Part shown: positions 1-64,000 of the stretch, piece by piece
Numbering within the stretch: the first letter of the stretch is position 1
Layout of the letters: every line of letters starts with the position of its first letter
Assembly: GCA_027600665.1 (NCBI GenBank)
Contig: JADGJL010000029.1
Location: 1 to 64,000, forward strand
DNA from: Irineochytrium annulatum
Taxonomy: Eukaryota; Chytridiomycota; Chytridiomycetes; Chytridiales; Chytridiaceae
Direction of reading: 5' to 3'
DNA length: 64,000 nucleotides
Program-made: the position numbers and the translations under genes
Notes under the pieces: model-generated
Seen by the model: the letters and a program-made list of their open reading frames with translations, nothing else
Told to the model about the DNA's origin: nothing
Database searches by the model: none

Positions 1-1331
1 CCCCTCCCTAACCCCCGCCTCCAGCTCCGGTATCACTCCCCTGACCCTCTCACTCGCCTTCAAATCCCTTAACAACTCCTCCGTGATCATATTCCACATC
101 GACTTCCGCCGCTGCTCCCCGCGTCGTCGGTGGAAGAGATCCGTGTCCTTAAGGATGGAGTAAAAGCGCTTCATGCGATCCCAGACGACGTCCAGACCGG
201 TGCCGGAGTGGGATGAGACGCGGAGCACGTTTTCGGAGGGGGTCCAGGTGGGGAGGGGGGAGCGCGTGAACTTAAGGGCGGATATGTACTCCATCTAGGT
301 AAGAGGGGGTGTCAGAGGTTGAAGATAAATTCGGGGCAGTGATTGAGGAACTCGGACGAAGTGGTTTACCTGGGCCATTCGAGCGGGTGTCTCGAGGACG
401 CCATCGGACTTGTTGACGATGATGATGTCGGACATTTCGACGATGCCTTTTTTCATCCCCTGTTTCAAGATGTTATTCAAAGGGTACCGATCACGAAATT
501 CACCTGTAACTCGTCGCCTGCGCCGGGCGCTACTAGGAGTGCGAAGAGATCGACCATTTCGGCGACCCTAATAATAGTAATGAGTGAACAGAAAGTGAGC
601 AAGACGGGATACGTACATAGTCTCGGACTGGCCTACGCCGACGGTTTCGACGAGAATGATGTCGAATCCGGATGCTTTATGAGACTACTTTTAGCCCTTG
701 AAATTGGTTTGTGGGTTTTGCATAATGAAACAAGACTAATAACGTGAAGGGAGGGAAAGCTTACCTTCACAAAGCAAAATGGCCTCATTCGTATTTCTCG
801 CAACCCCGCCCAAAGTCCCTCTACTAGGCGACGGCCGAATGTACGCGTGAGGATGTCTCGTCAGGGTCGTCATTCGCGTCTTGTCACCTATTCATCCTTC
901 CACGTCAGCGAAATTACAGCAAAGACGTAAGAACAACGAACCCAATATAGATCCACCAGTCTTCGCCGACGAAGGATCCACTGCCTCGGATGCGCGTAAG
1001 TTCGCAAAACTCTCTACGTTTAAATCACTCATACCAGCACCGCGACGCGATGGCCTCGTTCAATCAGGCTCATCCCAAACCTCTCAATGAAACTGCTCTT
1101 CCCCACACCCGGCGCGCCGCTCAGCCCGATTCGGAAGGTATCCCGGAATCCATCACGGAACGTCGGCCGGTTGGCTGGAGAACGCGAGTGCGCGAGCACG
1201 GTCGAGAGGAGCTGCTCGGCCTGGCGGCGGTGATCTGATCGCGTGGACTCGATTAAGGTGATAGATTTGGAGAGCGCGGCGCGGTCGCCTTGGAGGAGGC
1301 GCGTGACGAGGGAGGACGCGGTCCCGGGCAT
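1..1331 (-). CDS. MMAA/MeaB-type GTPase of the methylmalonyl-CoA mutase system (3' end cut off)
   Basis: G3E-family GTPase that loads and protects B12-dependent methylmalonyl-CoA mutase, normally mitochondrial. Seven exons on the minus strand: 1331-1035, 984-942, 887-765, 674-617, 567-504, 459-370, 294-1. The joined product is 323 residues long at the window edge. It shows Walker A ([10 protein letters not shown]), a switch segment [20 protein letters not shown], the Walker B-like segment [14 protein letters not shown], and the guanine-specificity motif NKSDG. The C-terminal part ([17 protein letters not shown]) also fits the family. The family is usually about 320-420 residues, so little is missing. 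An in-frame ATG at 1427 would add a basic leader (MRCQLMRKKKSK) that could be a mitochondrial presequence, so the start is open between 1427 and 1331. Splice sites are inferred from reading frame and family similarity. Identity is firm. Confidence 0.9.
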
Positions 1332-1427
1332 GATGAGGATCAGGCGTGGGAAAAAGACGCCGGATTCGTTCAAGCACGACTGGAAATTCGGTTTGCTTTT
1401 TTTTTTTCGCATCAATTGGCACCGCAT

Positions 1428-3143
1428 CCTTCATTGCTTGCCTTTCCTTCCTCCTCGTCACCTTCCTGTCAGTCTAGCTGCTCCCCCCATCATTTCTACT
1501 TCACCGCGTCGACTGCGATCACCTTCCCCTTCCCGTTCCCCCTCCGTCTGTGGACAGGCACCCGTCATGCCTGGTTCCGCTGCGTATACACACACACTTG
1601 GGTGCTTGACCGCCGTCGTCGCCCGTCCTTGCGTGCCCCGGCGCCAGTTCAACTTATCGTCGGCGGAATCCGGATTCAACAACTCTTTGTTCGGTCCGTT
1701 TGTTGTTGGAGGGGAGTTGGTGTACGTCAATCTCATCACACAATGGTGCTGAGACATCCTCTCCATATACCAGTTCCCCTTCGAGTCCACGAATACCCGA
1801 ACAACGACCGACTCACGGCCGACTTTTGATTCGCGGCTGCTTTTCCTCTGCCGTTTCTGCAAAGCGCGTTTTCTTTAAGGCACGATTCTTGGGCTTATTG
1901 CATTGAAGTTATTTGCCAGAACATCTTGTCTTCTAAAGCGGCATATTGGATATTTTTTAAAAAGGGTTTGTCTCGTAAACTCGTCACATCTTCGAATGCT
2001 CGCATCGGCATTCAGCACCAGCAAGGATTTGCTCTGTGGAATTATGGCGTAATTTTACTTGACTTTTCTACTGAAGCTTTGTTGGCGACCGTTGACAGAT
2101 CTTTGAATAACGGAGTCAAGGTTTGCGCGATTCCAGTTATTTATCTCCCTTTCATCTCACATGCCGCCATCCGCGTTTTTCATTGAATGTTTCTTGGCCT
2201 ATGCGCCGTTGGTGTCTTACTTACCAATAAGACTCAGCTTGGTGCGAACATCTGCTGCATTTCGGTACCCCAACTTGGATTTCGCTATTCTTAGGCACTG
2301 TTATGATATGATGACCACTGCCACTGCGACGAGCTTCCACTCACACGTTGAACAACGAACGCTTGGCGCGTGCATCATTCTTAGCCCAGCGAAATAAGGG
2401 CGTTGCAGTGTGCCGCAGGCCTTCCGCTTGCGGCAGTCCACAGCGCGTGAGGAGTCTTTCCACTCCTGGCAGCCCAACATGTCGAATGTCGAGAAATCAT
2501 CGTTCGTAGATCAGGATACCCCTGGCATTCGCGCCTTCCACTAAAGGCAAGGACAAGAGTCCCGATTAGCCCTCAACCCGGCTACTGCGACGAAGTGGGG
2601 CGGCCGTAATCCCCATTCGCACCACATGTCGCGAGGCTGAACGGCATTAGTGCGTCGTGACCGATGCGCTGCCTTCGAAACCTGGCCAAGACCGTTTCCA
2701 ATTTGCGCACCAGGACGGCCCTCAAGCTTTCTTCCGCGAGTGCCGGCAATGCCGGCGCTCGTTTGCGGCCTTCAGTGCGTCCTCAGACCGGATAGGGAAG
2801 GGGAAGTGGTGAGGGTGGTCAACGGGCGGAGCGCAGGGCTGAGTACTATGAAGCGATTCACGCAGCGTCTTGTAGAAATCGTCAATGGTATACAAATAAT
2901 AATGAATTAATTCTAACACCTCATTGTAATACGCGCACCTCACTATAAACAACGCTGCTAGACTGATCGCCGGCTTTATCACGATCCACGTCAAGTCAAG
3001 TGGCCGAACAATTGACCCCAACGCCAACCGCGCGCTCTAACCCGTTTATTGCCCACCGCCCGATTGCCGCAAGCTTCCTCCCCGGCATTCCTCGCGCCCT
3101 CGTCCACGAACCCGCCCGCGCCGTCCCGACCCGCCAGCCAGCC
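1428..3143. other. Intergenic region, no supported gene
   Basis: Upstream flank of both the MMAA gene (minus) and the zinc-finger gene (plus). Several open frames of 60-180 codons overlap on both strands, but none shows a recognisable domain or splice pattern. A strong hairpin lies near 2409-2433, with TGCCGCA paired to TGCGGCA. Confidence 0.5.
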
Positions 3144-4300
3144 ATGAACGCCCTCAAGACCACCTTCTCGACCTCGCGACCGTCATCCTTTACGGCATCC
3201 CCAACCTCCGCTGGCGGCGCAATGCCTGTCACTTCAACTCTCAGCGACGACCTCGTCAACGCCGCCACCGCGTCCGCATCGAAGCACGCGGCATTCTTCC
3301 CTCCCACCTACCCTCCGTTCCCGTCGTCTTTGCAACCCATCACGCTTCCGTCCAACGTCTACCAGCAGCCCTTACCGCGACCGCCCCTCCCCGTGCCGAT
3401 GCCCATGCCGGAGTTCGTCTTCTCGAACACCTCTGCCAGCACCACTCTAGGCCCAGCGAGTCATCGGGCGTCATGGCTCCGCAGCCAGCCGCACCACCCC
3501 TATCTCCGACCCCAGTCACGCTCCTCATCCACCCCACCGTCCTCGTTCCGCCACTCGTCCCCCATCCTCTCCCCGCCTCTGCCTGTGTACGCCCTACCGC
3601 AGACGGCGCCGACCACTGTGTCGACACAGCAGTTACTGTACAACGACATCATGTCCGGCCATCGCACGCCCTCTCCAACCCCCCCGCCGCCTCCGTCCGT
3701 TCTCGGTAGCACCTTCATGCATCAATCGACGGTTCTCAGCAACACAATCACCAAGCCGTCAACCGAGGACGACGCCGCATTCATCTTCCCAACCTCTGCA
3801 AACAACGCGTCCAACGCGTCCGCGACGGACTTCTCGCTCCTCTCGACATCCGCCATCGCAGCCGCCGCAGCCGCCGCGGGTCTGCCAGGTGCGCGGCCTG
3901 TCAGCGAACCGCGCGACCGCTTCCCCACCTTCTACTCGACGCGCCCGCATCATCGGCGGTCGCGCTCTTCCGGGTCCGCCGACGGGTTAGGGAATGGTGG
4001 CGCCGAGTCGGACGGTAGCGGTGGAGGTGGAGGTGGAGCAGGCGGGGAGAAAAGAGGTGAGAGGGGGTTCGTGTGCCCGTTAAAGGGATGCGGGGCTTCG
4101 GATTTCAATAGGAGGTACAATATGGTGAGTCATTGAGGATGCTGTTTCCTGGCTTCTTCGCTAACCTTTCACGTTCTTGTTAGATTATGCATTTTAGAAG
4201 CCATGCTCGACGCGCAGGCGTTAGCATGGATGCGGTTGAGAGAGGCGCGACCATGCTGAAGGATGTGAAGCGGGGCACGATCCCCGCGTACTTCTTGTGA
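3144..4300 (+). CDS. Low-complexity protein with a C-terminal C2H2 zinc finger
   Basis: Two exons, 3144-4124 and 4184-4300, give 365 residues. The first ~310 residues are Ser/Pro/Thr/Ala-rich and probably disordered, with an alanine run and a glycine run before the finger. The single finger reads FVCPLKGCGAS...NMIMHFRSH, a C-x4-C / H-x3-H pattern, and the intron (donor gtgagt at 4125, acceptor ttgttag) splits it exactly between Met and the second half. The last ~30 residues (MDAVERGATMLKDVKRGTIPAYFL) are ordered but unfamiliar. The first ATG in the frame is at 3144. The frame stays open upstream to 3000 without an ATG, so a longer start through an unseen upstream exon is possible. A DNA-binding regulator is likely, with target unknown. 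Confidence 0.65.
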
Positions 4301-5049
4301 TTCACTTTTTCTTTTGCTGCCCGGAACTTGCAATGTTTGCGGTTTGCTTACCCCATTCTTCTTAATTAATTCGCAAACTTTTCTTATTCGTTTTGAAATT
4401 GCTTGGATCCTGTTCGTCTGTTATCCTGCCTATATGGCCCGTTCCATGTTCCCCGCGCCGGCGTTATGATATCATTTTACATTTTGTTATCAGCATTCTA
4501 ATTTGACGTCTTTCTACATCACATCACGTATTACTGCCGATGTACGTCCGTTTGCCTGCCTTAATTTTTAGTATGCGCGTTCACGCTTCATCTAATTTAG
4601 TCCCGACTCTTACGTTACAACGTTACATCCCTGTATTTCGTATGGTTAATTTTACAGTACTCGAAACCCAGTTGCTTCTCAAAGCACTATCCGGCATATG
4701 TTTTTCCCTTCACATTCCTGACCCGTCCCGTTTATACCCCAGATTGGATATATCAAATTGAAAAACAAAACAGAACTTCCGTTGCTACGACTTAACCGCG
4801 GCATGACAGCGGAAGGATGTTATCCTTTTCGCGCGTTGTTTCCAAAATTCATGTCTCGGCGGAGGCACTGCAACGGCGGGCGGGAAGCTCATAACCGCCC
4901 GTGTCCATAGGAGGCGCCCCAGGTTAACGACACAGCTCTTCTGGTCACATACAAACAGACTGGTGACGAAAACCGATAGAAAGGTTGCACAGCAAAGTTA
5001 GTGAAAGCCAACAATGTTCTTATAAAAGCAAAATCGACCCTTTATCATC
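4301..5049. other. Intergenic region
   Basis: 3' flank of the zinc-finger gene, AT-richer than the exons, leading into the tRNA-Leu gene. Nothing else is recognised here. Confidence 0.5.
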
Positions 5050-5130
5050 GGGCAGATGGCCGAGTTGGTCTAAGGCGCCACGTTAAGGCCGTGGTCCGAA
5101 AGGGCATGGGTTCGAATCCCATTCTGCTCA
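5050..5130 (+). tRNA. tRNA-Leu (anticodon AAG)
   Basis: An 81-nt type II cloverleaf. The acceptor stem is GGGCAGA paired to TCTGCTC with discriminator A. A box A-like TGGCCGAGTTGG is present. The anticodon stem CCACG/CGTGG encloses the loop TTAAGGC with anticodon AAG. The variable arm is long, and the T arm ATGGG-TTCGAAT-CCCAT contains box B (GGTTCGAATCC). There is no intron. A TTTT pol III terminator lies about 10 nt downstream. CCA is not encoded, as expected for a eukaryote. Confidence 0.95.
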
Positions 5131-5711
5131 CAATTCAAATTTTCTCTTTCAAATTTTCTCTATGTTACTTCTCGAGTTAAGACGCTCCCGCAAGAATACT
5201 CAAGTTTTTTTTTGGCGCGTATAGAAAGAGAAGGACACAACCTGCAACTTAAAATATGCGGCGATACATGCAGAGTCATCTGACCTGTTAGAACAATCTG
5301 TGAACGTCTGTAATCAGTGCCGTAATGGTTTAATCACCCCGAAATTTAAAGGGCAAGCCTTTTCAACAATGAGACCACACAGGGGTGGATGTTTTTCATG
5401 CAAAATAGGCTCACGCACAAGGCCACATCGTAAAAAAGGTAAAACGAGATTCAAATAACGCGACACTCAATGGGTGGAAGTCGGAGATGGGCTTGATGCG
5501 CAAATGAAACTAATAAGTGAAAAGCTGATGCACATTGGAAAAGGCCTATGAAACTTATTATGATACCAACAACAAAATGAAAATGGTAAAGGTACAAAGC
5601 GTAAATACACGAAAATTCCAAGCACATTGATATCGACCCGCCCGAAGAGATCACCCATGCAGACGTCCAACTACATCTGCCCGTCGCTGTCATCGTCGCA
5701 TCGTCGCTCAC
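5131..5711. other. Intergenic region downstream of tRNA-Leu
   Basis: AT-rich. Any 3' exon of the zinc-finger locus at 5712-5996 (minus) would have to lie here, but none could be fixed. Confidence 0.4.
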
Positions 5712-5996
5712 GTTCTCCTTTCCACAATGCCCGATGTGTGTCTTGACATTCAACAGCGACCCAAAGCGCTCGGGACAAGCACCACACTTGTCGAGCTTGA
5801 TATGGGTGTTCATGTGTGTCCAGCATTTGTCAGTGGCCGGCTTTTTTTTGCCTTCACCCTTGAAGCTATAGGAGAACGGAGTTATGAAGTGCAATTTAGC
5901 TAGGAGAGATAGTAATTATGAATCTTACATCTTCCCACGTCTATCGTGATGACATTGGTAACTCCTGTCCCCGTCCTTATCCACCCATTGGCCCTC
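5712..5996 (-). pseudogene. Degenerate C2H2-like zinc-finger locus, possibly a gene fragment
   Basis: Two minus-strand segments can be spliced: 5996-5929 (donor gtaag) and 5865-5712 (acceptor ctatag, donor gtgagc). They read QWVDKDGDRSYQC, then a basic linker, CWTHMNTHIKLDKC, and GACPERFGSLLNVKTHIGHC. The last part is a C-x2-C / H-x3-C finger. The preceding one keeps F, H and H spacing but lacks the usual second cysteine. No convincing start exon or terminal exon was found on either side. It could be the middle of a poorly conserved transcription factor or a decayed gene. The finger motif is seen directly; gene status is uncertain. Confidence 0.35.
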
Positions 5997-7047
5997 TAGT
6001 CTACCATGCGGAGAATTTACTAGATGGATACTTCCAAGGCGCTCTTCTCATGATGCTATCTGAGATTTACCAAATCCGAAACCGACTTAGTCCGGTGAGG
6101 ACTGAAATGTAGCGAATGTCTGCCCCCTGCCATTGGTAGATTTAGTTGCATTATGGATTTTGCCACATCGTCAGCATTTATATAAATAGGCATCGTTTAG
6201 CATTGTTGCGGTCTTTTTGGTGTTAAGCCCTAGAATTGTTGGCCGTGGTCTCCAGAGGACTGTGCCTTGAAGTGCCACACTGACGCTCTTAGGTTATGCC
6301 ATATCGCCCTTCGCGTCGTCTCCGACGTTGAAGAACGTTGAGAAGCCCTGTGGCAATTTCCTGTCCGACTGCTCAAGCTCAGCTCTAGAACTGGGGTTCA
6401 ACTCCCTGTTTTCGACAGAACAACCTCAACACACACACACTGTCCTTCGCAGGACACTCACCTTTCGTCGGACGCTACAGTTGCAACCACAAAACGTGAC
6501 AGTAATCATAGCTCCGACGGGATCGAAATGTCGTCCTTTACCTCCAGCTTTTGCGGCCCACCCATGACGGTGCATTAAGAGATCAAAGCACGTTGACAAG
6601 CATTTGCTCTTAGATCCGGTCGACGAAACCAATATGCTGTCCTGCCAAGGTGTTCACAGCGCCACGCAGGCAGCTGGCACGGGCCGCACGGCCAACCTTT
6701 GATTATAACGATGCGTTTGTCAATCAGCTAAAAACAACCAAAAATGCGTCAACAAAGAGGCGGCATAACCGCACTCTGGGTAACGAGGAAGTATCTGAGG
6801 AACGACTCTGCGATCATTGTGTGCGGCCTCTCTGCAAAATTCCTGATTGTACATCGAGGGGCGCTTCTCCAGTGTATACCGTAATCCAAGGTACACGCCT
6901 CATCTCAGTTGCTATCCAGATCGAAGTTCCTTCCTCAACTCAAGGTGAGTTGCGCGTTTGTTGTGAAGATTTGTCAATTTCGATTGCTACGCCACGCCAT
7001 TCCGTGATTAATGGGAAGATTTTTTGCTGACAAGTCCTTTTGCCATC
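5997..7047. other. Intergenic region upstream of RPS26
   Basis: Contains short open frames on both strands without recognisable domains. It includes the presumed RPS26 promoter at its right end. Confidence 0.4.
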
Positions 7048-7726
7048 ATGGTATGAGCTTGGTGGATGGCGGGACCCGTATCGGAGATGACAGCGTGGAC
7101 GGTGCAGGGACGGGGCGGTGGGATCGTGGACGGGAGGGGGAGGGCGGCTGTTGGATTGCAAGGGTCGATCTTGCGGACATCATCGACGACTAGCGGCCGG
7201 GCTTCAGAGCGCGATACTGACCGGTTCTCTCCTTGGATAGACTGTGAAGAGGCGCAACAACGGACGGTCCAAGCACGGTCGCGGCCACACCAAGCCGGTG
7301 CGTTGCTCGAACTGTTCGCGCTGCGTCCCCAAGGACAAGGCCATCAAGAGGTTCTTGATCCGCAACATGGTCGAGAGCGCTGCTGTCCGCGATATCGAGG
7401 AGGCGTCCGTCTTCGATGGTGTGTACATTCCTCGATGGGATGAGATAGGAAGGGAGGAATGAAGGATTGCTAATTCGATCTTCATGCGAACAGAGTTCAC
7501 CCTCCCGAAGCTCTACATTAAGACCCTCTACTGCGTCTCGTGCGCGATCCACTCCCACGTCGTCCGCGTGCGCTCGCGCGAGGGCAGGAGGGACCGTACC
7601 CCGCCCCAGCGATACAAGGGCGGCTTCAACAAGAACAAGGACCAAAAGAAGCCCGCCGGTGGTGCCGGTGCGGGTGCCGGTGGTGCCGGCGCTGCTGGCG
7701 CTGGTGGTGCTCAGGTTAAGGCTTGA
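7048..7726 (+). CDS. RPS26: 40S ribosomal protein S26 (eS26)
   Basis: Small-subunit ribosomal protein that lies near the mRNA exit channel. Exons are 7048-7050, 7241-7418 and 7494-7726, giving 137 residues. Exon 1 is only the ATG, followed at once by donor gtatgagc. Exon 2 starts [16 protein letters not shown] and carries the zinc-binding cysteines in [15 protein letters not shown], then RFLIRNMVE and IEEASVFDE. Exon 3 gives [20 protein letters not shown] with the second cysteine pair and [15 protein letters not shown]. The tail after residue ~110 is an Ala/Gly-rich extension (GGAGAGAGGAGAAGAGG), unlike the short Pro-rich tail of animal eS26. Identity is firm. The one-codon first exon is supported by the lack of any in-frame ATG before TVKRRNNG. 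Confidence 0.96.
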
Positions 7727-8116
7727 GGTTGCCGCTTTTGGGGGATCTTCTGCTTTGGCTCGTTATTTTGTTGGGTGTATTAAAATGGGTTGGGTCGTGG
7801 ACGTGGCTTGGGGGATGGGTGGGTGGTGGGTTAGGTTAGGCATATACTGTGTCGAATACAACGTTTATGCATGGTCTGCACCTTCGCTAGAGGCATTGGT
7901 TCCCTAAGCGTGCGACTTACGGAGTCACTGTTATCAAGAAGATTACTGGTTTATAGGAGTGTAGCAGTGTTTTTATGGCATAGGCCTATTGAAGGTAACT
8001 AGTGTACTTTTTTAAATGTCGAAGTTAAACCTTTTGACTTCGTGAGATCTCGCAAAGCTCCACGTTCGTGATCAGTTCCCTGTCACCCTCACCTCCATTC
8101 TCTCGGATCGCGCAAC
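7727..8116. other. Intergenic region between RPS26 and SPC3
   Basis: 3' flank of RPS26 and promoter side of the signal-peptidase gene. Nothing else is recognised. Confidence 0.4.
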
Positions 8117-8884
8117 ATGACCGTCTCTGCCTCCGCCCGGCTAAACGCCGTCTTCGCCTTCTTCGTCACCGTCGTCTTCACCGTGCTGGGCCTCACGGCC
8201 GTCACGGGCCCCATCATGCTCAGCCAGGCCGAGACGTCGTCCGCGCTGAACGTCGCGAGCGTTTCTGTGTAAGCATCTTCACCTCGCAACGGATTTCACC
8301 TCCCAACGGATTTCTTACGAGGTTTTTAGGAAGACGGGCCGGATTGGGTATTATTATGATTACACGAAGCCGTTGAGCGAGTTGGGGACAATCACGTTTG
8401 ATTTGGAGGCTGGTATGGAATAGCTTTAATCGTTGTTGGCGGAATGAGGGACTAATACGGGCGGGCACGGCACAGACCTGTCGCAGCTGTTTAATTGGAA
8501 TACAAAGCAGCTGTTTGTTTATGTGGTCGCGGAGTACTCGACGGATACACATGTGAGTCTGTTTTGGTGCTGAGGAAGAAGAATTGCTGACCTGTGGGGT
8601 GAAAGCGGACAAATCAGGTCGTGATTTGGGATGATATCGTTTTGAGGAAGGACGACGCGATGCTGAGTTTGCAAAACCAGAAGCCGGAGTATCTTGCGGC
8701 GGACATCAATCATAAGATCAGGTTTGTTGGCCTGGACGCCTTCTGGGTTACTGTGCGAATATAATTCCAACCTGGTGATTGGCATAGGGGCCTCGAAGCG
8801 AACCTCTCGTTGCACTGGAACATCGTGCCGTGGGTGGGGATTCTGCAATGGGATAGATCCGGGTCGGCGCCGTTGAAATTCTGA
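8117..8884 (+). CDS. SPC3: Signal peptidase complex subunit 3 (SPC3/SPC22-23)
   Basis: Essential non-catalytic subunit of the ER signal peptidase complex. Exons 8117-8268, 8330-8412, 8476-8552, 8606-8721 and 8788-8884 give 174 residues, close to the family norm of ~170-180. Residues 11-37 form one membrane segment (AVFAFFVTVVFTVLGLTAVTG) near the N-terminus; the rest is lumenal. Family blocks are LGTITFDLEADLSQLFNWN, KQLFVYVVAEYST, NQVVIWDDIVL and LSLHWNIVPWVGIL. The fourth exon may instead begin at 8618 (acceptor atcag), which would drop four residues. 8606 keeps TNQVV, which homologues have. Identity is firm. Confidence 0.93.
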
Positions 8885-10004
8885 GCCTTGCCGATTTTGG
8901 GGTTAGTTTCGGAGCTACGTAGGTTCGTTATTCCCCTCCTTTCCCTCCCCGACCGTATCCCGTTCTCTCTCCCCTGTTGTGTGCGAAGGCTATGATGATT
9001 GCTGTAAAAGGTTTGATGGGGGCGTGGTTTTAGTTATTTGTCGGCGCTTCGTCGTCTTCAATAATCCTAGCCATTTCGACCGGGACTGCATTTTTGCCAA
9101 ACTCCTTCTCTTCGCTCGTGTCTTGTCAACCCGGGAGTTTAGACCCTACTCTTTGCGCACTATCTTATGTATAAACGCTCGAAAACTTGAGTGTGGGATG
9201 TGAGATGCCATCCCGCGCTCGTAAGGCCGTGCGGAGATCCATATACTGCTTCTATTGATCCGAACACCTTGTTGTTGCGCGCTCATTTTATGACTCCGTG
9301 CCGGATAGAACCACACTGCTTGGGGTAAAGGCGAGCGCGACAGTTGTTGCTGTGGCTGTAGGGGTTCGGGCTCAAGCCCTCTTATTTTGAGCTGGCCGGC
9401 GGGAGGTTGTTCGTCGGATTTCGGCGGATTGGAGGGGGCGAGAGTTTTTATTTACTTCCGGATGATTCAATCTGCTGGATTGTCGAAGTGTTGACGATTC
9501 CGGCGAGGGGTCTGGTGGAGAGGATGCTGGCGGTGGGTCTTGGGTGGAAGGCGGTGATGTGGGGATTTGGTTGCGATCTTGGTTGCCCGTTGCGTGAACG
9601 CACAAGTCGATCTGATGCCTTCGTTTCATGCGCCCTCTCCTCTTCCCGGCATTCATTTTCTTCGGATTGATCTTTAACGCTTGAAATTCAACAGGAGTCT
9701 TGCTTCGACGCTACTACGTTGGCGTCATGCATGGCTACAAGATAGCTGGGGGCGGGAAGGGTAACATAACCCGGGTCGGCAGTCATGGATGACATGAAAG
9801 CCGTGTAGAGAACTTAATGTGGTTGTCAACGCTTATGTTAACTTAGCAAAATTAATCAATCAATTGATGGACCGGCAATTTCCAGAAGTCTTGGAACAGC
9901 GGGTTACATCGCCGCAGAAGACAGATTTGAGCGAGTCGGGAACAAGACACGGCCTCTGATACCAACATACCCCCCGCCACCGTTACGCCGCCGTCCCTCC
10001 AACC
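8885..10004. other. Intergenic region
   Basis: About 1.1 kb between SPC3 and the P5B ATPase. Overlapping open frames near 9372-9670 lie on both strands and show no domain. No RNA gene was recognised. Confidence 0.4.
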
Positions 10005-13000
10005 ATGCGATCGCTGGCGACCGCATTCGTGGCCGCCGCTACTCTGCTGGCCGGCATCCCGGATGCCCTGGCCAATCCGTTCCTGAACACCCGTGAGTAA
10101 TGAGCTGCATGCCTCCGGCCCACGATCTGATCGTTCGTTGCTACTCTCGCTCGTCGACTCGACTTGCAGCCAACTCGAACCACCTCAATGGCTCGTTGTG
10201 CCAGCCGCCCGTGAGGAAGAACGTCGTCTGTGAGGTCATCTGCACATCGGATTATAAGAAGTTCTGTCCGCCACGGGTCATGCCAGTGTGCCCAGCGGAG
10301 CAGACATGGTGCGCGGACGGGACTTGCAAGCCGAATTGTGACGGCGTCACGCCGCTGTGCAGCTGCAGGAACGGCTACTTCCCGGGCGGGCAGGAGGATG
10401 GGGCCACACCGTTCATGCCCTGCAGCACGGCGCCCATCCTAGTCGACGTCCCGAACTACCTGCAGGACTCAGGCCCGAAGCAGGGATCAGCGATCGGTAA
10501 CGCCCCGCTCCGGGCGGCGTGCGCGGCCGCGATCAACAACTTTGTCATTTCGAACACTTCGGCAGACACGAAGCTGTTCTTCAACGAGTGCGCCCAGCCG
10601 CAACCATCGAGGAACGTCACGACCGCCTTCGCGCCGGAGTTCGTCACGGCCTACCTAATCCTCGCGTTCGAGGGTTTCCTCTTAACTTTGCACTTCCTGT
10701 ACAAGAAGTTCGCCGAAAGGAACTTCAGGGAGGGGGCGTCCATGGCGGGCCTGAAGCCGTCTCACGTTCGCGGCGTTGGCGGAGGGTCGGCGTCGGGATC
10801 GCCGAGCCACAGCAAGGGCGCGCCGTTCCTATACCCCGAGGTTGAGATGGGCGACATGGGAGCCGGCCCGGACGCGGCCGCGAAGCTCGCGATGGCGAAC
10901 CTCACGTTTAAAGGATACCGCAACGACCCGATTGGCGCCACGACAGGCGCGACGGTGACAGTCACGTCCTTTGTGTGGCTCATCCTCATGGCCGTCCTGG
11001 TGCTCGACTACTACGCCGTCTTCGCTGGCTTCGGATTCAGGGAGGAGTCCGACATGGTGTTCTACGACCACGACCTGCTCTCGAGCGTCTTCATCCTCGT
11101 CTGGCACATCGTGACGATCTGGTTCGTTGTTTTGAAGCTGGGACAGGCGACCGCGTCTGCGTACTACGGCGTCCGCGTGCCGCTGTCGCACGCGGCGTTT
11201 GTGATTGTGGAGAAGAAGGAGGAGAAGGCCGTCCACATGGCGAACATGGGGAAGATTGTCGAGTGGGTTTGGAAAGTTGAGGCCGTTATAAAGAGGGTGT
11301 TCAAGTGGGTAACTTGTTTGCACACTGACAAGACGTGTCCTAACGGATTTTAGGATGGATGTCTCCGTGGAGGTTACTCCCGTGCTCTACACGACTAATG
11401 GGCGCCGGTATATCGAGTTTGAGTGTGTCCGCTACGTTTACAACGACCGTGAGGGCACGTTTGAGCCGTATGTCTACACGGTCGGTCCGTCTTTTGCGGA
11501 CTTGCACAAGCAGTCGGCTGGTCTCATCTCCAGCGACGCGAACGACCGTATTGAGCTTGTCGGACCCAACGCGATCGCCTTCCCGGCCGACACGTTCTAT
11601 ACGGCCATGGGCAAGGAGTTTTCGGGCGTCTTCTACGTCTACCAGATGATGTTCTTGTGGATTTGGTAGTGAGTATCTGTATTGGCGCCGTTGCTACCAC
11701 ATTAGGGTGCTAAGCATGGTCCTTTAGCTACTACGCATACTACTACATGGGTCTGGTCCTTACCACCGTCATCATCGTCTCCGGCATCGTCAAAGTCTTC
11801 GTTTACGTAAAGGCGCAACAGCGCGTTCTCTCCATGGCCAACTTCACCGGCACTATCCGCGTCCTCCGCAACGGCAACTGGGTCGTCCTCTCTACCTACG
11901 ACGTCGTTCCTGGGGATGTCATCGAGATCGAAGCTTCGGATCACGTTCTCCCCGTGGACGCTGTCCTTGTCGACGGCGGCGCTGTCTGCGACGAGTCCTC
12001 CCTCACGGGCGAGGCCCTCCCCGTCGTCAAGTTCCCCGTCCGCAACGACCCCGACGTTTTCTTCCGGGCCGATGAGACCTCCAAGAACCACTCGCTGTAT
12101 GCCGGTTGCTTCATCCTTCAGACCCAGCCCACAAAAAAGAACTCCCCCGTGCTCGCCATCGTCACCTCGACCGGCGCGATGACTACTAAGGGCAGACTTG
12201 TTAAGGACATCCTGTACCCGTCGTCGGTCTCGTTCGTCTTCACCGAGCACCTGAAGGTCGTCTTCCCTATGCTCATCTTGTGGGGTATCGTTATGCTCGC
12301 GCTTAGCATTGGGATGATCGGTACCCAGGGCGTCGACTCGTGGTTCTACGGCATGTTCACCATCTCGCAAGTGCTATCGCCCCTGTTGCCGGCTGTCTTG
12401 GTCATTGGGCAGAGTGTCGCAAGCGAGAGGTTGGCGAAGAAGGGAATCATGTGTGTCGACTTGGACAGGATCACGTTGTCGGGCAAGGTCAAAGTCTTTT
12501 GCTTCGATAAGACTGGTATGTCTCTGCCCTTAACATGTATCGGGCGTAAGTGCTGACGTTGTAAAATTTAGGCACGCTCACTAAGGAGGGTTTGAACTTC
12601 CTCGGTGTCCAGAGCGTCAACAGAGTCGGTGGCCCGTCAGCTTTTGGCAAAGTTCAACAGGACTTCTCCACCTTCCCCGAGCATCTCCGACGCGCTATGC
12701 TTACCTGCCACTCTGTCACCTCGGTCGGCAAGCAGCTTGTCGGTAACTTCGTTGATGTCGAGATGTTCCGTGCCACTGGTGCGACGCTCTCCACGAACCC
12801 CGACTCGACTGGCGGAGACGGAACGATGGTCTACCCGATCACCAACGGCGACCGCAACCTCCTGATCGTGAAGCGCTTCGAATTCGTCCACTCCCATGCG
12901 TACATGTCCACCCTCGTGAAGGACCCAGTCGACAACAAGCTCCACGTCTACATGAAGGGCTCGTTCGAGAGGCTGAAGGACCTCTCCGACCCCTCCTCCG

Positions 13001-14701
13001 TCCCCGCTGACTACGACTCCATCGCCCGGTTCCATGCTTCGGAGGGTTGCTACGTGCTCGCTTTCGCCAGGCGGGAGCTGCCGGCCCACATTTCGGTTGA
13101 GGATGCCATCCGCATGCAGAGGTCCGAGCTTGAAGCCGGCTGCCAGCTAGCCGGCCTCGTCCTCTTCCGTAACGAGCTCAAGCACGACACCGGGGAGGCG
13201 CTCGAGGAGCTGAGGGATGGAGGGTGCAGGGTCGTTATGATTACGGGTGATAACGCCGACACAGCTTGCTTTATCGCTAAGGCGAGTGGCATGATCCGCG
13301 CACCCGACTTTGCTGAGGCACCGGTGATTGTGCGCGGTGATGTGAATGAGGCCAAGACCCAGGTCGTGTGGTCGAACGCTGAGAACGGTGCCGCCGTCAG
13401 CGACCAGACGCTGAACGTTCTCCTTGACACCTCTAGGCGCGGTGGTAGGGCCGTGGAGTTGGCCGTTACGGGCAAGGCGTTCAACATGCTGCTGAAGGCC
13501 GGGAAGATGAGGGAGATGCTGTTTGAAACGAGGATCTTCGCACGGATGAGTCCCGAGGACAAAGTCAACTGCGTGAAGCTTCATATGGAGAAGGCCGTAA
13601 CGGCTATGTGCGGTGACGGTGGTAACGACGCCGGCGCGTTGAAGGCCGCCCACGCCGGTATCGCGTTGTCCGAGGCCGAGAGCTCGGTCGTGTCGCATTT
13701 CTCGTCGAGGAACCGGTCCGTTATGTCCTGCGTTGAGCTCTTGAAAGAGGCTCGGTGCTCGCTCGACGTTTCGTTTGCGAGCTACAAGTACTTGATCATG
13801 TACGGCGAGGTGCTGTCGTTCATGGGCCTGATCCAGTACTACTTCACTGTCAACATGAGTCAGGCTATGTGGGTGCTTATCGACGGGTCTACTGTGCCGC
13901 TTTCGTGGGCGCTCACGATGGCGAAGCCTGCCGCGAGGTTGGCGCGCACGAGGCCGACCGCCAGGCTTTTAGGTGAGTATTAGAACGTCCTGTTGTTAGT
14001 ATTCTGGATGCTGACTTGTCGTCGCAATAGGTCCGGAAACAATCATCTCGGTTGTCGGACAAGTCTTGATCAACATTATTTTCCTTATCTCTGCGGTGGT
14101 CTTGCTATTCAAGCAGGATTTCTTCCGCTGCAACGAGTTTAATGGACAGTACGCGGACGTTAGGCGATGGTGGGAGCTCGGTGACAATTACGAAGGCGCC
14201 GTAAGTTATTGTTTAGTCCTTTCATGATGCGTTTGTATTGACTCCGCATTTCAGATTACGGGAATGATTGGAACCTTCCAAATCATCAACGCGGCCGCCG
14301 TCTACAACATCGGCCACACCTACCGGTCAGGCTTTTTCCGCAATTACATTTTCCTCGGGATTTGGGTCGTGATGGCGGGCATCCTCTCGTTCGTTATCCT
14401 CGGCGACCCGAACTCGCTCGGCTGCCTCTTCCACGTCAACTGCGGTACCCCGGCGGCACTCGACGACTTGAACGTCGAGACGGGCACGAAATATAGCACG
14501 AACTTCCTCGGCATCCCTGACGTCTTCCACTCAGCCTCGGGTCACAACGTTATGCCGAGTTACTTCAGGTGGCAGCTGTGGTTCCTCGTCGTGGGGAACT
14601 TCGCCGCCTTGATTTTGTTCGAATGGGTCGTTGTCCTTGGAGTCGGCAGGAGGTGGGCGAAGAAGACCTTCCCGCTAAAGAGGTTGAGCTACCGGACGTA
14701 G
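10005..14701 (+). CDS. P5B-type P-type ATPase with signal peptide and Cys-rich ectodomain
   Basis: Seven exons (10005-10092, 10170-11304, 11354-11668, 11728-12515, 12572-13972, 14031-14200, 14255-14701) give 1447 residues. Residues 1-24 look like a cleavable signal peptide. Residues ~30-140 form a cysteine-rich region with about 13 Cys (for example CEVICTSDYKKFC, CADGTCKPNCDG). Next come hydrophobic segments near 195-220, 300-325 and 345-370. The ATPase core follows: FYVYQMMFLWIWYYYAYYYM (M1/M2), actuator motif TGE at 606-608, the P5-type M4 with LLPAVL before GIMCVDLDRI, the phosphorylated Asp of DKTGT near 773, TGDNAD, and GDGGNDAGALKAA near 1123, then paired membrane helices to the end. 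P5B pumps (ATP13A2/Ypk9 family) act in endo-lysosomal membranes, some as polyamine exporters; substrate here is unknown. Identity of the core is firm, whereas the role of the ectodomain is inferred. Confidence 0.92.
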
Positions 14702-15310
14702 AGTGTGTAATTGGCTTTCTTCCTTAATCTGGTCTCGGTTTATTTTATGATATGTTGTCAGCTGTGCTGATGGTGCCCCTATATCAAGGACTTTATGTTT
14801 TATTTCGTTGCCATCTTGCCAAATTGCTCTTCGTCTTGTATTTGTTGTTTTTCGGTTGATGAAGAGCATTTCTAGTATGTTACCACAGGATCATCTCCTT
14901 TTGTGAGCTATCCTTTTCTTACTATTCACTTTATTTGCTTCCCTTTTCCGTTTTGTATTTTACCACGTGTTGCGACCTCTGTCATGGACACTCATTAGTT
15001 GTACACTTTCCTTTCCTACCACAATGTTCGTCATTTTACTGTACTTCTACATGAGAGAGCAAAATGCGTGTTTTCTGCATAGGTTGAAAAACGAGTGTTG
15101 CGAAGAGTGAGATTGTCACGAGCGGAACGAGCGGAACTATATATGTTGATTGTTTGCGGGCAGCGTCTATTCGACATAGCGACGAACACAGAGAACCGGC
15201 AGGAGTACATTTCGAAAGATGAAGGCAACAAGTCGCGGCCTGAAGGTGCCCCGTCAAGAAATCTAAGTTCCGAATTGTCGATCCATCTCGAGGCGTGATC
15301 GCGGCTGGTG
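14702..15310. other. Intergenic region
   Basis: 3' flank of the ATPase and promoter side of the CRT10-like gene. AT-rich, with nothing else recognised. Confidence 0.4.
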
Positions 15311-16793
15311 ATGGAGCTGATGCCAACGGCCCACTATCAGCTCAAGGGTGGGCACGACATGGACTGCGTGACCTGGCGGATGAACCTACTGGAGTGCTCG
15401 CGCCGAGATCCGTCGCTGTTGTTCATTGCCTGCCTCAACCACATCCGCGTCTACCGATTACCACACGTCCCGCACGCCGTCAAGTCTGGTCCGCACAAGA
15501 AATTACGCTATCTGATCCCGCACGACTACGACCCGGACGACGAGGACGCCGAGGATGTCCCCATTAACGCCATTCGCGTGGGCTCCATCATGGGCGAGGA
15601 GGTGCTTGTATCTGTCGACGACAGGGGCGTCGTGCGGATATATTTCACGCAGGACCTCGATCGGCAGCCTATCGTGAGGAACAATGGGGTCAGCACGTGG
15701 TGCTCGGCGACGTTCGCGAACCTGCTGGCTGTGAGCTCGAACGCGCACGTCGTCAAGATCTACGACCTCGGCGCAGACGCCGACTGCAATGGCACGCGGA
15801 TGGCTACGGGCAGCGGGGATGATGATGACGCGCCGCTGGTGCTGGAGGGCCACCAGCACAATATCCCCTCGATCGACTTCTCGCGTTGCGGGCGCCTGCT
15901 CGCGTCAGCGTCCATCGACTGGTCGGTCATGATCTGGAGCGTCGAGACCGGTCAGGCCGTGCGGACCATTCGACCGGAACACCTGGGCGGCCGGCCGCCG
16001 GGGAATTGGGGCGTGAGGTTCATTCCTCGGGAGGCCGTACGGGAGAAGCGGGTGCCGCTCTTGTGGAGGGATCTCGCGAAGTGCACCGACGGATGTGAGG
16101 TCGAGTCGGCTGACGGGTTCCCGGACGAAGCGTCGGATGGTGAAGATGAAGGCATGAGCGACCCTGAGATCGTTTTAATCACAGAGGAGAAGGGCAGCCA
16201 GTTGATGGTGGACGCCGCGGAGGTTTCAAATAAACCAGCAGCGTCATTACCGGAAGATACTGCCTCTGACAGCATGGAACTACCCAAGGAATTTATGGCG
16301 TTCCAACGGAAGACCCCTACTGTAGGCCCTCCCCTCGAACTCTATTATCTGGTGGTTACGACAGCGCGGAACGTGCTCCTAATCGACCCGGACTCTGGCG
16401 AGACGCTCGATCGACATGACGACGTGCTGGCCCTGTTTCAGGCAAACTTACAACCTTACGATCGAATGTCGTTCATCCATTACGTGCCCAACTTGGGCAT
16501 CTTCATCGCAGCATCGCAAGCCGGGCAGGTGGGGTTATCGAAGCGACACTACTCTTAAAAGCTAAAATCCTTTCCCCTTTCAGGCCTGCATTTTTTCCTT
16601 TGATAAGTCGCAAGAGGGGCCGCGGATAGTGACGGAGATCTTGCTGCCCAGGACGGTGCCCATGTGGGGGTTCTGCGCGAGAGAGCATGAGCGCCACTGC
16701 GACCTATTCTTCCTAATGTTCGACGGCTACATCTCCAGCTACCGAATCAGAGGCAAAACGCCTTTCCTGGATATTTCCGAAGTATTCCTTTAG
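15311..16793 (+). CDS. CRT10-like WD-repeat protein
   Basis: Two exons, 15311-16528 and 16584-16793, give 475 residues. The ATG at 15311 is the first in frame. WD-type blades are visible: PSLLFIACLNHIRVYRL, NLLAVSSNAHVVKIYDL, and a clear GHQHNIPSIDFSRCGRLLAS followed by ASIDWSVMIWSVETG. The segment PPGNWGVRFIPR and the acidic insert (DGEDEGMSDPE) before C-terminal blades match the CRT10 family. In budding yeast Crt10 influences ribonucleotide reductase gene expression. The last exon ends in FFLMFDGYISSYRIRGK, typical of a closing blade. Family placement is likely. The yeast function may not transfer. Confidence 0.72.
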
Positions 16794-17307
16794 CCGAAGT
16801 CCGTGCCGTTGCGTGTGCTTATGTAGTTGCCCTACAGATTAGATCTTCGGCGGTCAATCTCTGTTTGAACAGGCGATTATTAGGACCGCCATTAATATAT
16901 CCTTCCTGTATAACGTTGTTGGAACAGGGGTCTTACTTCCGGGAACAAATCCTTTCACTGACAAGCGTCAGTAAAAGCATCGTGACTTGTGCGTGGTTGA
17001 GCATTCTTTGAAGGTAATTTTTCCGCTTGACAACCAGGTAGCGACTGAGAATGAGCCAACGGAAACGGTGTTGATACTTGAATGGTGAGCATACACTAGA
17101 GATAGTATCCAACCGGCCTCCACTATGGAGGTTGCTGAAAAACGATCCTCCCAAAAATTCGGGCCAAAGGTGAGAGCTCCACCAAATTGCGACTGGCACG
17201 CGTGAGAGACAGTTCGCTATCGCGAAACACGTTCTAAATCACAATTTGGACTTTCAATTATATTTGGACTTTCAATTATATTGGGCAGGTTCGGCGTCAG
17301 CCGGCAG
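16794..17307. other. Intergenic region with an 18-bp tandem repeat
   Basis: Lies between the CRT10-like gene and the 3' end of the U2 gene. It contains two perfect adjacent copies of atttggactttcaattat (17244-17261 and 17262-17279), about 30 nt past the U2 3' end. Confidence 0.6.
17244..17279. repeat. Perfect 18-bp tandem duplication
   Basis: Unit atttggactttcaattat occurs twice without mismatch. Its position just downstream of the U2 RNA gene may be coincidence or part of its 3'-end signal. Confidence 0.85.
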
Positions 17308-17477
17308 CAGTGTAAGGCCGGCGACACCAGTGCCAGGGGCCTTACGCAAGCGCAAGGTGACCCCGGCGAGATTCAAAAATAATTGTGATAATGAAAGATG
17401 CTATGCATCTTGTTTTAGTTATCACACTAAAAAGAACAGATACTACACTTGATCTTAGCCAATAGGCCTGAGAGGAT
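17308..17477 (-). ncRNA. U2 spliceosomal snRNA
   Basis: On the minus strand the RNA starts near 17477 with ATCCTCTCAGGCC. It then carries the near-invariant block TTGGCTAAGATCAAGTGTAG followed by TATCTGTTC, which includes the branch-site pairing sequence GUAGUA and the U6-pairing 5' region. Downstream are a perfect small hairpin (AAGATGC-ATA-GCATCTT), a Sm-site-like ATTTTTG in a single-stranded context, and a terminal stem-loop pairing GTAAGGCC with GGCCTTAC near 17312-17345. Length is about 170 nt, close to short fungal and animal U2. The exact ends are estimated. Its base-pairing partner is the branch point of the many introns in this window. Confidence 0.93.
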
Positions 17478-17916
17478 TGTAAGGATCCATCAGAGCGGGC
17501 AGTGTCGCTTTTGTAGGTTTTCGAGGCGACTGCGAACTGCGAGACCCGGTTGCTGTCAAATTTTCAACCTAACCCAGCTCGCTGCACAGCTCGGTTCATG
17601 TGCATTTTTTTGAAGAACATGGACGAAAGCCCGCCACCAGACCACGGCAAAAAAAGGGATTGGAAGACTTACATCCTTACGACCACAGCAGGAAAATGAT
17701 ATATAGCCGACATACGCATGACCTGATGAAGGTTGAAGTGGAGAGATGACACGTTAATGGCCGTCCGCAAGGAACCTCAATTGGAACACGCTGACCGTGC
17801 CGACTTCGACAACAAATAAAATTATTTTACGATCGCCAGGCGTTGGAAAAAGAGGCCTTTCGGCCTTTTTTTCAATAGCAAAGTAAAACGGCAGGAACAC
17901 ACATTCATTGTTGGTT
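17478..17916. other. U2 upstream region and tRNA-Pro 3' flank
   Basis: Presumed promoter of the U2 gene (which is transcribed leftwards) and downstream flank of tRNA-Pro(UGG), with a TTTT terminator for the tRNA around 17884-17887 on the minus strand. Nothing else is recognised. Confidence 0.4.
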
Positions 17917-17988
17917 GGGCCTGACCGGGAATTGAACCCGGGACCTCCTCTACCCAAAAGAGGAATCATGCTACTAGACCATCAGGCC
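17917..17988 (-). tRNA. tRNA-Pro (anticodon UGG)
   Basis: A 72-nt cloverleaf on the minus strand. The acceptor is GGCCTGA paired to TCAGGCC with discriminator C. The anticodon stem CCTCT/AGAGG holds the loop TTTGGGT, anticodon TGG. The T arm is CCGGGTTCAATTCCCGG. There is no intron. It is identical to the tRNA at 33670-33741 except for the wobble base. Confidence 0.95.
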
Positions 17989-18236
17989 ATGAAAAAGCAA
18001 ATTTGCACCCGCGTATATGACCGGACCCAGCTTTAGGACGTCAATTTCACTAGAACATGACTCCTGGGATAACCACTGCTTTAAATCGTCCGAAGAAAAG
18101 GTCCGAACGATCTGCAAAGAGGACGCATCAGATCTATTGCCTTCTAGTACCACTAAATTATCTGCATTCAACTGCAAATCAAAACACAAAGTGAATAAGT
18201 GTAAGTCCGGCAACGGATCAATGTTCGTAGATCTGT

Positions 18237-19572
18237 CTACAACGGGACAATCTCCTGCTCAACACGTCCGACGCCGCCCCTCCTCCCGTCCGCCCCCGCG
18301 GGCCCGTACCTCTCGAAGAACGGCGGCGGGATGGTCCATCCTAACTGCCCCACCCCGCCGCAAGAAAGCCAAAGCCTGAGCAGGTGACGACCGGGCCCGC
18401 GTCCGTCGTCCCGGAAAGCGCTGCGCGCGTGTAGGACCGAGTGATTGTGGACGAACTGCATGTCGCCGCGTCGGAGCTCCATGTCGTAGCTGTGCTCGAC
18501 GGCGAGCGATTCAACCGCGTCCATGGCGTCCAGCTGGTCCCGCGTGAGCTCAGGGACGCCCTTGAACCGGCTGACCGTTCGAAAGAAATTTCGGTCATAA
18601 ATGCTGCGCGGTTGCAATCAACCATCTTTTCCTGTCGATAACGTTCCCAATGATATCTGCACTCACCACATCAGCTGCCCATGGGCGTTGACGTGAAACA
18701 CAGGGCTCTTGTAAAAGGGCTCCCGCGATCCCTCCCCCTTCCGATCCCAGTAGAAATCTGAGGCGAGGCACAGCGCGAGGTCTTCCCGTCCTCTTGAGAT
18801 GATCTCATTCCAGATGGTGTGCGACGAAGATACCGAGGACGAGCCGCCTTCGGACGCCGGGTGAATGCAAAGGAGCCCGACGACGTCACAGCTGTCCGTG
18901 TGGAACCGTTGGGCCTCGGCTGTCGCGTAGATGCGGGTGTTTGGGTCGTTCAGGTCTTGTTGCATGTCCTACTTTTCATATTTCGTTCAGCTTTACTTAA
19001 CCTTAAATGACGGACAATCGACATTACCCGAACATGGCCCAAAAGATGGCCGCTTCCGTTCTGCGGTACTCGCGTTCCGAGATGCGATCCGATGCCCAGG
19101 AAGATTGTGGCAACAGTTGATGTCGACAGGTTATCAAGGTCCAGTCCGCGCAAGACCGCGAACCCGGCGCCGTCCTTGAGTAGTCGCCCCTGAACGTCGC
19201 TTATCAGCTTCGCCATGCTCGGGAGCCGAAAGTCATTCTTGCTGCAATTAATTTAAGTGACGTCGTCTAGGAAGGGTAAGAAGCATACCTCAGCGCGATG
19301 AGCGGCTTTCCGGTGGCCGAAAAGTGGCTCGCTGCATCCTTGAGCTCGCAGACGTGGACCGTGGACAGCTCAACAATCGGGTTGGGGTTTGAGTCTTTCC
19401 CCCAAGCCGAGGGGCCTGAGATCTTGATGGGGAATCCTCGCGCAATCAGTTGCTGTCGGGCCCTTCGACAGGCATCTGCCACCGCCGGGGACCGCGTCGG
19501 GAAGACCGGCGCGTTATCCCAACCACGAATCCGCTGCACCCGCATCAAGCCTTTTATTGATCGAAACCGCAT
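18237..19572 (-). CDS. TauD/TfdA-family Fe(II)/2-oxoglutarate dioxygenase
   Basis: Four exons (19572-19289, 19241-19028, 18968-18667, 18603-18237) give 388 residues. The family couples oxidative decarboxylation of 2-oxoglutarate to substrate hydroxylation. The iron triad is visible as H189-T-D191 in RFHTDSCD and H325 in GDMQFVHNHSVLHARSAF. The 2-oxoglutarate-binding Arg is probably in GRHLLRLWLS near residue 345. The N-terminal third (IKISGPSAWGKDSN, FAVLRGLDL) fits the fungal branch of the family. Gene neighbours on the same strand are the Gfo/Idh oxidoreductase 45 bp upstream and a DUF4246 gene, so co-regulation is possible but not shown. Substrate unknown; taurine is only one of many substrates in the family. 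Confidence 0.88.
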
Positions 19573-19617
19573 TTCATGTACTTGGGCTGCTTAGTTGAAG
19601 GAAACCCAGGTAGCCTT

Positions 19618-20810
19618 TTATTCAAACGCGACGACCTTAACCGACGCCCCTTCCTTCCGCCCCGACTCAAACATAGCCTCCATCAGCGCGACATCATGCA
19701 CAGCCTCCACGACGTTCGCTCTGAAGTCCGCGCCCTTGCCCTCCACGCATCGAGCAAACGCTGCCAGCTCGCCCACTATGCCGTCCGACTGGAACGTCTC
19801 GCTGCTGATGGCCTCGCCGGAATCTGGGCCGAACAACTCAACCACGTACACGCCCTTGCCGTCCACCATCTTTCGCGAGCACTCGACAGCGCCATTCGAT
19901 CCAACGACCCTCAGCCGCGTCAAAGTACCCGCTCCGCACGCAAACGATACCGAGAATGTTCCCGAAACGCCGGTCGTAGTCTTGATCGTCGCGTCAACCG
20001 TGTCCATAGGGGCTAGGTGCGGTGTATGCAGCGATGTGAAAGCCGCCACGCGATCCACAACCGGCTTAAGGTCCGCGCGTCCATTTAACACCAGTCTTAA
20101 CGCCGCAACAAAATGAACTCCAGCGTCCAACAAAAATCCGCCGTCGTAGTCCGGGTTCTGGCGCCACGCGGTCTTGTAGTACTTGTTGTCGGATTCAATC
20201 CGCACCTGGCTCACGAGGGAGAAAGACACGAGGTCGCCAATTTTTCCCATGCCCACGAGCTCGGCAGCTCTATTAACGCCCGTCTCAAATCGGTAGTTCT
20301 CGGCCACGCTCCAGTTCAACTTCGGTGTGACCCGTTGGGTCTCAATATAAAACTTCACCAGCTCCGATGCCGTCTTGCAGTCCTTCGCTATGGGCTTCTC
20401 CGAGAGGACGTGTTTTCCGGCCTATAAGAACTTATTCAGCATTGCAGTTTAAAGACAACAGACAAAGCTTCCCCACCTTCAAGCACGCCTTTATGATTTC
20501 CGGCTGAGCCCCTGTAGCGAACGTAAGCAACTGTCAGAGCACGGAAGAGGAAGACCATACCAATTGGCATCGCTAGAACGACAGCATGAATGTCGTCTCT
20601 TTTGAGAAGATCGTCGAGCGATGGTGTCGATCCGCCCTCCTCGGAGTACACATCCGGTTTGCTTGGGATAATTGCTGCAATGCCGGCTGCGGACGCCGTG
20701 GACCGAGAATAGACGGCCCTGATGTGGAAAGCTGCCGACTGCTCGAGCAAGGCGGGGAGATGCGCTTCCCTAACGAAGAGACCGGCGCCGAGCAACGCTA
20801 CATTGATCAT
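19618..20810 (-). CDS. Gfo/Idh/MocA-family NAD(P)-dependent oxidoreductase
   Basis: Three exons (20810-20561, 20511-20477, 20421-19618) give 362 residues, the usual family size. The Rossmann segment is NVALLGAGLFVREAHLPAL at residues 3-21. The catalytic EKP motif is HVLSEKPIAKDC near residue 105. The C-terminal half contains NWSVAENYRFE, GGFLLDAGVHFVAALRL and the active-site-type segment FQSDGIVGELAAFARCVEG. These enzymes oxidise or reduce sugars, inositols and related alcohols, usually in the cytosol. The middle exon is only 35 nt and restores the frame between AMPIG and KACLKAGK. Substrate is unknown. Placed 45 bp from the TauD-type gene on the same strand. Confidence 0.9.
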
Positions 20811-20921
20811 GTTTGGGGAATATTGATGTGATTCATAGAAAGCGTCTATTTATACAGCGTTTTACTCGGTTGCCACGTCCACGCGCACAAATTTATGAAG
20901 TAGAAAAGCTTACTTACAAGG

Positions 20922-23201
20922 TTAAGTGACACATCGGCGGGCTCCCGACGTTCCTCGTCGGCTATCACGCAAAAACGAGGATCGTCGTATTTCCCACAGC
21001 CGTTTGAATTTGTGATACGGCTCCCCTAGCAACCTTTCTTCTGAAATGTGGTCTCGCATTGCAGCCGCCTCCTCTGCTGTGAGCCCTTCGCAGAACGTAC
21101 ATATGTACAGAATCAGCTGTAACAAGCCGGTAAACCAACAAGCGTGCGCAGGGGACGAAGAACGAGCACCTCGATTGGCATGAACCGGCGAAGAGACCAA
21201 ACGAGAATGTCCTGAATCTCTTCTAGATTCTGGCAACCGACGTTCCCCGACGATGGAATCTTCATCGTCGGATCAACAAGCATGAACCTCAAAGTCCGCA
21301 GACAAGCATTCTCGGACGCGTGCTTGTTCATCACAAAGCCCTCGCGTTGCTGCAGGTAGTTCGGAAACACGAGCACTCGCCCCTCCGGTAACTCGACTGT
21401 CTAGTACGTAAACGAGGGAATGCATGAACAGAAACGAATTCATACCGCTTCCTAGGCTGATACCTCCTTCCATAAGCAAGAAATCGTATGATACAAGTGA
21501 TGATGCATCTGACGGCAATCATAAGATTTCTTCAGACACAAGGCCGAACAGTTACCCTCGTACACCATCGCCGTGTAATCTGCTTTCCGGAAAATCTCAT
21601 TCTCGACGATGCCGTAAAGCTCGTCGCCTAACGTTCCTAAAAACCTGGACGCAAAGTCCGCTATTCCCTCGGGATGGCCGTGCTCGTTATCGCTCATGCA
21701 CCTGTCTGCGCATTCCGATGTCGCCGCCCTAAACATCCAGCCCGAGTCGTCAAGATGCTCGCTTTTTTCATAACATAATAACGCTGTCGCGATGATCTTC
21801 TCATCTTCATCCCCATCCACGTGCCACGACCCCGTCCAAGATTCCCCTGGCGTGAAGATCCGGTCGACAGCGTTGACGATCACCTTGAGCACCATTCAAA
21901 TTTCCCTCGGTGCAAAAATTTTGCGTTGTTACCTGAATGTCGCGGCCGCGTAAAGTTGTTTGAAGACACTGCTCAAACAGCGGGATGATGTCCCTCAAGA
22001 CGTGGCGGATGGTTACATATAAGTCCCTATGTGTCCTGGTATCAAGGCCAGGAATGTGCGAGCGAAGCCGAATGTCCCCATTTCCACCGACTTGAACATC
22101 AGCCGGTAACCAGTGGCATTTTAATTCTTGAAACTTCTGCATTCTCGTCCTCACGCCGTCCACCGTAGAGAGACATGTCAAATACGGGTGGCACGACGGA
22201 TCGATGCGGTAGAGAAGCGGGCCGTTCTCGCGCCCATCGACGGCTCCAAGACCGTTTAATAGTGCAGAACAGTGGGCTCCGAGGCCATCATAGGCGATCA
22301 TCCGCGTCCACTCCCCGCCTAGACCGCCCAAGCACTCCATGTGGCAGACGGTCTCGATTTCCCGAAGGAGGTCGCGTGTTATTTGGATCCGATGGAAAGG
22401 GTGCAGGCGGTTGAAGGCGGCGTGATGAAGATGTCGATGGCACTCATCCACATGCGCCCTCGCGTTTTGCTCTGTACAGCACTGGTTCACATTGTCATAT
22501 CGATTAACTCAGAAGATTGCTACTCACCGCCTCACAAATATTATATCGGCGGCCCATCGCGAGGACGTAGCAAGCAATGCACTGAAACCTCGTTTGGAAT
22601 CTATCCAGCTTCACATCACAGACGGAGCATGCCATTTCTGCTTGCAGTGGCGAGGGATGAGCCACAGTATAAATGCAATAGTCTCACCATAGGGCGGCCA
22701 TTGCGCCGTGTCTCGCCTTCTCCACGGGGCCAGCACCAGGTTTGCCGTCTCGGGAAGCACGACATCATCTCGAATCCACCGCACAGTGTAAGCTGGGTCG
22801 CGTCGGAGCTCATCGGCAAGCAATCGTGCCACCTCGACGGGCAAACCCCACGTCCTGGCCTCACGCGACGCGTCGGCGAAAACGGATTCATCATCTACGT
22901 CCTCCTGCGTCGCGCGCGTTCTTCGGACGAGTTCGACGAATGCGCGGCTGACAATGATGTGGCCCTCGGCGGACGGCGTCGTCAGGAGCAAGGACGGTTG
23001 ATCGAAGCCGCAATCAAGAAGGAGTTTTTCCATTTCGGTCTCCGCCTCGGTCTCCCTTTCGTCGTCCGAGTCCGTCACCGAGCTTTCATCGCTGCTAGGA
23101 AGGTAATCCGCATCCGTACCTTCGCTGTAGGTGTAATCAATGACAAACGCGGACATTTGACGATTTCGATCAGAGCAATCCCAACTGCGATAAATGGACA
23201 T
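20922..23201 (-). CDS. DUF4246 protein with an inserted ZZ-like zinc finger
   Basis: Seven exons (23201-22688, 22640-22528, 22481-21933, 21883-21556, 21508-21446, 21396-21170, 21116-20922) give 662 residues. Residues 1-170 include an acidic stretch and a conserved helical region (VEVARLLADELRRDPAYTVRW). Residues ~172-225 form a zinc finger: CSVC, then RFQCIAC, then YNICEAC, then HVDECHRHLH, the C-x2-C / RFxC-x2-C / C-x2-C / H-x3-H order of ZZ fingers. From ~330 the DUF4246 core appears: FTPGESWTGSWHVDGDEDEK, IIATALLCYE, PEGRVLVFPNYLQQREGF, LRFMLVDPTMKIPS, and the C-terminal EGLTAEEAAAMRDHISEERL. DUF4246 has a dioxygenase-like layout, but function is not established. The usual LQHR motif reads LQQR here. 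The start could also be Met16 (23156). Exon 2 has a CAG/CAG tandem acceptor (22641 or 22638). Confidence 0.82.
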
Positions 23202-23548
23202 TTGGACATATCAATTCCTGGAATTTCAAAAATCCCCTCGAATTATTCCCACTTGAACCAGCCTCATAACAGCTATTTATTGTAAAGATGCGATGAAATG
23301 GTAAGAAACAAATGCAAAATACCGTCGAGGTACACCATCAAAGACTTCCTCGAAGGAGACCAGAATGCTAGCTGTTCACTTTAACTGTGAATATGAAGAT
23401 AGAACCCACTGACCAAATCTACAACAAAAGAAACTCAATCCCAATGCGAACAAACTACAAGGAGAAACCGGAGGAAGCAATAAATACCACAGCCAAAGCC
23501 ACCATAAGCACCTAGTCGAACAATCTAACGAGAATTTAAAAAGCTGTT

Positions 23549-26500
23549 CTAATCCTCTATTTCAACCTTCTTCCCCTTCCCTTTTGGCGTCGCCCTCTTC
23601 TTCTTCACGCCGCCTTCACCCTCGCCATCCTCATCGTCCTTGGCCTTCTTTGGCCGTCCCCTCTTACTCCGCTTGGGCGTGGTTTGCGCGCTCTCTTCGG
23701 CTGACGCATCCCCGATCGACGGCGGTATCTCGCTCGATAACGACCCGAACGCGTCCTCGTGGCTCGTCGGCGCGGGCGGCGGCATCACGACCATCTGCTG
23801 GCGTATGTCCAGCGCACCGCCCGCGACGCCATCAACTCCGCTCGAAGGCGTCCCACCGACGACGCCACGCGGGTCCTGCGGGTGCGCGTACTGCGGTGGG
23901 AGGCCAGTCGAGGACGGGTCGGCGGAGGGGCCGCCAGTGACTCCGGCAGGGTGGTACTCCGCCCCTTCCACGACAACGCGTCTGCTGGGGTCGAAAGCTT
24001 CCGCTACACGCGTGTAGTTGTCAACGAAGCCCTCGTGGACGGCCTGGCTAGGGTCGACAAGGCCGACAACGTCGGGCGATGGGTGGTACTCCGCCTGTTG
24101 GGGCTGCTGGGGATGGTAGATGAAGTTCCCACTGCGGACTTCCTGCGGCGAGTCCGTCACAAAGCCGCCTGGCGCTGAGTGGTGGGCGTAGGCCGTGGTC
24201 GGGTCCGAGTGGGCATCACCAACGTAGGGGGCGGATTCGTGACTTTGCTGATAGTGACCTGCGGCGGTGCCGAAGCCGCCCTGATCGTGGACCTGCGGCA
24301 CAAACGTGTTTACCCGCGAGTCCTCCGTAACGGTCGGTTGGCCGTATTGGTGGTCGGCGTGCAAGTTGCTCACACCAATAGCGCCAGCGGCGGATGATGC
24401 AACAGCTGCCGCGGTATGGGACGCCTCCCCGCCATTACTAAGGATCATAGGAGCAAGGCGCGCGCCGTGCTGTCCGTCATCATGAAGCTCGTGCTGCGCC
24501 TGATTCGGGTCATGCGCATCCGCTCCGCCCGCGTGCTGGTTACCCCAAAGGCCGCTCGGATCGTACCCCTGCGGTTGATAGTAGGTTTGCTGCTGCTGTG
24601 GCTGCGGCTGCTGCTGTTGCTGCTGCTGCTGCGGCTGTATTGGTTGATGCTGAGGATGCTGGGGAGGCTGAGCTTGCTGTTGATGGATCGGCTGGTAAAA
24701 GTGTGTCTGGCTTTGTTCCGGGTGCGCGTTGGCCGGGTAGTAGTGAGTTGTGCCACTCGGGCCCTGCATTTGATGCATAGGGATCTGGGACGCACTGGGA
24801 CTGTGGAAACCGGAGGTCGGGTCAAAGTGCTGTTCGTAGGCGTGCTCCACAGGCCCTCCGCCAACGTGTTCCATCATAGCCGCATTTGGGGATCCAGGAA
24901 TCGTACCGCCGTTCTGTTGAGCTGTCTGCTTCGAAGTCATCGCAGCGTAATGTCCTGGTGCCCTGCCCCTGACGACAAGGGGCGCTGACTCGGCCGAGGC
25001 GACCGTGAACTGGACTCCGTCATCGCACCGGACCGACAACTCAACGACCAAGACATGATACTGCTGCGCGGCGCGGCGCTTGCCATTGTTCGCGGTCGCG
25101 GATTTGAACTGAAGGCGCTCAAAGGTTACGCTGTGAAACGAATCCTCTTGGCGCATATTGGGATCCATTGGTTCGCACAGGCGCGGTTGAGGCTGCGTCT
25201 GTGGTCCCTTGTCTCGCTTGGCGGTGTGCTGCACAAGCTCGATTTCCTTGCTCCCGTTTGCGGTGCGCGCGACGCAAGTGATCAGGAAGCCAGTGACGGT
25301 GCGCAAGCGATCCTCCATTTCCACGTAGCAAGGCAGCTCGACACGGTGACCCATGTGATCAACGGCGGTGAAAGTGGAGCTAACTTGGAAATAATTCCTT
25401 CGGTAGCAAGTCCAGTCATCGTCGGCAAGAAAGAAACCGCGATCAATCTTCGGGTAAATGCGGAGAGAGTACCTGATAAACGACAAATTGAGAATTCACT
25501 ATCAACATTAACGTTTGCTAACTTACGATTTCGTCCGGTCCAAACTCCAAATTGTTGCCTGCTGCACAGTCGGACGGAATAATGGGCCACTCTCTGAAAT
25601 CCCGCGGCCTCTCCGCGACGTGGTCTGAGTCGGCGGCGGCGGCGGCGGCGCAGGCTCCGGCAGGGCCGGGTTATATACGTCCGTATGCGGCTCAGACACC
25701 CCAACTGCATGAAGATCGGCGGAGTCTTGCATCTGCGTCATGTGCTCTGGAGGCGCGGGGTGGTACGAGTACTGCTGAGGCTGAACAGGGTGGTACTGAT
25801 GCTCCGTCTCGGGATGGTAAACGGCAGGGGACGCCTGAGCGACATACTGCGGTTGATAGTAGTTCGCGGGGATGTATGCGGTTGTGCTGTAAAACTTATA
25901 AGCAAGCGGAGCGACCAGGTCTCCAAAAGGCTTACTAGGCGAGAGGCCGGTTGTTCTCATAGCTGTACTGTATATATTGCGGTTCCTGAGTGACCTGTTG
26001 AATCGGCATCGGCACACCGGGTAAAGCGATGTTGCCTATGTCGAAGTGTTAAGAGATCCCACTCTCTGATGCACCCACCATCTGTAACCATGCCGGGCCT
26101 CGACCCGGCGCCTTGATCCACTACGACCTGCTGAAAGTGCTGCTGCGGCTGGGGCTGGGGTACTTGCTGCTGTTGCTGTTGTTGTTGCTGTTGTTGTTGT
26201 TGCTGCTGCTGCATGCTTGGATGCGGCGACTGGACGGCCTGCGCCATCACCACGTGCTGCACCTGCTGCGGCATCCCATCCCCAATAACAGGCGTCGTTA
26301 GACCCCCAATAACACCGCCAGGCGTGGTGACCGCGCCGCCCGTCACCTCCGGCAATTCCTGTCCTCGGGCGACCTGCACCCGCAGCGGGCTCCCAACATC
26401 CGGCAGGCGTTGTTGCTGCCCACCACGCGGCGTCTGCGGCGTACGCGGCGGCTGGTGCTGCTGATCCTGCTGCAGCTGCACGGGCAGGTCCGGCCTCGCG

Positions 26501-26715
26501 GACGTCGGGGTGGAGGGGACGGGTCGGCTTATGTCAACACGAGGGGTCGATGGCTGCTGGGGGTGGTATTGATGTTGTTTGGCGAAATCCACAACGACAG
26601 CTGGCGGTCCATCCGGGCGACCCGACAACGGGAGCGTGTCCTCATCATCTCCATGTTGCTCGTTGGTCGGTTGCGGGAAGGCGAGGTCGTTCGAAGTTTC
26701 CTCAGAGGTGGCCAT
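23549..26715 (-). CDS. NDT80/PhoG-family (XprG/VIB-1-like) transcription factor
   Basis: Four exons (26715-26079, 26035-25936, 25886-25527, 25472-23549) give 1006 residues. Residues 1-365 are disordered and rich in Pro, Gln and Tyr, with a polyglutamine run around 168-185. The DNA-binding domain spans ~366-545: YPKIDRGFFLADDDWTCYRR, ELVQHTAKRDKGPQ, ERLQFKSATANNGKRRAAQQ, and APLVVRGRAPGHYA, all closely matching the Ig-fold NDT80/PhoG domain of fungal regulators of meiosis, proteases and starvation responses. The rest is Gln/Pro/His-rich with a second glutamine run, ending in an AT-hook-like KRGRPKKAK and a basic tail (nuclear). In family members the domain binds GC-rich elements. Target genes here are unknown. 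Identity of the domain is firm. Confidence 0.93.
24590..24645. repeat. CTG/TTG triplet tract (polyglutamine) in the NDT80 gene
   Basis: Imperfect run of glutamine codons on the minus strand, interrupted by prolines, in the C-terminal half of the transcription factor. Confidence 0.8.
26160..26213. repeat. CTG/TTG triplet tract (polyglutamine) in the NDT80 gene
   Basis: About 16-17 consecutive glutamine codons (mixed CAG and CAA on the minus strand) in exon 1. Mixed codons suggest selection on the protein tract rather than simple slippage alone. Confidence 0.85.
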
Positions 26716-27549
26716 GGCGTCTATCTATCTGCGAGGAGAGAGAAAGACGGTCAGCATTTGAGAAGGCCGTCGATGACCCAGGGAGCCAGAGAGCGAGCAC
26801 AGGTTGGTGGCCAGGTTGGCGGTCAGATCCCCAAATCACGTACGGACCGATCATCCCTAGTTCCGTCGTAATCGGTGCCGACACCACCGCAGTCCCCGCA
26901 ACCCCGCCGCCCCAGGGATACCGCCGGGGGCCCAGCTCCAATCGGCCGGCCTCGGCAGCCCCATCCGTCGGTCCACGGGGCAACCGACGTCGTCGCCGAG
27001 CTCGGGGCGCCAAAGATCCTGGTAGAGGGCAGGAGGCCCAGCACAGGACACAAGATCGAGGTGAGCGCGGCTAGCGCTGGGGTAGGACGGGAGCAGGGCC
27101 TCTGAGCGACGTTACCTTAACCAAGTCGGTAGTGTCACGGTTGCACACTGTCGACGGCGTAACCGTCGCCAAAAAAAAAGGGTGTCAACAAAGGAACGTA
27201 GCGCCGGAAACAATGGAATATTACAGGTAGTATATTAACTAGACTCGCGCAACTAGACAAATAACAGGAGAAAAACATACTATTCACGACAACACGAACC
27301 GGAAGAAGTCCCACAGCATCTACACCGCTGGACGATGCTCGATCCCTCCTCCAACAAACAACTTCCCACCGACGCCACTCGCGTATACTGTAAGGCTTGG
27401 TCGCAGTCAATCAACGGCAGAATGCCTTGTACGTACAGGACGGCTCCTTGCACACAAGAGCGGAACCGGTAAGCCCGTTCCCTGCCGACACGTTCCCTGC
27501 CGATAAGGGTGGACCGCTAAAGGCAGCCTTCCCAGATTGATGATCGCTC
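26716..27549. other. Intergenic region
   Basis: 5' flank of the NDT80-family gene, about 830 bp, followed by the 3' end of the RBM25-like gene. Open frames here overlap on both strands and lack domains. A long leader would be usual for a regulatory gene. Confidence 0.4.
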
Positions 27550-30067
27550 CTACGACAACCCGGCCCACCTCGCCTCGCTCTCGTAGATGACTTTTCTCCA
27601 AAGCTTCATCACGAAAATCTCAGCCTCGTCGTCAAGCGCCTACGGAAACCAAGAGTGCGATTGCGAGGACAGCAAGAGAGCGAGAGGTATCCGAGAAAAC
27701 AGATAGAAGACCGGTGACGACCGAGTGAAAATTTGACGAGAAAAAAAAAATTGTTTAGCTTACACGTAATTTTGGTCCGAAGCTTCCCAAGTTTGCTTTC
27801 TCCCGCTACGGTCGGTGCGCGCAAGCCGTGCAAAATGGAAGATCGAGAGAGAGGAAAAGCAAATATGAGCACACGCACCTCTTGCAGTTCCTCAATGATA
27901 TGCCGCGCCCCCATCCGCTTCCGGATCTTATTGACAACGAACTCGACGAGGTCCTTATCCTCGGCTTGAAGGTATTCGGTAACCTTATTCGAGATAAAAG
28001 GCTCCAACTTGTCCTTTATCACGTTCTACAACGACGAAACATATCAGCGGCCAGCGACATCCCCCTTCACAAACCTAACACTCACATTATCTAAGAAGTC
28101 CCACCGAACCTCCCAACCACAAAGCCCGTCTAAATCCGTCGGGATAGCCGCAACCATCTTCTGAATCGCTTGCTTCCGTTCCTCCATCGTCATAATCCTG
28201 CTCACCACCACGCCACCGGCCTCCGCCGCGCCGCCGTCCGTCTTTGCGTTCTCCTGCTGCGCCTTCTTTTGGCTCTCCTCGTGCGCCCTGATCTCCTCCG
28301 CACGGTCTCGCGCGATGCGCTCGGCCCGCTCAGCCTCCTGCCGCCTTCGCTCCTCCTCCTGACGCTCAAGCTCGGGCATACGCCGCGCTAGCTCCTCCTC
28401 CTCCGCTTTGCGGTCGCGCTCATCCATCTCCATCTCGCGGTGAAGGAATTGGCGACGGCGTGCAAGCCATCGCGGGCTACATAAAAATTCTCTCGTGGTA
28501 AGCAGACGCAGATGCGAAGTCAATCTGTACAGAACGTACCGATCGGTATAAAACTCCTCAAGTCCTCGCGCCTTCTCTACCTCGTCATCCCATTCCTCCA
28601 GCCTCCGCTTCATGCCCTCCCGATCCCGCTCCCGCTTCTGCTCCCAGTCCTGCTGCTTCTGCTGGTTCGTCATGAGGACCCGAAGCCGCTGAGTCTCCCG
28701 CATCATGTATCTGCTTTCTCTCTTCGAAATCGCGATAAGAATACAAAGACGAAGTTGTCAGCATAACAAAGGCAGCGAAGAACAAACGAGACGTAGGAAA
28801 CTAACCTCAGCATACGCCTGCGCAAGCTCCCTCTCCCTCCTCTCCTGCCTCCTCGCCTCCTCCTCCTCGTCCACCTCCTCATATCTGAACGGCGGTCGAT
28901 CCCTCTCCCGCTCCCTATCCCTCTCCCGGAAACCCCCGCCACCGCCATTTTGATGCCCATGCCCGCCGGGGGCATCTACCCCAGCCCCCGGTGGCGTATT
29001 CATCTTCGCCCTCCGCTCCCTCTCCCGATCCTCCTGCCTTCTCTTCTCCTCGCTCTCTCTCTCCCTCTTCTCCCGATCCTTGGCCGCCGCCCGCTCCCGG
29101 AACAACGAGATCTCTCTCGAAACCTTCTCGCGCTCCTCCGCCGGCATCTCCTCCGGCAGATCATCCATGGGGTTCCTCGGCCCACCCGTGTCAATCGGCA
29201 GGCCCGTATCCATGCCCGCGGGTATGATGCTGTTGAGGAAGCTGTCGGCCTGATCGGATGCCATTGCCTCGATGACGCGTGTCACTTCGGCTCGGGCCGG
29301 ACCGTCGGCTCCCGACTGGTCGCCGCGGATGATCCGGTAGTCGTCGATGTGACGACGGGCAACGGCGTCGACCTTAAGGTTAAGGCGTTTCGGGGGGGTG
29401 GATGCTCCCGGCGCGGGGACTTCAAGACCGCCGGTGGTAGATCCTTCGCCGCCGAGTACGCGCAGTGCACGGAGGACGGACTCGGCCGAGTCGTAGATGC
29501 AAAAGCCGAATCCTTTCGGGCGACCGTTCGAGTCCGTGACACGCTTCCAATTTCGTACGAGGCCGCATGTCTGTGACAAAAAAGTATGCAAGGTCAAACA
29601 CGACGATAACAAGGAAGTCAGAACACACTAACCCTCAAAATCCTCTCCATCCAACTATCCGCGACGCCATCAGTAATACTCCCCACAAAAACAGTCGTGA
29701 GCTTGTCCGCGGGGCTCGGCGCAAACACCTGCTGGGCCATCATCTGCTGCACGCCCGCCATGTGCCTCGCCATCTCCTCATGCCGCGCGTGGTGCATCTG
29801 TTGCGGCATCTGCTGGAACTGGCTTACGGCGCTCGCGTTGAGGACGGGGGCCGCCATGGCCGCAGTGCCAAGGCCGCTGGGGGGACCACCGTTGAGCGAC
29901 GGAAGGGGTGCTGGCGGAAGAGGGTTGAAGGTTGGGGCGCCGTATTGGCTCGGCGGGCCGGCGGCGGGGAACGGAGGGGGGTACATTGCTGGAGGATTAA
30001 ACGATCCGTCACCTTCGGAATAAAAGAGAGCTACAACAGAAGCAGTGAACTCACGATGTTGATACAT
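27550..30067 (-). CDS. RBM25-like splicing factor (RRM, Arg/Glu-rich, PWI)
   Basis: Seven exons (30067-30055, 30012-29633, 29570-28806, 28721-28540, 28476-28086, 28025-27879, 27639-27550) give 655 residues. The N-terminus is Pro/Met/Gln-rich. The RRM lies at ~107-195 with RNP2 TTVFVGSI and RNP1 KGFGFCIY. It is followed by a long charged Arg/Glu/Asp helix (~250-530) with many RER and EER repeats. The C-terminal PWI domain at ~555-650 reads WEVRWDFLDNNVIKDKLEPF, KDLVEFVVNKIRKR and ALDDEAEIFVMKLWRKVIYE. RBM25 binds U1-associated proteins and influences 5' splice-site choice. The 42-nt first intron (30054-30013) is weakly supported because the frame also stays open through it. Domain order and C-terminus make identity firm. 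It is divergent from the BORCS6-like gene 71 bp away. Confidence 0.93.
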
Positions 30068-30138
30068 GGCTGCAGGTTTGTTCTGGTTCCAGAGAGTCGG
30101 TCGCAGGTGGATGCGAGGTTGATGACTCGCAGAAAAAG
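30068..30138. promoter_or_regulatory. Shared divergent promoter of RBM25-like and BORCS6-like genes
   Basis: Only 71 bp separate the two start codons, so both promoters must overlap here. No core element was identified. Confidence 0.45.
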
Positions 30139-30687
30139 ATGTCGCGGCAATTCACGCCCCCTGGCAGTGCGAAGACTGTCCGTGAACTCTCCCCGCGCGG
30201 GTCAACGGCGGTTGCGTACGCCGTCCCAATCGACCCGTCGCTGATCGACGATGTAGAGAAGGACGCGAAGAGGATTGCGAGGGACGTCGACGTCCTGATG
30301 ACGTTGCTTGAGGAGCGCGTGCATGAGGTATAAATCCCTTTACTTCCCGCCTTATCTGCCTGGAGGTGTTTATTTGTTCATTGTGAGCTTTCATTGTGAG
30401 TTTTCTAACTGAGAGACGTCGCAGATGACCAGCCTGACGCTCCAGTCGGTTGCGGCTCACGGAAAAGCGGTTGACGGGGTCACGAAGGGCGTTACAGCTT
30501 GCACGGAAAGGACCCTGCAGCTGATTATGGCGGTGGACGAGCTCAGTCATGACATGGCCGGGGTGCAGACTCTGTCGGAGCAAATGTATGTTCACTGCCT
30601 ACTTACTCGCAGTCGCTAAAAGCGTGTAGAAAAACGCTAAAAGGATCATTGGATTGGCTAGAGAAGGCTGCCGCCGTAAAGCCTTGA
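30139..30687 (+). CDS. BORC complex subunit 6-like protein
   Basis: Three exons (30139-30327, 30425-30585, 30630-30687) give 135 residues. After a ~30-residue flexible N-terminus, the rest is one helical coiled-coil domain: IDPSLIDDVEKDAKRIARDV, MTLLEERVHE, LTLQSVAAHGKAVDGV, and MAGVQTLSEQIKTLKGSLDW ending LEKAAAVKP. This order, especially the HGKAVD segment and the final QIKxLKxxLDWLE, matches the C-terminal domain of BORCS6 (lyspersin), part of the BLOC-one-related complex that links lysosomes to kinesin through Arl8. Animal BORCS6 has a long N-terminal extension that is absent here. Assignment rests on pattern recognition over ~100 residues. Confidence 0.65.
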
Positions 30688-31290
30688 ACGCGTTACCGCC
30701 CGGCGCTTGTTGGATTCATGCTTGACGCTACACTGCCGGTCAGCTATAGGGGGGCAGCTCTGTTGCCCCGTTGGTGACACTTTCACCGGAAGCATAGACC
30801 GGACGACAGCAACGCACTGCGATGAAGACGAATCGTGGTGTATCAGGAAATCTACGGCGTTCGTTCACAGCCGTGATCCAAAAAAGTAGCCGCGGCTACG
30901 AAAGGGAACGAAGATAGATACCCGCGGACATGAACACCGGCCAGCCTTCGCATGACGTAGGAAAATAGGAACGCTTTTCTTAAAAATCACATAATTGTGG
31001 AGCGTAAAAAAAATGAGCAAGTCACAAAATCACTGATGATGCACCAGAAAGCTAGGAAACGATGGGAGGTAACGGGCATACATGTGGGAGATATTACGCT
31101 TTGCCGAGCAAATACAAGAACTACCAAATAAGACAACCTGCGAATTACATGGAGTCATACACCGTCCACCTCTTCCGAGGTAAACAAGAGAGCTAAACGT
31201 GGAATGTAAATGACAGAAGAACCCTCTCCAAAGCATTCATCGACGCCGCCATCATTACCCACGTCACACCCAAAAAAAAACACAGCTACC
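30688..31290. other. Intergenic region between convergent genes
   Basis: Between the 3' ends of the BORCS6-like (+) and Ysc84-like (-) genes. Nothing recognised. Confidence 0.4.
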
Positions 31291-32551
31291 TCAAGAAACC
31301 TGCACATAATTCGCCGGGAACACGCCCTCGCTCCCATTACACCTCCCCGTCCACCATTCGCTGGGGTCCTTCTTCAAAATCACAATCAAATCCCCCTTCC
31401 GGAAGCTCAAGTCCCCATCCCTGTCGCCCGCGAAATCATAAAGCGCCACGGCCTTCTCTGCGCTCCCCCGCCTCGCGGCCGCCAGCGCACTGGGCGGCGG
31501 AGGCGGCGGACGCGTGGGGACGTGCGAGAGCCGGGATGAAGGACCCGTGGCGGGTCGATCGAAATGGCCGTTCGATTCGGATTTCACGGGCGCGGACGTG
31601 CGTCGGTTGTCGGGCCAACCGCCCCTTGACGACGACGAGGAGCCCGACGCAAGCGCGTCCCGGGATCCATAGTGGCCCTCGCCCGCGGCCTCATCGTCGT
31701 CGTCGACGGTGGATCGGCGGTTCAGGGCGCGGTAGAGGTCCTCGGCGGCCGGTGGTGGCGGGACTGCGCCAGAGAGGATTTCCTTGGCGGACACTTTTCG
31801 GCGGTAGAAGGTCGCGTTCGTCTCCTTTCGCTCCATAAGGACGGAGCCCTCAATCGAAATCCCGGCGAAGAGACCGCGCGTTTTACTGCACGGAAACGTT
31901 AATGCAAGTGAAATAAAGGAAGAGGGACGAACCTGTATGAATACACGGCGGACATCTTCCCGACAGTTCCTGCAGCCTCGGCATTCCGACCGATGGGCCC
32001 CGCCGCGACTGACAGGTTCCCCCCGAGCGTCACGTTGCCACCCAAACTGAACGCCTTGACGGATTCCGGGGTGTTGAGGATGATGACGAAGTCAGTCAGC
32101 TCGGCGCCAATTTGCCCGCCGGCGCCGAAGCCGACGGTGCCGATGGCGGAGGGCGCGGACCAAGAACCGTCATCAAGCCTGTCGGGATTTGTCAGCGATA
32201 GCCGATTTGCGTAAATACAGGGTAAAAGCACATTACCTTGCCACCACGAGACCCGCGCCGCCACGTCCGGAAAATAGAAAGCCGGCCTTGATGACGGAGA
32301 GAATTGCAATACCCTTCGCTTGCGCTGCAGTAACACATTTAATTAACGCACTAATTCGGACTATAACTCGAGAAATTCTTACCAATAATATGAGGAGGGA
32401 TGATTTGGTCAAGCCCGGATGATTTCGGCTTGATAAATTGATCGATAATCTATAAATAGCAGAACTTCAGTTCAATATCTTGCTTTGATTCGAGGCCAAT
32501 GGTCCGAATCCATTCCACTCCACCCAGCACCTTCCCAAACTCGTTTCTCAT
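31291..32551 (-). CDS. Ysc84/SH3YL1-like protein (SYLF + SH3)
   Basis: Five exons (32551-32531, 32449-32383, 32324-32237, 32178-31933, 31885-31291) give 338 residues. The N-terminal SYLF domain runs to ~205: IIDQFIKPKSSGLDQIIPPH, AKGIAILSVIKAGFLFSGRG, LVVARLDDGSWSAPSAIGTV, and TRGLFAGISIEGSVLMERKE. A disordered Ser/Pro linker follows, with a PPPPPP stretch. The SH3 domain is at ~285-338 (AVALYDFAGDRDGDLSFRKG, WWTGRCNGSEGVFPANYV). Family members bind phosphoinositides and F-actin and work with Las17/WASP at endocytic sites. The first exon (seven codons, MRNEFGK) is the least certain part: it was chosen because its donor gtgctg joins the frame to IIDQF. Identity is firm. Confidence 0.9.
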
Positions 32552-33669
32552 TCCCTTCGCTATCTCCTCTCTTCACTCGTTTTAAGGTCACTTATCCACT
32601 CCCCAGCTTCGAATAGCGATACCCAGCTTCGCATGCACCGTTGATTCCCATCACCTCCAACACGCTCAACCCTCCAGCACATCTCTCCTCTGCCCACCTT
32701 TGCACACTTCCTGCACTCCGTCGCCACGTCCTGCGGTAACGGGGTGTTCATCCTTGCTGCTTGCTGGTCGTTTGGGGTTCTAAGGAGGGGTGCTGCGCCT
32801 CAGTCGCTCGTAACTGGTGGTTGAGTCCGCGATGAATAGGCGGCGATGAAGGCGTCGGGTTCGGTGTTTGGTGGCCGATGCGATGTTGAACGAGGCGCGA
32901 TGACTTGGTGGGTGGGTTGGGGTGGAGATGCAAGGTCCCGCCTTTTCGATTTGGCTTCGAAGGCGGCGCTTTGGTCAGCACACAAGCCGCCCGAGAAGGC
33001 TATTTACTTGATGACAGTCGACTTACGTAAAGTAAAGCGGGTTCCCTCAACGAAGTCGGCAATGGGGCGATATGGGGGCGATCGGGATATCGGGATATCG
33101 GGATATATATCGTGTGGTGGTAATGCGAAGAAGCAGCGAAGGCTTCGAACGAGGTATATTTGCGATGTTTATACTAGCATTCAGTCATGGACAGTTCGAC
33201 AACCTTCGTCAGCAACGCCTACAGCAGAGCTGCAATAAGAGAATTAAGGGGAAGTTGTCAAGTTGGTACACGAGAAAAGTTCAAGAGCATCGCCTCATCA
33301 GGCAAACTCGTCCAATTGTCCGCACGCGGATGAAGCAGCCATCGTGGAGACCAGCTTCGCAAGTTCGGGGTCCTGAATCTCCGTTGCAGCCGGTGGTATG
33401 TTGCGAACATGGCCCGTCTATGAAGAGTAGAAGACTTACATACTTCGCAGGTTGGGCGGGGGTGAGGGATGGGTGCGATGGGAGTTTATTACTCAGGCAA
33501 GTGGCACAGTAGCAATGTCAGTCGCAATAATGTGTTGCGAACGACGAACAGTAGAAAATTCTGCAGATTTGCAAACAAGTCGACAAAGCATATGCTACTT
33601 ACTATAATGTCCTCACCACCGAAAAGTTACAAGAGTCTTAGGCGCAATAATTGACTTTGACAACAACAA
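32552..33669. other. Intergenic region
   Basis: About 1.1 kb without a supported gene. It contains a short tandem repeat (unit atcgggat) at 33081-33106. Confidence 0.45.
33081..33106. repeat. 8-bp tandem repeat, about three units
   Basis: Three copies of atcgggat in a row, followed by atatatatcg. Non-coding. Confidence 0.8.
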
Positions 33670-33741
33670 GGCCTGATGGTCTAGTAGCATGATTCCTCTT
33701 TCGGGTAGAGGAGGTCCCGGGTTCAATTCCCGGTCAGGCCC
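33670..33741 (+). tRNA. tRNA-Pro (anticodon CGG)
   Basis: A 72-nt cloverleaf with acceptor GGCCTGA/TCAGGCC and discriminator C. The anticodon stem CCTCT/AGAGG encloses loop TTCGGGT, anticodon CGG. The T arm is CCGGGTTCAATTCCCGG. There is no intron. A TTTTT terminator starts at 33744. It differs from tRNA-Pro(UGG) at 17917-17988 only at wobble position 34. Confidence 0.95.
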
Positions 33742-34324
33742 CATTTTTGTACTCGCCCTAATTTTTTTTTGGCGTTCAGGCTCGCGGTTCTAAATGACAA
33801 TCGGAACTTTCATCGTCCCAAGCTTGCTAACCACACGCATGTAAATTGCCGCTACCTTCCTTTCCCACCGATACTTAACTTTAAGGCTCGAATTTTAATG
33901 CTGAGCGTAAGAGCCTTTTCATCACGCCGATCTGGCGACAACTGATTTTACTCAAGGAGGAAGTCCCGGTCGACGGACATTACGTGTTCCAATAAACTTG
34001 TCTTGCCAACGGCATCGAAGCTTTACAGACGGCATTGCGCCCGACCCCGGGCGGCGCTTGAACGGGCATTGCCAGGATCACGATAGACACGTGTGGCCGG
34101 GGTTGGACGCGGGGTGGCAACGACGCGAGCGCGTGACGCCCGGAGCGGGCCTGAAGTACTGACCAGTATGGCTTAACAATTCGCTCTGCGTGGAGCCCGG
34201 GCCTTGGTGGACATATTTGTTTGGCGGGGTATGGTGAGGTGGTAAGTTGGCGAGATCTGCCTGATGTCAATTTCCCGTGCTTTGAGGACCAGCATCAAGC
34301 TCGACTTGAAGCCGCGAAGCCGCG
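33742..34324. other. Intergenic region
   Basis: Between tRNA-Pro(CGG) and the next plus-strand gene. Nothing recognised apart from the pol III terminator. Confidence 0.4.
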
Positions 34325-36367
34325 ATGGACGAGACCGACACCGAGACGGACCTAGTGGATCTGAAGGCGTTCGGCCCGGACGACGAGTGGTGGGTGTCTC
34401 GGGTTCTGGATGCTGGGGACGGGGGGCCGGCCTATTGAATGAAAGCGGTCGGCGTGAGGACGTGCCAGGGGAGATGGAGTACGGATTAGAAGTGGAGGCG
34501 GCGCTGTGGAACCCTTACTGCTACTCGACTACGCTGATGTGGGGCAGACGAAGCGCGGGGGGCTTTGTAGCAATCAACGCGAGGTGGACTCTGGAACTGA
34601 CCTGCTCAGTGCCCCACCGCGTAGTCGAGAAGATCATGTCTTCCTGAGCAGAAACAGGTGACGCGGAAAGCGTCGGCAGCTAGTTGGGCAATAGCCGAAG
34701 GAATGTAAGCTGACGCTGCATTCTCGTGCAGGCTTGTTATCCCGGCAACCACGTCGGCGACACCCCTATCCGGAACGGAGCTCGTGCTGGACTGGCTGAA
34801 GCTTGACGATGGCCCCGCGACGACGCCGTCCCTCCTCGCGTCCTTCTCGTCGTCGTTCCTGCCTTTAACGGACAACGACACGGTCCCTGATGCGCCCGTG
34901 CCTCGGCCTCGGCCAATGTCGGCCGCGTTCCCGAAGGCTGCGTCCGCGCATGCACTTGCAGACGATTGGTCGCCTCCACCAGCGCGTCGCGCCTCCATCA
35001 GCGGCCTGCCACGATCTCTCCCCACACCCACGACGAGACGATACGGCTCACCCTCAGCGCCAACCTCGACGACGCAGGTCACAAAGCCAACACAGCCAAC
35101 TCGGTCAAGTCTTGATCTGGGAAGACCGCCCCTCAGCGCTGCCACGGCGTCAGCCCGGAAGGGTCTTGTGTGGACGTCGGCAAAGTCGGCCAGCCCGCGA
35201 CCCCAAACCTCGTCGCCCTTCTCCCGCCCGGTCCCCGCAAAGTCGGCCTTCGCGACCCGCGACGCCTCGTCCCGTCCCCCGTTGTCGGCGCAGTCGCGCA
35301 AGCCGCTAGCGCCCCCGATATGCACCTCCGAGATCTATACGCCCCAGCAGCCGCCGACCCCGTCATCGTTCTACCACCCTGGCGCGCTCACCTCCGCCTT
35401 CAGCCCCGAGAAGACGTCCCCAACGACACCGCCGCGGTCGTCCTCCTTGACTCGGCAGCGCAAACCGTCACCTCCATGCACCTCCGCTGCTGCCGCCTCC
35501 CCGACACTCGGCTCCATTTCTGGCACCGATAAACCCACTACGACCTCGCCCCGGTCATCATCTTTGACAAGGCGAAGCGCACCCTCGCCGTCAGGCGCGG
35601 CCGCTCCCGCCGCCTCCCCGACGCGTCGGAACCTCGCTATCTTCTCAGCAAAGCCTCCAATGACACCGTCACGCGCATCGCCCCAATCAACGCCCACACG
35701 CTCATACCTGCACACGACGCCAACGCGATCATCGCCCCAGCGCGCAATACCGTCGTCCCCATCCGCAGCATCCGCCTCCACCATCTCGCACTCCACAGGC
35801 GCGCTCGCCTCCTCACCGTCCCTTACCGCTGCACGCCGCCCCGCGACCCCAACCAGCATCCCGATGGCCCGTACGTCCTCCGCGACCTCGGTCGCATCCA
35901 CGGGCTCCTCCGGCTCCGCCCTGCCCAGACCGAGATCGGCGTCCTTCATCGCGCGCGGCGGCGGGTCCGTCGGCGCCGTCGGGGCCGTCGGGCTGCACTA
36001 CGATACCGCCGGATCGCGATCCGGCAGCGTGGCGCGCGGGTCCGCGCCGGAGCTGAGGGCCGGCGGCGGTGGATGGACAGACGGGTTTGGGCGGGATGGC
36101 GCCGGAGGATCGAGCGGGACGCTGGCGGAGGACGGCCAGGAGCGCGGGAGAGGAAGGTCGAAGATACCGGGGCCGCAGCCGTCCATCCGAGGGGCGAGCG
36201 CGAGCGCGGGGTCGGTTGGCGTTGGGAGGAGTGGAATTGCGGTACCAACGGGGAGGAGTGGGGCTGTTTACAGGATGCCGTCGGCATCGAGGAGCATCGT
36301 GGGGATGAGTGGCAGTGGAGGCATCAGGGGGAGCTCGCCGGCGATTGGGGGAGCGGTGCGGCAATGA
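34325..36367 (+). CDS. Uncharacterised Ser/Thr/Pro/Ala-rich disordered protein
   Basis: Three exons (34325-34389, 34469-34657, 34732-36367) give 629 residues. The N-terminus is acidic (MDETDTETDLVDLKAFGPDD). A short region around residues 60-125 looks more ordered (AVEPLLLLDYADVGQTKRG, TELVLDWLKLDDGP). The remaining ~500 residues are low-complexity, rich in Ser, Pro, Thr, Ala and Arg, with many SP and TP sites (for example RSSSLTRRSAPSPS) and a Gly-rich C-terminus with short RSG/GRSG motifs. No domain is recognised. The basic, SP-rich composition is like many cytoskeleton-associated or signalling scaffolds, but this is only a resemblance. The two small upstream exons were chosen because their splice sites join in frame. 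The large exon is well supported by codon use. Confidence 0.6.
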
Positions 36368-36729
36368 TTCTATAAGCACCATATTTATCTATCTTATTGT
36401 TATTTCGTGTGACTGCGTTCGCAGTTTTTTTTGGACTTTGTTAGCAGATTACGACTCTATGCGTGCCTATCGAGTGACATACAGCTAGCGCGTTATTAAT
36501 CAAAGAAGCGTGACACTTTTTTTTGTGGCCCAACCTGATACAGGAATGCTTCAGCTCCGACCCCTTTGACAACCTTTCGGGTGGTAGCAAGATCGAAGAC
36601 CAACATCGGACGTTCTCGTTGTCGTCGTCATGCAGGGTGAACGGAGAGCGGAGGCGGACCAGGGAACCCTCCCACGACCTCCATGTCGGCCTGTTATAAA
36701 CGCGGGTTGGATTTACGCGCCGATCCCTG
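36368..36729. other. Intergenic region
   Basis: 3' flank of the disordered protein gene and promoter side of the EXORDIUM-LRR gene. Contains an 8-T tract near 36425. Nothing else is recognised. Confidence 0.4.
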
Positions 36730-39700
36730 ATGTCGTCCGCCGTCATGGCCCTGGTCCTGGCCGTCATCCTGGCCCTCATCCTCCCGCAGGCACATTCGTC
36801 CCGCTCTCGTGCTCCGTCCTTCACGCTGAAGCCATGGCTCGAATCCGAGCACCGGGCACGCGGCGGATGGGTCCACGTTGACGCCCGCCCGCGCCTGGCT
36901 CAGCTTGAACGGGCCACGCTGAATGCCTCCACTTCCTCCTCCTCGACGGAGACCAAGGACTTCGCCGTGGCCGGAAACGTGCGGCGCCAGAATCCCGAGC
37001 AGGCTACCGACGGCACATGGTCGTACTTCTCGTACCAAAACTACACGATGGACCCGCTCCGCTACTCTGGTGGATACTTAATGACGTCTCAGGTTGACGT
37101 CTACCTCATCTGGTACGGCAAGTGGACGGCCAAGCGGATGGCGTCGGCGAAGGCTTTCATCAACGACATGTCGTCCCACTCGTACTGGGGCGTCGTGAAG
37201 CAGTATGGCGTCGTGGGAAGCCTGGGAGTGGCGGGTGTGTACGAGGATCCGCATTACATGCAGGGGATAAACATCAATGGAATCTATGGAGGCACCTACA
37301 ACACGTCAGGCGATATCATAAATTACGCTGTAAAAACGGGAAAGATCGCGCAGCAGCCTTTTGCAATGTATGCCGTGATGATGGACACGGCCGCTTCTTC
37401 CGTCGAGCTCTGTATTGAGGGCGGTTGCCGTATGTTTCTTGTATTTTGATTGTCAACGTCGATGTTGAACACCGGACACTTTACAGAACAGCACTACCTA
37501 AATTGGTTCGAGGACGGATCAACCTACCAGCTCATTGATGCCCCCTCGGTTGCCGTTTGCTCGTGTTCGTCGGGTTTGCCGGATAGCCTGAGTCCCAGTG
37601 GAGACGCTGCCATGGATGATACGCTCTCTGGCCTTATTCATGAAATTATTGAGACTGGTGAGTTTGGTAAACGTTCAACAATAGCAAGCATTCCCTGCAT
37701 GTTAACAAAGTTTCGGTGATCAAGTCACCGACTACGACAACTATTACGGTTGGCTTGACCTTGAGAACAACGAGATTATGGACAAATGCTATGCAGACTA
37801 CGGACCTACGTTCCAAAACGCGTCGATTGTTTACAACCTCGACTTGCCGGTTGCGGGCAAGTGAGTATCGCATTGCTCTTGAAATGGCGAGACTTACGTA
37901 ATAAATAGATTTTTTATCCAATCCATTTGGGATAATGAGCGGGACGGTAGGAATGATTCTTTAACGTACACTGCACGCACGTCTCTAATTAGAACCTACG
38001 TGTAGGTTGCTTCCTTACGTCGGCTAACTACACCCCGCCAGCCCCTTATATCCAGCCCGTCGTTCCGCCATCTCAGATCCAGCTCCGCGGCAACATGACG
38101 GACTGCCAGGTGCTCGCACTCTCTTTCCCGACTATCAATTTCGGCGCCGACTGCTGCCAATGGTCATCGACAAAAGGGGAGGGCATCGTGAGCTGCGACA
38201 AAAAGAAGAGCGTCACACAGCTGACCATTGCCAACGAAGGACTGAATGGGACGCTGCCAGCCATGTTGTCGACGTTGTATAATTTGCAATACCTGTGAGT
38301 TCTCGCCTTGTCAACTTGCGTTTACCCGATCTAACACCGGACGATAGCAACCTGTCCCACAATGCACTCCACGGCGACGTGCCGGCGTCCTACGCGTGGA
38401 ACGATCTCTCCTCACTAGACTTAAGCTTTAACAAGTTGAGTGGCTCGCCCGTCAACCTGCAATACCTGACTACCCTCGGGAGTTTGTAAGCTACATTGCT
38501 TCATATGTCAAGACCTAAACATTTTTCAGGTATCTAAACGACAACAACTTTACGGGCAACCTGGCGGATTACTCAAGATTTTCGTACGGGATTGGCGTCA
38601 TGTAAGCTATGTTTCCCCCTCGCCCTAATCGATGTGATCAAAATTCTCACGAAAATTAGAAACTTGGGCAACAACCACTTTTACGGCTCAGTCCCCGATT
38701 GGCTCGGCTCGGTGCCCTTGTACGAGGTCTATCTGCACAACAACAACCTCACAGGTCCGATCCCGCCCTCGCTCGCTCTGTCGACCTGCAACATTATGTG
38801 AGCTGCACACCAGTGACATACTCCCGATACTCTGCTAACCGCAACAAAACCAGCGACCTATCCTACAACCACCTCTCCGGACCCCTCCCCTCCGCCCTCG
38901 TCAACCTCGCCCTCCAGGGCTACATCGTGTGGTTCAACCTCGAGGGCAATTACGGCCTCACCGGCACGATCCCATCGTCCCTTGCCGGCATCGCCAGCTT
39001 CCCGAACACGGGTGCCATCTCGTTCGTCGCCGAAACGACGAGCATCGTGTATAGCTGCACGCACGACACGTGCGAGGAGGGCGCGCCGATGGGGTTGCAT
39101 TGTGGGCCGTGCGAGAGGGTCGTTACGGCGCTGGACGCGTGGTGTGGGAGCATGTGGTGGGATGTAATTTGCGTAAAAGAGGTGGAGATGCATTGCAATC
39201 GGACCTGTGTAAGTATCGCTAAACCTATTTCTCTTTCCATTTCTGGGTTGCTACCAATCAGCCGCTCCCTTTGCGAGTTAATGCTGTAACATTGCTCTTT
39301 CTCCCCTCAGACTCCACCTAATGTCGGAAAAACGATGTCACTGCCCCCCTCGTATGCGCCGTGCGCACACGACGTTTGCGTCCCCGGCGCGGCGCTGGAT
39401 ATGAGCTGCAGCCCGTGCGCTAACAACGTGACGTCCTCGGACTATATTTGCGGACTCGTCGCATGGGATCTCACGTGCGTCCACGAGGCCGAGGAGTACT
39501 GCGGGATTACATGCGTGAGTGTCTATCCTTGTCAATTCATTAATTTCGCCGCTTATTGAATTGAAATTGTAACAATGACACAACACACAGCCGCAGACTG
39601 CGACCGCGACCGCGGCGGACAACTACAAGGCACCCGCGAGTGTTCGACAAGTTGGCCAAACCGATTGCGGTCTGCTTATGCAGGCATTCCCGAGCCTCCA

Positions 39701-41088
39701 CTACGACTCAGGATGCTGCAATCTTAGCCCGAAAGAGCTCATCTGCGATAGCAATGGATCCATTACATACCTGTATGTATAGGATGACGCTGCGCAATTT
39801 TTTACGACTCTTCCTGGAACCCAAGCATTGACGCATTCCGTTTTTAAGATCTCTCCACGGACGCGCTCTCAGCGGCCCTATCCCGACTCAAATTGCCTCC
39901 TTGACGTCAATCACCTACCTCGACCTCTCATCGAACTCCCTCACGGGCGATATGTCGCCTCTCCTCGCGCTGAAAAACATCACCAATATCAACCTTGCCT
40001 ACAACGGCCTCACCGGAACCTTACCGCAAGGGCTTGGTAACCTGACGAACCTCAAGTCCCTCAACGTGAGCTCGAACGAGCTCCAAGGGGCCTTGCCGAC
40101 GTCGTTCGGGAACCTGATGCGGCTTGCGACGCTGTAAGTCCCTCCTATTATGCCGATCATCAGGTCGCGCTTGTTGACACGATGGATATTTTTAGGGACG
40201 TGTCGTGGAATAACCTTACAGGGCCGTTGACGGCGGACTTGAGTGGGATGATCAACTTGCAGAAACTGAACATGAGAGGCAACGCGATAACGGGCGTGAT
40301 CCCTGCCTGGTTGGAGTTTTGCTCCGGCCTCTCCTACCTAGATCTGGCGTCAAATCGATTCTATGGGACTATACCATCCTTCCTAGGGGAATTGACGCAG
40401 CTGCAAGTTTTGTAAGCTTCGCGTACATTGCTCGTATTGCGGCCAGTGATTTGATTCTTATTTCTCTCTGTCAGGCGGCTCTCGGACAATCGTCTCTCTG
40501 GCATCATTCCGGACTCCTTCGTGGACGCATACCTGCTTTGGGATCTGGAGATCGACATAAACGCCTTCAACGGACCAGTCGTCCCTATCGGCTTGGACCT
40601 AGACTACGTGATGTAAGAAGTAGCTCTTTAAAAGGCAGACGCTATAACATCCGACCCTAATTTCTTCACCGTTTTGCAGATACGACGTCGGCCGAGTCCT
40701 CTACCAGAAGGAGCCCGTCGGCAACTGCAGCCACGGTTTTGCAAACGTCGGCGCGCCTCTTCAGCCGGATTGCGGTCCTTGCGTCGAGACCGTAGTAAAG
40801 AATGACGCGTTCTGTAGTAATGTCGCGTGGGACTCCATCTGCGTCTCGCAGGCCGCCACGTGCCCAGCGCCAACCAAGGCGCCCGCGAGAGGGTTTGTGG
40901 CGACTGCAGTGGCGACCGGCACCCCGATGGCAGTGTTCGTTACCACGTCCGTGAAGAGTGGACCGGGACCGAAGGTGACGGCGGGGTCACCACTTGTGGT
41001 TAAAAGTAGTTCAAAACGGGTTGGCGTCTCGAGGTTGATGCTGGCGGGTTGCTTATACTTCCTTTTGGCGGCAACTGTGCAGATGTAG
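36730..41088 (+). CDS. EXORDIUM/PHI-1 domain protein with two LRR blocks and Cys modules, C-terminal anchor
   Basis: Fifteen exons (36730-37429, 37487-37657, 37725-37860, 37909-37946, 38006-38294, 38348-38485, 38530-38601, 38660-38797, 38854-39208, 39311-39514, 39591-39772, 39849-40133, 40196-40411, 40475-40612, 40680-41088) give 1156 residues. A signal peptide covers 1-24. An EXORDIUM (phosphate-induced protein 1) domain spans ~95-352: VDVYLIWYGKW, CIEGGCQQHY, LSGLIHEIIETVTDYDNYYG, FFIQSIWDNERDGC. Then an LRR cap (DCCQWSSTKGEGIVSC) and plant-type LRRs (~420-590), two Cys modules (~628-747), a second cap (SGCCNLSPKELICDSNGS), a second LRR block (~808-1020), a third Cys module (~1035-1085), a Ser/Thr/Lys-rich stalk and a hydrophobic C-terminus (LMLAGCLYFLLAATV) that suggests a GPI or membrane anchor. 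Likely a cell-surface protein; ligand and role unknown. Confidence 0.88.
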
Positions 41089-41606
41089 GCGTCTTATGGG
41101 CTCTTCAAAGAAGAAAACCTGGGTTAATAGCTTGTAGAGTGTAGATGACAGCTCTATATCACAGTGTACAGTAATAGTAAACAAATTCGTGCACAATCAA
41201 CTTCGTCATCAGAGACATGGTAGTTGGAACATGCTCGACAATGGTTATTGTGACCGTGTCTCATGTGGTCAGCTGCAACAATGATTCGAGCGGCTAGGTG
41301 ACGGCAAGATAATGGAATTGCACAGTATATTCACGGTCATCGTTTTGCATTAAAGTCTGTGGTTTTTTTTTTTTTGGTTAAAGGGTAAGACTGAAGAGGA
41401 GAGAAAGAGACTAAGCACATATGGGTGAGATAAAAAAGGGAAGCGTGAAGGCCAAATGAAGAAAAGTGCAGATAGATATGAAGCCCTACAGCGGTATCAG
41501 AATAAAACTTGTCCAACCACAGAGGACGGACGCGAGGGTGTGGCACGGATGATGTATACGAGAGAACTACGAAACTCTGGCGAACCAACGGGGTGGAGTA
41601 TCAACC
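41089..41606. other. Intergenic region between convergent genes
   Basis: Between the 3' ends of the EXORDIUM-LRR gene (+) and the NPC2-like gene (-). A 12-T run sits near 41363. Nothing else is recognised. Confidence 0.4.
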
Positions 41607-42279
41607 TCAGAACCGAACGTTGGCGTTAACGCAGGCAATGCTCTGCTTGTCGGCGGTGTATAGGTCGATGTGAGCGGTGTAGCGTCCCTGTAACACCAAG
41701 GTCAGAATCGCAGCTATATTACCACAAATCGCGGGATACTCACGGGCGGCACCTCGGCCGGAACGGTGAAGGTGTGGCTCACGACCGTGTCACCCTTCGG
41801 CAGCGGGCAGCTCTTGCCTACAGATTTGATTTGCTCACAGAGGTCGAGCTCTGCCTCGACAAGCTTGATCGGGCCTAGCTTCACGGTGGCCTACATGAAG
41901 GAAAATGACGGGTTAAAAACACATACAGGAGATTCTGCATGGGTGGCACAACCGTCTATCCCTCTGCCGACCTCCGCACCCACCCTCGAACGAACTCCAG
42001 CAACGCCTAAATCAAGCCCAGGACACATACCCTCATCTTGGCGCCATCAGTCACTTCCTCCTTTAGGACTCCAACCACTGTGATGGTGGTGAGGTCACCC
42101 CGGTGGACGGGGTCGGGGTTGACGGTGAGGGACGTCAGCGTCAGGAGATCGGTGGCCGCCGAGCCGCAGTTGGAAATGGACGGGAGGTCCGCACGGGAGA
42201 AAAGGCGAGGCACCTCAGCGACGGCCAAGCTGGACGAGGCCAGGACGGCCGAAAAGACCACACCCCGGGAGAAGACCAT
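41607..42279 (-). CDS. NPC2/ML-domain lipid transfer protein
   Basis: Three exons (42279-42031, 41890-41744, 41687-41607) give 158 residues. A signal peptide is visible at 1-21 (FSAVLASSSLAVA). The ML domain follows: ISNCGSAATDLLTLTSLTVN, PVHRGDLTTITVVGVLKEEV, ATVKLGPIKLVEAELDLCEQ, GKSCPLPKGDTVVSHTFTVP and GRYTAHIDLYTADKQSIACV ending NANVRF. Six cysteines are placed as in NPC2 and the fungal phosphatidylglycerol/phosphatidylinositol transfer proteins. These secreted or vacuolar proteins bind sterols or phospholipids. Length and order are typical of the family. Confidence 0.93.
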
Positions 42280-42663
42280 CTTCAGGGATCGGTGCGGGGA
42301 GGCGGGAAGGGGGGGGGCGACGCCCAGGTCGGGTGGCCGGGTGATGGCACGCACGGGATGGGATGGTCGAGGCGGAGGCGCGGCACAAAAAGGTTTCAGA
42401 TGACTGAATTGTGATTTCCTCCATCGAGTCTGCATTGCTTGCATATGCTGCATATTTGCTAACGACTCCGACATGTAAGAAATTCTATTGTATTCAAGAA
42501 GCCGCAAAATAAAATCTAGTCCTCGAGCCAAAAACTAACACTAAAGGTCATGGAATCCAAGGAACCAACAAGAACAGGGATATGTGCAGCAATGCCGGAG
42601 GCAACGAGAAAAATAAAAGGGGGTGAGTGGTGGAAGCATAAAACAAGCAGGGTCCGATTCCAA

Positions 42664-45600
42664 CTACCGCCCCTTCAGCGACTCCTGTACTTTCAAACTG
42701 CTTTTCAGCAAACTCAAGTTTCTCTCGACACCGCTCCCGCCACTGCCCTGGCTCGCGCGCATGAACGTAGGGGACGGACTCCGCGACGACCGCAAAGAGG
42801 CCGACGTAATCGAGGCTCCGACCGCACACCGATCCCCACCCCGAGGCTGTCGTGTGGCGCGCTGGGTCGGTCTGGAAGGGCCGCTCGCAGCGCTCCGCCT
42901 CTTAGTCCCGGCATCCGAGTGCGCGCCTGACCCGATGCTAGCATTGCCCGCGCTGACGTTCCGAAAGCTCCCAGTCGGGGACCGCACGCTCCGCGGAATA
43001 AGGGGTCTCATGTGCGTCTCATCCCCCGACATCGAGGGGACACGTCTGGCCACAAAGTGCCTCGATGCCTCCTCCTTCACCCTATTCGCCTTTTGGGTCG
43101 CCACCTTGACCTTGTAAGCCTCTTGCTGGTCCCGATTATATTGCAGCCTCCGCTCCAACGATCGTGACTTCGTCGACAGGCCGCTCGAGGAGCCCGTCTT
43201 CGCTTGAGGCCGCAACTGATGTCGGTGCGACCTTTCACGGACTTTCTGCTTCTCTCGTTCCCGAACCCGAAGTTCGTGCTTCGCCGATGAGCGACAGATG
43301 TCCCGCAGGATGGCAATCTGATCACCCTTGGCCTCCATATCTTGTATCACGTCGCGCAACTCGTCGCCGATGTTGCGGAGCCGTCGCTTGCCCCCACGTT
43401 TGCTGTGGCCATTCGCACCGGCAGTTGATGTAGACCCTTCATTTGGACCGCTTTCGGAAGCCTCCTCCGCCAACGACTCGTAAAGGTTCACAAGCCGATG
43501 ATACCGACTAAGACCGGGTATCGTGAGGACACTCATCGATCGAAATCAATCCAAACAGAAGAACTTACGACTTGCAGTCCGCAAACTCGTCCTCGAGAAG
43601 TGAAAGCACGGTCTCAATCCCCTCCTTTCCCCCATGAGCGTTCCGCTCCTCGAGGATTTGCGAATGATGCTCCGCGTGATCGTAGTGTCTGCCACGAGCA
43701 CCGGGCTTTACACCCGCTGAATATGGGCGAGGCATCGTCCTCCCACGTTCTCCGTCACTGACGGCTCCCTTCAACTCAGCGTTCAATTTACTGACGATTT
43801 GACGGGCTTGCGGTGATACTCCGCGAGAGTTTGTGGATCCTATAGCCATATATATAAGGATTCTCTGACAAAGGCTGTTCCACAATAAATGGCCTTACCA
43901 GCACTTCCGCAGCGACTTCGTCTTCTCTTGCTGCACACGGAGCAGAGAATTGGATTGTGTGTCTTCAAAAGCGAAAAAACTCTTTGCAGGTTTGCTGTGA
44001 CGGAATGCGATTTCCCCGTGCTCTGATAAAGGTTTTAGCTCTCAGCCACATTGAAAAGGTACGAACCGTTCCCACGACAAACGGCATCGTCCTACCCCGA
44101 TGCTCATGAGACTCCTCACCGGCTCGCTTCTCCGATTCAACATCGCTGCTGCCTTTCCTTGATAATGGCCTATCATGCGGCATTTTCCGCAACCGTTCCG
44201 TGGACCTATCGACCCCCCCACCACCACCAACCCTCTTCCACGTCGGCGCCGCATTGCGGGGCGGGCTCTCCTTCCGCCTGTTTGCCATCGACGGCACATT
44301 GGTCCTGGCCTCACTCCGGATCCGATCAATCTCCTCCCGGAGCGTCTCGATCTCCTCGCGCTCCAGAAAGCTCCGGTCCTCCGCCGCACCGACCCCGACG
44401 GACGACGCCCGCGACCTTCGACCAGCACTGACTCCTGGGGATGACGCCTGCGACCGGCGGCCCTCCAACTCACCCACCTCCGCCGTGGCGTCTTCAACCC
44501 CCTCGACCACGACCCTCGCCTCCTCCTCCTCCTCCTCCCCCGCGCCGTTGGCAAACGATTCCAACACCTCCATGTCCTCCTCCAGCGGCCTCCACTCGCT
44601 CTCCGCAAATGGCCTCTGCGATCCCGACGACGCCGCCCACGGCGGCGCCTCACCTTCGTCGATCGTATCGTCGTTCAACAACGGCCGCGGAGGGAACGTC
44701 GGCGCCTCCTCCCGATCCCTACCTCCGAGGCCCATGCTGGAGAGCCTGACCTCACGCCGGCCGATCCCACGCTGGAGCATCAGCAGCTCGTGCCGGAACT
44801 CGTCGCGCTCGGTCTCGGCCGACGTCTGAACGCCTCGAGCATGCTCGAGCTGACGCTCAAGGAAGGACGCCCGCGCCTTCATCTGTGCCAGCTGCTGCTC
44901 AAGTTCTGAAAATGCGGTCAATAGAGTTAATGTCACGCTGCTGAATATACAAGACTTGTACGAACCCAGCTTCTCCACCCTCAATCTCTCCGCATCCGCA
45001 TTCTTCTCAAACCAAGGTACATCAACAGGAAGAAGCGGAGACCGAGCGTCCTCCCTCGACGTGCCCTGCGGTGGAGCCGACACGACAGGCTCGAACCGCT
45101 GGCCGCCCCTTCGATCCCTCTCCTCTATCTCCCTCTTTAGCGCCCTCTTCGTCTCCCCGAGCTCCTCCTCCAGCATCCGCAGCCTCCTCTCCATCGAGTC
45201 CGCCCGCGACCGCTGGGCCGTGCTGCCGCTCGCGACGGGCGAGAACGCGTTCGAGGGGAAGGGGTCCGGGAACGGTGTGGCCCTCGGCGGCGCGCTCGGG
45301 ACGGGTGGCGCCGTGGAGGAGTCCCTGTAGACCGAGGGCACCCTCGACGCGATAGGGTCGGCGCTGGCCGACTTGAGCTGCCGCATCCTGAGACCCTCCT
45401 GCTGTCGGCGCAGCTGCTCCTGTAGTTCATGCAGCTTGACGTCGGAAGGTGAGAGAGGGTCGTCTGCGGAAAGTCGCGCAGTGGATGGCTGCTGCGTTGT
45501 GTTGGCGGAGCGTATGTGGGCGGTGGACATTGAGAGCGGGGTGGGAGCAAGCGATGTCCGCGACTGCAGCGTCGGCTTGCCCCTTTCCGTTAGCAGCCTT

Positions 45601-46776
45601 CGGGTGCGCTCGAGGTCGTCCTGTAGTCCAGATATCACGTCTTTGGCGTCCACCTTCTCCTGTTCCAATGTTGTAACTTTGTCCTGAAGCGTTCGCAACG
45701 CCGAGACGACCGCTTGAGAAAGACCACCAAGGTTTTGTTAGTTGGCGGAAAACTCCACAGCAAAAGCCGGCAGAAAACAAACCACGGCTCTGGTTGTCCT
45801 CCGGTAAATGTGAGAGTCCCATGTGTCCGACAGGAACCGCCAAGTCCACAACCGATGGGATCATCGCGTGGCCTTGCTCATTCAAACTCATGGCCGAATT
45901 CCTCCTTGGGTCGGCCAGACTCGCAAGGTTTGGAGCATGAGAGTAGATACTGCTTGCTAGGGATGACAGCGGCCGTGATGTCGCCGACGTAGCGCTATGC
46001 ACAGAGGGCACCCCGAAGCCGGTATACCCTCTGCCACCGGCCCCACCGCCGCTGCCTACGCTCCCTTGAGATATTGGGAGATGCGGCGTCGACACGGACT
46101 TGATCGGTGATGTCGTCCGGACACTGAGCGACGAGGCGGTGGGTTTTGGGAGGTGCGCGCTGTGACGAGAAAGAAACCCCAATGACTCCAAGCGGGGTGG
46201 CGAGGGCGACCTTGAGCGGCTGCCGGATCTCGAGGTCGAGGATTGACGACGTCGGAAGGGCGTGTCCGCCTGCGTGCGGGGCTGGTGTTCCAGAGAACCC
46301 CCCTCCTCCGCGATCGCGAGGTTCAGGAAGTGAAACGAACGCTGCTGATGGGCGGCGTCGAGGTCCGCCATGGATCGGGAGCCGCGGTGAGAACGAGAAG
46401 GAGACTCTCCGTGAGCCTGCGACGCAGCGCCGAACGAGAAGTCCGGCCCGTGGCGATTGGTGGCCGCCGGGGTTGACTGAATGGCGGATATGTCGGCGTC
46501 AAACGGCGCGTCGAAGGAGAGATCCTCGAGGAGCTGCCGGTCGAGCTCGTCCTCAAGGCGCAGTGGGATAAGCGGGATGAGCGAGTCCTTGCTGCCCGCA
46601 CCGCCGGCAACCCGCCCCGGGGCGGAATCGCCACCGAATCTGCCCTGGGAGGAGTTGAGGGCTGACGCAGATGCGGTCGCCATCGCCATCGCGGGTGCCT
46701 GTGAGTCGCAGGGCTGATTCGACAGATCGCGGAGCTTCAATGCAATCGACAATTGACGATCTATCTTTACTGGCAA
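42664..46776 (-). CDS. Cep57/Ppc89-like spindle-pole or centrosome coiled-coil protein
   Basis: Six exons (46776-45786, 45712-44966, 44905-44067, 44022-43899, 43839-43569, 43507-42664) give 1271 residues. Residues 1-330 are Ser-rich and disordered. A coiled coil begins at ~331 with VVSALRTLQDKVTTLEQEKV, which closely follows the Cep57 opening heptads, and a second lies near 585-640 (LEQQLAQMKARASFLERQLE). Near 860 are SHSVTANLQRVFSLLKTHNP and LCSVCSKRR. Near 995-1065 is a helix-rich block (YHRLVNLYESLAEEA, DELRDVIQDMEAKGDQIAIL) like the microtubule/pole-binding region of Cep57 and fission-yeast Ppc89. A basic tail follows. Such proteins tether microtubule-organising centres. Chytrids have centrioles, so a centrosomal role is plausible. 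The start may also be Met30 (46689). Family assignment rests on motifs, not on a search. Confidence 0.68.
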
Positions 46777-46999
46777 CGGGACAGTGCGCTAACGTACACC
46801 GTTCACTGATTCTTACGACCCGTTCATCGCTCACCAAACCATTCCGTACGGGTATATATATATTCACAGGTCGACGTTACATTCATCATTGAAAAATCCC
46901 TATCTCTGCCCGTGCTGGCACCTTCGAATAAAGTGATGGTCAGCTTCGCCCTCTCAGCCGCGACGCGCCCGGCACGTGCTTCATGCGCTGAGTTGAGCG

Positions 47000-48685
47000 T
47001 TATGGCGGGAACTGCACTTGGCTCGGTATAATCGTATCCAGCTCCCACACGCTAACGACCCTCGGCAAGCCCGCGATTAGGCTCGCGTACTTCATCTCCT
47101 CTAGCTCCATGCTCATCTTCCTGTTGTTGATCATCATCTGCCGCCGTCGCTCAGCGTACGCCGGGTCCTCCGTCATGCGACCCCGCGCCTTCAACTTCGA
47201 GGGCCCGTCGGGCGAGAGCGGCTGGGACCCGAACGCGGATGAGGCAATGGTCTTGGTTGACTTGCTTCGCTTGGAAAGGAGACGGGCTGCCGCTGTCGCT
47301 GTCGTTGTCGTTGTCGTCGTCGTTGTCGTGTTCGAGATGGAGTCCTTGGAGTCCACGACGCCGGACCTGTCTCGCCGTTTGAGCCTCTCCTTCGCAGTCA
47401 GTTTCTCCGCGCCTCTCCCACTGGTTTTCCCATCCGGCGGCGTCCCCTCCCGCGACGTTGCTCCCGTCAAGTAAGACGTCCCCGAGCTCCGCCTCCTGGC
47501 CGACGGTGTATGCTGGCCTTCTGCTTTCCTCTCCGCAAATTCCTGTGACCCCGTGCTGTTCCCCAACAAGAGGTCGCCCCCACCATTCCGCTCCACGCGA
47601 TCTTTCGATCCAAGACTGCTCCCCAAAGGAGGTACTATCACCATGGACGCCTTGCACTCTTCTTCCTCGACGATGGCCGAGATGTCACCGCCCGACCCAG
47701 CCGCGGACAGGTTATCACGCAAGCTCCCGCTGCCCACCGTCGTCGAATACGACTGCCTCCTTTTGCCCGCGACCCCTCCCGCATCCTCCTCAAAGGACAC
47801 CACCGATGCGCCGGGGCTCATCTGTCCCTGGCTCCCCTCCTTCGTGCCCGCCAGGGAGTGGTCCGACCCGATCGAGAACTGAATGCTCCGCGTCTTCCCC
47901 TGCCTCCTGTGCTGCCCATTCTGCTTCCGGCCAGTGCGCTCGCTGGTGGCGCTGCTCGAGGTCCGCTTGAGCGTCGAGGTCGTACCCCACAGGCTGCTGC
48001 CCCGCCGGCTGCTGAATCCGCCCCAGGAGGAACCGCCCTGGCTGTGAGACGTGCGACGCGTGGAGCCGGAGCGGATCGTCGCGGAGGATGAGCCGGGCCC
48101 AACCTGGGTGTCCGGGCCGACCTGCAGCCGGGAACCGCGGCGCCGCTCCTGGCTGGCGACGGGGAAGGGTTGGTTCGCGGAGGAAGGGCGGCGCACGCTG
48201 GGACGCGAATGGAACTCGTCGGCAGAGACCATGATGGAGACGCGGCGGTCGTCTGATCTTGTTGGTGGCGACTCCAAGTCGTTGCTCGGACGGAGAAGTA
48301 TAGATTGCAGTCCAGGGCTGGAGGTCTGCGCTGGCTCCGTCCGCAGGACGCTGGTGTCGGACTCTGAGGAGTTCGGGGAAGACTCGTCGACGATCGAGAT
48401 CGCGACCGAGGTCTGCAGCGTCACGTCGCTGTCGTCCTCCTTGTCTTTGCGCTGCCGCTGCCGCTTGCTGGACGCGGTGTGTCCCCGCCTCTTCCGAGCC
48501 GTGCTGGCCCGCGAAGTCGCCTTCCGCGCCGGCGCGGTCGTGGTGGTCGCGATCGTTGTAGCAGAGACCGCGCCCCCAAGCTGCCAATGCGCGATCTCGG
48601 GTTCGTCGAGCGGTGGTGTCGAAGGTGGGTCGTCTTCGCAGGGCCGCACCTTGCTGCGCTCCGATTTGGCTGAGTGCTGACCCAT
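47000..48685 (-). CDS. Uncharacterised single-exon Ser-rich disordered protein
   Basis: One uninterrupted frame of 561 codons. The N-terminus includes a basic, nuclear-localisation-like cluster (ARKRRGHTASSKRQRQRKDK). The middle is Ser/Gly/Arg-rich with repeated RRxS sites (RRVS, RRGS, RRTS, RRSS), which fit the basophilic kinase pattern of PKA. A run of about ten threonines (encoded by a GTT/GTC-rich tract on the plus strand near 47290-47335) precedes a more ordered C-terminus: DPAYAERRRQMMINNRKMSM, ELEEMKYASLIAGLPRVVSV, WELDTIIP. No domain is recognised. The C-terminal ~60 residues look the best conserved. Confidence 0.65.
   Translation of the reverse strand: MGQHSAKSERSKVRPCEDDPPSTPPLDEPEIAHWQLGGAVSATTIATTTTAPARKATSRASTARKRRGHTASSKRQRQRKDKEDDSDVTLQTSVAISIVDESSPNSSESDTSVLRTEPAQTSSPGLQSILLRPSNDLESPPTRSDDRRVSIMVSADEFHSRPSVRRPSSANQPFPVASQERRRGSRLQVGPDTQVGPGSSSATIRSGSTRRTSHSQGGSSWGGFSSRRGSSLWGTTSTLKRTSSSATSERTGRKQNGQHRRQGKTRSIQFSIGSDHSLAGTKEGSQGQMSPGASVVSFEEDAGGVAGKRRQSYSTTVGSGSLRDNLSAAGSGGDISAIVEEEECKASMVIVPPLGSSLGSKDRVERNGGGDLLLGNSTGSQEFAERKAEGQHTPSARRRSSGTSYLTGATSREGTPPDGKTSGRGAEKLTAKERLKRRDRSGVVDSKDSISNTTTTTTTTTTATAAARLLSKRSKSTKTIASSAFGSQPLSPDGPSKLKARGRMTEDPAYAERRRQMMINNRKMSMELEEMKYASLIAGLPRVVSVWELDTIIPSQVQFPP
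47290..47335. repeat. GTT/GTC triplet-rich tract encoding polythreonine
   Basis: Imperfect triplet run on the plus strand that encodes about ten Thr residues in the minus-strand gene. Confidence 0.75.
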
Positions 48686-49067
48686 CCCTCCCTCGAGGGC
48701 TGTCGACCGGCTAGCTCAGCGCGGCACGTCGGGGGACGGTTCCTTGAGAGCCGCGGTTTGTTTTGGTAAGGGATCGACGGCGACCACCATATGATTGACG
48801 ATGTGTAAATCTGCGGCTTTGGCGCGTCGAAGGTCTCGTGCTCTCGGAAACATACTAAGGCGCTGGTGCTCGGCTGTGATTTCATAGAAGCGTGGAACAC
48901 CCAAGGGAGTTGCGGTGATCATATTGAGCAATATATTACGCATCTCTTGCATAACTGGGGATCTCCGTGCTTCGGAATTCAGACTGACACGTCACACTGC
49001 ACTGACCTGATATCAGGACACGCTACGAGTAGAGTGGAACCAATCTGGAGAGGCTTGTTCATTCTCC
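48686..49067. other. Divergent intergenic region
   Basis: Between the start codons of the disordered protein (-) and the GNAT gene (+). Presumed to carry both promoters. No element was identified. Confidence 0.4.
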
Positions 49068-49634
49068 ATGACAGCGTACCAGCTGCGGTGCGCGACGGAG
49101 TCCGATGTCCCCTCCCTTAACAATCTCATCCGTCTCTCCGCCCGCGGCTCGAGCCCGCAGTACACCGCGGCCGAGGTCGACTCCCTGATCAAGTACGTCT
49201 ATGGCGTCGACCTCGAGCTCGTCGAGGACAGTTCCTATTTTGTGATCGAGCATTCCTCCGATGACGATGCTACTCGCACGCCGGTCGCCTGCGGCGGGTG
49301 GAGCCGGCGCCGGACGTTGTTTGGGGGCAGCAACGCGGGGGAGGAGTTGAGGCAGGTCGGATTCGCGGACCCGGCAAAGGGGGAGCCGGCAAAGGTGCGG
49401 GCGTTCTTTGTCCACCCGGATCATGGGAGGAAGGGTCTGGGGAAGATGATGTTGGAGGAATGCGAGCGGGCGGCGAGGGACGCCGGCTTCGCTGAAATTC
49501 ACTTGATGGCTACCCTGCCTGGACGTCCCTTCTATTTGGCGAATGGGTATGAGGGGTCGGAGGAGATCAGTCATATCATGCCAGATGGGACATCGGTTAA
49601 CTTTGAGCCGATGAAGAAGAGACTTGCAAGGTAG
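49068..49634 (+). CDS. GNAT-family N-acetyltransferase
   Basis: Single exon, 188 residues, starting at the ATG at 49068. The GNAT fold is visible: N-terminal LRCATESDVPSLNNLIRLSA, strand β4 VRAFFVHPDHGRKGLGKMML containing the acetyl-CoA pyrophosphate loop (H-G-R-K-G-L-G, a Q/RxxGxG/A form), helix EECERAARDAGF, then IHLMATLPGRPFYLANGYEG, the usual C-terminal segment. Small-molecule or peptide acetyltransferase; substrate not predictable. The gene lacks introns, unlike most neighbours, and several chance frames overlap it. It converges on the DDHD gene. Confidence 0.9.
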   Translation: MTAYQLRCATESDVPSLNNLIRLSARGSSPQYTAAEVDSLIKYVYGVDLELVEDSSYFVIEHSSDDDATRTPVACGGWSRRRTLFGGSNAGEELRQVGFADPAKGEPAKVRAFFVHPDHGRKGLGKMMLEECERAARDAGFAEIHLMATLPGRPFYLANGYEGSEEISHIMPDGTSVNFEPMKKRLAR

Positions 49635-49831
49635 ACACGTGTCCTCCTGCATTTGGGATTTTGTTATTGTATATTAGTATGCCGTCAAAAAACAATGCAT
49701 GATAGATATAAAGGGCGAGTCAGAAACGAATGATCGCAAAAATGGATAGTGATGGATAGAAGGCGAAACAAGCGTTCAACATCTTTTTACTTGTGTTCCG
49801 CAAAAAGCTTCACATCGGGACGCATCGCTTA

Positions 49832-52800
49832 TCACCCCTTCACCGCCTTCCCGTCCTTCCCAACCTCCTTCAGACTCTTTATGACAGCATCCTTGCCCTT
49901 CCCCGCATCCTTCACCGCCGCGCCAGCATTCCCACCCGCGACGGCTCCCGCCGGCCCGCCCTGCGTCACAGCGGGATAAAACTCCTTCAAGATGAACACC
50001 GCAATGTCCTGGTCGGGCCAGTACGTCATGTGGCTGCTCAAACTGCTTAGGTAAGGGTTTTCAAGCACGCCCTCCTGCAGGACGTAGTCGATCCGGCCGG
50101 AGGGGTTGAGCCGCCGAATCTCCTCCTCGTCCGACGCCGTCGGGATCGGCGCGCCGCTATCGGCAAGGGAGTCGGCAGAAGACTTAGGTTTCACCGTCGC
50201 GCCGGCCGTGAGCGAAGGCGACGCGGTGCTAGGCCCGACCCCGGTTGCAGCTGAGCTCGAAGCCCCGGGTTGGCCAAGCGCCGCCGTTGTCCCGCCAGTC
50301 CCGGTGGCGGTTAGCCCTGCAGCAGTAGACGAAGTCGCCGACCCGGCCGGTGCGGGCACACTCGACCCCGACGTTCCCGTCAGGCTTGCGAACGACGACG
50401 AGAATACTGCCGGCGAGAGGTCTCCCGTCAAGCTCGGCATCGACCCCGACCCTGCCCGATCCCTCGCTCCTCCGCCCGCCGCAGCCCCCGCAGACGCCGC
50501 CGCGCCACCACCTCCGCCAAACATGCCCACAACATATCCGGCTCCACTCATAACCGCACTCGTTGTGGAGTAAATCCCTGAGAACAAGCTCCGACTGCTA
50601 TCAACAATGTTCGAAGAAATATCGGCGATGCCGACGATGGTCCTCGTGAGGCCGCCCTTATTGTACTGCAGCTGAACGGGCTTCCGGGACGAGAAGGCTT
50701 TCGCGACGAGGGGCTCATATCGGTACGCGACGGGGTCGTGCGGGTGGAAGATATTGTAGACGGCGCTCGCCGCCGGCCGGGAAACGTTGGGGGTGGCAAA
50801 CTCCTTCTGACTCTGGCGGCGGGCGCGGAGCTTGTCGCCTTTAAGAAGGAGGAAGAGGCCGACGGGGGATCCGATAGCTGTACCCGGGTTGTCAACCATG
50901 TATGAAGGAAGTACATGAGGACTCACCAAACATCTTCTCCACTTTGAACTCTAACGGATCATACTGCACCTCCGTTCTCTCCATCAATCCATTCAACTTT
51001 CTACCCCGTTCCTTGTCATGCGCAATCGCCCTCGTAAGCATATCGCTAAGGTCGACTTCACTGAAGCCCTTCGACATCCCCCTCCCCTCCGAAGAAGAAG
51101 CCGACACGAGAGGCGTTGCCTCGTCGCCGTATGGTTGGTTGCAAAGGATATCGAACGCGAGGACGGACCCTAAGCTGTGGCCATAAATCGAGACCTTCCC
51201 GTTGAATTTCGGATTCCGCTGTTTATAGGTTCTATAGATTCGGTTCATCTCGTGGGTGACGTGCTTTACCATCTCTTGCCGGTACTTTGGCGTCATATAG
51301 AGGAGGACTGTGCAGAATGAAAACGTAAGTAAAAACTTCATACAACAATAAACAACAACACCCACCATCCAAGGCGACGTCCGACACCAGCATTCTTATG
51401 CTCGGCACGCCCTCCAGCTGAATGTCCTCAATTTCCGCCAATTGGTCCTCCGCCCGCTGCTTGTCATCTCCGGCGGCCTCCTCATCCGCCATGGCGGCCT
51501 TTGCAGCCTCGGGCTTCTTTTTCTTCCCAAAGTCAATCTTCTGCCGCCATTGCACAGGTAGAACTTGCACCCCGCCGTTCTCCGGCATGAGAAGTACGGG
51601 TTTCTTGTTCCCTGGCTTCAAGGCGTCCTTGGACCCGGCAGCCGCAAGGTGATTCCGCGCCGAGTCCTTGATCGCGTGTCGGAGCACCGTACAATCTGAT
51701 ACAATGAATGAAATCCGTTACTTCCGACACACTCCAACAATCCTTACCATGCACAAAATTGACCGTCTCCAACCTCTCCCCTAGCTTCTGCCCAATTCCG
51801 TGAATGACCAATACCAAATGATCGATCTGCCGCTCCTCCTGCTCCTCCGTCCCATAATCCTCCGCCTGCTCTCTCTCCTGCATCTTGTCCGCCTCCTTCT
51901 CGTCCGCCGCCACGGCTGCTGTCGAGCTGCCTGGCGCCGACACCCTCCTCTTCGTCCCCGCCGCGACGCTGTCCTTCCCCTCCTTGCCCAGCGCCGCCAC
52001 AGCCGCCGCTGCGTGAGCCGCCGTCTTAGCCGTGCCCTTCTTCAGCTTCTCAACCTCGGCCCACCCGCGGACGACGCGCGTGCCGCCCTGGTTCTCGCCG
52101 CGCGTCAGGTTCGTGTAAAGGGCACGCGCCCATTTGGAGGTGAGCTGGTCCGTGAAGAGCCAGCCCCCGGCGCCGTTCGTGAAGACGACGAAGGAGTTCA
52201 TCCAGGGTCCGAAAAGCGCCCATCTCTGCAAGACCAAAATCAGAGGAAATCCAGCAAACGTGTAAGGATGCGATGATCGACGCACCTGCTCCGGTTTGTA
52301 GTACGCGGCGGGCTTCGAGTCTGGCTTCGAGTCAACACCTTTTTGCGGCGACGTCGAGGTCGAGGGAGGCTGGGAGACTGGTGTTCCCGGGGTCGGTCCG
52401 GTGAATGAACCCGGAGGAGTGACTACTGTCGTAGTGGTCCCACCGGATGTACTTTCGGGTGACGAAACGACTATGCTAAGATCAGGTGGCGGGAGCGGTG
52501 CCCGGTCGGAGGAGGAGACGTGAGTGGCGACGGAGGTTGTGGGAGGCTGATATTCGGTAATCCAGGGCTTGAACTTCCTGCGAGTAAATAGGTAAATATT
52601 CAGGGAAGTTTAGACACGTGAATACGTACTGATAACCATCCTCAAGCTGCCTCGTCACTGAGCGTACACAATGGCTGGCGTTAACCTCGCGAGTCGGTCG
52701 TGCGAATAAAAGAATAATACTCACAATTGTCGTCACACGGCATGAATTTGACGCCATCTAAAGCCATGAACCAGGTACCCCGCCGAATATCGTACGTCGG

Positions 52801-53419
52801 ACCATACCAATAAACTGAAAGCGGCATCGTGAGCATAAGCCATCATAGCGAATACTCAAACCAGGGTAGATCTCCTTCTTCTCGACGTCAACCTCAAACA
52901 GCTGGTCCTCATTTACGCCCACGAGCGTTGACACGGACGCCGACGTGGCCGCCTTCTCCAGCCCCACGCCGTCCGCCTGTAAGGTGGCATCCTCCGCCCT
53001 CTTCTTGGCTTCCTTTCTCGCGTTCAGCGCCTGCCACGCGGCCTCAATTGCCGCCGAGTCCCGATCTGAGAACGGCACCCTTCAAGAGAGGAGCAATTCA
53101 GGATAAGAAAAGGTTGCCGAAGATAAATGGACCCCATACCAGTTCGTGGGCTGTTTGGCGGGCTTCGTCCCCTCGGGCAGCGGCGCCGCGTTCCGGAACG
53201 GTGTCGTGTCGGACTTGGGCACGTCGCATGCGTGGAACCACCTGTGGAGCGGGCAGCATGGCAGTTAGACTGGGAGTCAGTCAATCAGGCATGCAGCACG
53301 CCACCCTCCCGTTCCCCAAGGCAAGATCTCTCGGGCAAGGCGATTGAGTAAACCGTCGGATGGGTAGCGTCGTCGCGGTCGCGATCTTACCTGATGGAGA
53401 TGTCGGGGCGATCGCCCAT
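49832..53419 (-). CDS. DDHD-domain phospholipase (PA-PLA1/SEC23IP-like)
   Basis: Ten exons (53419-53391, 53241-53140, 53079-52862, 52814-52725, 52657-52630, 52577-52286, 52225-51748, 51695-51366, 51307-50927, 50877-49832) give 997 residues. The N-terminal segment ISIRWFHACDVPKSDTTPFR, VPFSDRDSAAIEAAWQALNA and VYWYGPTYDIRRGTWFM is typical of intracellular phospholipase A1. The lipase region has HLVLVIHGIGQ and the nucleophile elbow IYGHSLGSVLAFDIL, Ser ~567. The DDHD domain (~650-990) reads GSPVGLFLLLKGD, YNIFHPHDPVAYRYEPL and IDYVLQEGVLENPYLSSLSS ending in HMTYWPDQDIAVFIL, with a ~200-residue Ser/Ala/Thr/Gly-rich insert between. These enzymes hydrolyse phosphatidic acid and related lipids at ER-Golgi membranes. 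Part of this gene is copied at 55441-56036. Confidence 0.93.
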
Positions 53420-53535
53420 ACCTTGGCTGTGGAGGTGATGCTGCAGAGCTGGTGATTTTTGGCTAGAGGACAAGCCTTCTTCACGTTCACCCTCCCCGTC
53501 CCCCGCCAACGTCAGCGCCACACACCGAGCAGGCG
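53420..53535. promoter_or_regulatory. Shared divergent promoter of DDHD and TAD2 genes
   Basis: 116 bp separate the two start codons, so both promoters lie here or overlap the first exons. No core element was identified. Confidence 0.4.
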
Positions 53536-54364
<829 letters not shown>

Positions 54365-54712
54365 ACCAACGCTGGTCGTTGAAGATTGGGTGATCGTTAC
54401 GGCAGCAAATAGAAGCCCCGACAGACATGCGCAGGACATGGCCCGTTAAATGCGTGACGTCGCAGTGGTAATTGTGAACGCGTTACTTTATGAGCGTTAG
54501 AGTTGCCAATCGCCTCCACCGCGTTGGTGACCAAGTGGCGATCGCATGGCAGCCCGTCAACCGTGGAGACGTTGCCAGTAGTCACCTATGCGGTGCTCCG
54601 GCTTCTTCCACAACATTATGTATAAAACACGGAGGCGTTGCCATCCCAGTCGCTCTGCTAGCACGACCATTGAGATCCTTGAGCCATAATCAATCTCAGC
54701 CCGTTCGTCCGG
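54365..54712. other. 5' flank of the truncated transporter copy
   Basis: Similar along much of its length to 56336-56693, the flank of the intact transporter, as expected from the tandem duplication. Confidence 0.6.
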
Positions 54713-55470
54713 ATGCCAACGATGCCTTCCGCGACCTCGGCAACGAACTTTATTACCCGCCAACGCTTCCCGCTTCTGGTCGGCCGCGTTGGCATCGCCC
54801 TGATGATTCTGGCCTCCTTGTACATCTTCATCGCCGGCTCGGTGCACCTCTGGAGCCTGTGCCAGTGGGCACTGATCGCCTCGGACGGCTCCACTCGACT
54901 GCCCGGGGCGAACCCTTCGGTAAACGAGATCAGCCCATTAATCCGCGACCAAGAGGATGGGTCTGGTGATGCCGATGACACGGAGAAGTTTAACTCATAC
55001 CGGAGGAGGAGGTGGTACGGCGTCGCCCTGGGACTAGTGTCCGTCTTGGTGGCCCTGCTCTCCTTCAGTCTCCGGCTGTCGATGTTCTGGGAGGTCAATA
55101 ATGCGATCTACATTTTCGAGTTCTACACTGGATCGCTCTGGCTGTTGGCGCAGGTAAGTCATCCTTGTCTTGTCCGGATTCGTTTGTTCGTTAACGTTTT
55201 CGACAGTCCTACGCCTTTGTCCTGTACTTCCTGGCCGCCTTTGTGACCTCCGTGGACGCACCCCGCTTCTCCTCGGGCCTTCTCACCTTCTCCTTGGCCG
55301 CCTTCCTCGCGTCCGCCCTCCAGGCCTTTATGGGGTACGCGACTGGGGCAGGGTCTGACCGCGTCGGCAGCCGCAATCGTATCCTAACAGAGCTCCACGC
55401 AACCGTCGCAATCATATCCTTATTGATTGTCATGACCTTCCCGTTGAACTTCAGATTCCGCTGTTTATAG
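54713..55470 (+). pseudogene. ABCC transporter copy truncated by duplication (5' part only)
   Basis: Two exons, 54713-55153 and 55207-55470, still splice in frame (234 residues). They match the start of the intact transporter at 56694: [79 protein letters not shown]. Similarity ends at about 55440, after the codons for LLIVMT, where the sequence runs into antisense DDHD exon sequence and reads FPLNFRFRCL before a stop. All nucleotide-binding domains and most membrane helices are missing. The ATG that starts the intact copy is ATA here, so translation would have to begin at the second Met. Probably a non-functional remnant, although its reading frame is still open. Confidence 0.85.
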
Positions 55471-56036
55471 GTCCTATATAAATTCGGTTCATCTCGTGGG
55501 GGACGTGCTTTAGCAGCTCTTGCCGGTACTTTGGTGTCAGTAGAAGGGGACTGTGCAATATGGATATAAAAGTTAAAAAAAACAACCTCAGAACAACAAT
55601 GCAGAATATCACTCATCATCCAAGGCGACGTCCGACACCAGCATTCTTATGCTTTCGGCACGCCCTCCAGCTGAATGTCCTCAATATCCGCCAATTGGTC
55701 CTCCGCCCGCTGCTTGTCATCCCCGGCGGCCTCCTCATCGGCCATGGCGGCCTTTGCAGCCTCGGGCTTCCTTTTCTTCCCAAAGTCAATCTTCTGCCGC
55801 CATTGCACAGGTAGAACTTGCACCCCGCCGTTCTCCGGCATGAGAAGGACGGGATTTTTTATTCCGTGGCTTCCTTCAAGGCGTCCTTGGATCCGGCAGC
55901 CGCGAGGGTATTCCGCGCCGAGTCCTTGATCGCGTGTCGCAGCACCATGCAGTGTGATACAATTAATGAAATCCGTTGCTTTGAATACGCTCCGACGATC
56001 CTTACCATGTTCAAAATTGACCATCTGCTCCTCCCT
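55441..56036 (-). pseudogene. Fragment of the DDHD phospholipase gene
   Basis: Direct copy of 51187-51768, covering part of exon 9, intron 8, exon 8, intron 7 and the end of exon 7. The exon 8 equivalent keeps LLMPENGGVQVLPVQWRQKI and QRAEDQLADIEDIQLEGVP, but DALKPGNKK is replaced by DALKEATE followed by a stop, a frameshift. The exon 9 equivalent carries further small changes. Similarity ends near 56021, after aaaattgacc, where a ~15-nt unrelated stretch leads into TAD2 sequence. Both ends of the gene are absent. Not functional. Confidence 0.9.
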
Positions 56037-56335
56037 CTGGAGGTTGGCGGTCGGTGCTGAGCCTTCACACAGTCGCTTTTTGTGCCGGCACTACATTTCT
56101 ACGGCTAATGTAAGTAACGTCAACGAATCTTCCGAAGGGAGGAGCTACGTGGCGACTGGTGGGATGCAAAGGGAGGGAGTAAGGCTATCTTGGCCCTTCA
56201 AAGATTCTACGTGTGAGAGAATGACCGAGGTTGGATCATTTTCTTACGCGACCACTACTGCGATTCTATGATTTCCTTGTTGCAGGGCTCGTCGAGAAAA
56301 GGAAGGCAAGCAAAAATCGCGCACTTAAACAACGC
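56037..56335 (+). pseudogene. Fragment of the TAD2 gene (3' part)
   Basis: Copy of about 54056-54350, beginning inside the codons for [10 protein letters not shown]. The last exons are altered: the segment after the HTE junction has an extra stretch that breaks the match to QREKAIMALRRF. The catalytic HAE and PCxxC parts are missing. Left behind after the deletion of roughly 2.3 kb from the right-hand duplicate. Confidence 0.85.
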
Positions 56336-56693
56336 TGGTTGTTGTAGACTGGGTGACCGTTAACGGCAGCAAATAGAAGCACCGACGGCCCATTAAACGC
56401 GTGAGGTCGCACTGGGAATTATGGGCGAGCTACTTCAACAGCGTTAGAGTTGCAAGTCGCCTTTACCGCGTTGGTGACCAAATGGCGATGGCGGCAGGAC
56501 ACGGTGACTACCCGGCGAGGTCTCCACGGTTGACGGGCCGCCATGCGGTGCTGCGGCTTCTTCCATAAACACGTTCGATTATGTGGTCTTGCATAAAACA
56601 CGGAGGCGCTGCTCTCCATCCACTTTTCTTCCCAATCGCTCGTCCGACACTCGTAGCAAGGTCGGCCTTCGACCTCATTGGGATCCCCGAGCC
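56336..56693. other. 5' flank of the intact ABCC gene
   Basis: Duplicated counterpart of 54365-54712. Presumed promoter; no element was identified. Confidence 0.45.
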
Positions 56694-59600
56694 ATGATCG
56701 ATCTCACCCCGTTCGTCCGCATGCCAACCATGCCGTCGACCATCGCCGCCCTCACGGCCGCAGCAACGGGGCCGATTCATCACGAACCGTCCGCGCTCCT
56801 GGCCGGCCAGGTTGGCATCGCCGTGGCGACCATGGCCTCTTTCTACATCCTCATCGCCGGCTCGCTGCACCTTTGGAGCCTCCGCAAGTGGGCCTTGATC
56901 GCCTCGGATCGCTTTGCTCGACTGCCCGGGGTTGGCGCTTCAGACTCGCATACCGCGAACGAGACCAGCCCGTTGATTCATGGTGGAGCTGACCCAGAGG
57001 ATGTGTCCGGTGATGCCGAGGACACAGCGAAGCTGAACTTATACCGGAGGACCCATTTTGCGACGGCCATGAGGTGGACCGGCGTCGCCCTAGCCCTAGT
57101 GTCCCTCATCGCGGCTGTGTTCTCCGTCATTTTCCGGGTGTCGGTTTACTGGCAGGGGCGCGATAACCTTTATATCGTAGAGCTCTGGACTGGATCGCTG
57201 TGGGTGTTGGCGCTGGTAAGTTCTCATGGTCTGTCCGGATTCGCTCGTTAACGTTGGCGACAGACCTACTCCCTTGTCCTGTACTTCCTGGCCGCCTTTG
57301 TGACCTCCGTCGATGCGCCCCGGTTCTCCTCGGGCCTTTTCACCTTCACCTCCGCCGCCTTCCTCGCGTCTTCCCTCCAGGTCTTCAAGTATTACTCCGA
57401 GGACCCCTGGACACGCCTCCTTTGGGTACTCGAGGCAACCATTGCGGTCCCTTCCCTATTGATCCTCATGACCCACTTCCTTTTGAAATCTGACGACGAC
57501 GCCTGGACCCTCGCGGTCGACCGTTTGAGTGGAAGGGACAAGAGGAAATTGTCGGACGAGACGACGGGCGAGGCCTCGGCGTCGCTCTTCTCGCTCATGT
57601 TCTTCAATTGGGTCAACCCGCTGCTGGAGCTTGGGTCGCAGAGGCCTCTGACGGCGGATGATTTGTGGAACCTGAAGTATTGCGATCGGTCCAGCACCGC
57701 GGTAGCTCGGTTCAACAAGGTTAAGGAGGGAAGGAGCCTGATCTGGGCCATGCTGGTCACGGTGCGAAGGAACTTCTTCATGCAGAACGTGTTCGCGTTC
57801 TTTATCTCGTTCCTGATCTTTGCTATGCCCTTGTAAGCGGTGTTTTATTGTTGACGTCCATCACGTGCGTTTTATCTCATGGTTTCTTTCTACAGCTTCT
57901 TCAACCGTATCATCTCGTGGCTCCAAGACCCCGCGGACTCCAACCCCATGCTCGGCTGGTATTACCTCATCAGCCTCTTCTTCTGCTCGGTCCTCAAGGG
58001 CGTCTTCGACGGTCAGCAGTACTTCCTCGGCCGCCGTGTCGGCCTCCAAATCCGCGCTATCCTCGTTTCGGAGATCTACGCCAAGAGTCTGAGGAGGGCC
58101 GCCGGCATGGCCCCCGCCGCCGCGCCGAAGCTGGCTGTTGTTGACGAGACGGTGGGCGCCGATGACGTTGCTGCCGACGTGAAGGACGACGATACGAAGA
58201 GCGTCAAGAGTGTGAAGAGCGACAAGGACGCAGCGTCGAAGAAGGACGAAAAGAAGGAGGAAAAGAAGGATGAGGAGGACGCTAGCATTGGGAAGATCGT
58301 CACCATCATGTCTGTCGACTCGGAGCGGATCCGCGAATTGTAAGTTGGGCGGTGCTTGCAACGGTTCGCTGACTTAATCACAATTTCAGCATGTGCTATG
58401 CCCACCGTACCCTCATTCAGACTCCCCTGACAGCCATTTTCTCCATCGTGGGTCTCGTCCTCGTTCTTGGACCCTCGGCCCTTGTCGGCCTTACAGTTAT
58501 CCTCATCTCAGGCCCGGCTTCCGGCGTCGTCGGTAGCTGGCTCAACAAGGTCCAGGACGAGCTCATGTCTTCCATGGACAAGCGCGTTAACATTACCAAC
58601 GAGGTTTTGAGCGGTATCCGGATCATTAAGTGTAAGTATCGTTTGCCTCTTCATATATGGCACCGTCTCGTTATTAACTAGTGCATGTAAAAAGACTTTG
58701 CGTGGGAGCGTCACTTCGAGTCTAAGATCCAGGAGGCCCGTAAGGTCGAGATATGGAATCTCGTCCGCATCTCGATCGTTTGGGTCGTCTTCGGCCTCGT
58801 CTCGTTTGGCTCGTCGCTCTTCGTCTCGTTCACGACGTTTGCCTTCTACACCCTCGTCGCCGGCCACACGCTCGACCCGTCGACCGCCTTCACCTCCCTC
58901 ATCCTTCTCCACCAGGTGGCCGAGATCATGGGCTTCCTGCCCTACGAGATCATGACCATCTTCCAGGCGAAGGTTTCGCTTGACCGTATTACGGGTTTCC
59001 TTGCCGAGCAGGAGCTTGACTCCTTTGACGAGACTGCAGGCGACGTCGCGGACCCGGACCCGGAGAACAAGCCAACCGTCGGGTTCCGTTTCGGCCGCTT
59101 CACGTACTTCACTTCGGAGAAGAAGGACAAGAAGGACAACAAAGAGAAGAAGGGCAAGGCCACCACTGCTCCCGATTCCACCACCCCTCTCCTCAGCCCC
59201 GCCGGCTCCATCGCCTCTGACATCAGCTCCGCCAGCCAGTCCGGCGCTAGCGGCTTTACCCTTCGCGAGTTGGACGTCGACTTCAAGTGGGGCGGCCTCA
59301 ACGTCGTCTCCGGCGCGACTGGATCCGGCAAGTCCTCCATCTGCCTTGCCCTCCTTGGCGAGCTCAAGAGGCTCGGCGGCAAGGCGTATCTCTCGGCCCC
59401 CGGCAAGCCCAACGAGCGGCCGTCGGTGGCCTACGTTGCGCAGACGTCGTGGTTGCTTAACGCGTCCGTCAGGGAGAACATTCTTATGGGATCGCCGTTC
59501 GACGCGGCGAGGTATAACGCCGTCATAGAGGCATGTGCGCTTGTTAGGGATTTAGAGACGCTTGAGGGCGGGGACTTGACGGAGATCGGGGAGAAGGGTG

Positions 59601-62459
59601 TGAACGTGTCGGGTGGGCAGAAGCAGAGAATTTCGTTGGCGAGGGCTGTGTGTAAGTATTGCGTAAAATCAAAATGTTTAGGTTCCATGCTGACGTTCGT
59701 TTGTAGATTCCTCCGCTAATATCCTCGTCCTTGACGACCCTCTTTCGGCCGTCGACGCCCCGACCGCCCGCCATCTTGTCTTGAACGCGCTCCTCGGCCC
59801 GCTCGTGAAGGGCCGCACTGTGATCTTGGTTTCGCATGCCGTCTCGCTCGTCCTCCCTGTCTGCGACCATGTTATCGTCATGCAGAACGGCATGGTCGTG
59901 GCCCAAGGTACTCCCGCCGAGGTCGCAGACAACCCCAACGCGGTCGAAATCACGCATAAGACGCTCTCGTCCAGTCAGCTACTCGACGAAGCCTCTCTTA
60001 ATGAGGCTGAGGCCGCGACCGATCAAGGCAAAGACAAGAAAAAGAAGGAGACGAAGGACATGGTCGCGGATGCGAGCAAAGCTACGAAGTTAGTTGGCGA
60101 TGAGGAGAACAGCACTGGCTCTGTAGCGACCAAGGTGTACCTCGCGTACTTCGCCTCGTCTGGGGGCCCGATCTTCGTCATCTCATTCCTTCTGACGTAC
60201 GCTATCGTCTACGGCGTCCAATTCTTTAACGACTACTGGCTTAAGTTGTGGTCCGACGCGAGCTCAGCCGGCGGGAACAACGGCACGGAGACCATGATAT
60301 TTGCTGCGGGAGGGATGAACGTCGAGGGCCTCGGACACGGTGCGGGCTACACGGGCATGACGGGCATCTCCGGCGGGCGGGAGGTCATTGGCGCTTCCTC
60401 CGGCGTTAGGGACCGCATGGCGCGCACCATGACGTTGGACCTCGAGAGTGGCACTACGATGCACTACGTCGTCGTCTATGGTCTCGTCGGCCTTTGCATC
60501 ATGTTGGCGCACAACATCCAAAACTTAGTTATGACCATCGGGTCGCTCTTGGCTTCAAGGAGGATCCACGACAACCTCCTCCGCACCGTCCTCGGCGCTC
60601 CGATGCGGTTCTTTGAGATCACCCCCATCGGCAGGATTTTGAACAGGTTCTCGAAAGATCTAAGCGCCGTCGATAGTGATGTCATGAGGAGTATCTCGTT
60701 CTTCCTTGACCGTGTCTGTGCGGCTATCGGTATCTTCGTCGTCATTTCGTCCGTCGTGCCCGTCTTCATAATCGCCATCCCCCCTATTGGTACGTAAGCT
60801 TCCCGTTTCCCTATTTTGAACTATAAAGTAAATTGTTTTGCAGTTCTTATCTACCGCAGCGTGGCCCGTCTGTACCTGAACGCTAGTCGTGAGCTTAAGC
60901 GTTTGGAGGCTGTCAGCCGATCGCCCGTGTACTCCCAGTTCTCGGAGACGCTTACCGGCGCCTCAACCATCCGGGCGTACGGTCAGTCGAAGAGGTTTAT
61001 CACCCAGAACCAAGAGAAGTTAGACAAGAACCACCGCGCCTTCTACCTTCTTTGTAAGTGACAGTTTCTAGTCCCTGCTGGTTAACATGAAAATTATGCG
61101 ATCAGGGGCTGCTAATCGTTGGCTCTGCCTCCGGACCGACCTGATCTCCGCCTTCGTCGTCTTCCTCTCCGGTTCCGCCGTCTTCTTGGCCGGGCACGCT
61201 CTCAACCCTGGGTGGGCTGGCGTCATCCTCCTCTACGCCGGCCAGTTCAACGACGCGCTTTTGTGGCTGATCCGAATGCACGCCGAGATGGAGATGTCTA
61301 TGAACTCGGTTGAGCGTTGCATGGAGTACTCGGCTATCGAGCAGGAGCCCGCCGCTGTTGTTCCCGCCTACAGGCCGGCGCCTGAGGTAAGATTACCTCG
61401 CTTTCGTGCACTTGACGCCATTAACGCTTCTTTCACTTCTAGTGGCCCAGCTCTGGCGAGGTCGAGGTGCAGGACCTCTCCGTTCGCTACGCGCCGGATC
61501 AGCCCTTCGTCCTCAAGCAGCTGAACTTTACGACCCGCCCGGGAGAAAAGATTGGCGTGGTTGGGAGGACTGGAGCCGGCAAATCGACGCTTTCGCTTGC
61601 CTTTTTCAGGATCATCCCGTTCGCCGAAGGCACGATCACGATCGACGGCATGGACATCGGGCGGATGGGGCTCGAGGACCTCCGAAGTAGGCTCACCATC
61701 ATCCCGCAGGACCCGATTTTGTTCACGGGAACCATTCGTTCGAACCTCGACCCGCTCGGCGAGCATAATGACGCCGATCTCTGGAGGGTCCTTCGGTCGA
61801 CGCACGTGCTGGACAGCTTGCAGCGGTCGTCGTCTTCCGCGAGCTTGAACGACCTCGCGGGCCTCGGCGTCGGTAGCGAGTCCGCGGGGGCCGTGACGGA
61901 TCAGCCCGTTGCCTCCTCTTCCTCTTCCGTGTCGATCTCGTCTGTCTCAAACTCCGACTTCTCGCTCGACTCTGCCGTGTCTGAGAACGGGCAAAATTTC
62001 AGTCAAGGTCAGAGGCAGCTTATCTGCATGGCTAGGGCTCTGCTTCGGAGATCAAAGCTCGTCTTCTTGGACGAGGCTACCGCGTCCATCGACGCCTCGA
62101 CGGACGCGAGGATCCAGGCCACCATCAGGGATGAGCTGAAGGACGCGACCGTCTTCACAATAGCACACAGGCTGAAAACAGTTGTTGACTAGTGAGTATT
62201 CCTGCTGAGCCATTTCGCTCCTTCGTGAAGTTGGCAGCTAACCTCGATTACTTGTAGCGACCGCATCTTGGTCCTCGACATGGGCAAAGTGATTGAGTAC
62301 GGTTCGCCCATTGACCTCATTGAGCGCTCGCCCATCGGCCACTTCAGGAAAATGTGCGAGGATACCGGCGAGATGGATGAGCTCGTTGAGATTGCCAAGG
62401 AGTCGGCTGCCGCCGCGGCGAAGAAGAGAGGAGCGCAGGTTGGGTTGACTACCTTTTAG
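56694..62459 (+). CDS. ABCC-type (MRP/YCF1-like) full ABC transporter
   Basis: Ten exons (56694-57215, 57264-57832, 57896-58339, 58390-58631, 58695-59651, 59707-60789, 60844-61053, 61106-61386, 61443-62191, 62258-62459) give 1752 residues. Order: N-terminal membrane region (TMD0-like), TMD1, NBD1, TMD2, NBD2. NBD1 has Walker [10 protein letters not shown], signature [16 protein letters not shown] and Walker [16 protein letters not shown]2 has Walker [11 protein letters not shown], signature [16 protein letters not shown] with Gln in place of the second Gly, and Walker [16 protein letters not shown]1 has Asp rather than Glu after Walker B, the usual ABCC asymmetry. TMD1 carries an insert of Lys/Asp/Glu runs (~425-465). 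Such proteins export conjugates and drugs or load vacuoles. Its first two exons are duplicated at 54713-55470. Confidence 0.94.
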
Positions 62460-63137
62460 CCAGACGACTGCGTTTCTTTTACGATGGGACGGTTGTATTT
62501 TCTTCCGAAGATAGTTTTTTTACCTTCTTCCTATTTCATACTTTCCTCGCGTCTCTTACTGTCTCGTTACATAATCAACGAGATGTGTGCTTTTATCCAC
62601 CCTACGTGGATAGTTTCCATTCTTGTTTTCTCATTATGACTTAGACGGGAGCAGGCCTTGATTATAAATCAATTCTTTGTGTTGAACATCCACTGCTAGC
62701 CTCCTAGTAACGGGTTAGCAGTAAGGTTGAGAGAGCTGGTGGAGAATTAGGAGAACAAATAAAGCTGGATAACTACTCCTAACTCGAAAAATCGTTTACA
62801 AAAAAAAAAAAAAAAAAGGAAACCCACTGGCACCAAACCAGAAGTGAGACTTTTTTAAACGGCCACTGTGATCCAACACACATATCATCTACACTGTGCT
62901 TGAACTCCTAAACCGCTGGTGTACCGATGGCACAGTGGACACCCTAATAATGGCGGCCATCGGACAGAAAAGTCCATCACTTCTCCATTCATACTACAAG
63001 TTGTGTTAGCAGTGGCCACCATTGTGCACTTCGCGTGACTCTCCAGGATGGATTAATAGTATCCTTGCTGCTCACGTCAGCTCACCATTCCGTGATGTCC
63101 CGTTTTTCTTTTCCTAACCTTTTTTCTTTTTCTTTTT
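62460..63137. other. Intergenic region with poly(A) tract
   Basis: 3' flank of the ABCC gene. Contains an 18-A run at about 62799-62816. No gene was recognised. Confidence 0.45.
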
Positions 63138-63370
63138 CTGCCGAGCTTCGTCAATAAGCTGCTTATGGATGCTCGTTGCCTCAAACTGTCGCCTGCGTTC
63201 CGCACGGATTTGGCGCTTCTGTGGTGTAAGCAACCATCAGCCGTACGCGGTGTCGTATCCCCGCAGACTTAGCGAGACCCGGTCCACCTCCCCGCGGCGG
63301 CCTGGGCGAGACGCCTGCACAAGCATCACGATCCGATCAGGCACGAGGGCCAGCCGTGCTTGCAACGATC
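63138..63370 (-). CDS. Possible 3' end of a small basic protein
   Basis: Two minus-strand stretches have coding-like codon use. One, about 63370-63270, reads LLRSLQARLALVPDRIVMLV and QASRPGRRGEVDR. The second, 63218-63114, reads KRQIRAERRRQFEATSIHKQ, then LIDEARQKKKKKKG before a stop, after acceptor caccacag. The join between them needs a weak donor (gtctcg) or a 28-nt intron, so the model is uncertain. No start codon or domain was found. It could be chance. Confidence 0.25.
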
Positions 63371-63837
63371 TTAATAGCTAGTCCGCCCCGACCCGCACCA
63401 TTCCCATTCTCTCGCTGCTTCCCCGTGAATGAACTATCAAAGGCGGGCTACTCGTCCCTCGCTGGCCCCCATCCCCTCACCCCTTCGCTACATCCTTACT
63501 CGGCAAACTCGCTCCCAGGCGCGGAAACGGGTCGCGCGGGCCCATTACCATCCCCTTCCACTCCGTCCATTCAAAGCTCTTCCGATGCGCCCGCTCCCGC
63601 ACGACTCGCCGCAGACGCGGCCGTTCCTCCCGGGCGCCATTTTTGTCGACGGCGCGCTGCCGCAGCCCCCGCGTGCCTGCACCCCTCCTCACACCCGCTC
63701 GGTTTGGCACCACTTCCCTCCTTTGCTGTTTGCTGGTATCCATTTATCTCTCAATACCTTGCTCCCCCGCTCCGCCGATGTCGCGTATAAACCTCGCACG
63801 CATCCCCTCTTCCCCAGCCCTCCTTTCTTGGCTTCTC

Positions 63838-64000
63838 GTTCAAAGTGTTCACCACGCTCACCTCGTCATCTCGACAGAAGGCGCTGCCGCCGTTCTTGTC
63901 GCCGCTCAGAAACTTGATCGAGGGCGAGAGGAGGCAGCGCACGGTCAGCGTCGACCGCGAGTATCTGGACAGTGAGCTTCAGGAGGACTTCATCAACGTC
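63838..64000 (+). CDS. Partial gene at right window edge, not recognised
   Basis: From about 63838 to the end one frame has strong G/C third positions and reads FKVFTTLTSSSRQKALPPFL, SPLRNLIEGERRQRTVSVDR, EYLDSELQEDFINV. A stop lies upstream in this frame without an ATG between, so this would be an internal exon (possible acceptor ttcaaag). Its 5' exon may lie around 63590-63700, where another frame is open. No family is recognised. Confidence 0.4.

Follow-up and report, generated by a model that had tools for sequence, protein, structure and literature searches.

The window analysed here, positions 1 to 64,000 of contig JADGJL010000029.1 of the chytrid Irineochytrium annulatum (a 26.9 Mb assembly of 1082 contigs), contains the gene HK101_006249 on its forward strand (36730-41088). 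Its 15 exons lie at 36730-37429, 37487-37657, 37725-37860, 37909-37946, 38006-38294, 38348-38485, 38530-38601, 38660-38797, 38854-39208, 39311-39514, 39591-39772, 39849-40133, 40196-40411, 40475-40612 and 40680-41088, and all 14 introns, 44-102 nt in length, are of the GT..AG type. As the original prediction had proposed, the joined exons read through without a stop, and the resulting 1156-residue translation is identical, letter for letter, to the NCBI protein HK101_006249. On the reverse strand the gene is adjoined by an ML-domain (E1_DerP2_DerF2) protein at 42007-42534, and an NDT80/PhoG-like DNA-binding protein is encoded at 23552-25495, also in reverse.

The protein opens with a hydrophobic signal peptide of about residues 1-23 (36730-36798), assigned by hydropathy only and with an approximate cleavage site; 17-residue windows starting at residues 1-8 score 1.88-2.83. 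A spacer of ~86 residues leads into an EXORDIUM/PHI-1 (EXO) domain, residues 110-351, encoded by exons 1-5 (37057-38013) and delimited both by alignment with EXO relatives and by Pfam Phi_1 (PF04674), which scores 36.2 bits (cut-off 25) and is matched over positions 1-274 of 276. Since the domain accounts for 242 of 1156 residues, HK101_006249 contains an EXO domain but is not a stand-alone EXO protein. Behind it lies a first leucine-rich repeat (LRR) block of about residues 430-628 (38250-39055, exons 5-9), with its pattern-matched repeats within residues 442-570, followed by two cysteine (Cys) modules, residues 629-675 (39056-39196) and 697-743 (39362-39502), which are separated by the intron at 39209-39310. 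A second LRR block, with eight pattern-matched repeats in residues 829-1008 (39849-40612), a third Cys module, residues 1037-1082 (40726-40863), a low-complexity tail and a hydrophobic end complete the chain. Each LRR block is preceded by a DC...CC...C cap, the first at residue 381 and the second at residues 772-800 (39663-39749).

The LRR assignment is supported by LRR_1 (104 bits) and LRR_8 (95 bits), both above their family cut-offs, and a strict repeat pattern finds 5 and 8 repeats in the two blocks, a looser one 6 and 8. The solved structures that match the LRRs best in sequence are the plant receptor ectodomains GSO1, FLS2 and MIK2. The expected signal peptide, EXO domain, separately capped LRR blocks and plant-type repeats are thus all found, as is the expected lack of a kinase domain, none being present among the Pfam matches of HK101_006249. 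The cap-LRR-Cys unit had also been predicted to occur twice. The two halves do align with each other (96 of 341 columns identical, 28%, with an E value of 8e-38 in a two-sequence comparison), which supports an internal duplication, but there are three Cys modules, two behind the first block and one behind the second.

The join between the EXO and LRR parts is confirmed by exon 5, by a paralogue and by the grouping of EXO domains in a tree, all of which agree at the level of sequence. Exon 5 (38006-38294) codes for the last EXO cysteine, Cys350 (38008-38010), for a linker, for LRR cap 1 (from 38101) and for the first LRR, and the Cys350 column is Cys in all 120 EXO relatives aligned (the matches listed, of 2362). 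A transcript ending before exon 5 would therefore be without a conserved EXO residue. The paralogue, on a second contig of the same genome (C596), can be spliced to 1263 residues, its C-terminus being provisional: the frame reads on to a stop after a Pro-rich tail, where a last intron is possible. Its parts and their order are those of the window protein, to which it is 39.0% identical over 1085 aligned residues (EXO 39.5%, LRR block 1 42.1%, the first two Cys modules 50.5%, LRR block 2 37.3%). Ten of the 14 introns of the window gene coincide in alignment column and phase with introns of the paralogue, including the phase 1 intron 4 at the EXO/LRR junction (37947-38005); the other four differ. 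A tree built from 31 EXO and EXO-like sequences puts both fusion proteins in one group by their EXO domains, with a support of 100, and the EXO domain of a gene on a third contig (C783, locus L012, about 2700-4300), which is followed by ~180 residues without a Pfam match and by no LRR, joins them with a support of 99 for the three. The simplest reading would be that the fusion preceded the gene duplication. Plants lie outside the sample of this tree, which therefore cannot show whether the chytrid EXO domain came from plants or from bacteria. A scan of the junction for sigma-70-type promoters and terminators, a type of scan ill-suited to a fungus, gave no match.

The EXO-LRR protein is thus a new combination of known parts that is present twice in one chytrid genome. 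When the EXO part was used to query a database of 5.8 billion proteins, with candidate lengths restricted to 0.55-1.75 times 1156 residues, the window protein was the sole match (1 of 957 candidates), and an X-padded two-sequence profile again returned it alone (7993 candidates scored). The proposal that the architecture is new therefore stands within the reach of these searches, but both missed the C596 paralogue, so that the empty result for other species weighs little. A literature search, covering for the most part papers outside subscription, found no description of EXO in chytrids, of an EXO-LRR fusion or of EXO as a zincin.

EXO domains themselves are widespread. The view that they are mainly of plants matches the published one, the accessible text of a 2009 paper giving a single bacterial homologue and no fungal one (PMC2661892), but it is incomplete, as we found many bacterial EXO proteins. 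Of 7996 candidates scored, 2362 were EXO proteins at E<=1e-5, and PF04674 is present in 120 of the 120 matches listed; the five of these with a named organism are all bacterial (Acidobacteria, Acidimicrobiaceae, Paludibaculum twice and Eisenbacteria). Of 74 pattern matches in a scan of a prokaryotic genome collection, 12 were EXO loci; these come from Actinobacteria, Limnohabitans, Myxococcales, Acidobacteria and other groups. As two of the five sequences used as queries in the protein search were bacterial and plants were unsampled, these results reveal a large bacterial branch and not its share, nor a plant to bacteria ratio. A myxococcal EXO-like protein (L017:3065-5176) carries two bacterial pre-peptidase C-terminal (PPC) domains, and, when a viral origin was considered, two of 51 candidate stretches on viral contigs (L025, L026) gave an EXO-like match, a short one of 38% over 51 residues only.

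Within the EXO domain we found an HExxE motif, H285-E-I-I-E289 (37639-37653), a putative metal site with a catalytic Glu, and further conserved residues at D293, E307, D310 and C312. The columns of H285, E286, E289, D293, E307, D310 and C312 are invariant in all 120 relatives listed (of 2362), and HExxE, D293, E307..D310.C312 and the final Cys are retained by all three chytrid EXO domains, those of the window protein, the C596 paralogue and the C783 gene. For a bacterial EXO relative, the fold predicted is metzincin-like, with a long helix that contains the HE pair. Most likely, the EXO head is an HExxE domain that binds metal and resembles metzincins, either as a protease or as a related protein that binds peptides, and these protease-like features are an addition to the original prediction. 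The AF2 model of the full-length protein is too poor for the geometry of the LRR arms and says nothing on the EXO fold either way; a Foldseek search with it, which is likewise no test of that fold, returned LRR proteins and no metzincin among the 50 matches listed.

The window protein resembles EXORDIUM/PHI-1 proteins (PF04674; Arabidopsis EXO and EXL1) in its near-full-length Phi_1 profile, its signal peptide and the conserved C..H, HExxE...D, D.C and final Cys, but whereas published plant EXO is ~300 residues long and almost all conserved region (PMC2661892), here EXO heads a 1156-residue fungal LRR protein. The likeness to metzincins (adamalysins/ADAMs and archaemetzincin) lies in the predicted fold of the bacterial relative and its HE-containing long helix; metzincins carry HExxHxxGxxH/D, whereas the window EXO domain and the 120 relatives listed carry HExxE...D, and the EXO sequence has no match among solved metzincins, only weak transglutaminase matches. 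At the Reprolysin_4 matches, an HExxH stretch was readable at two of the four loci examined. CLCA metalloproteases offer the HExxE variant of the zinc site in a secreted metalloprotease (PMC6851300), but no CLCA or VWA family match was found in the window protein (Pfam, E<=1) or in the scanned EXO proteins (E<=5), and the accessible text on CLCA describes no LRR and reports the family as absent from fungi (PMC3650047). The combination of LRRs and a signal peptide in a fungus recalls the rare class of secreted LRR proteins surveyed by Soanes and Talbot in 2010, which counts fifteen potential members in 10 species; as far as the accessible text goes, EXO is not mentioned, and the five remaining LRR-receptors have no other predicted functional domain (PMC2939053).

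The explanation we favour, to which we assign an even chance, is that one gene codes for a secreted protein of the chytrid cell surface, with a metzincin-like EXO head, two cap-LRR-Cys arms and a GPI-type anchor. The anchor would hold the protein at the cell surface, the LRR arms would form a recognition surface that chooses a target, such as a peptide or a cell-wall or host/prey glycoprotein, and the EXO head would hold or trim the target bound by the LRRs. The Cys modules would be accessory, attached by this fungus to other secreted proteins too. Recognition by the arms, with binding or cutting by a metzincin-like head at what would be the surface, is the likely work of HK101_006249. More tentatively, EXO/PHI-1 proteins as a whole may be HExxE metzincin-like metallopeptidases. 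The window protein would then combine such a peptidase with a membrane anchor and duplicated LRR arms, as an ADAM-like protease of the cell surface whose recognition domain is plant-style; the searches run found no fungal precedent for a protein of this kind.

Plant EXO ties growth to brassinosteroid and carbon status, and the accessible texts name no biochemical activity for it (PMC2661892, PMC3691544). The predicted metzincin-like fold, together with an invariant metal-site signature, suggests a candidate activity that is directly testable. The fusion also shows an enzyme-like head followed by duplicated LRR arms of plant type in use in a fungus, a member of a kingdom reported to be nearly without surface LRR receptors (PMC2939053). 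If the head does cut or hold an LRR-bound target, stand-alone EXO proteins may act on extracellular peptides or glycoproteins.

The same fused gene could instead encode a head that is catalytically dead or binds sugar or peptide, the protein being an adhesin or an extracellular sensor of carbon status, a reading that we regard as plausible though less probable than the favoured one. Plant EXO is apoplastic and, by proposal, coordinates growth with the carbon status outside the cell (PMC3691544), the second zinc-binding His of zincins is Glu in EXO, inactive zincin-like proteins are known (PMC3650047), and no peptidase family model matches the window protein or the scanned EXO proteins. The invariance of H285, E286, E289, D293, E307 and D310 among the 120 relatives listed is, however, stricter than a dead site predicts, and the HExxE-bearing CLCA proteins are described as zinc-dependent proteases (PMC6851300).

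The C-terminus bears on a second alternative, that the protein resembles plant receptor-like proteins, spans the membrane and signals together with a partner kinase, as was originally proposed. Like PGIP, receptor-like proteins and LRR receptor kinases of plants, the window protein has plant-type LRRs behind a Cys cap, its best solved-structure matches are plant receptor ectodomains and its C-terminus is hydrophobic: 17-residue windows from residue 1135 to 1140 score 1.65-1.87, the only other window above 1.5 outside the signal peptide being a weak one at residues 1092-1109. The hydrophobic stretch, residues 1140-1156 (41035-41085), reaches the last residue before the stop, and there is therefore no cytoplasmic tail. 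Of the features of an LRR receptor-like protein, a signal peptide (by hydropathy only) and capped extracellular LRRs are present and a transmembrane helix with a cytoplasmic part is not; the protein also departs from the plant LRR proteins in the Cys modules that end its LRR blocks and in its N-terminal enzyme-like head. The proposed hydrophobic anchor is thus real as a hydrophobic end, but its reading as a membrane span with an inner part fails, and since nothing follows it, signalling through a partner is conjecture. Given also the reported near absence of LRR receptors from fungi, a receptor of this kind is improbable. The C-terminus may be a GPI-signal-like anchor.

That gene prediction wrongly joined two neighbours, an EXO gene and an LRR gene, is very improbable. 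The public protein may be a gene prediction only, but the final conserved Cys of EXO shares an exon with the LRR cap, the first ATG in the open stretch of that exon is the cap's own Met379 with none ahead of the cap, and the paralogue, which lies on another contig, repeats the join with an intron that matches in position and phase; on the exon 5 content and the paralogue we rejected this model, a separate upstream exon for the LRR gene being formally possible. A decayed or contaminant locus without function, conceivable in a draft assembly of 1082 contigs, is just as hard to credit, given that the 15 exons read through with no stop, that the diverged paralogue (39% identity) likewise reads through as far as its Pro-rich tail, and that the contig bears other eukaryotic genes such as the NDT80/PhoG-like one.

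Both building blocks of the arms recur in the I. annulatum genome. LRR loci matching the window LRR block at E values of 1e-10 to 2.5e-6 were found on C376, C569, C974, C972, C656, C559 and C770. The Cys module, which has no Pfam match in the window protein, occurs at 14 places on 9 contigs and appears to be a general-purpose addition to secreted proteins. It had no match in any of the 12 EXO-bearing bacterial genomes, a result that is uninformative on a bacterial source. Two Cys modules lie behind a secreted protein at C893 9994-10470 (reverse strand, locus L060), which by its look we take to be an S1/P1-type nuclease. Besides the two EXO-LRR genes, the module also follows an EXO-like domain at C434 16719-17342 (forward strand, locus L061); this domain reads HELAE..TD..GENGDIC, is unmatched by Pfam Phi_1 and is connected to the module by a Thr-rich linker, another choice of partner for both modules. 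Loci related to the C434 domain, at 38-85% identity, lie on C190 (two places), C323, C403, C301, C372 and C540, and HELxExxTD, which was not read at C301 or C372, can be read directly at both C190 places and at C323 and C403.
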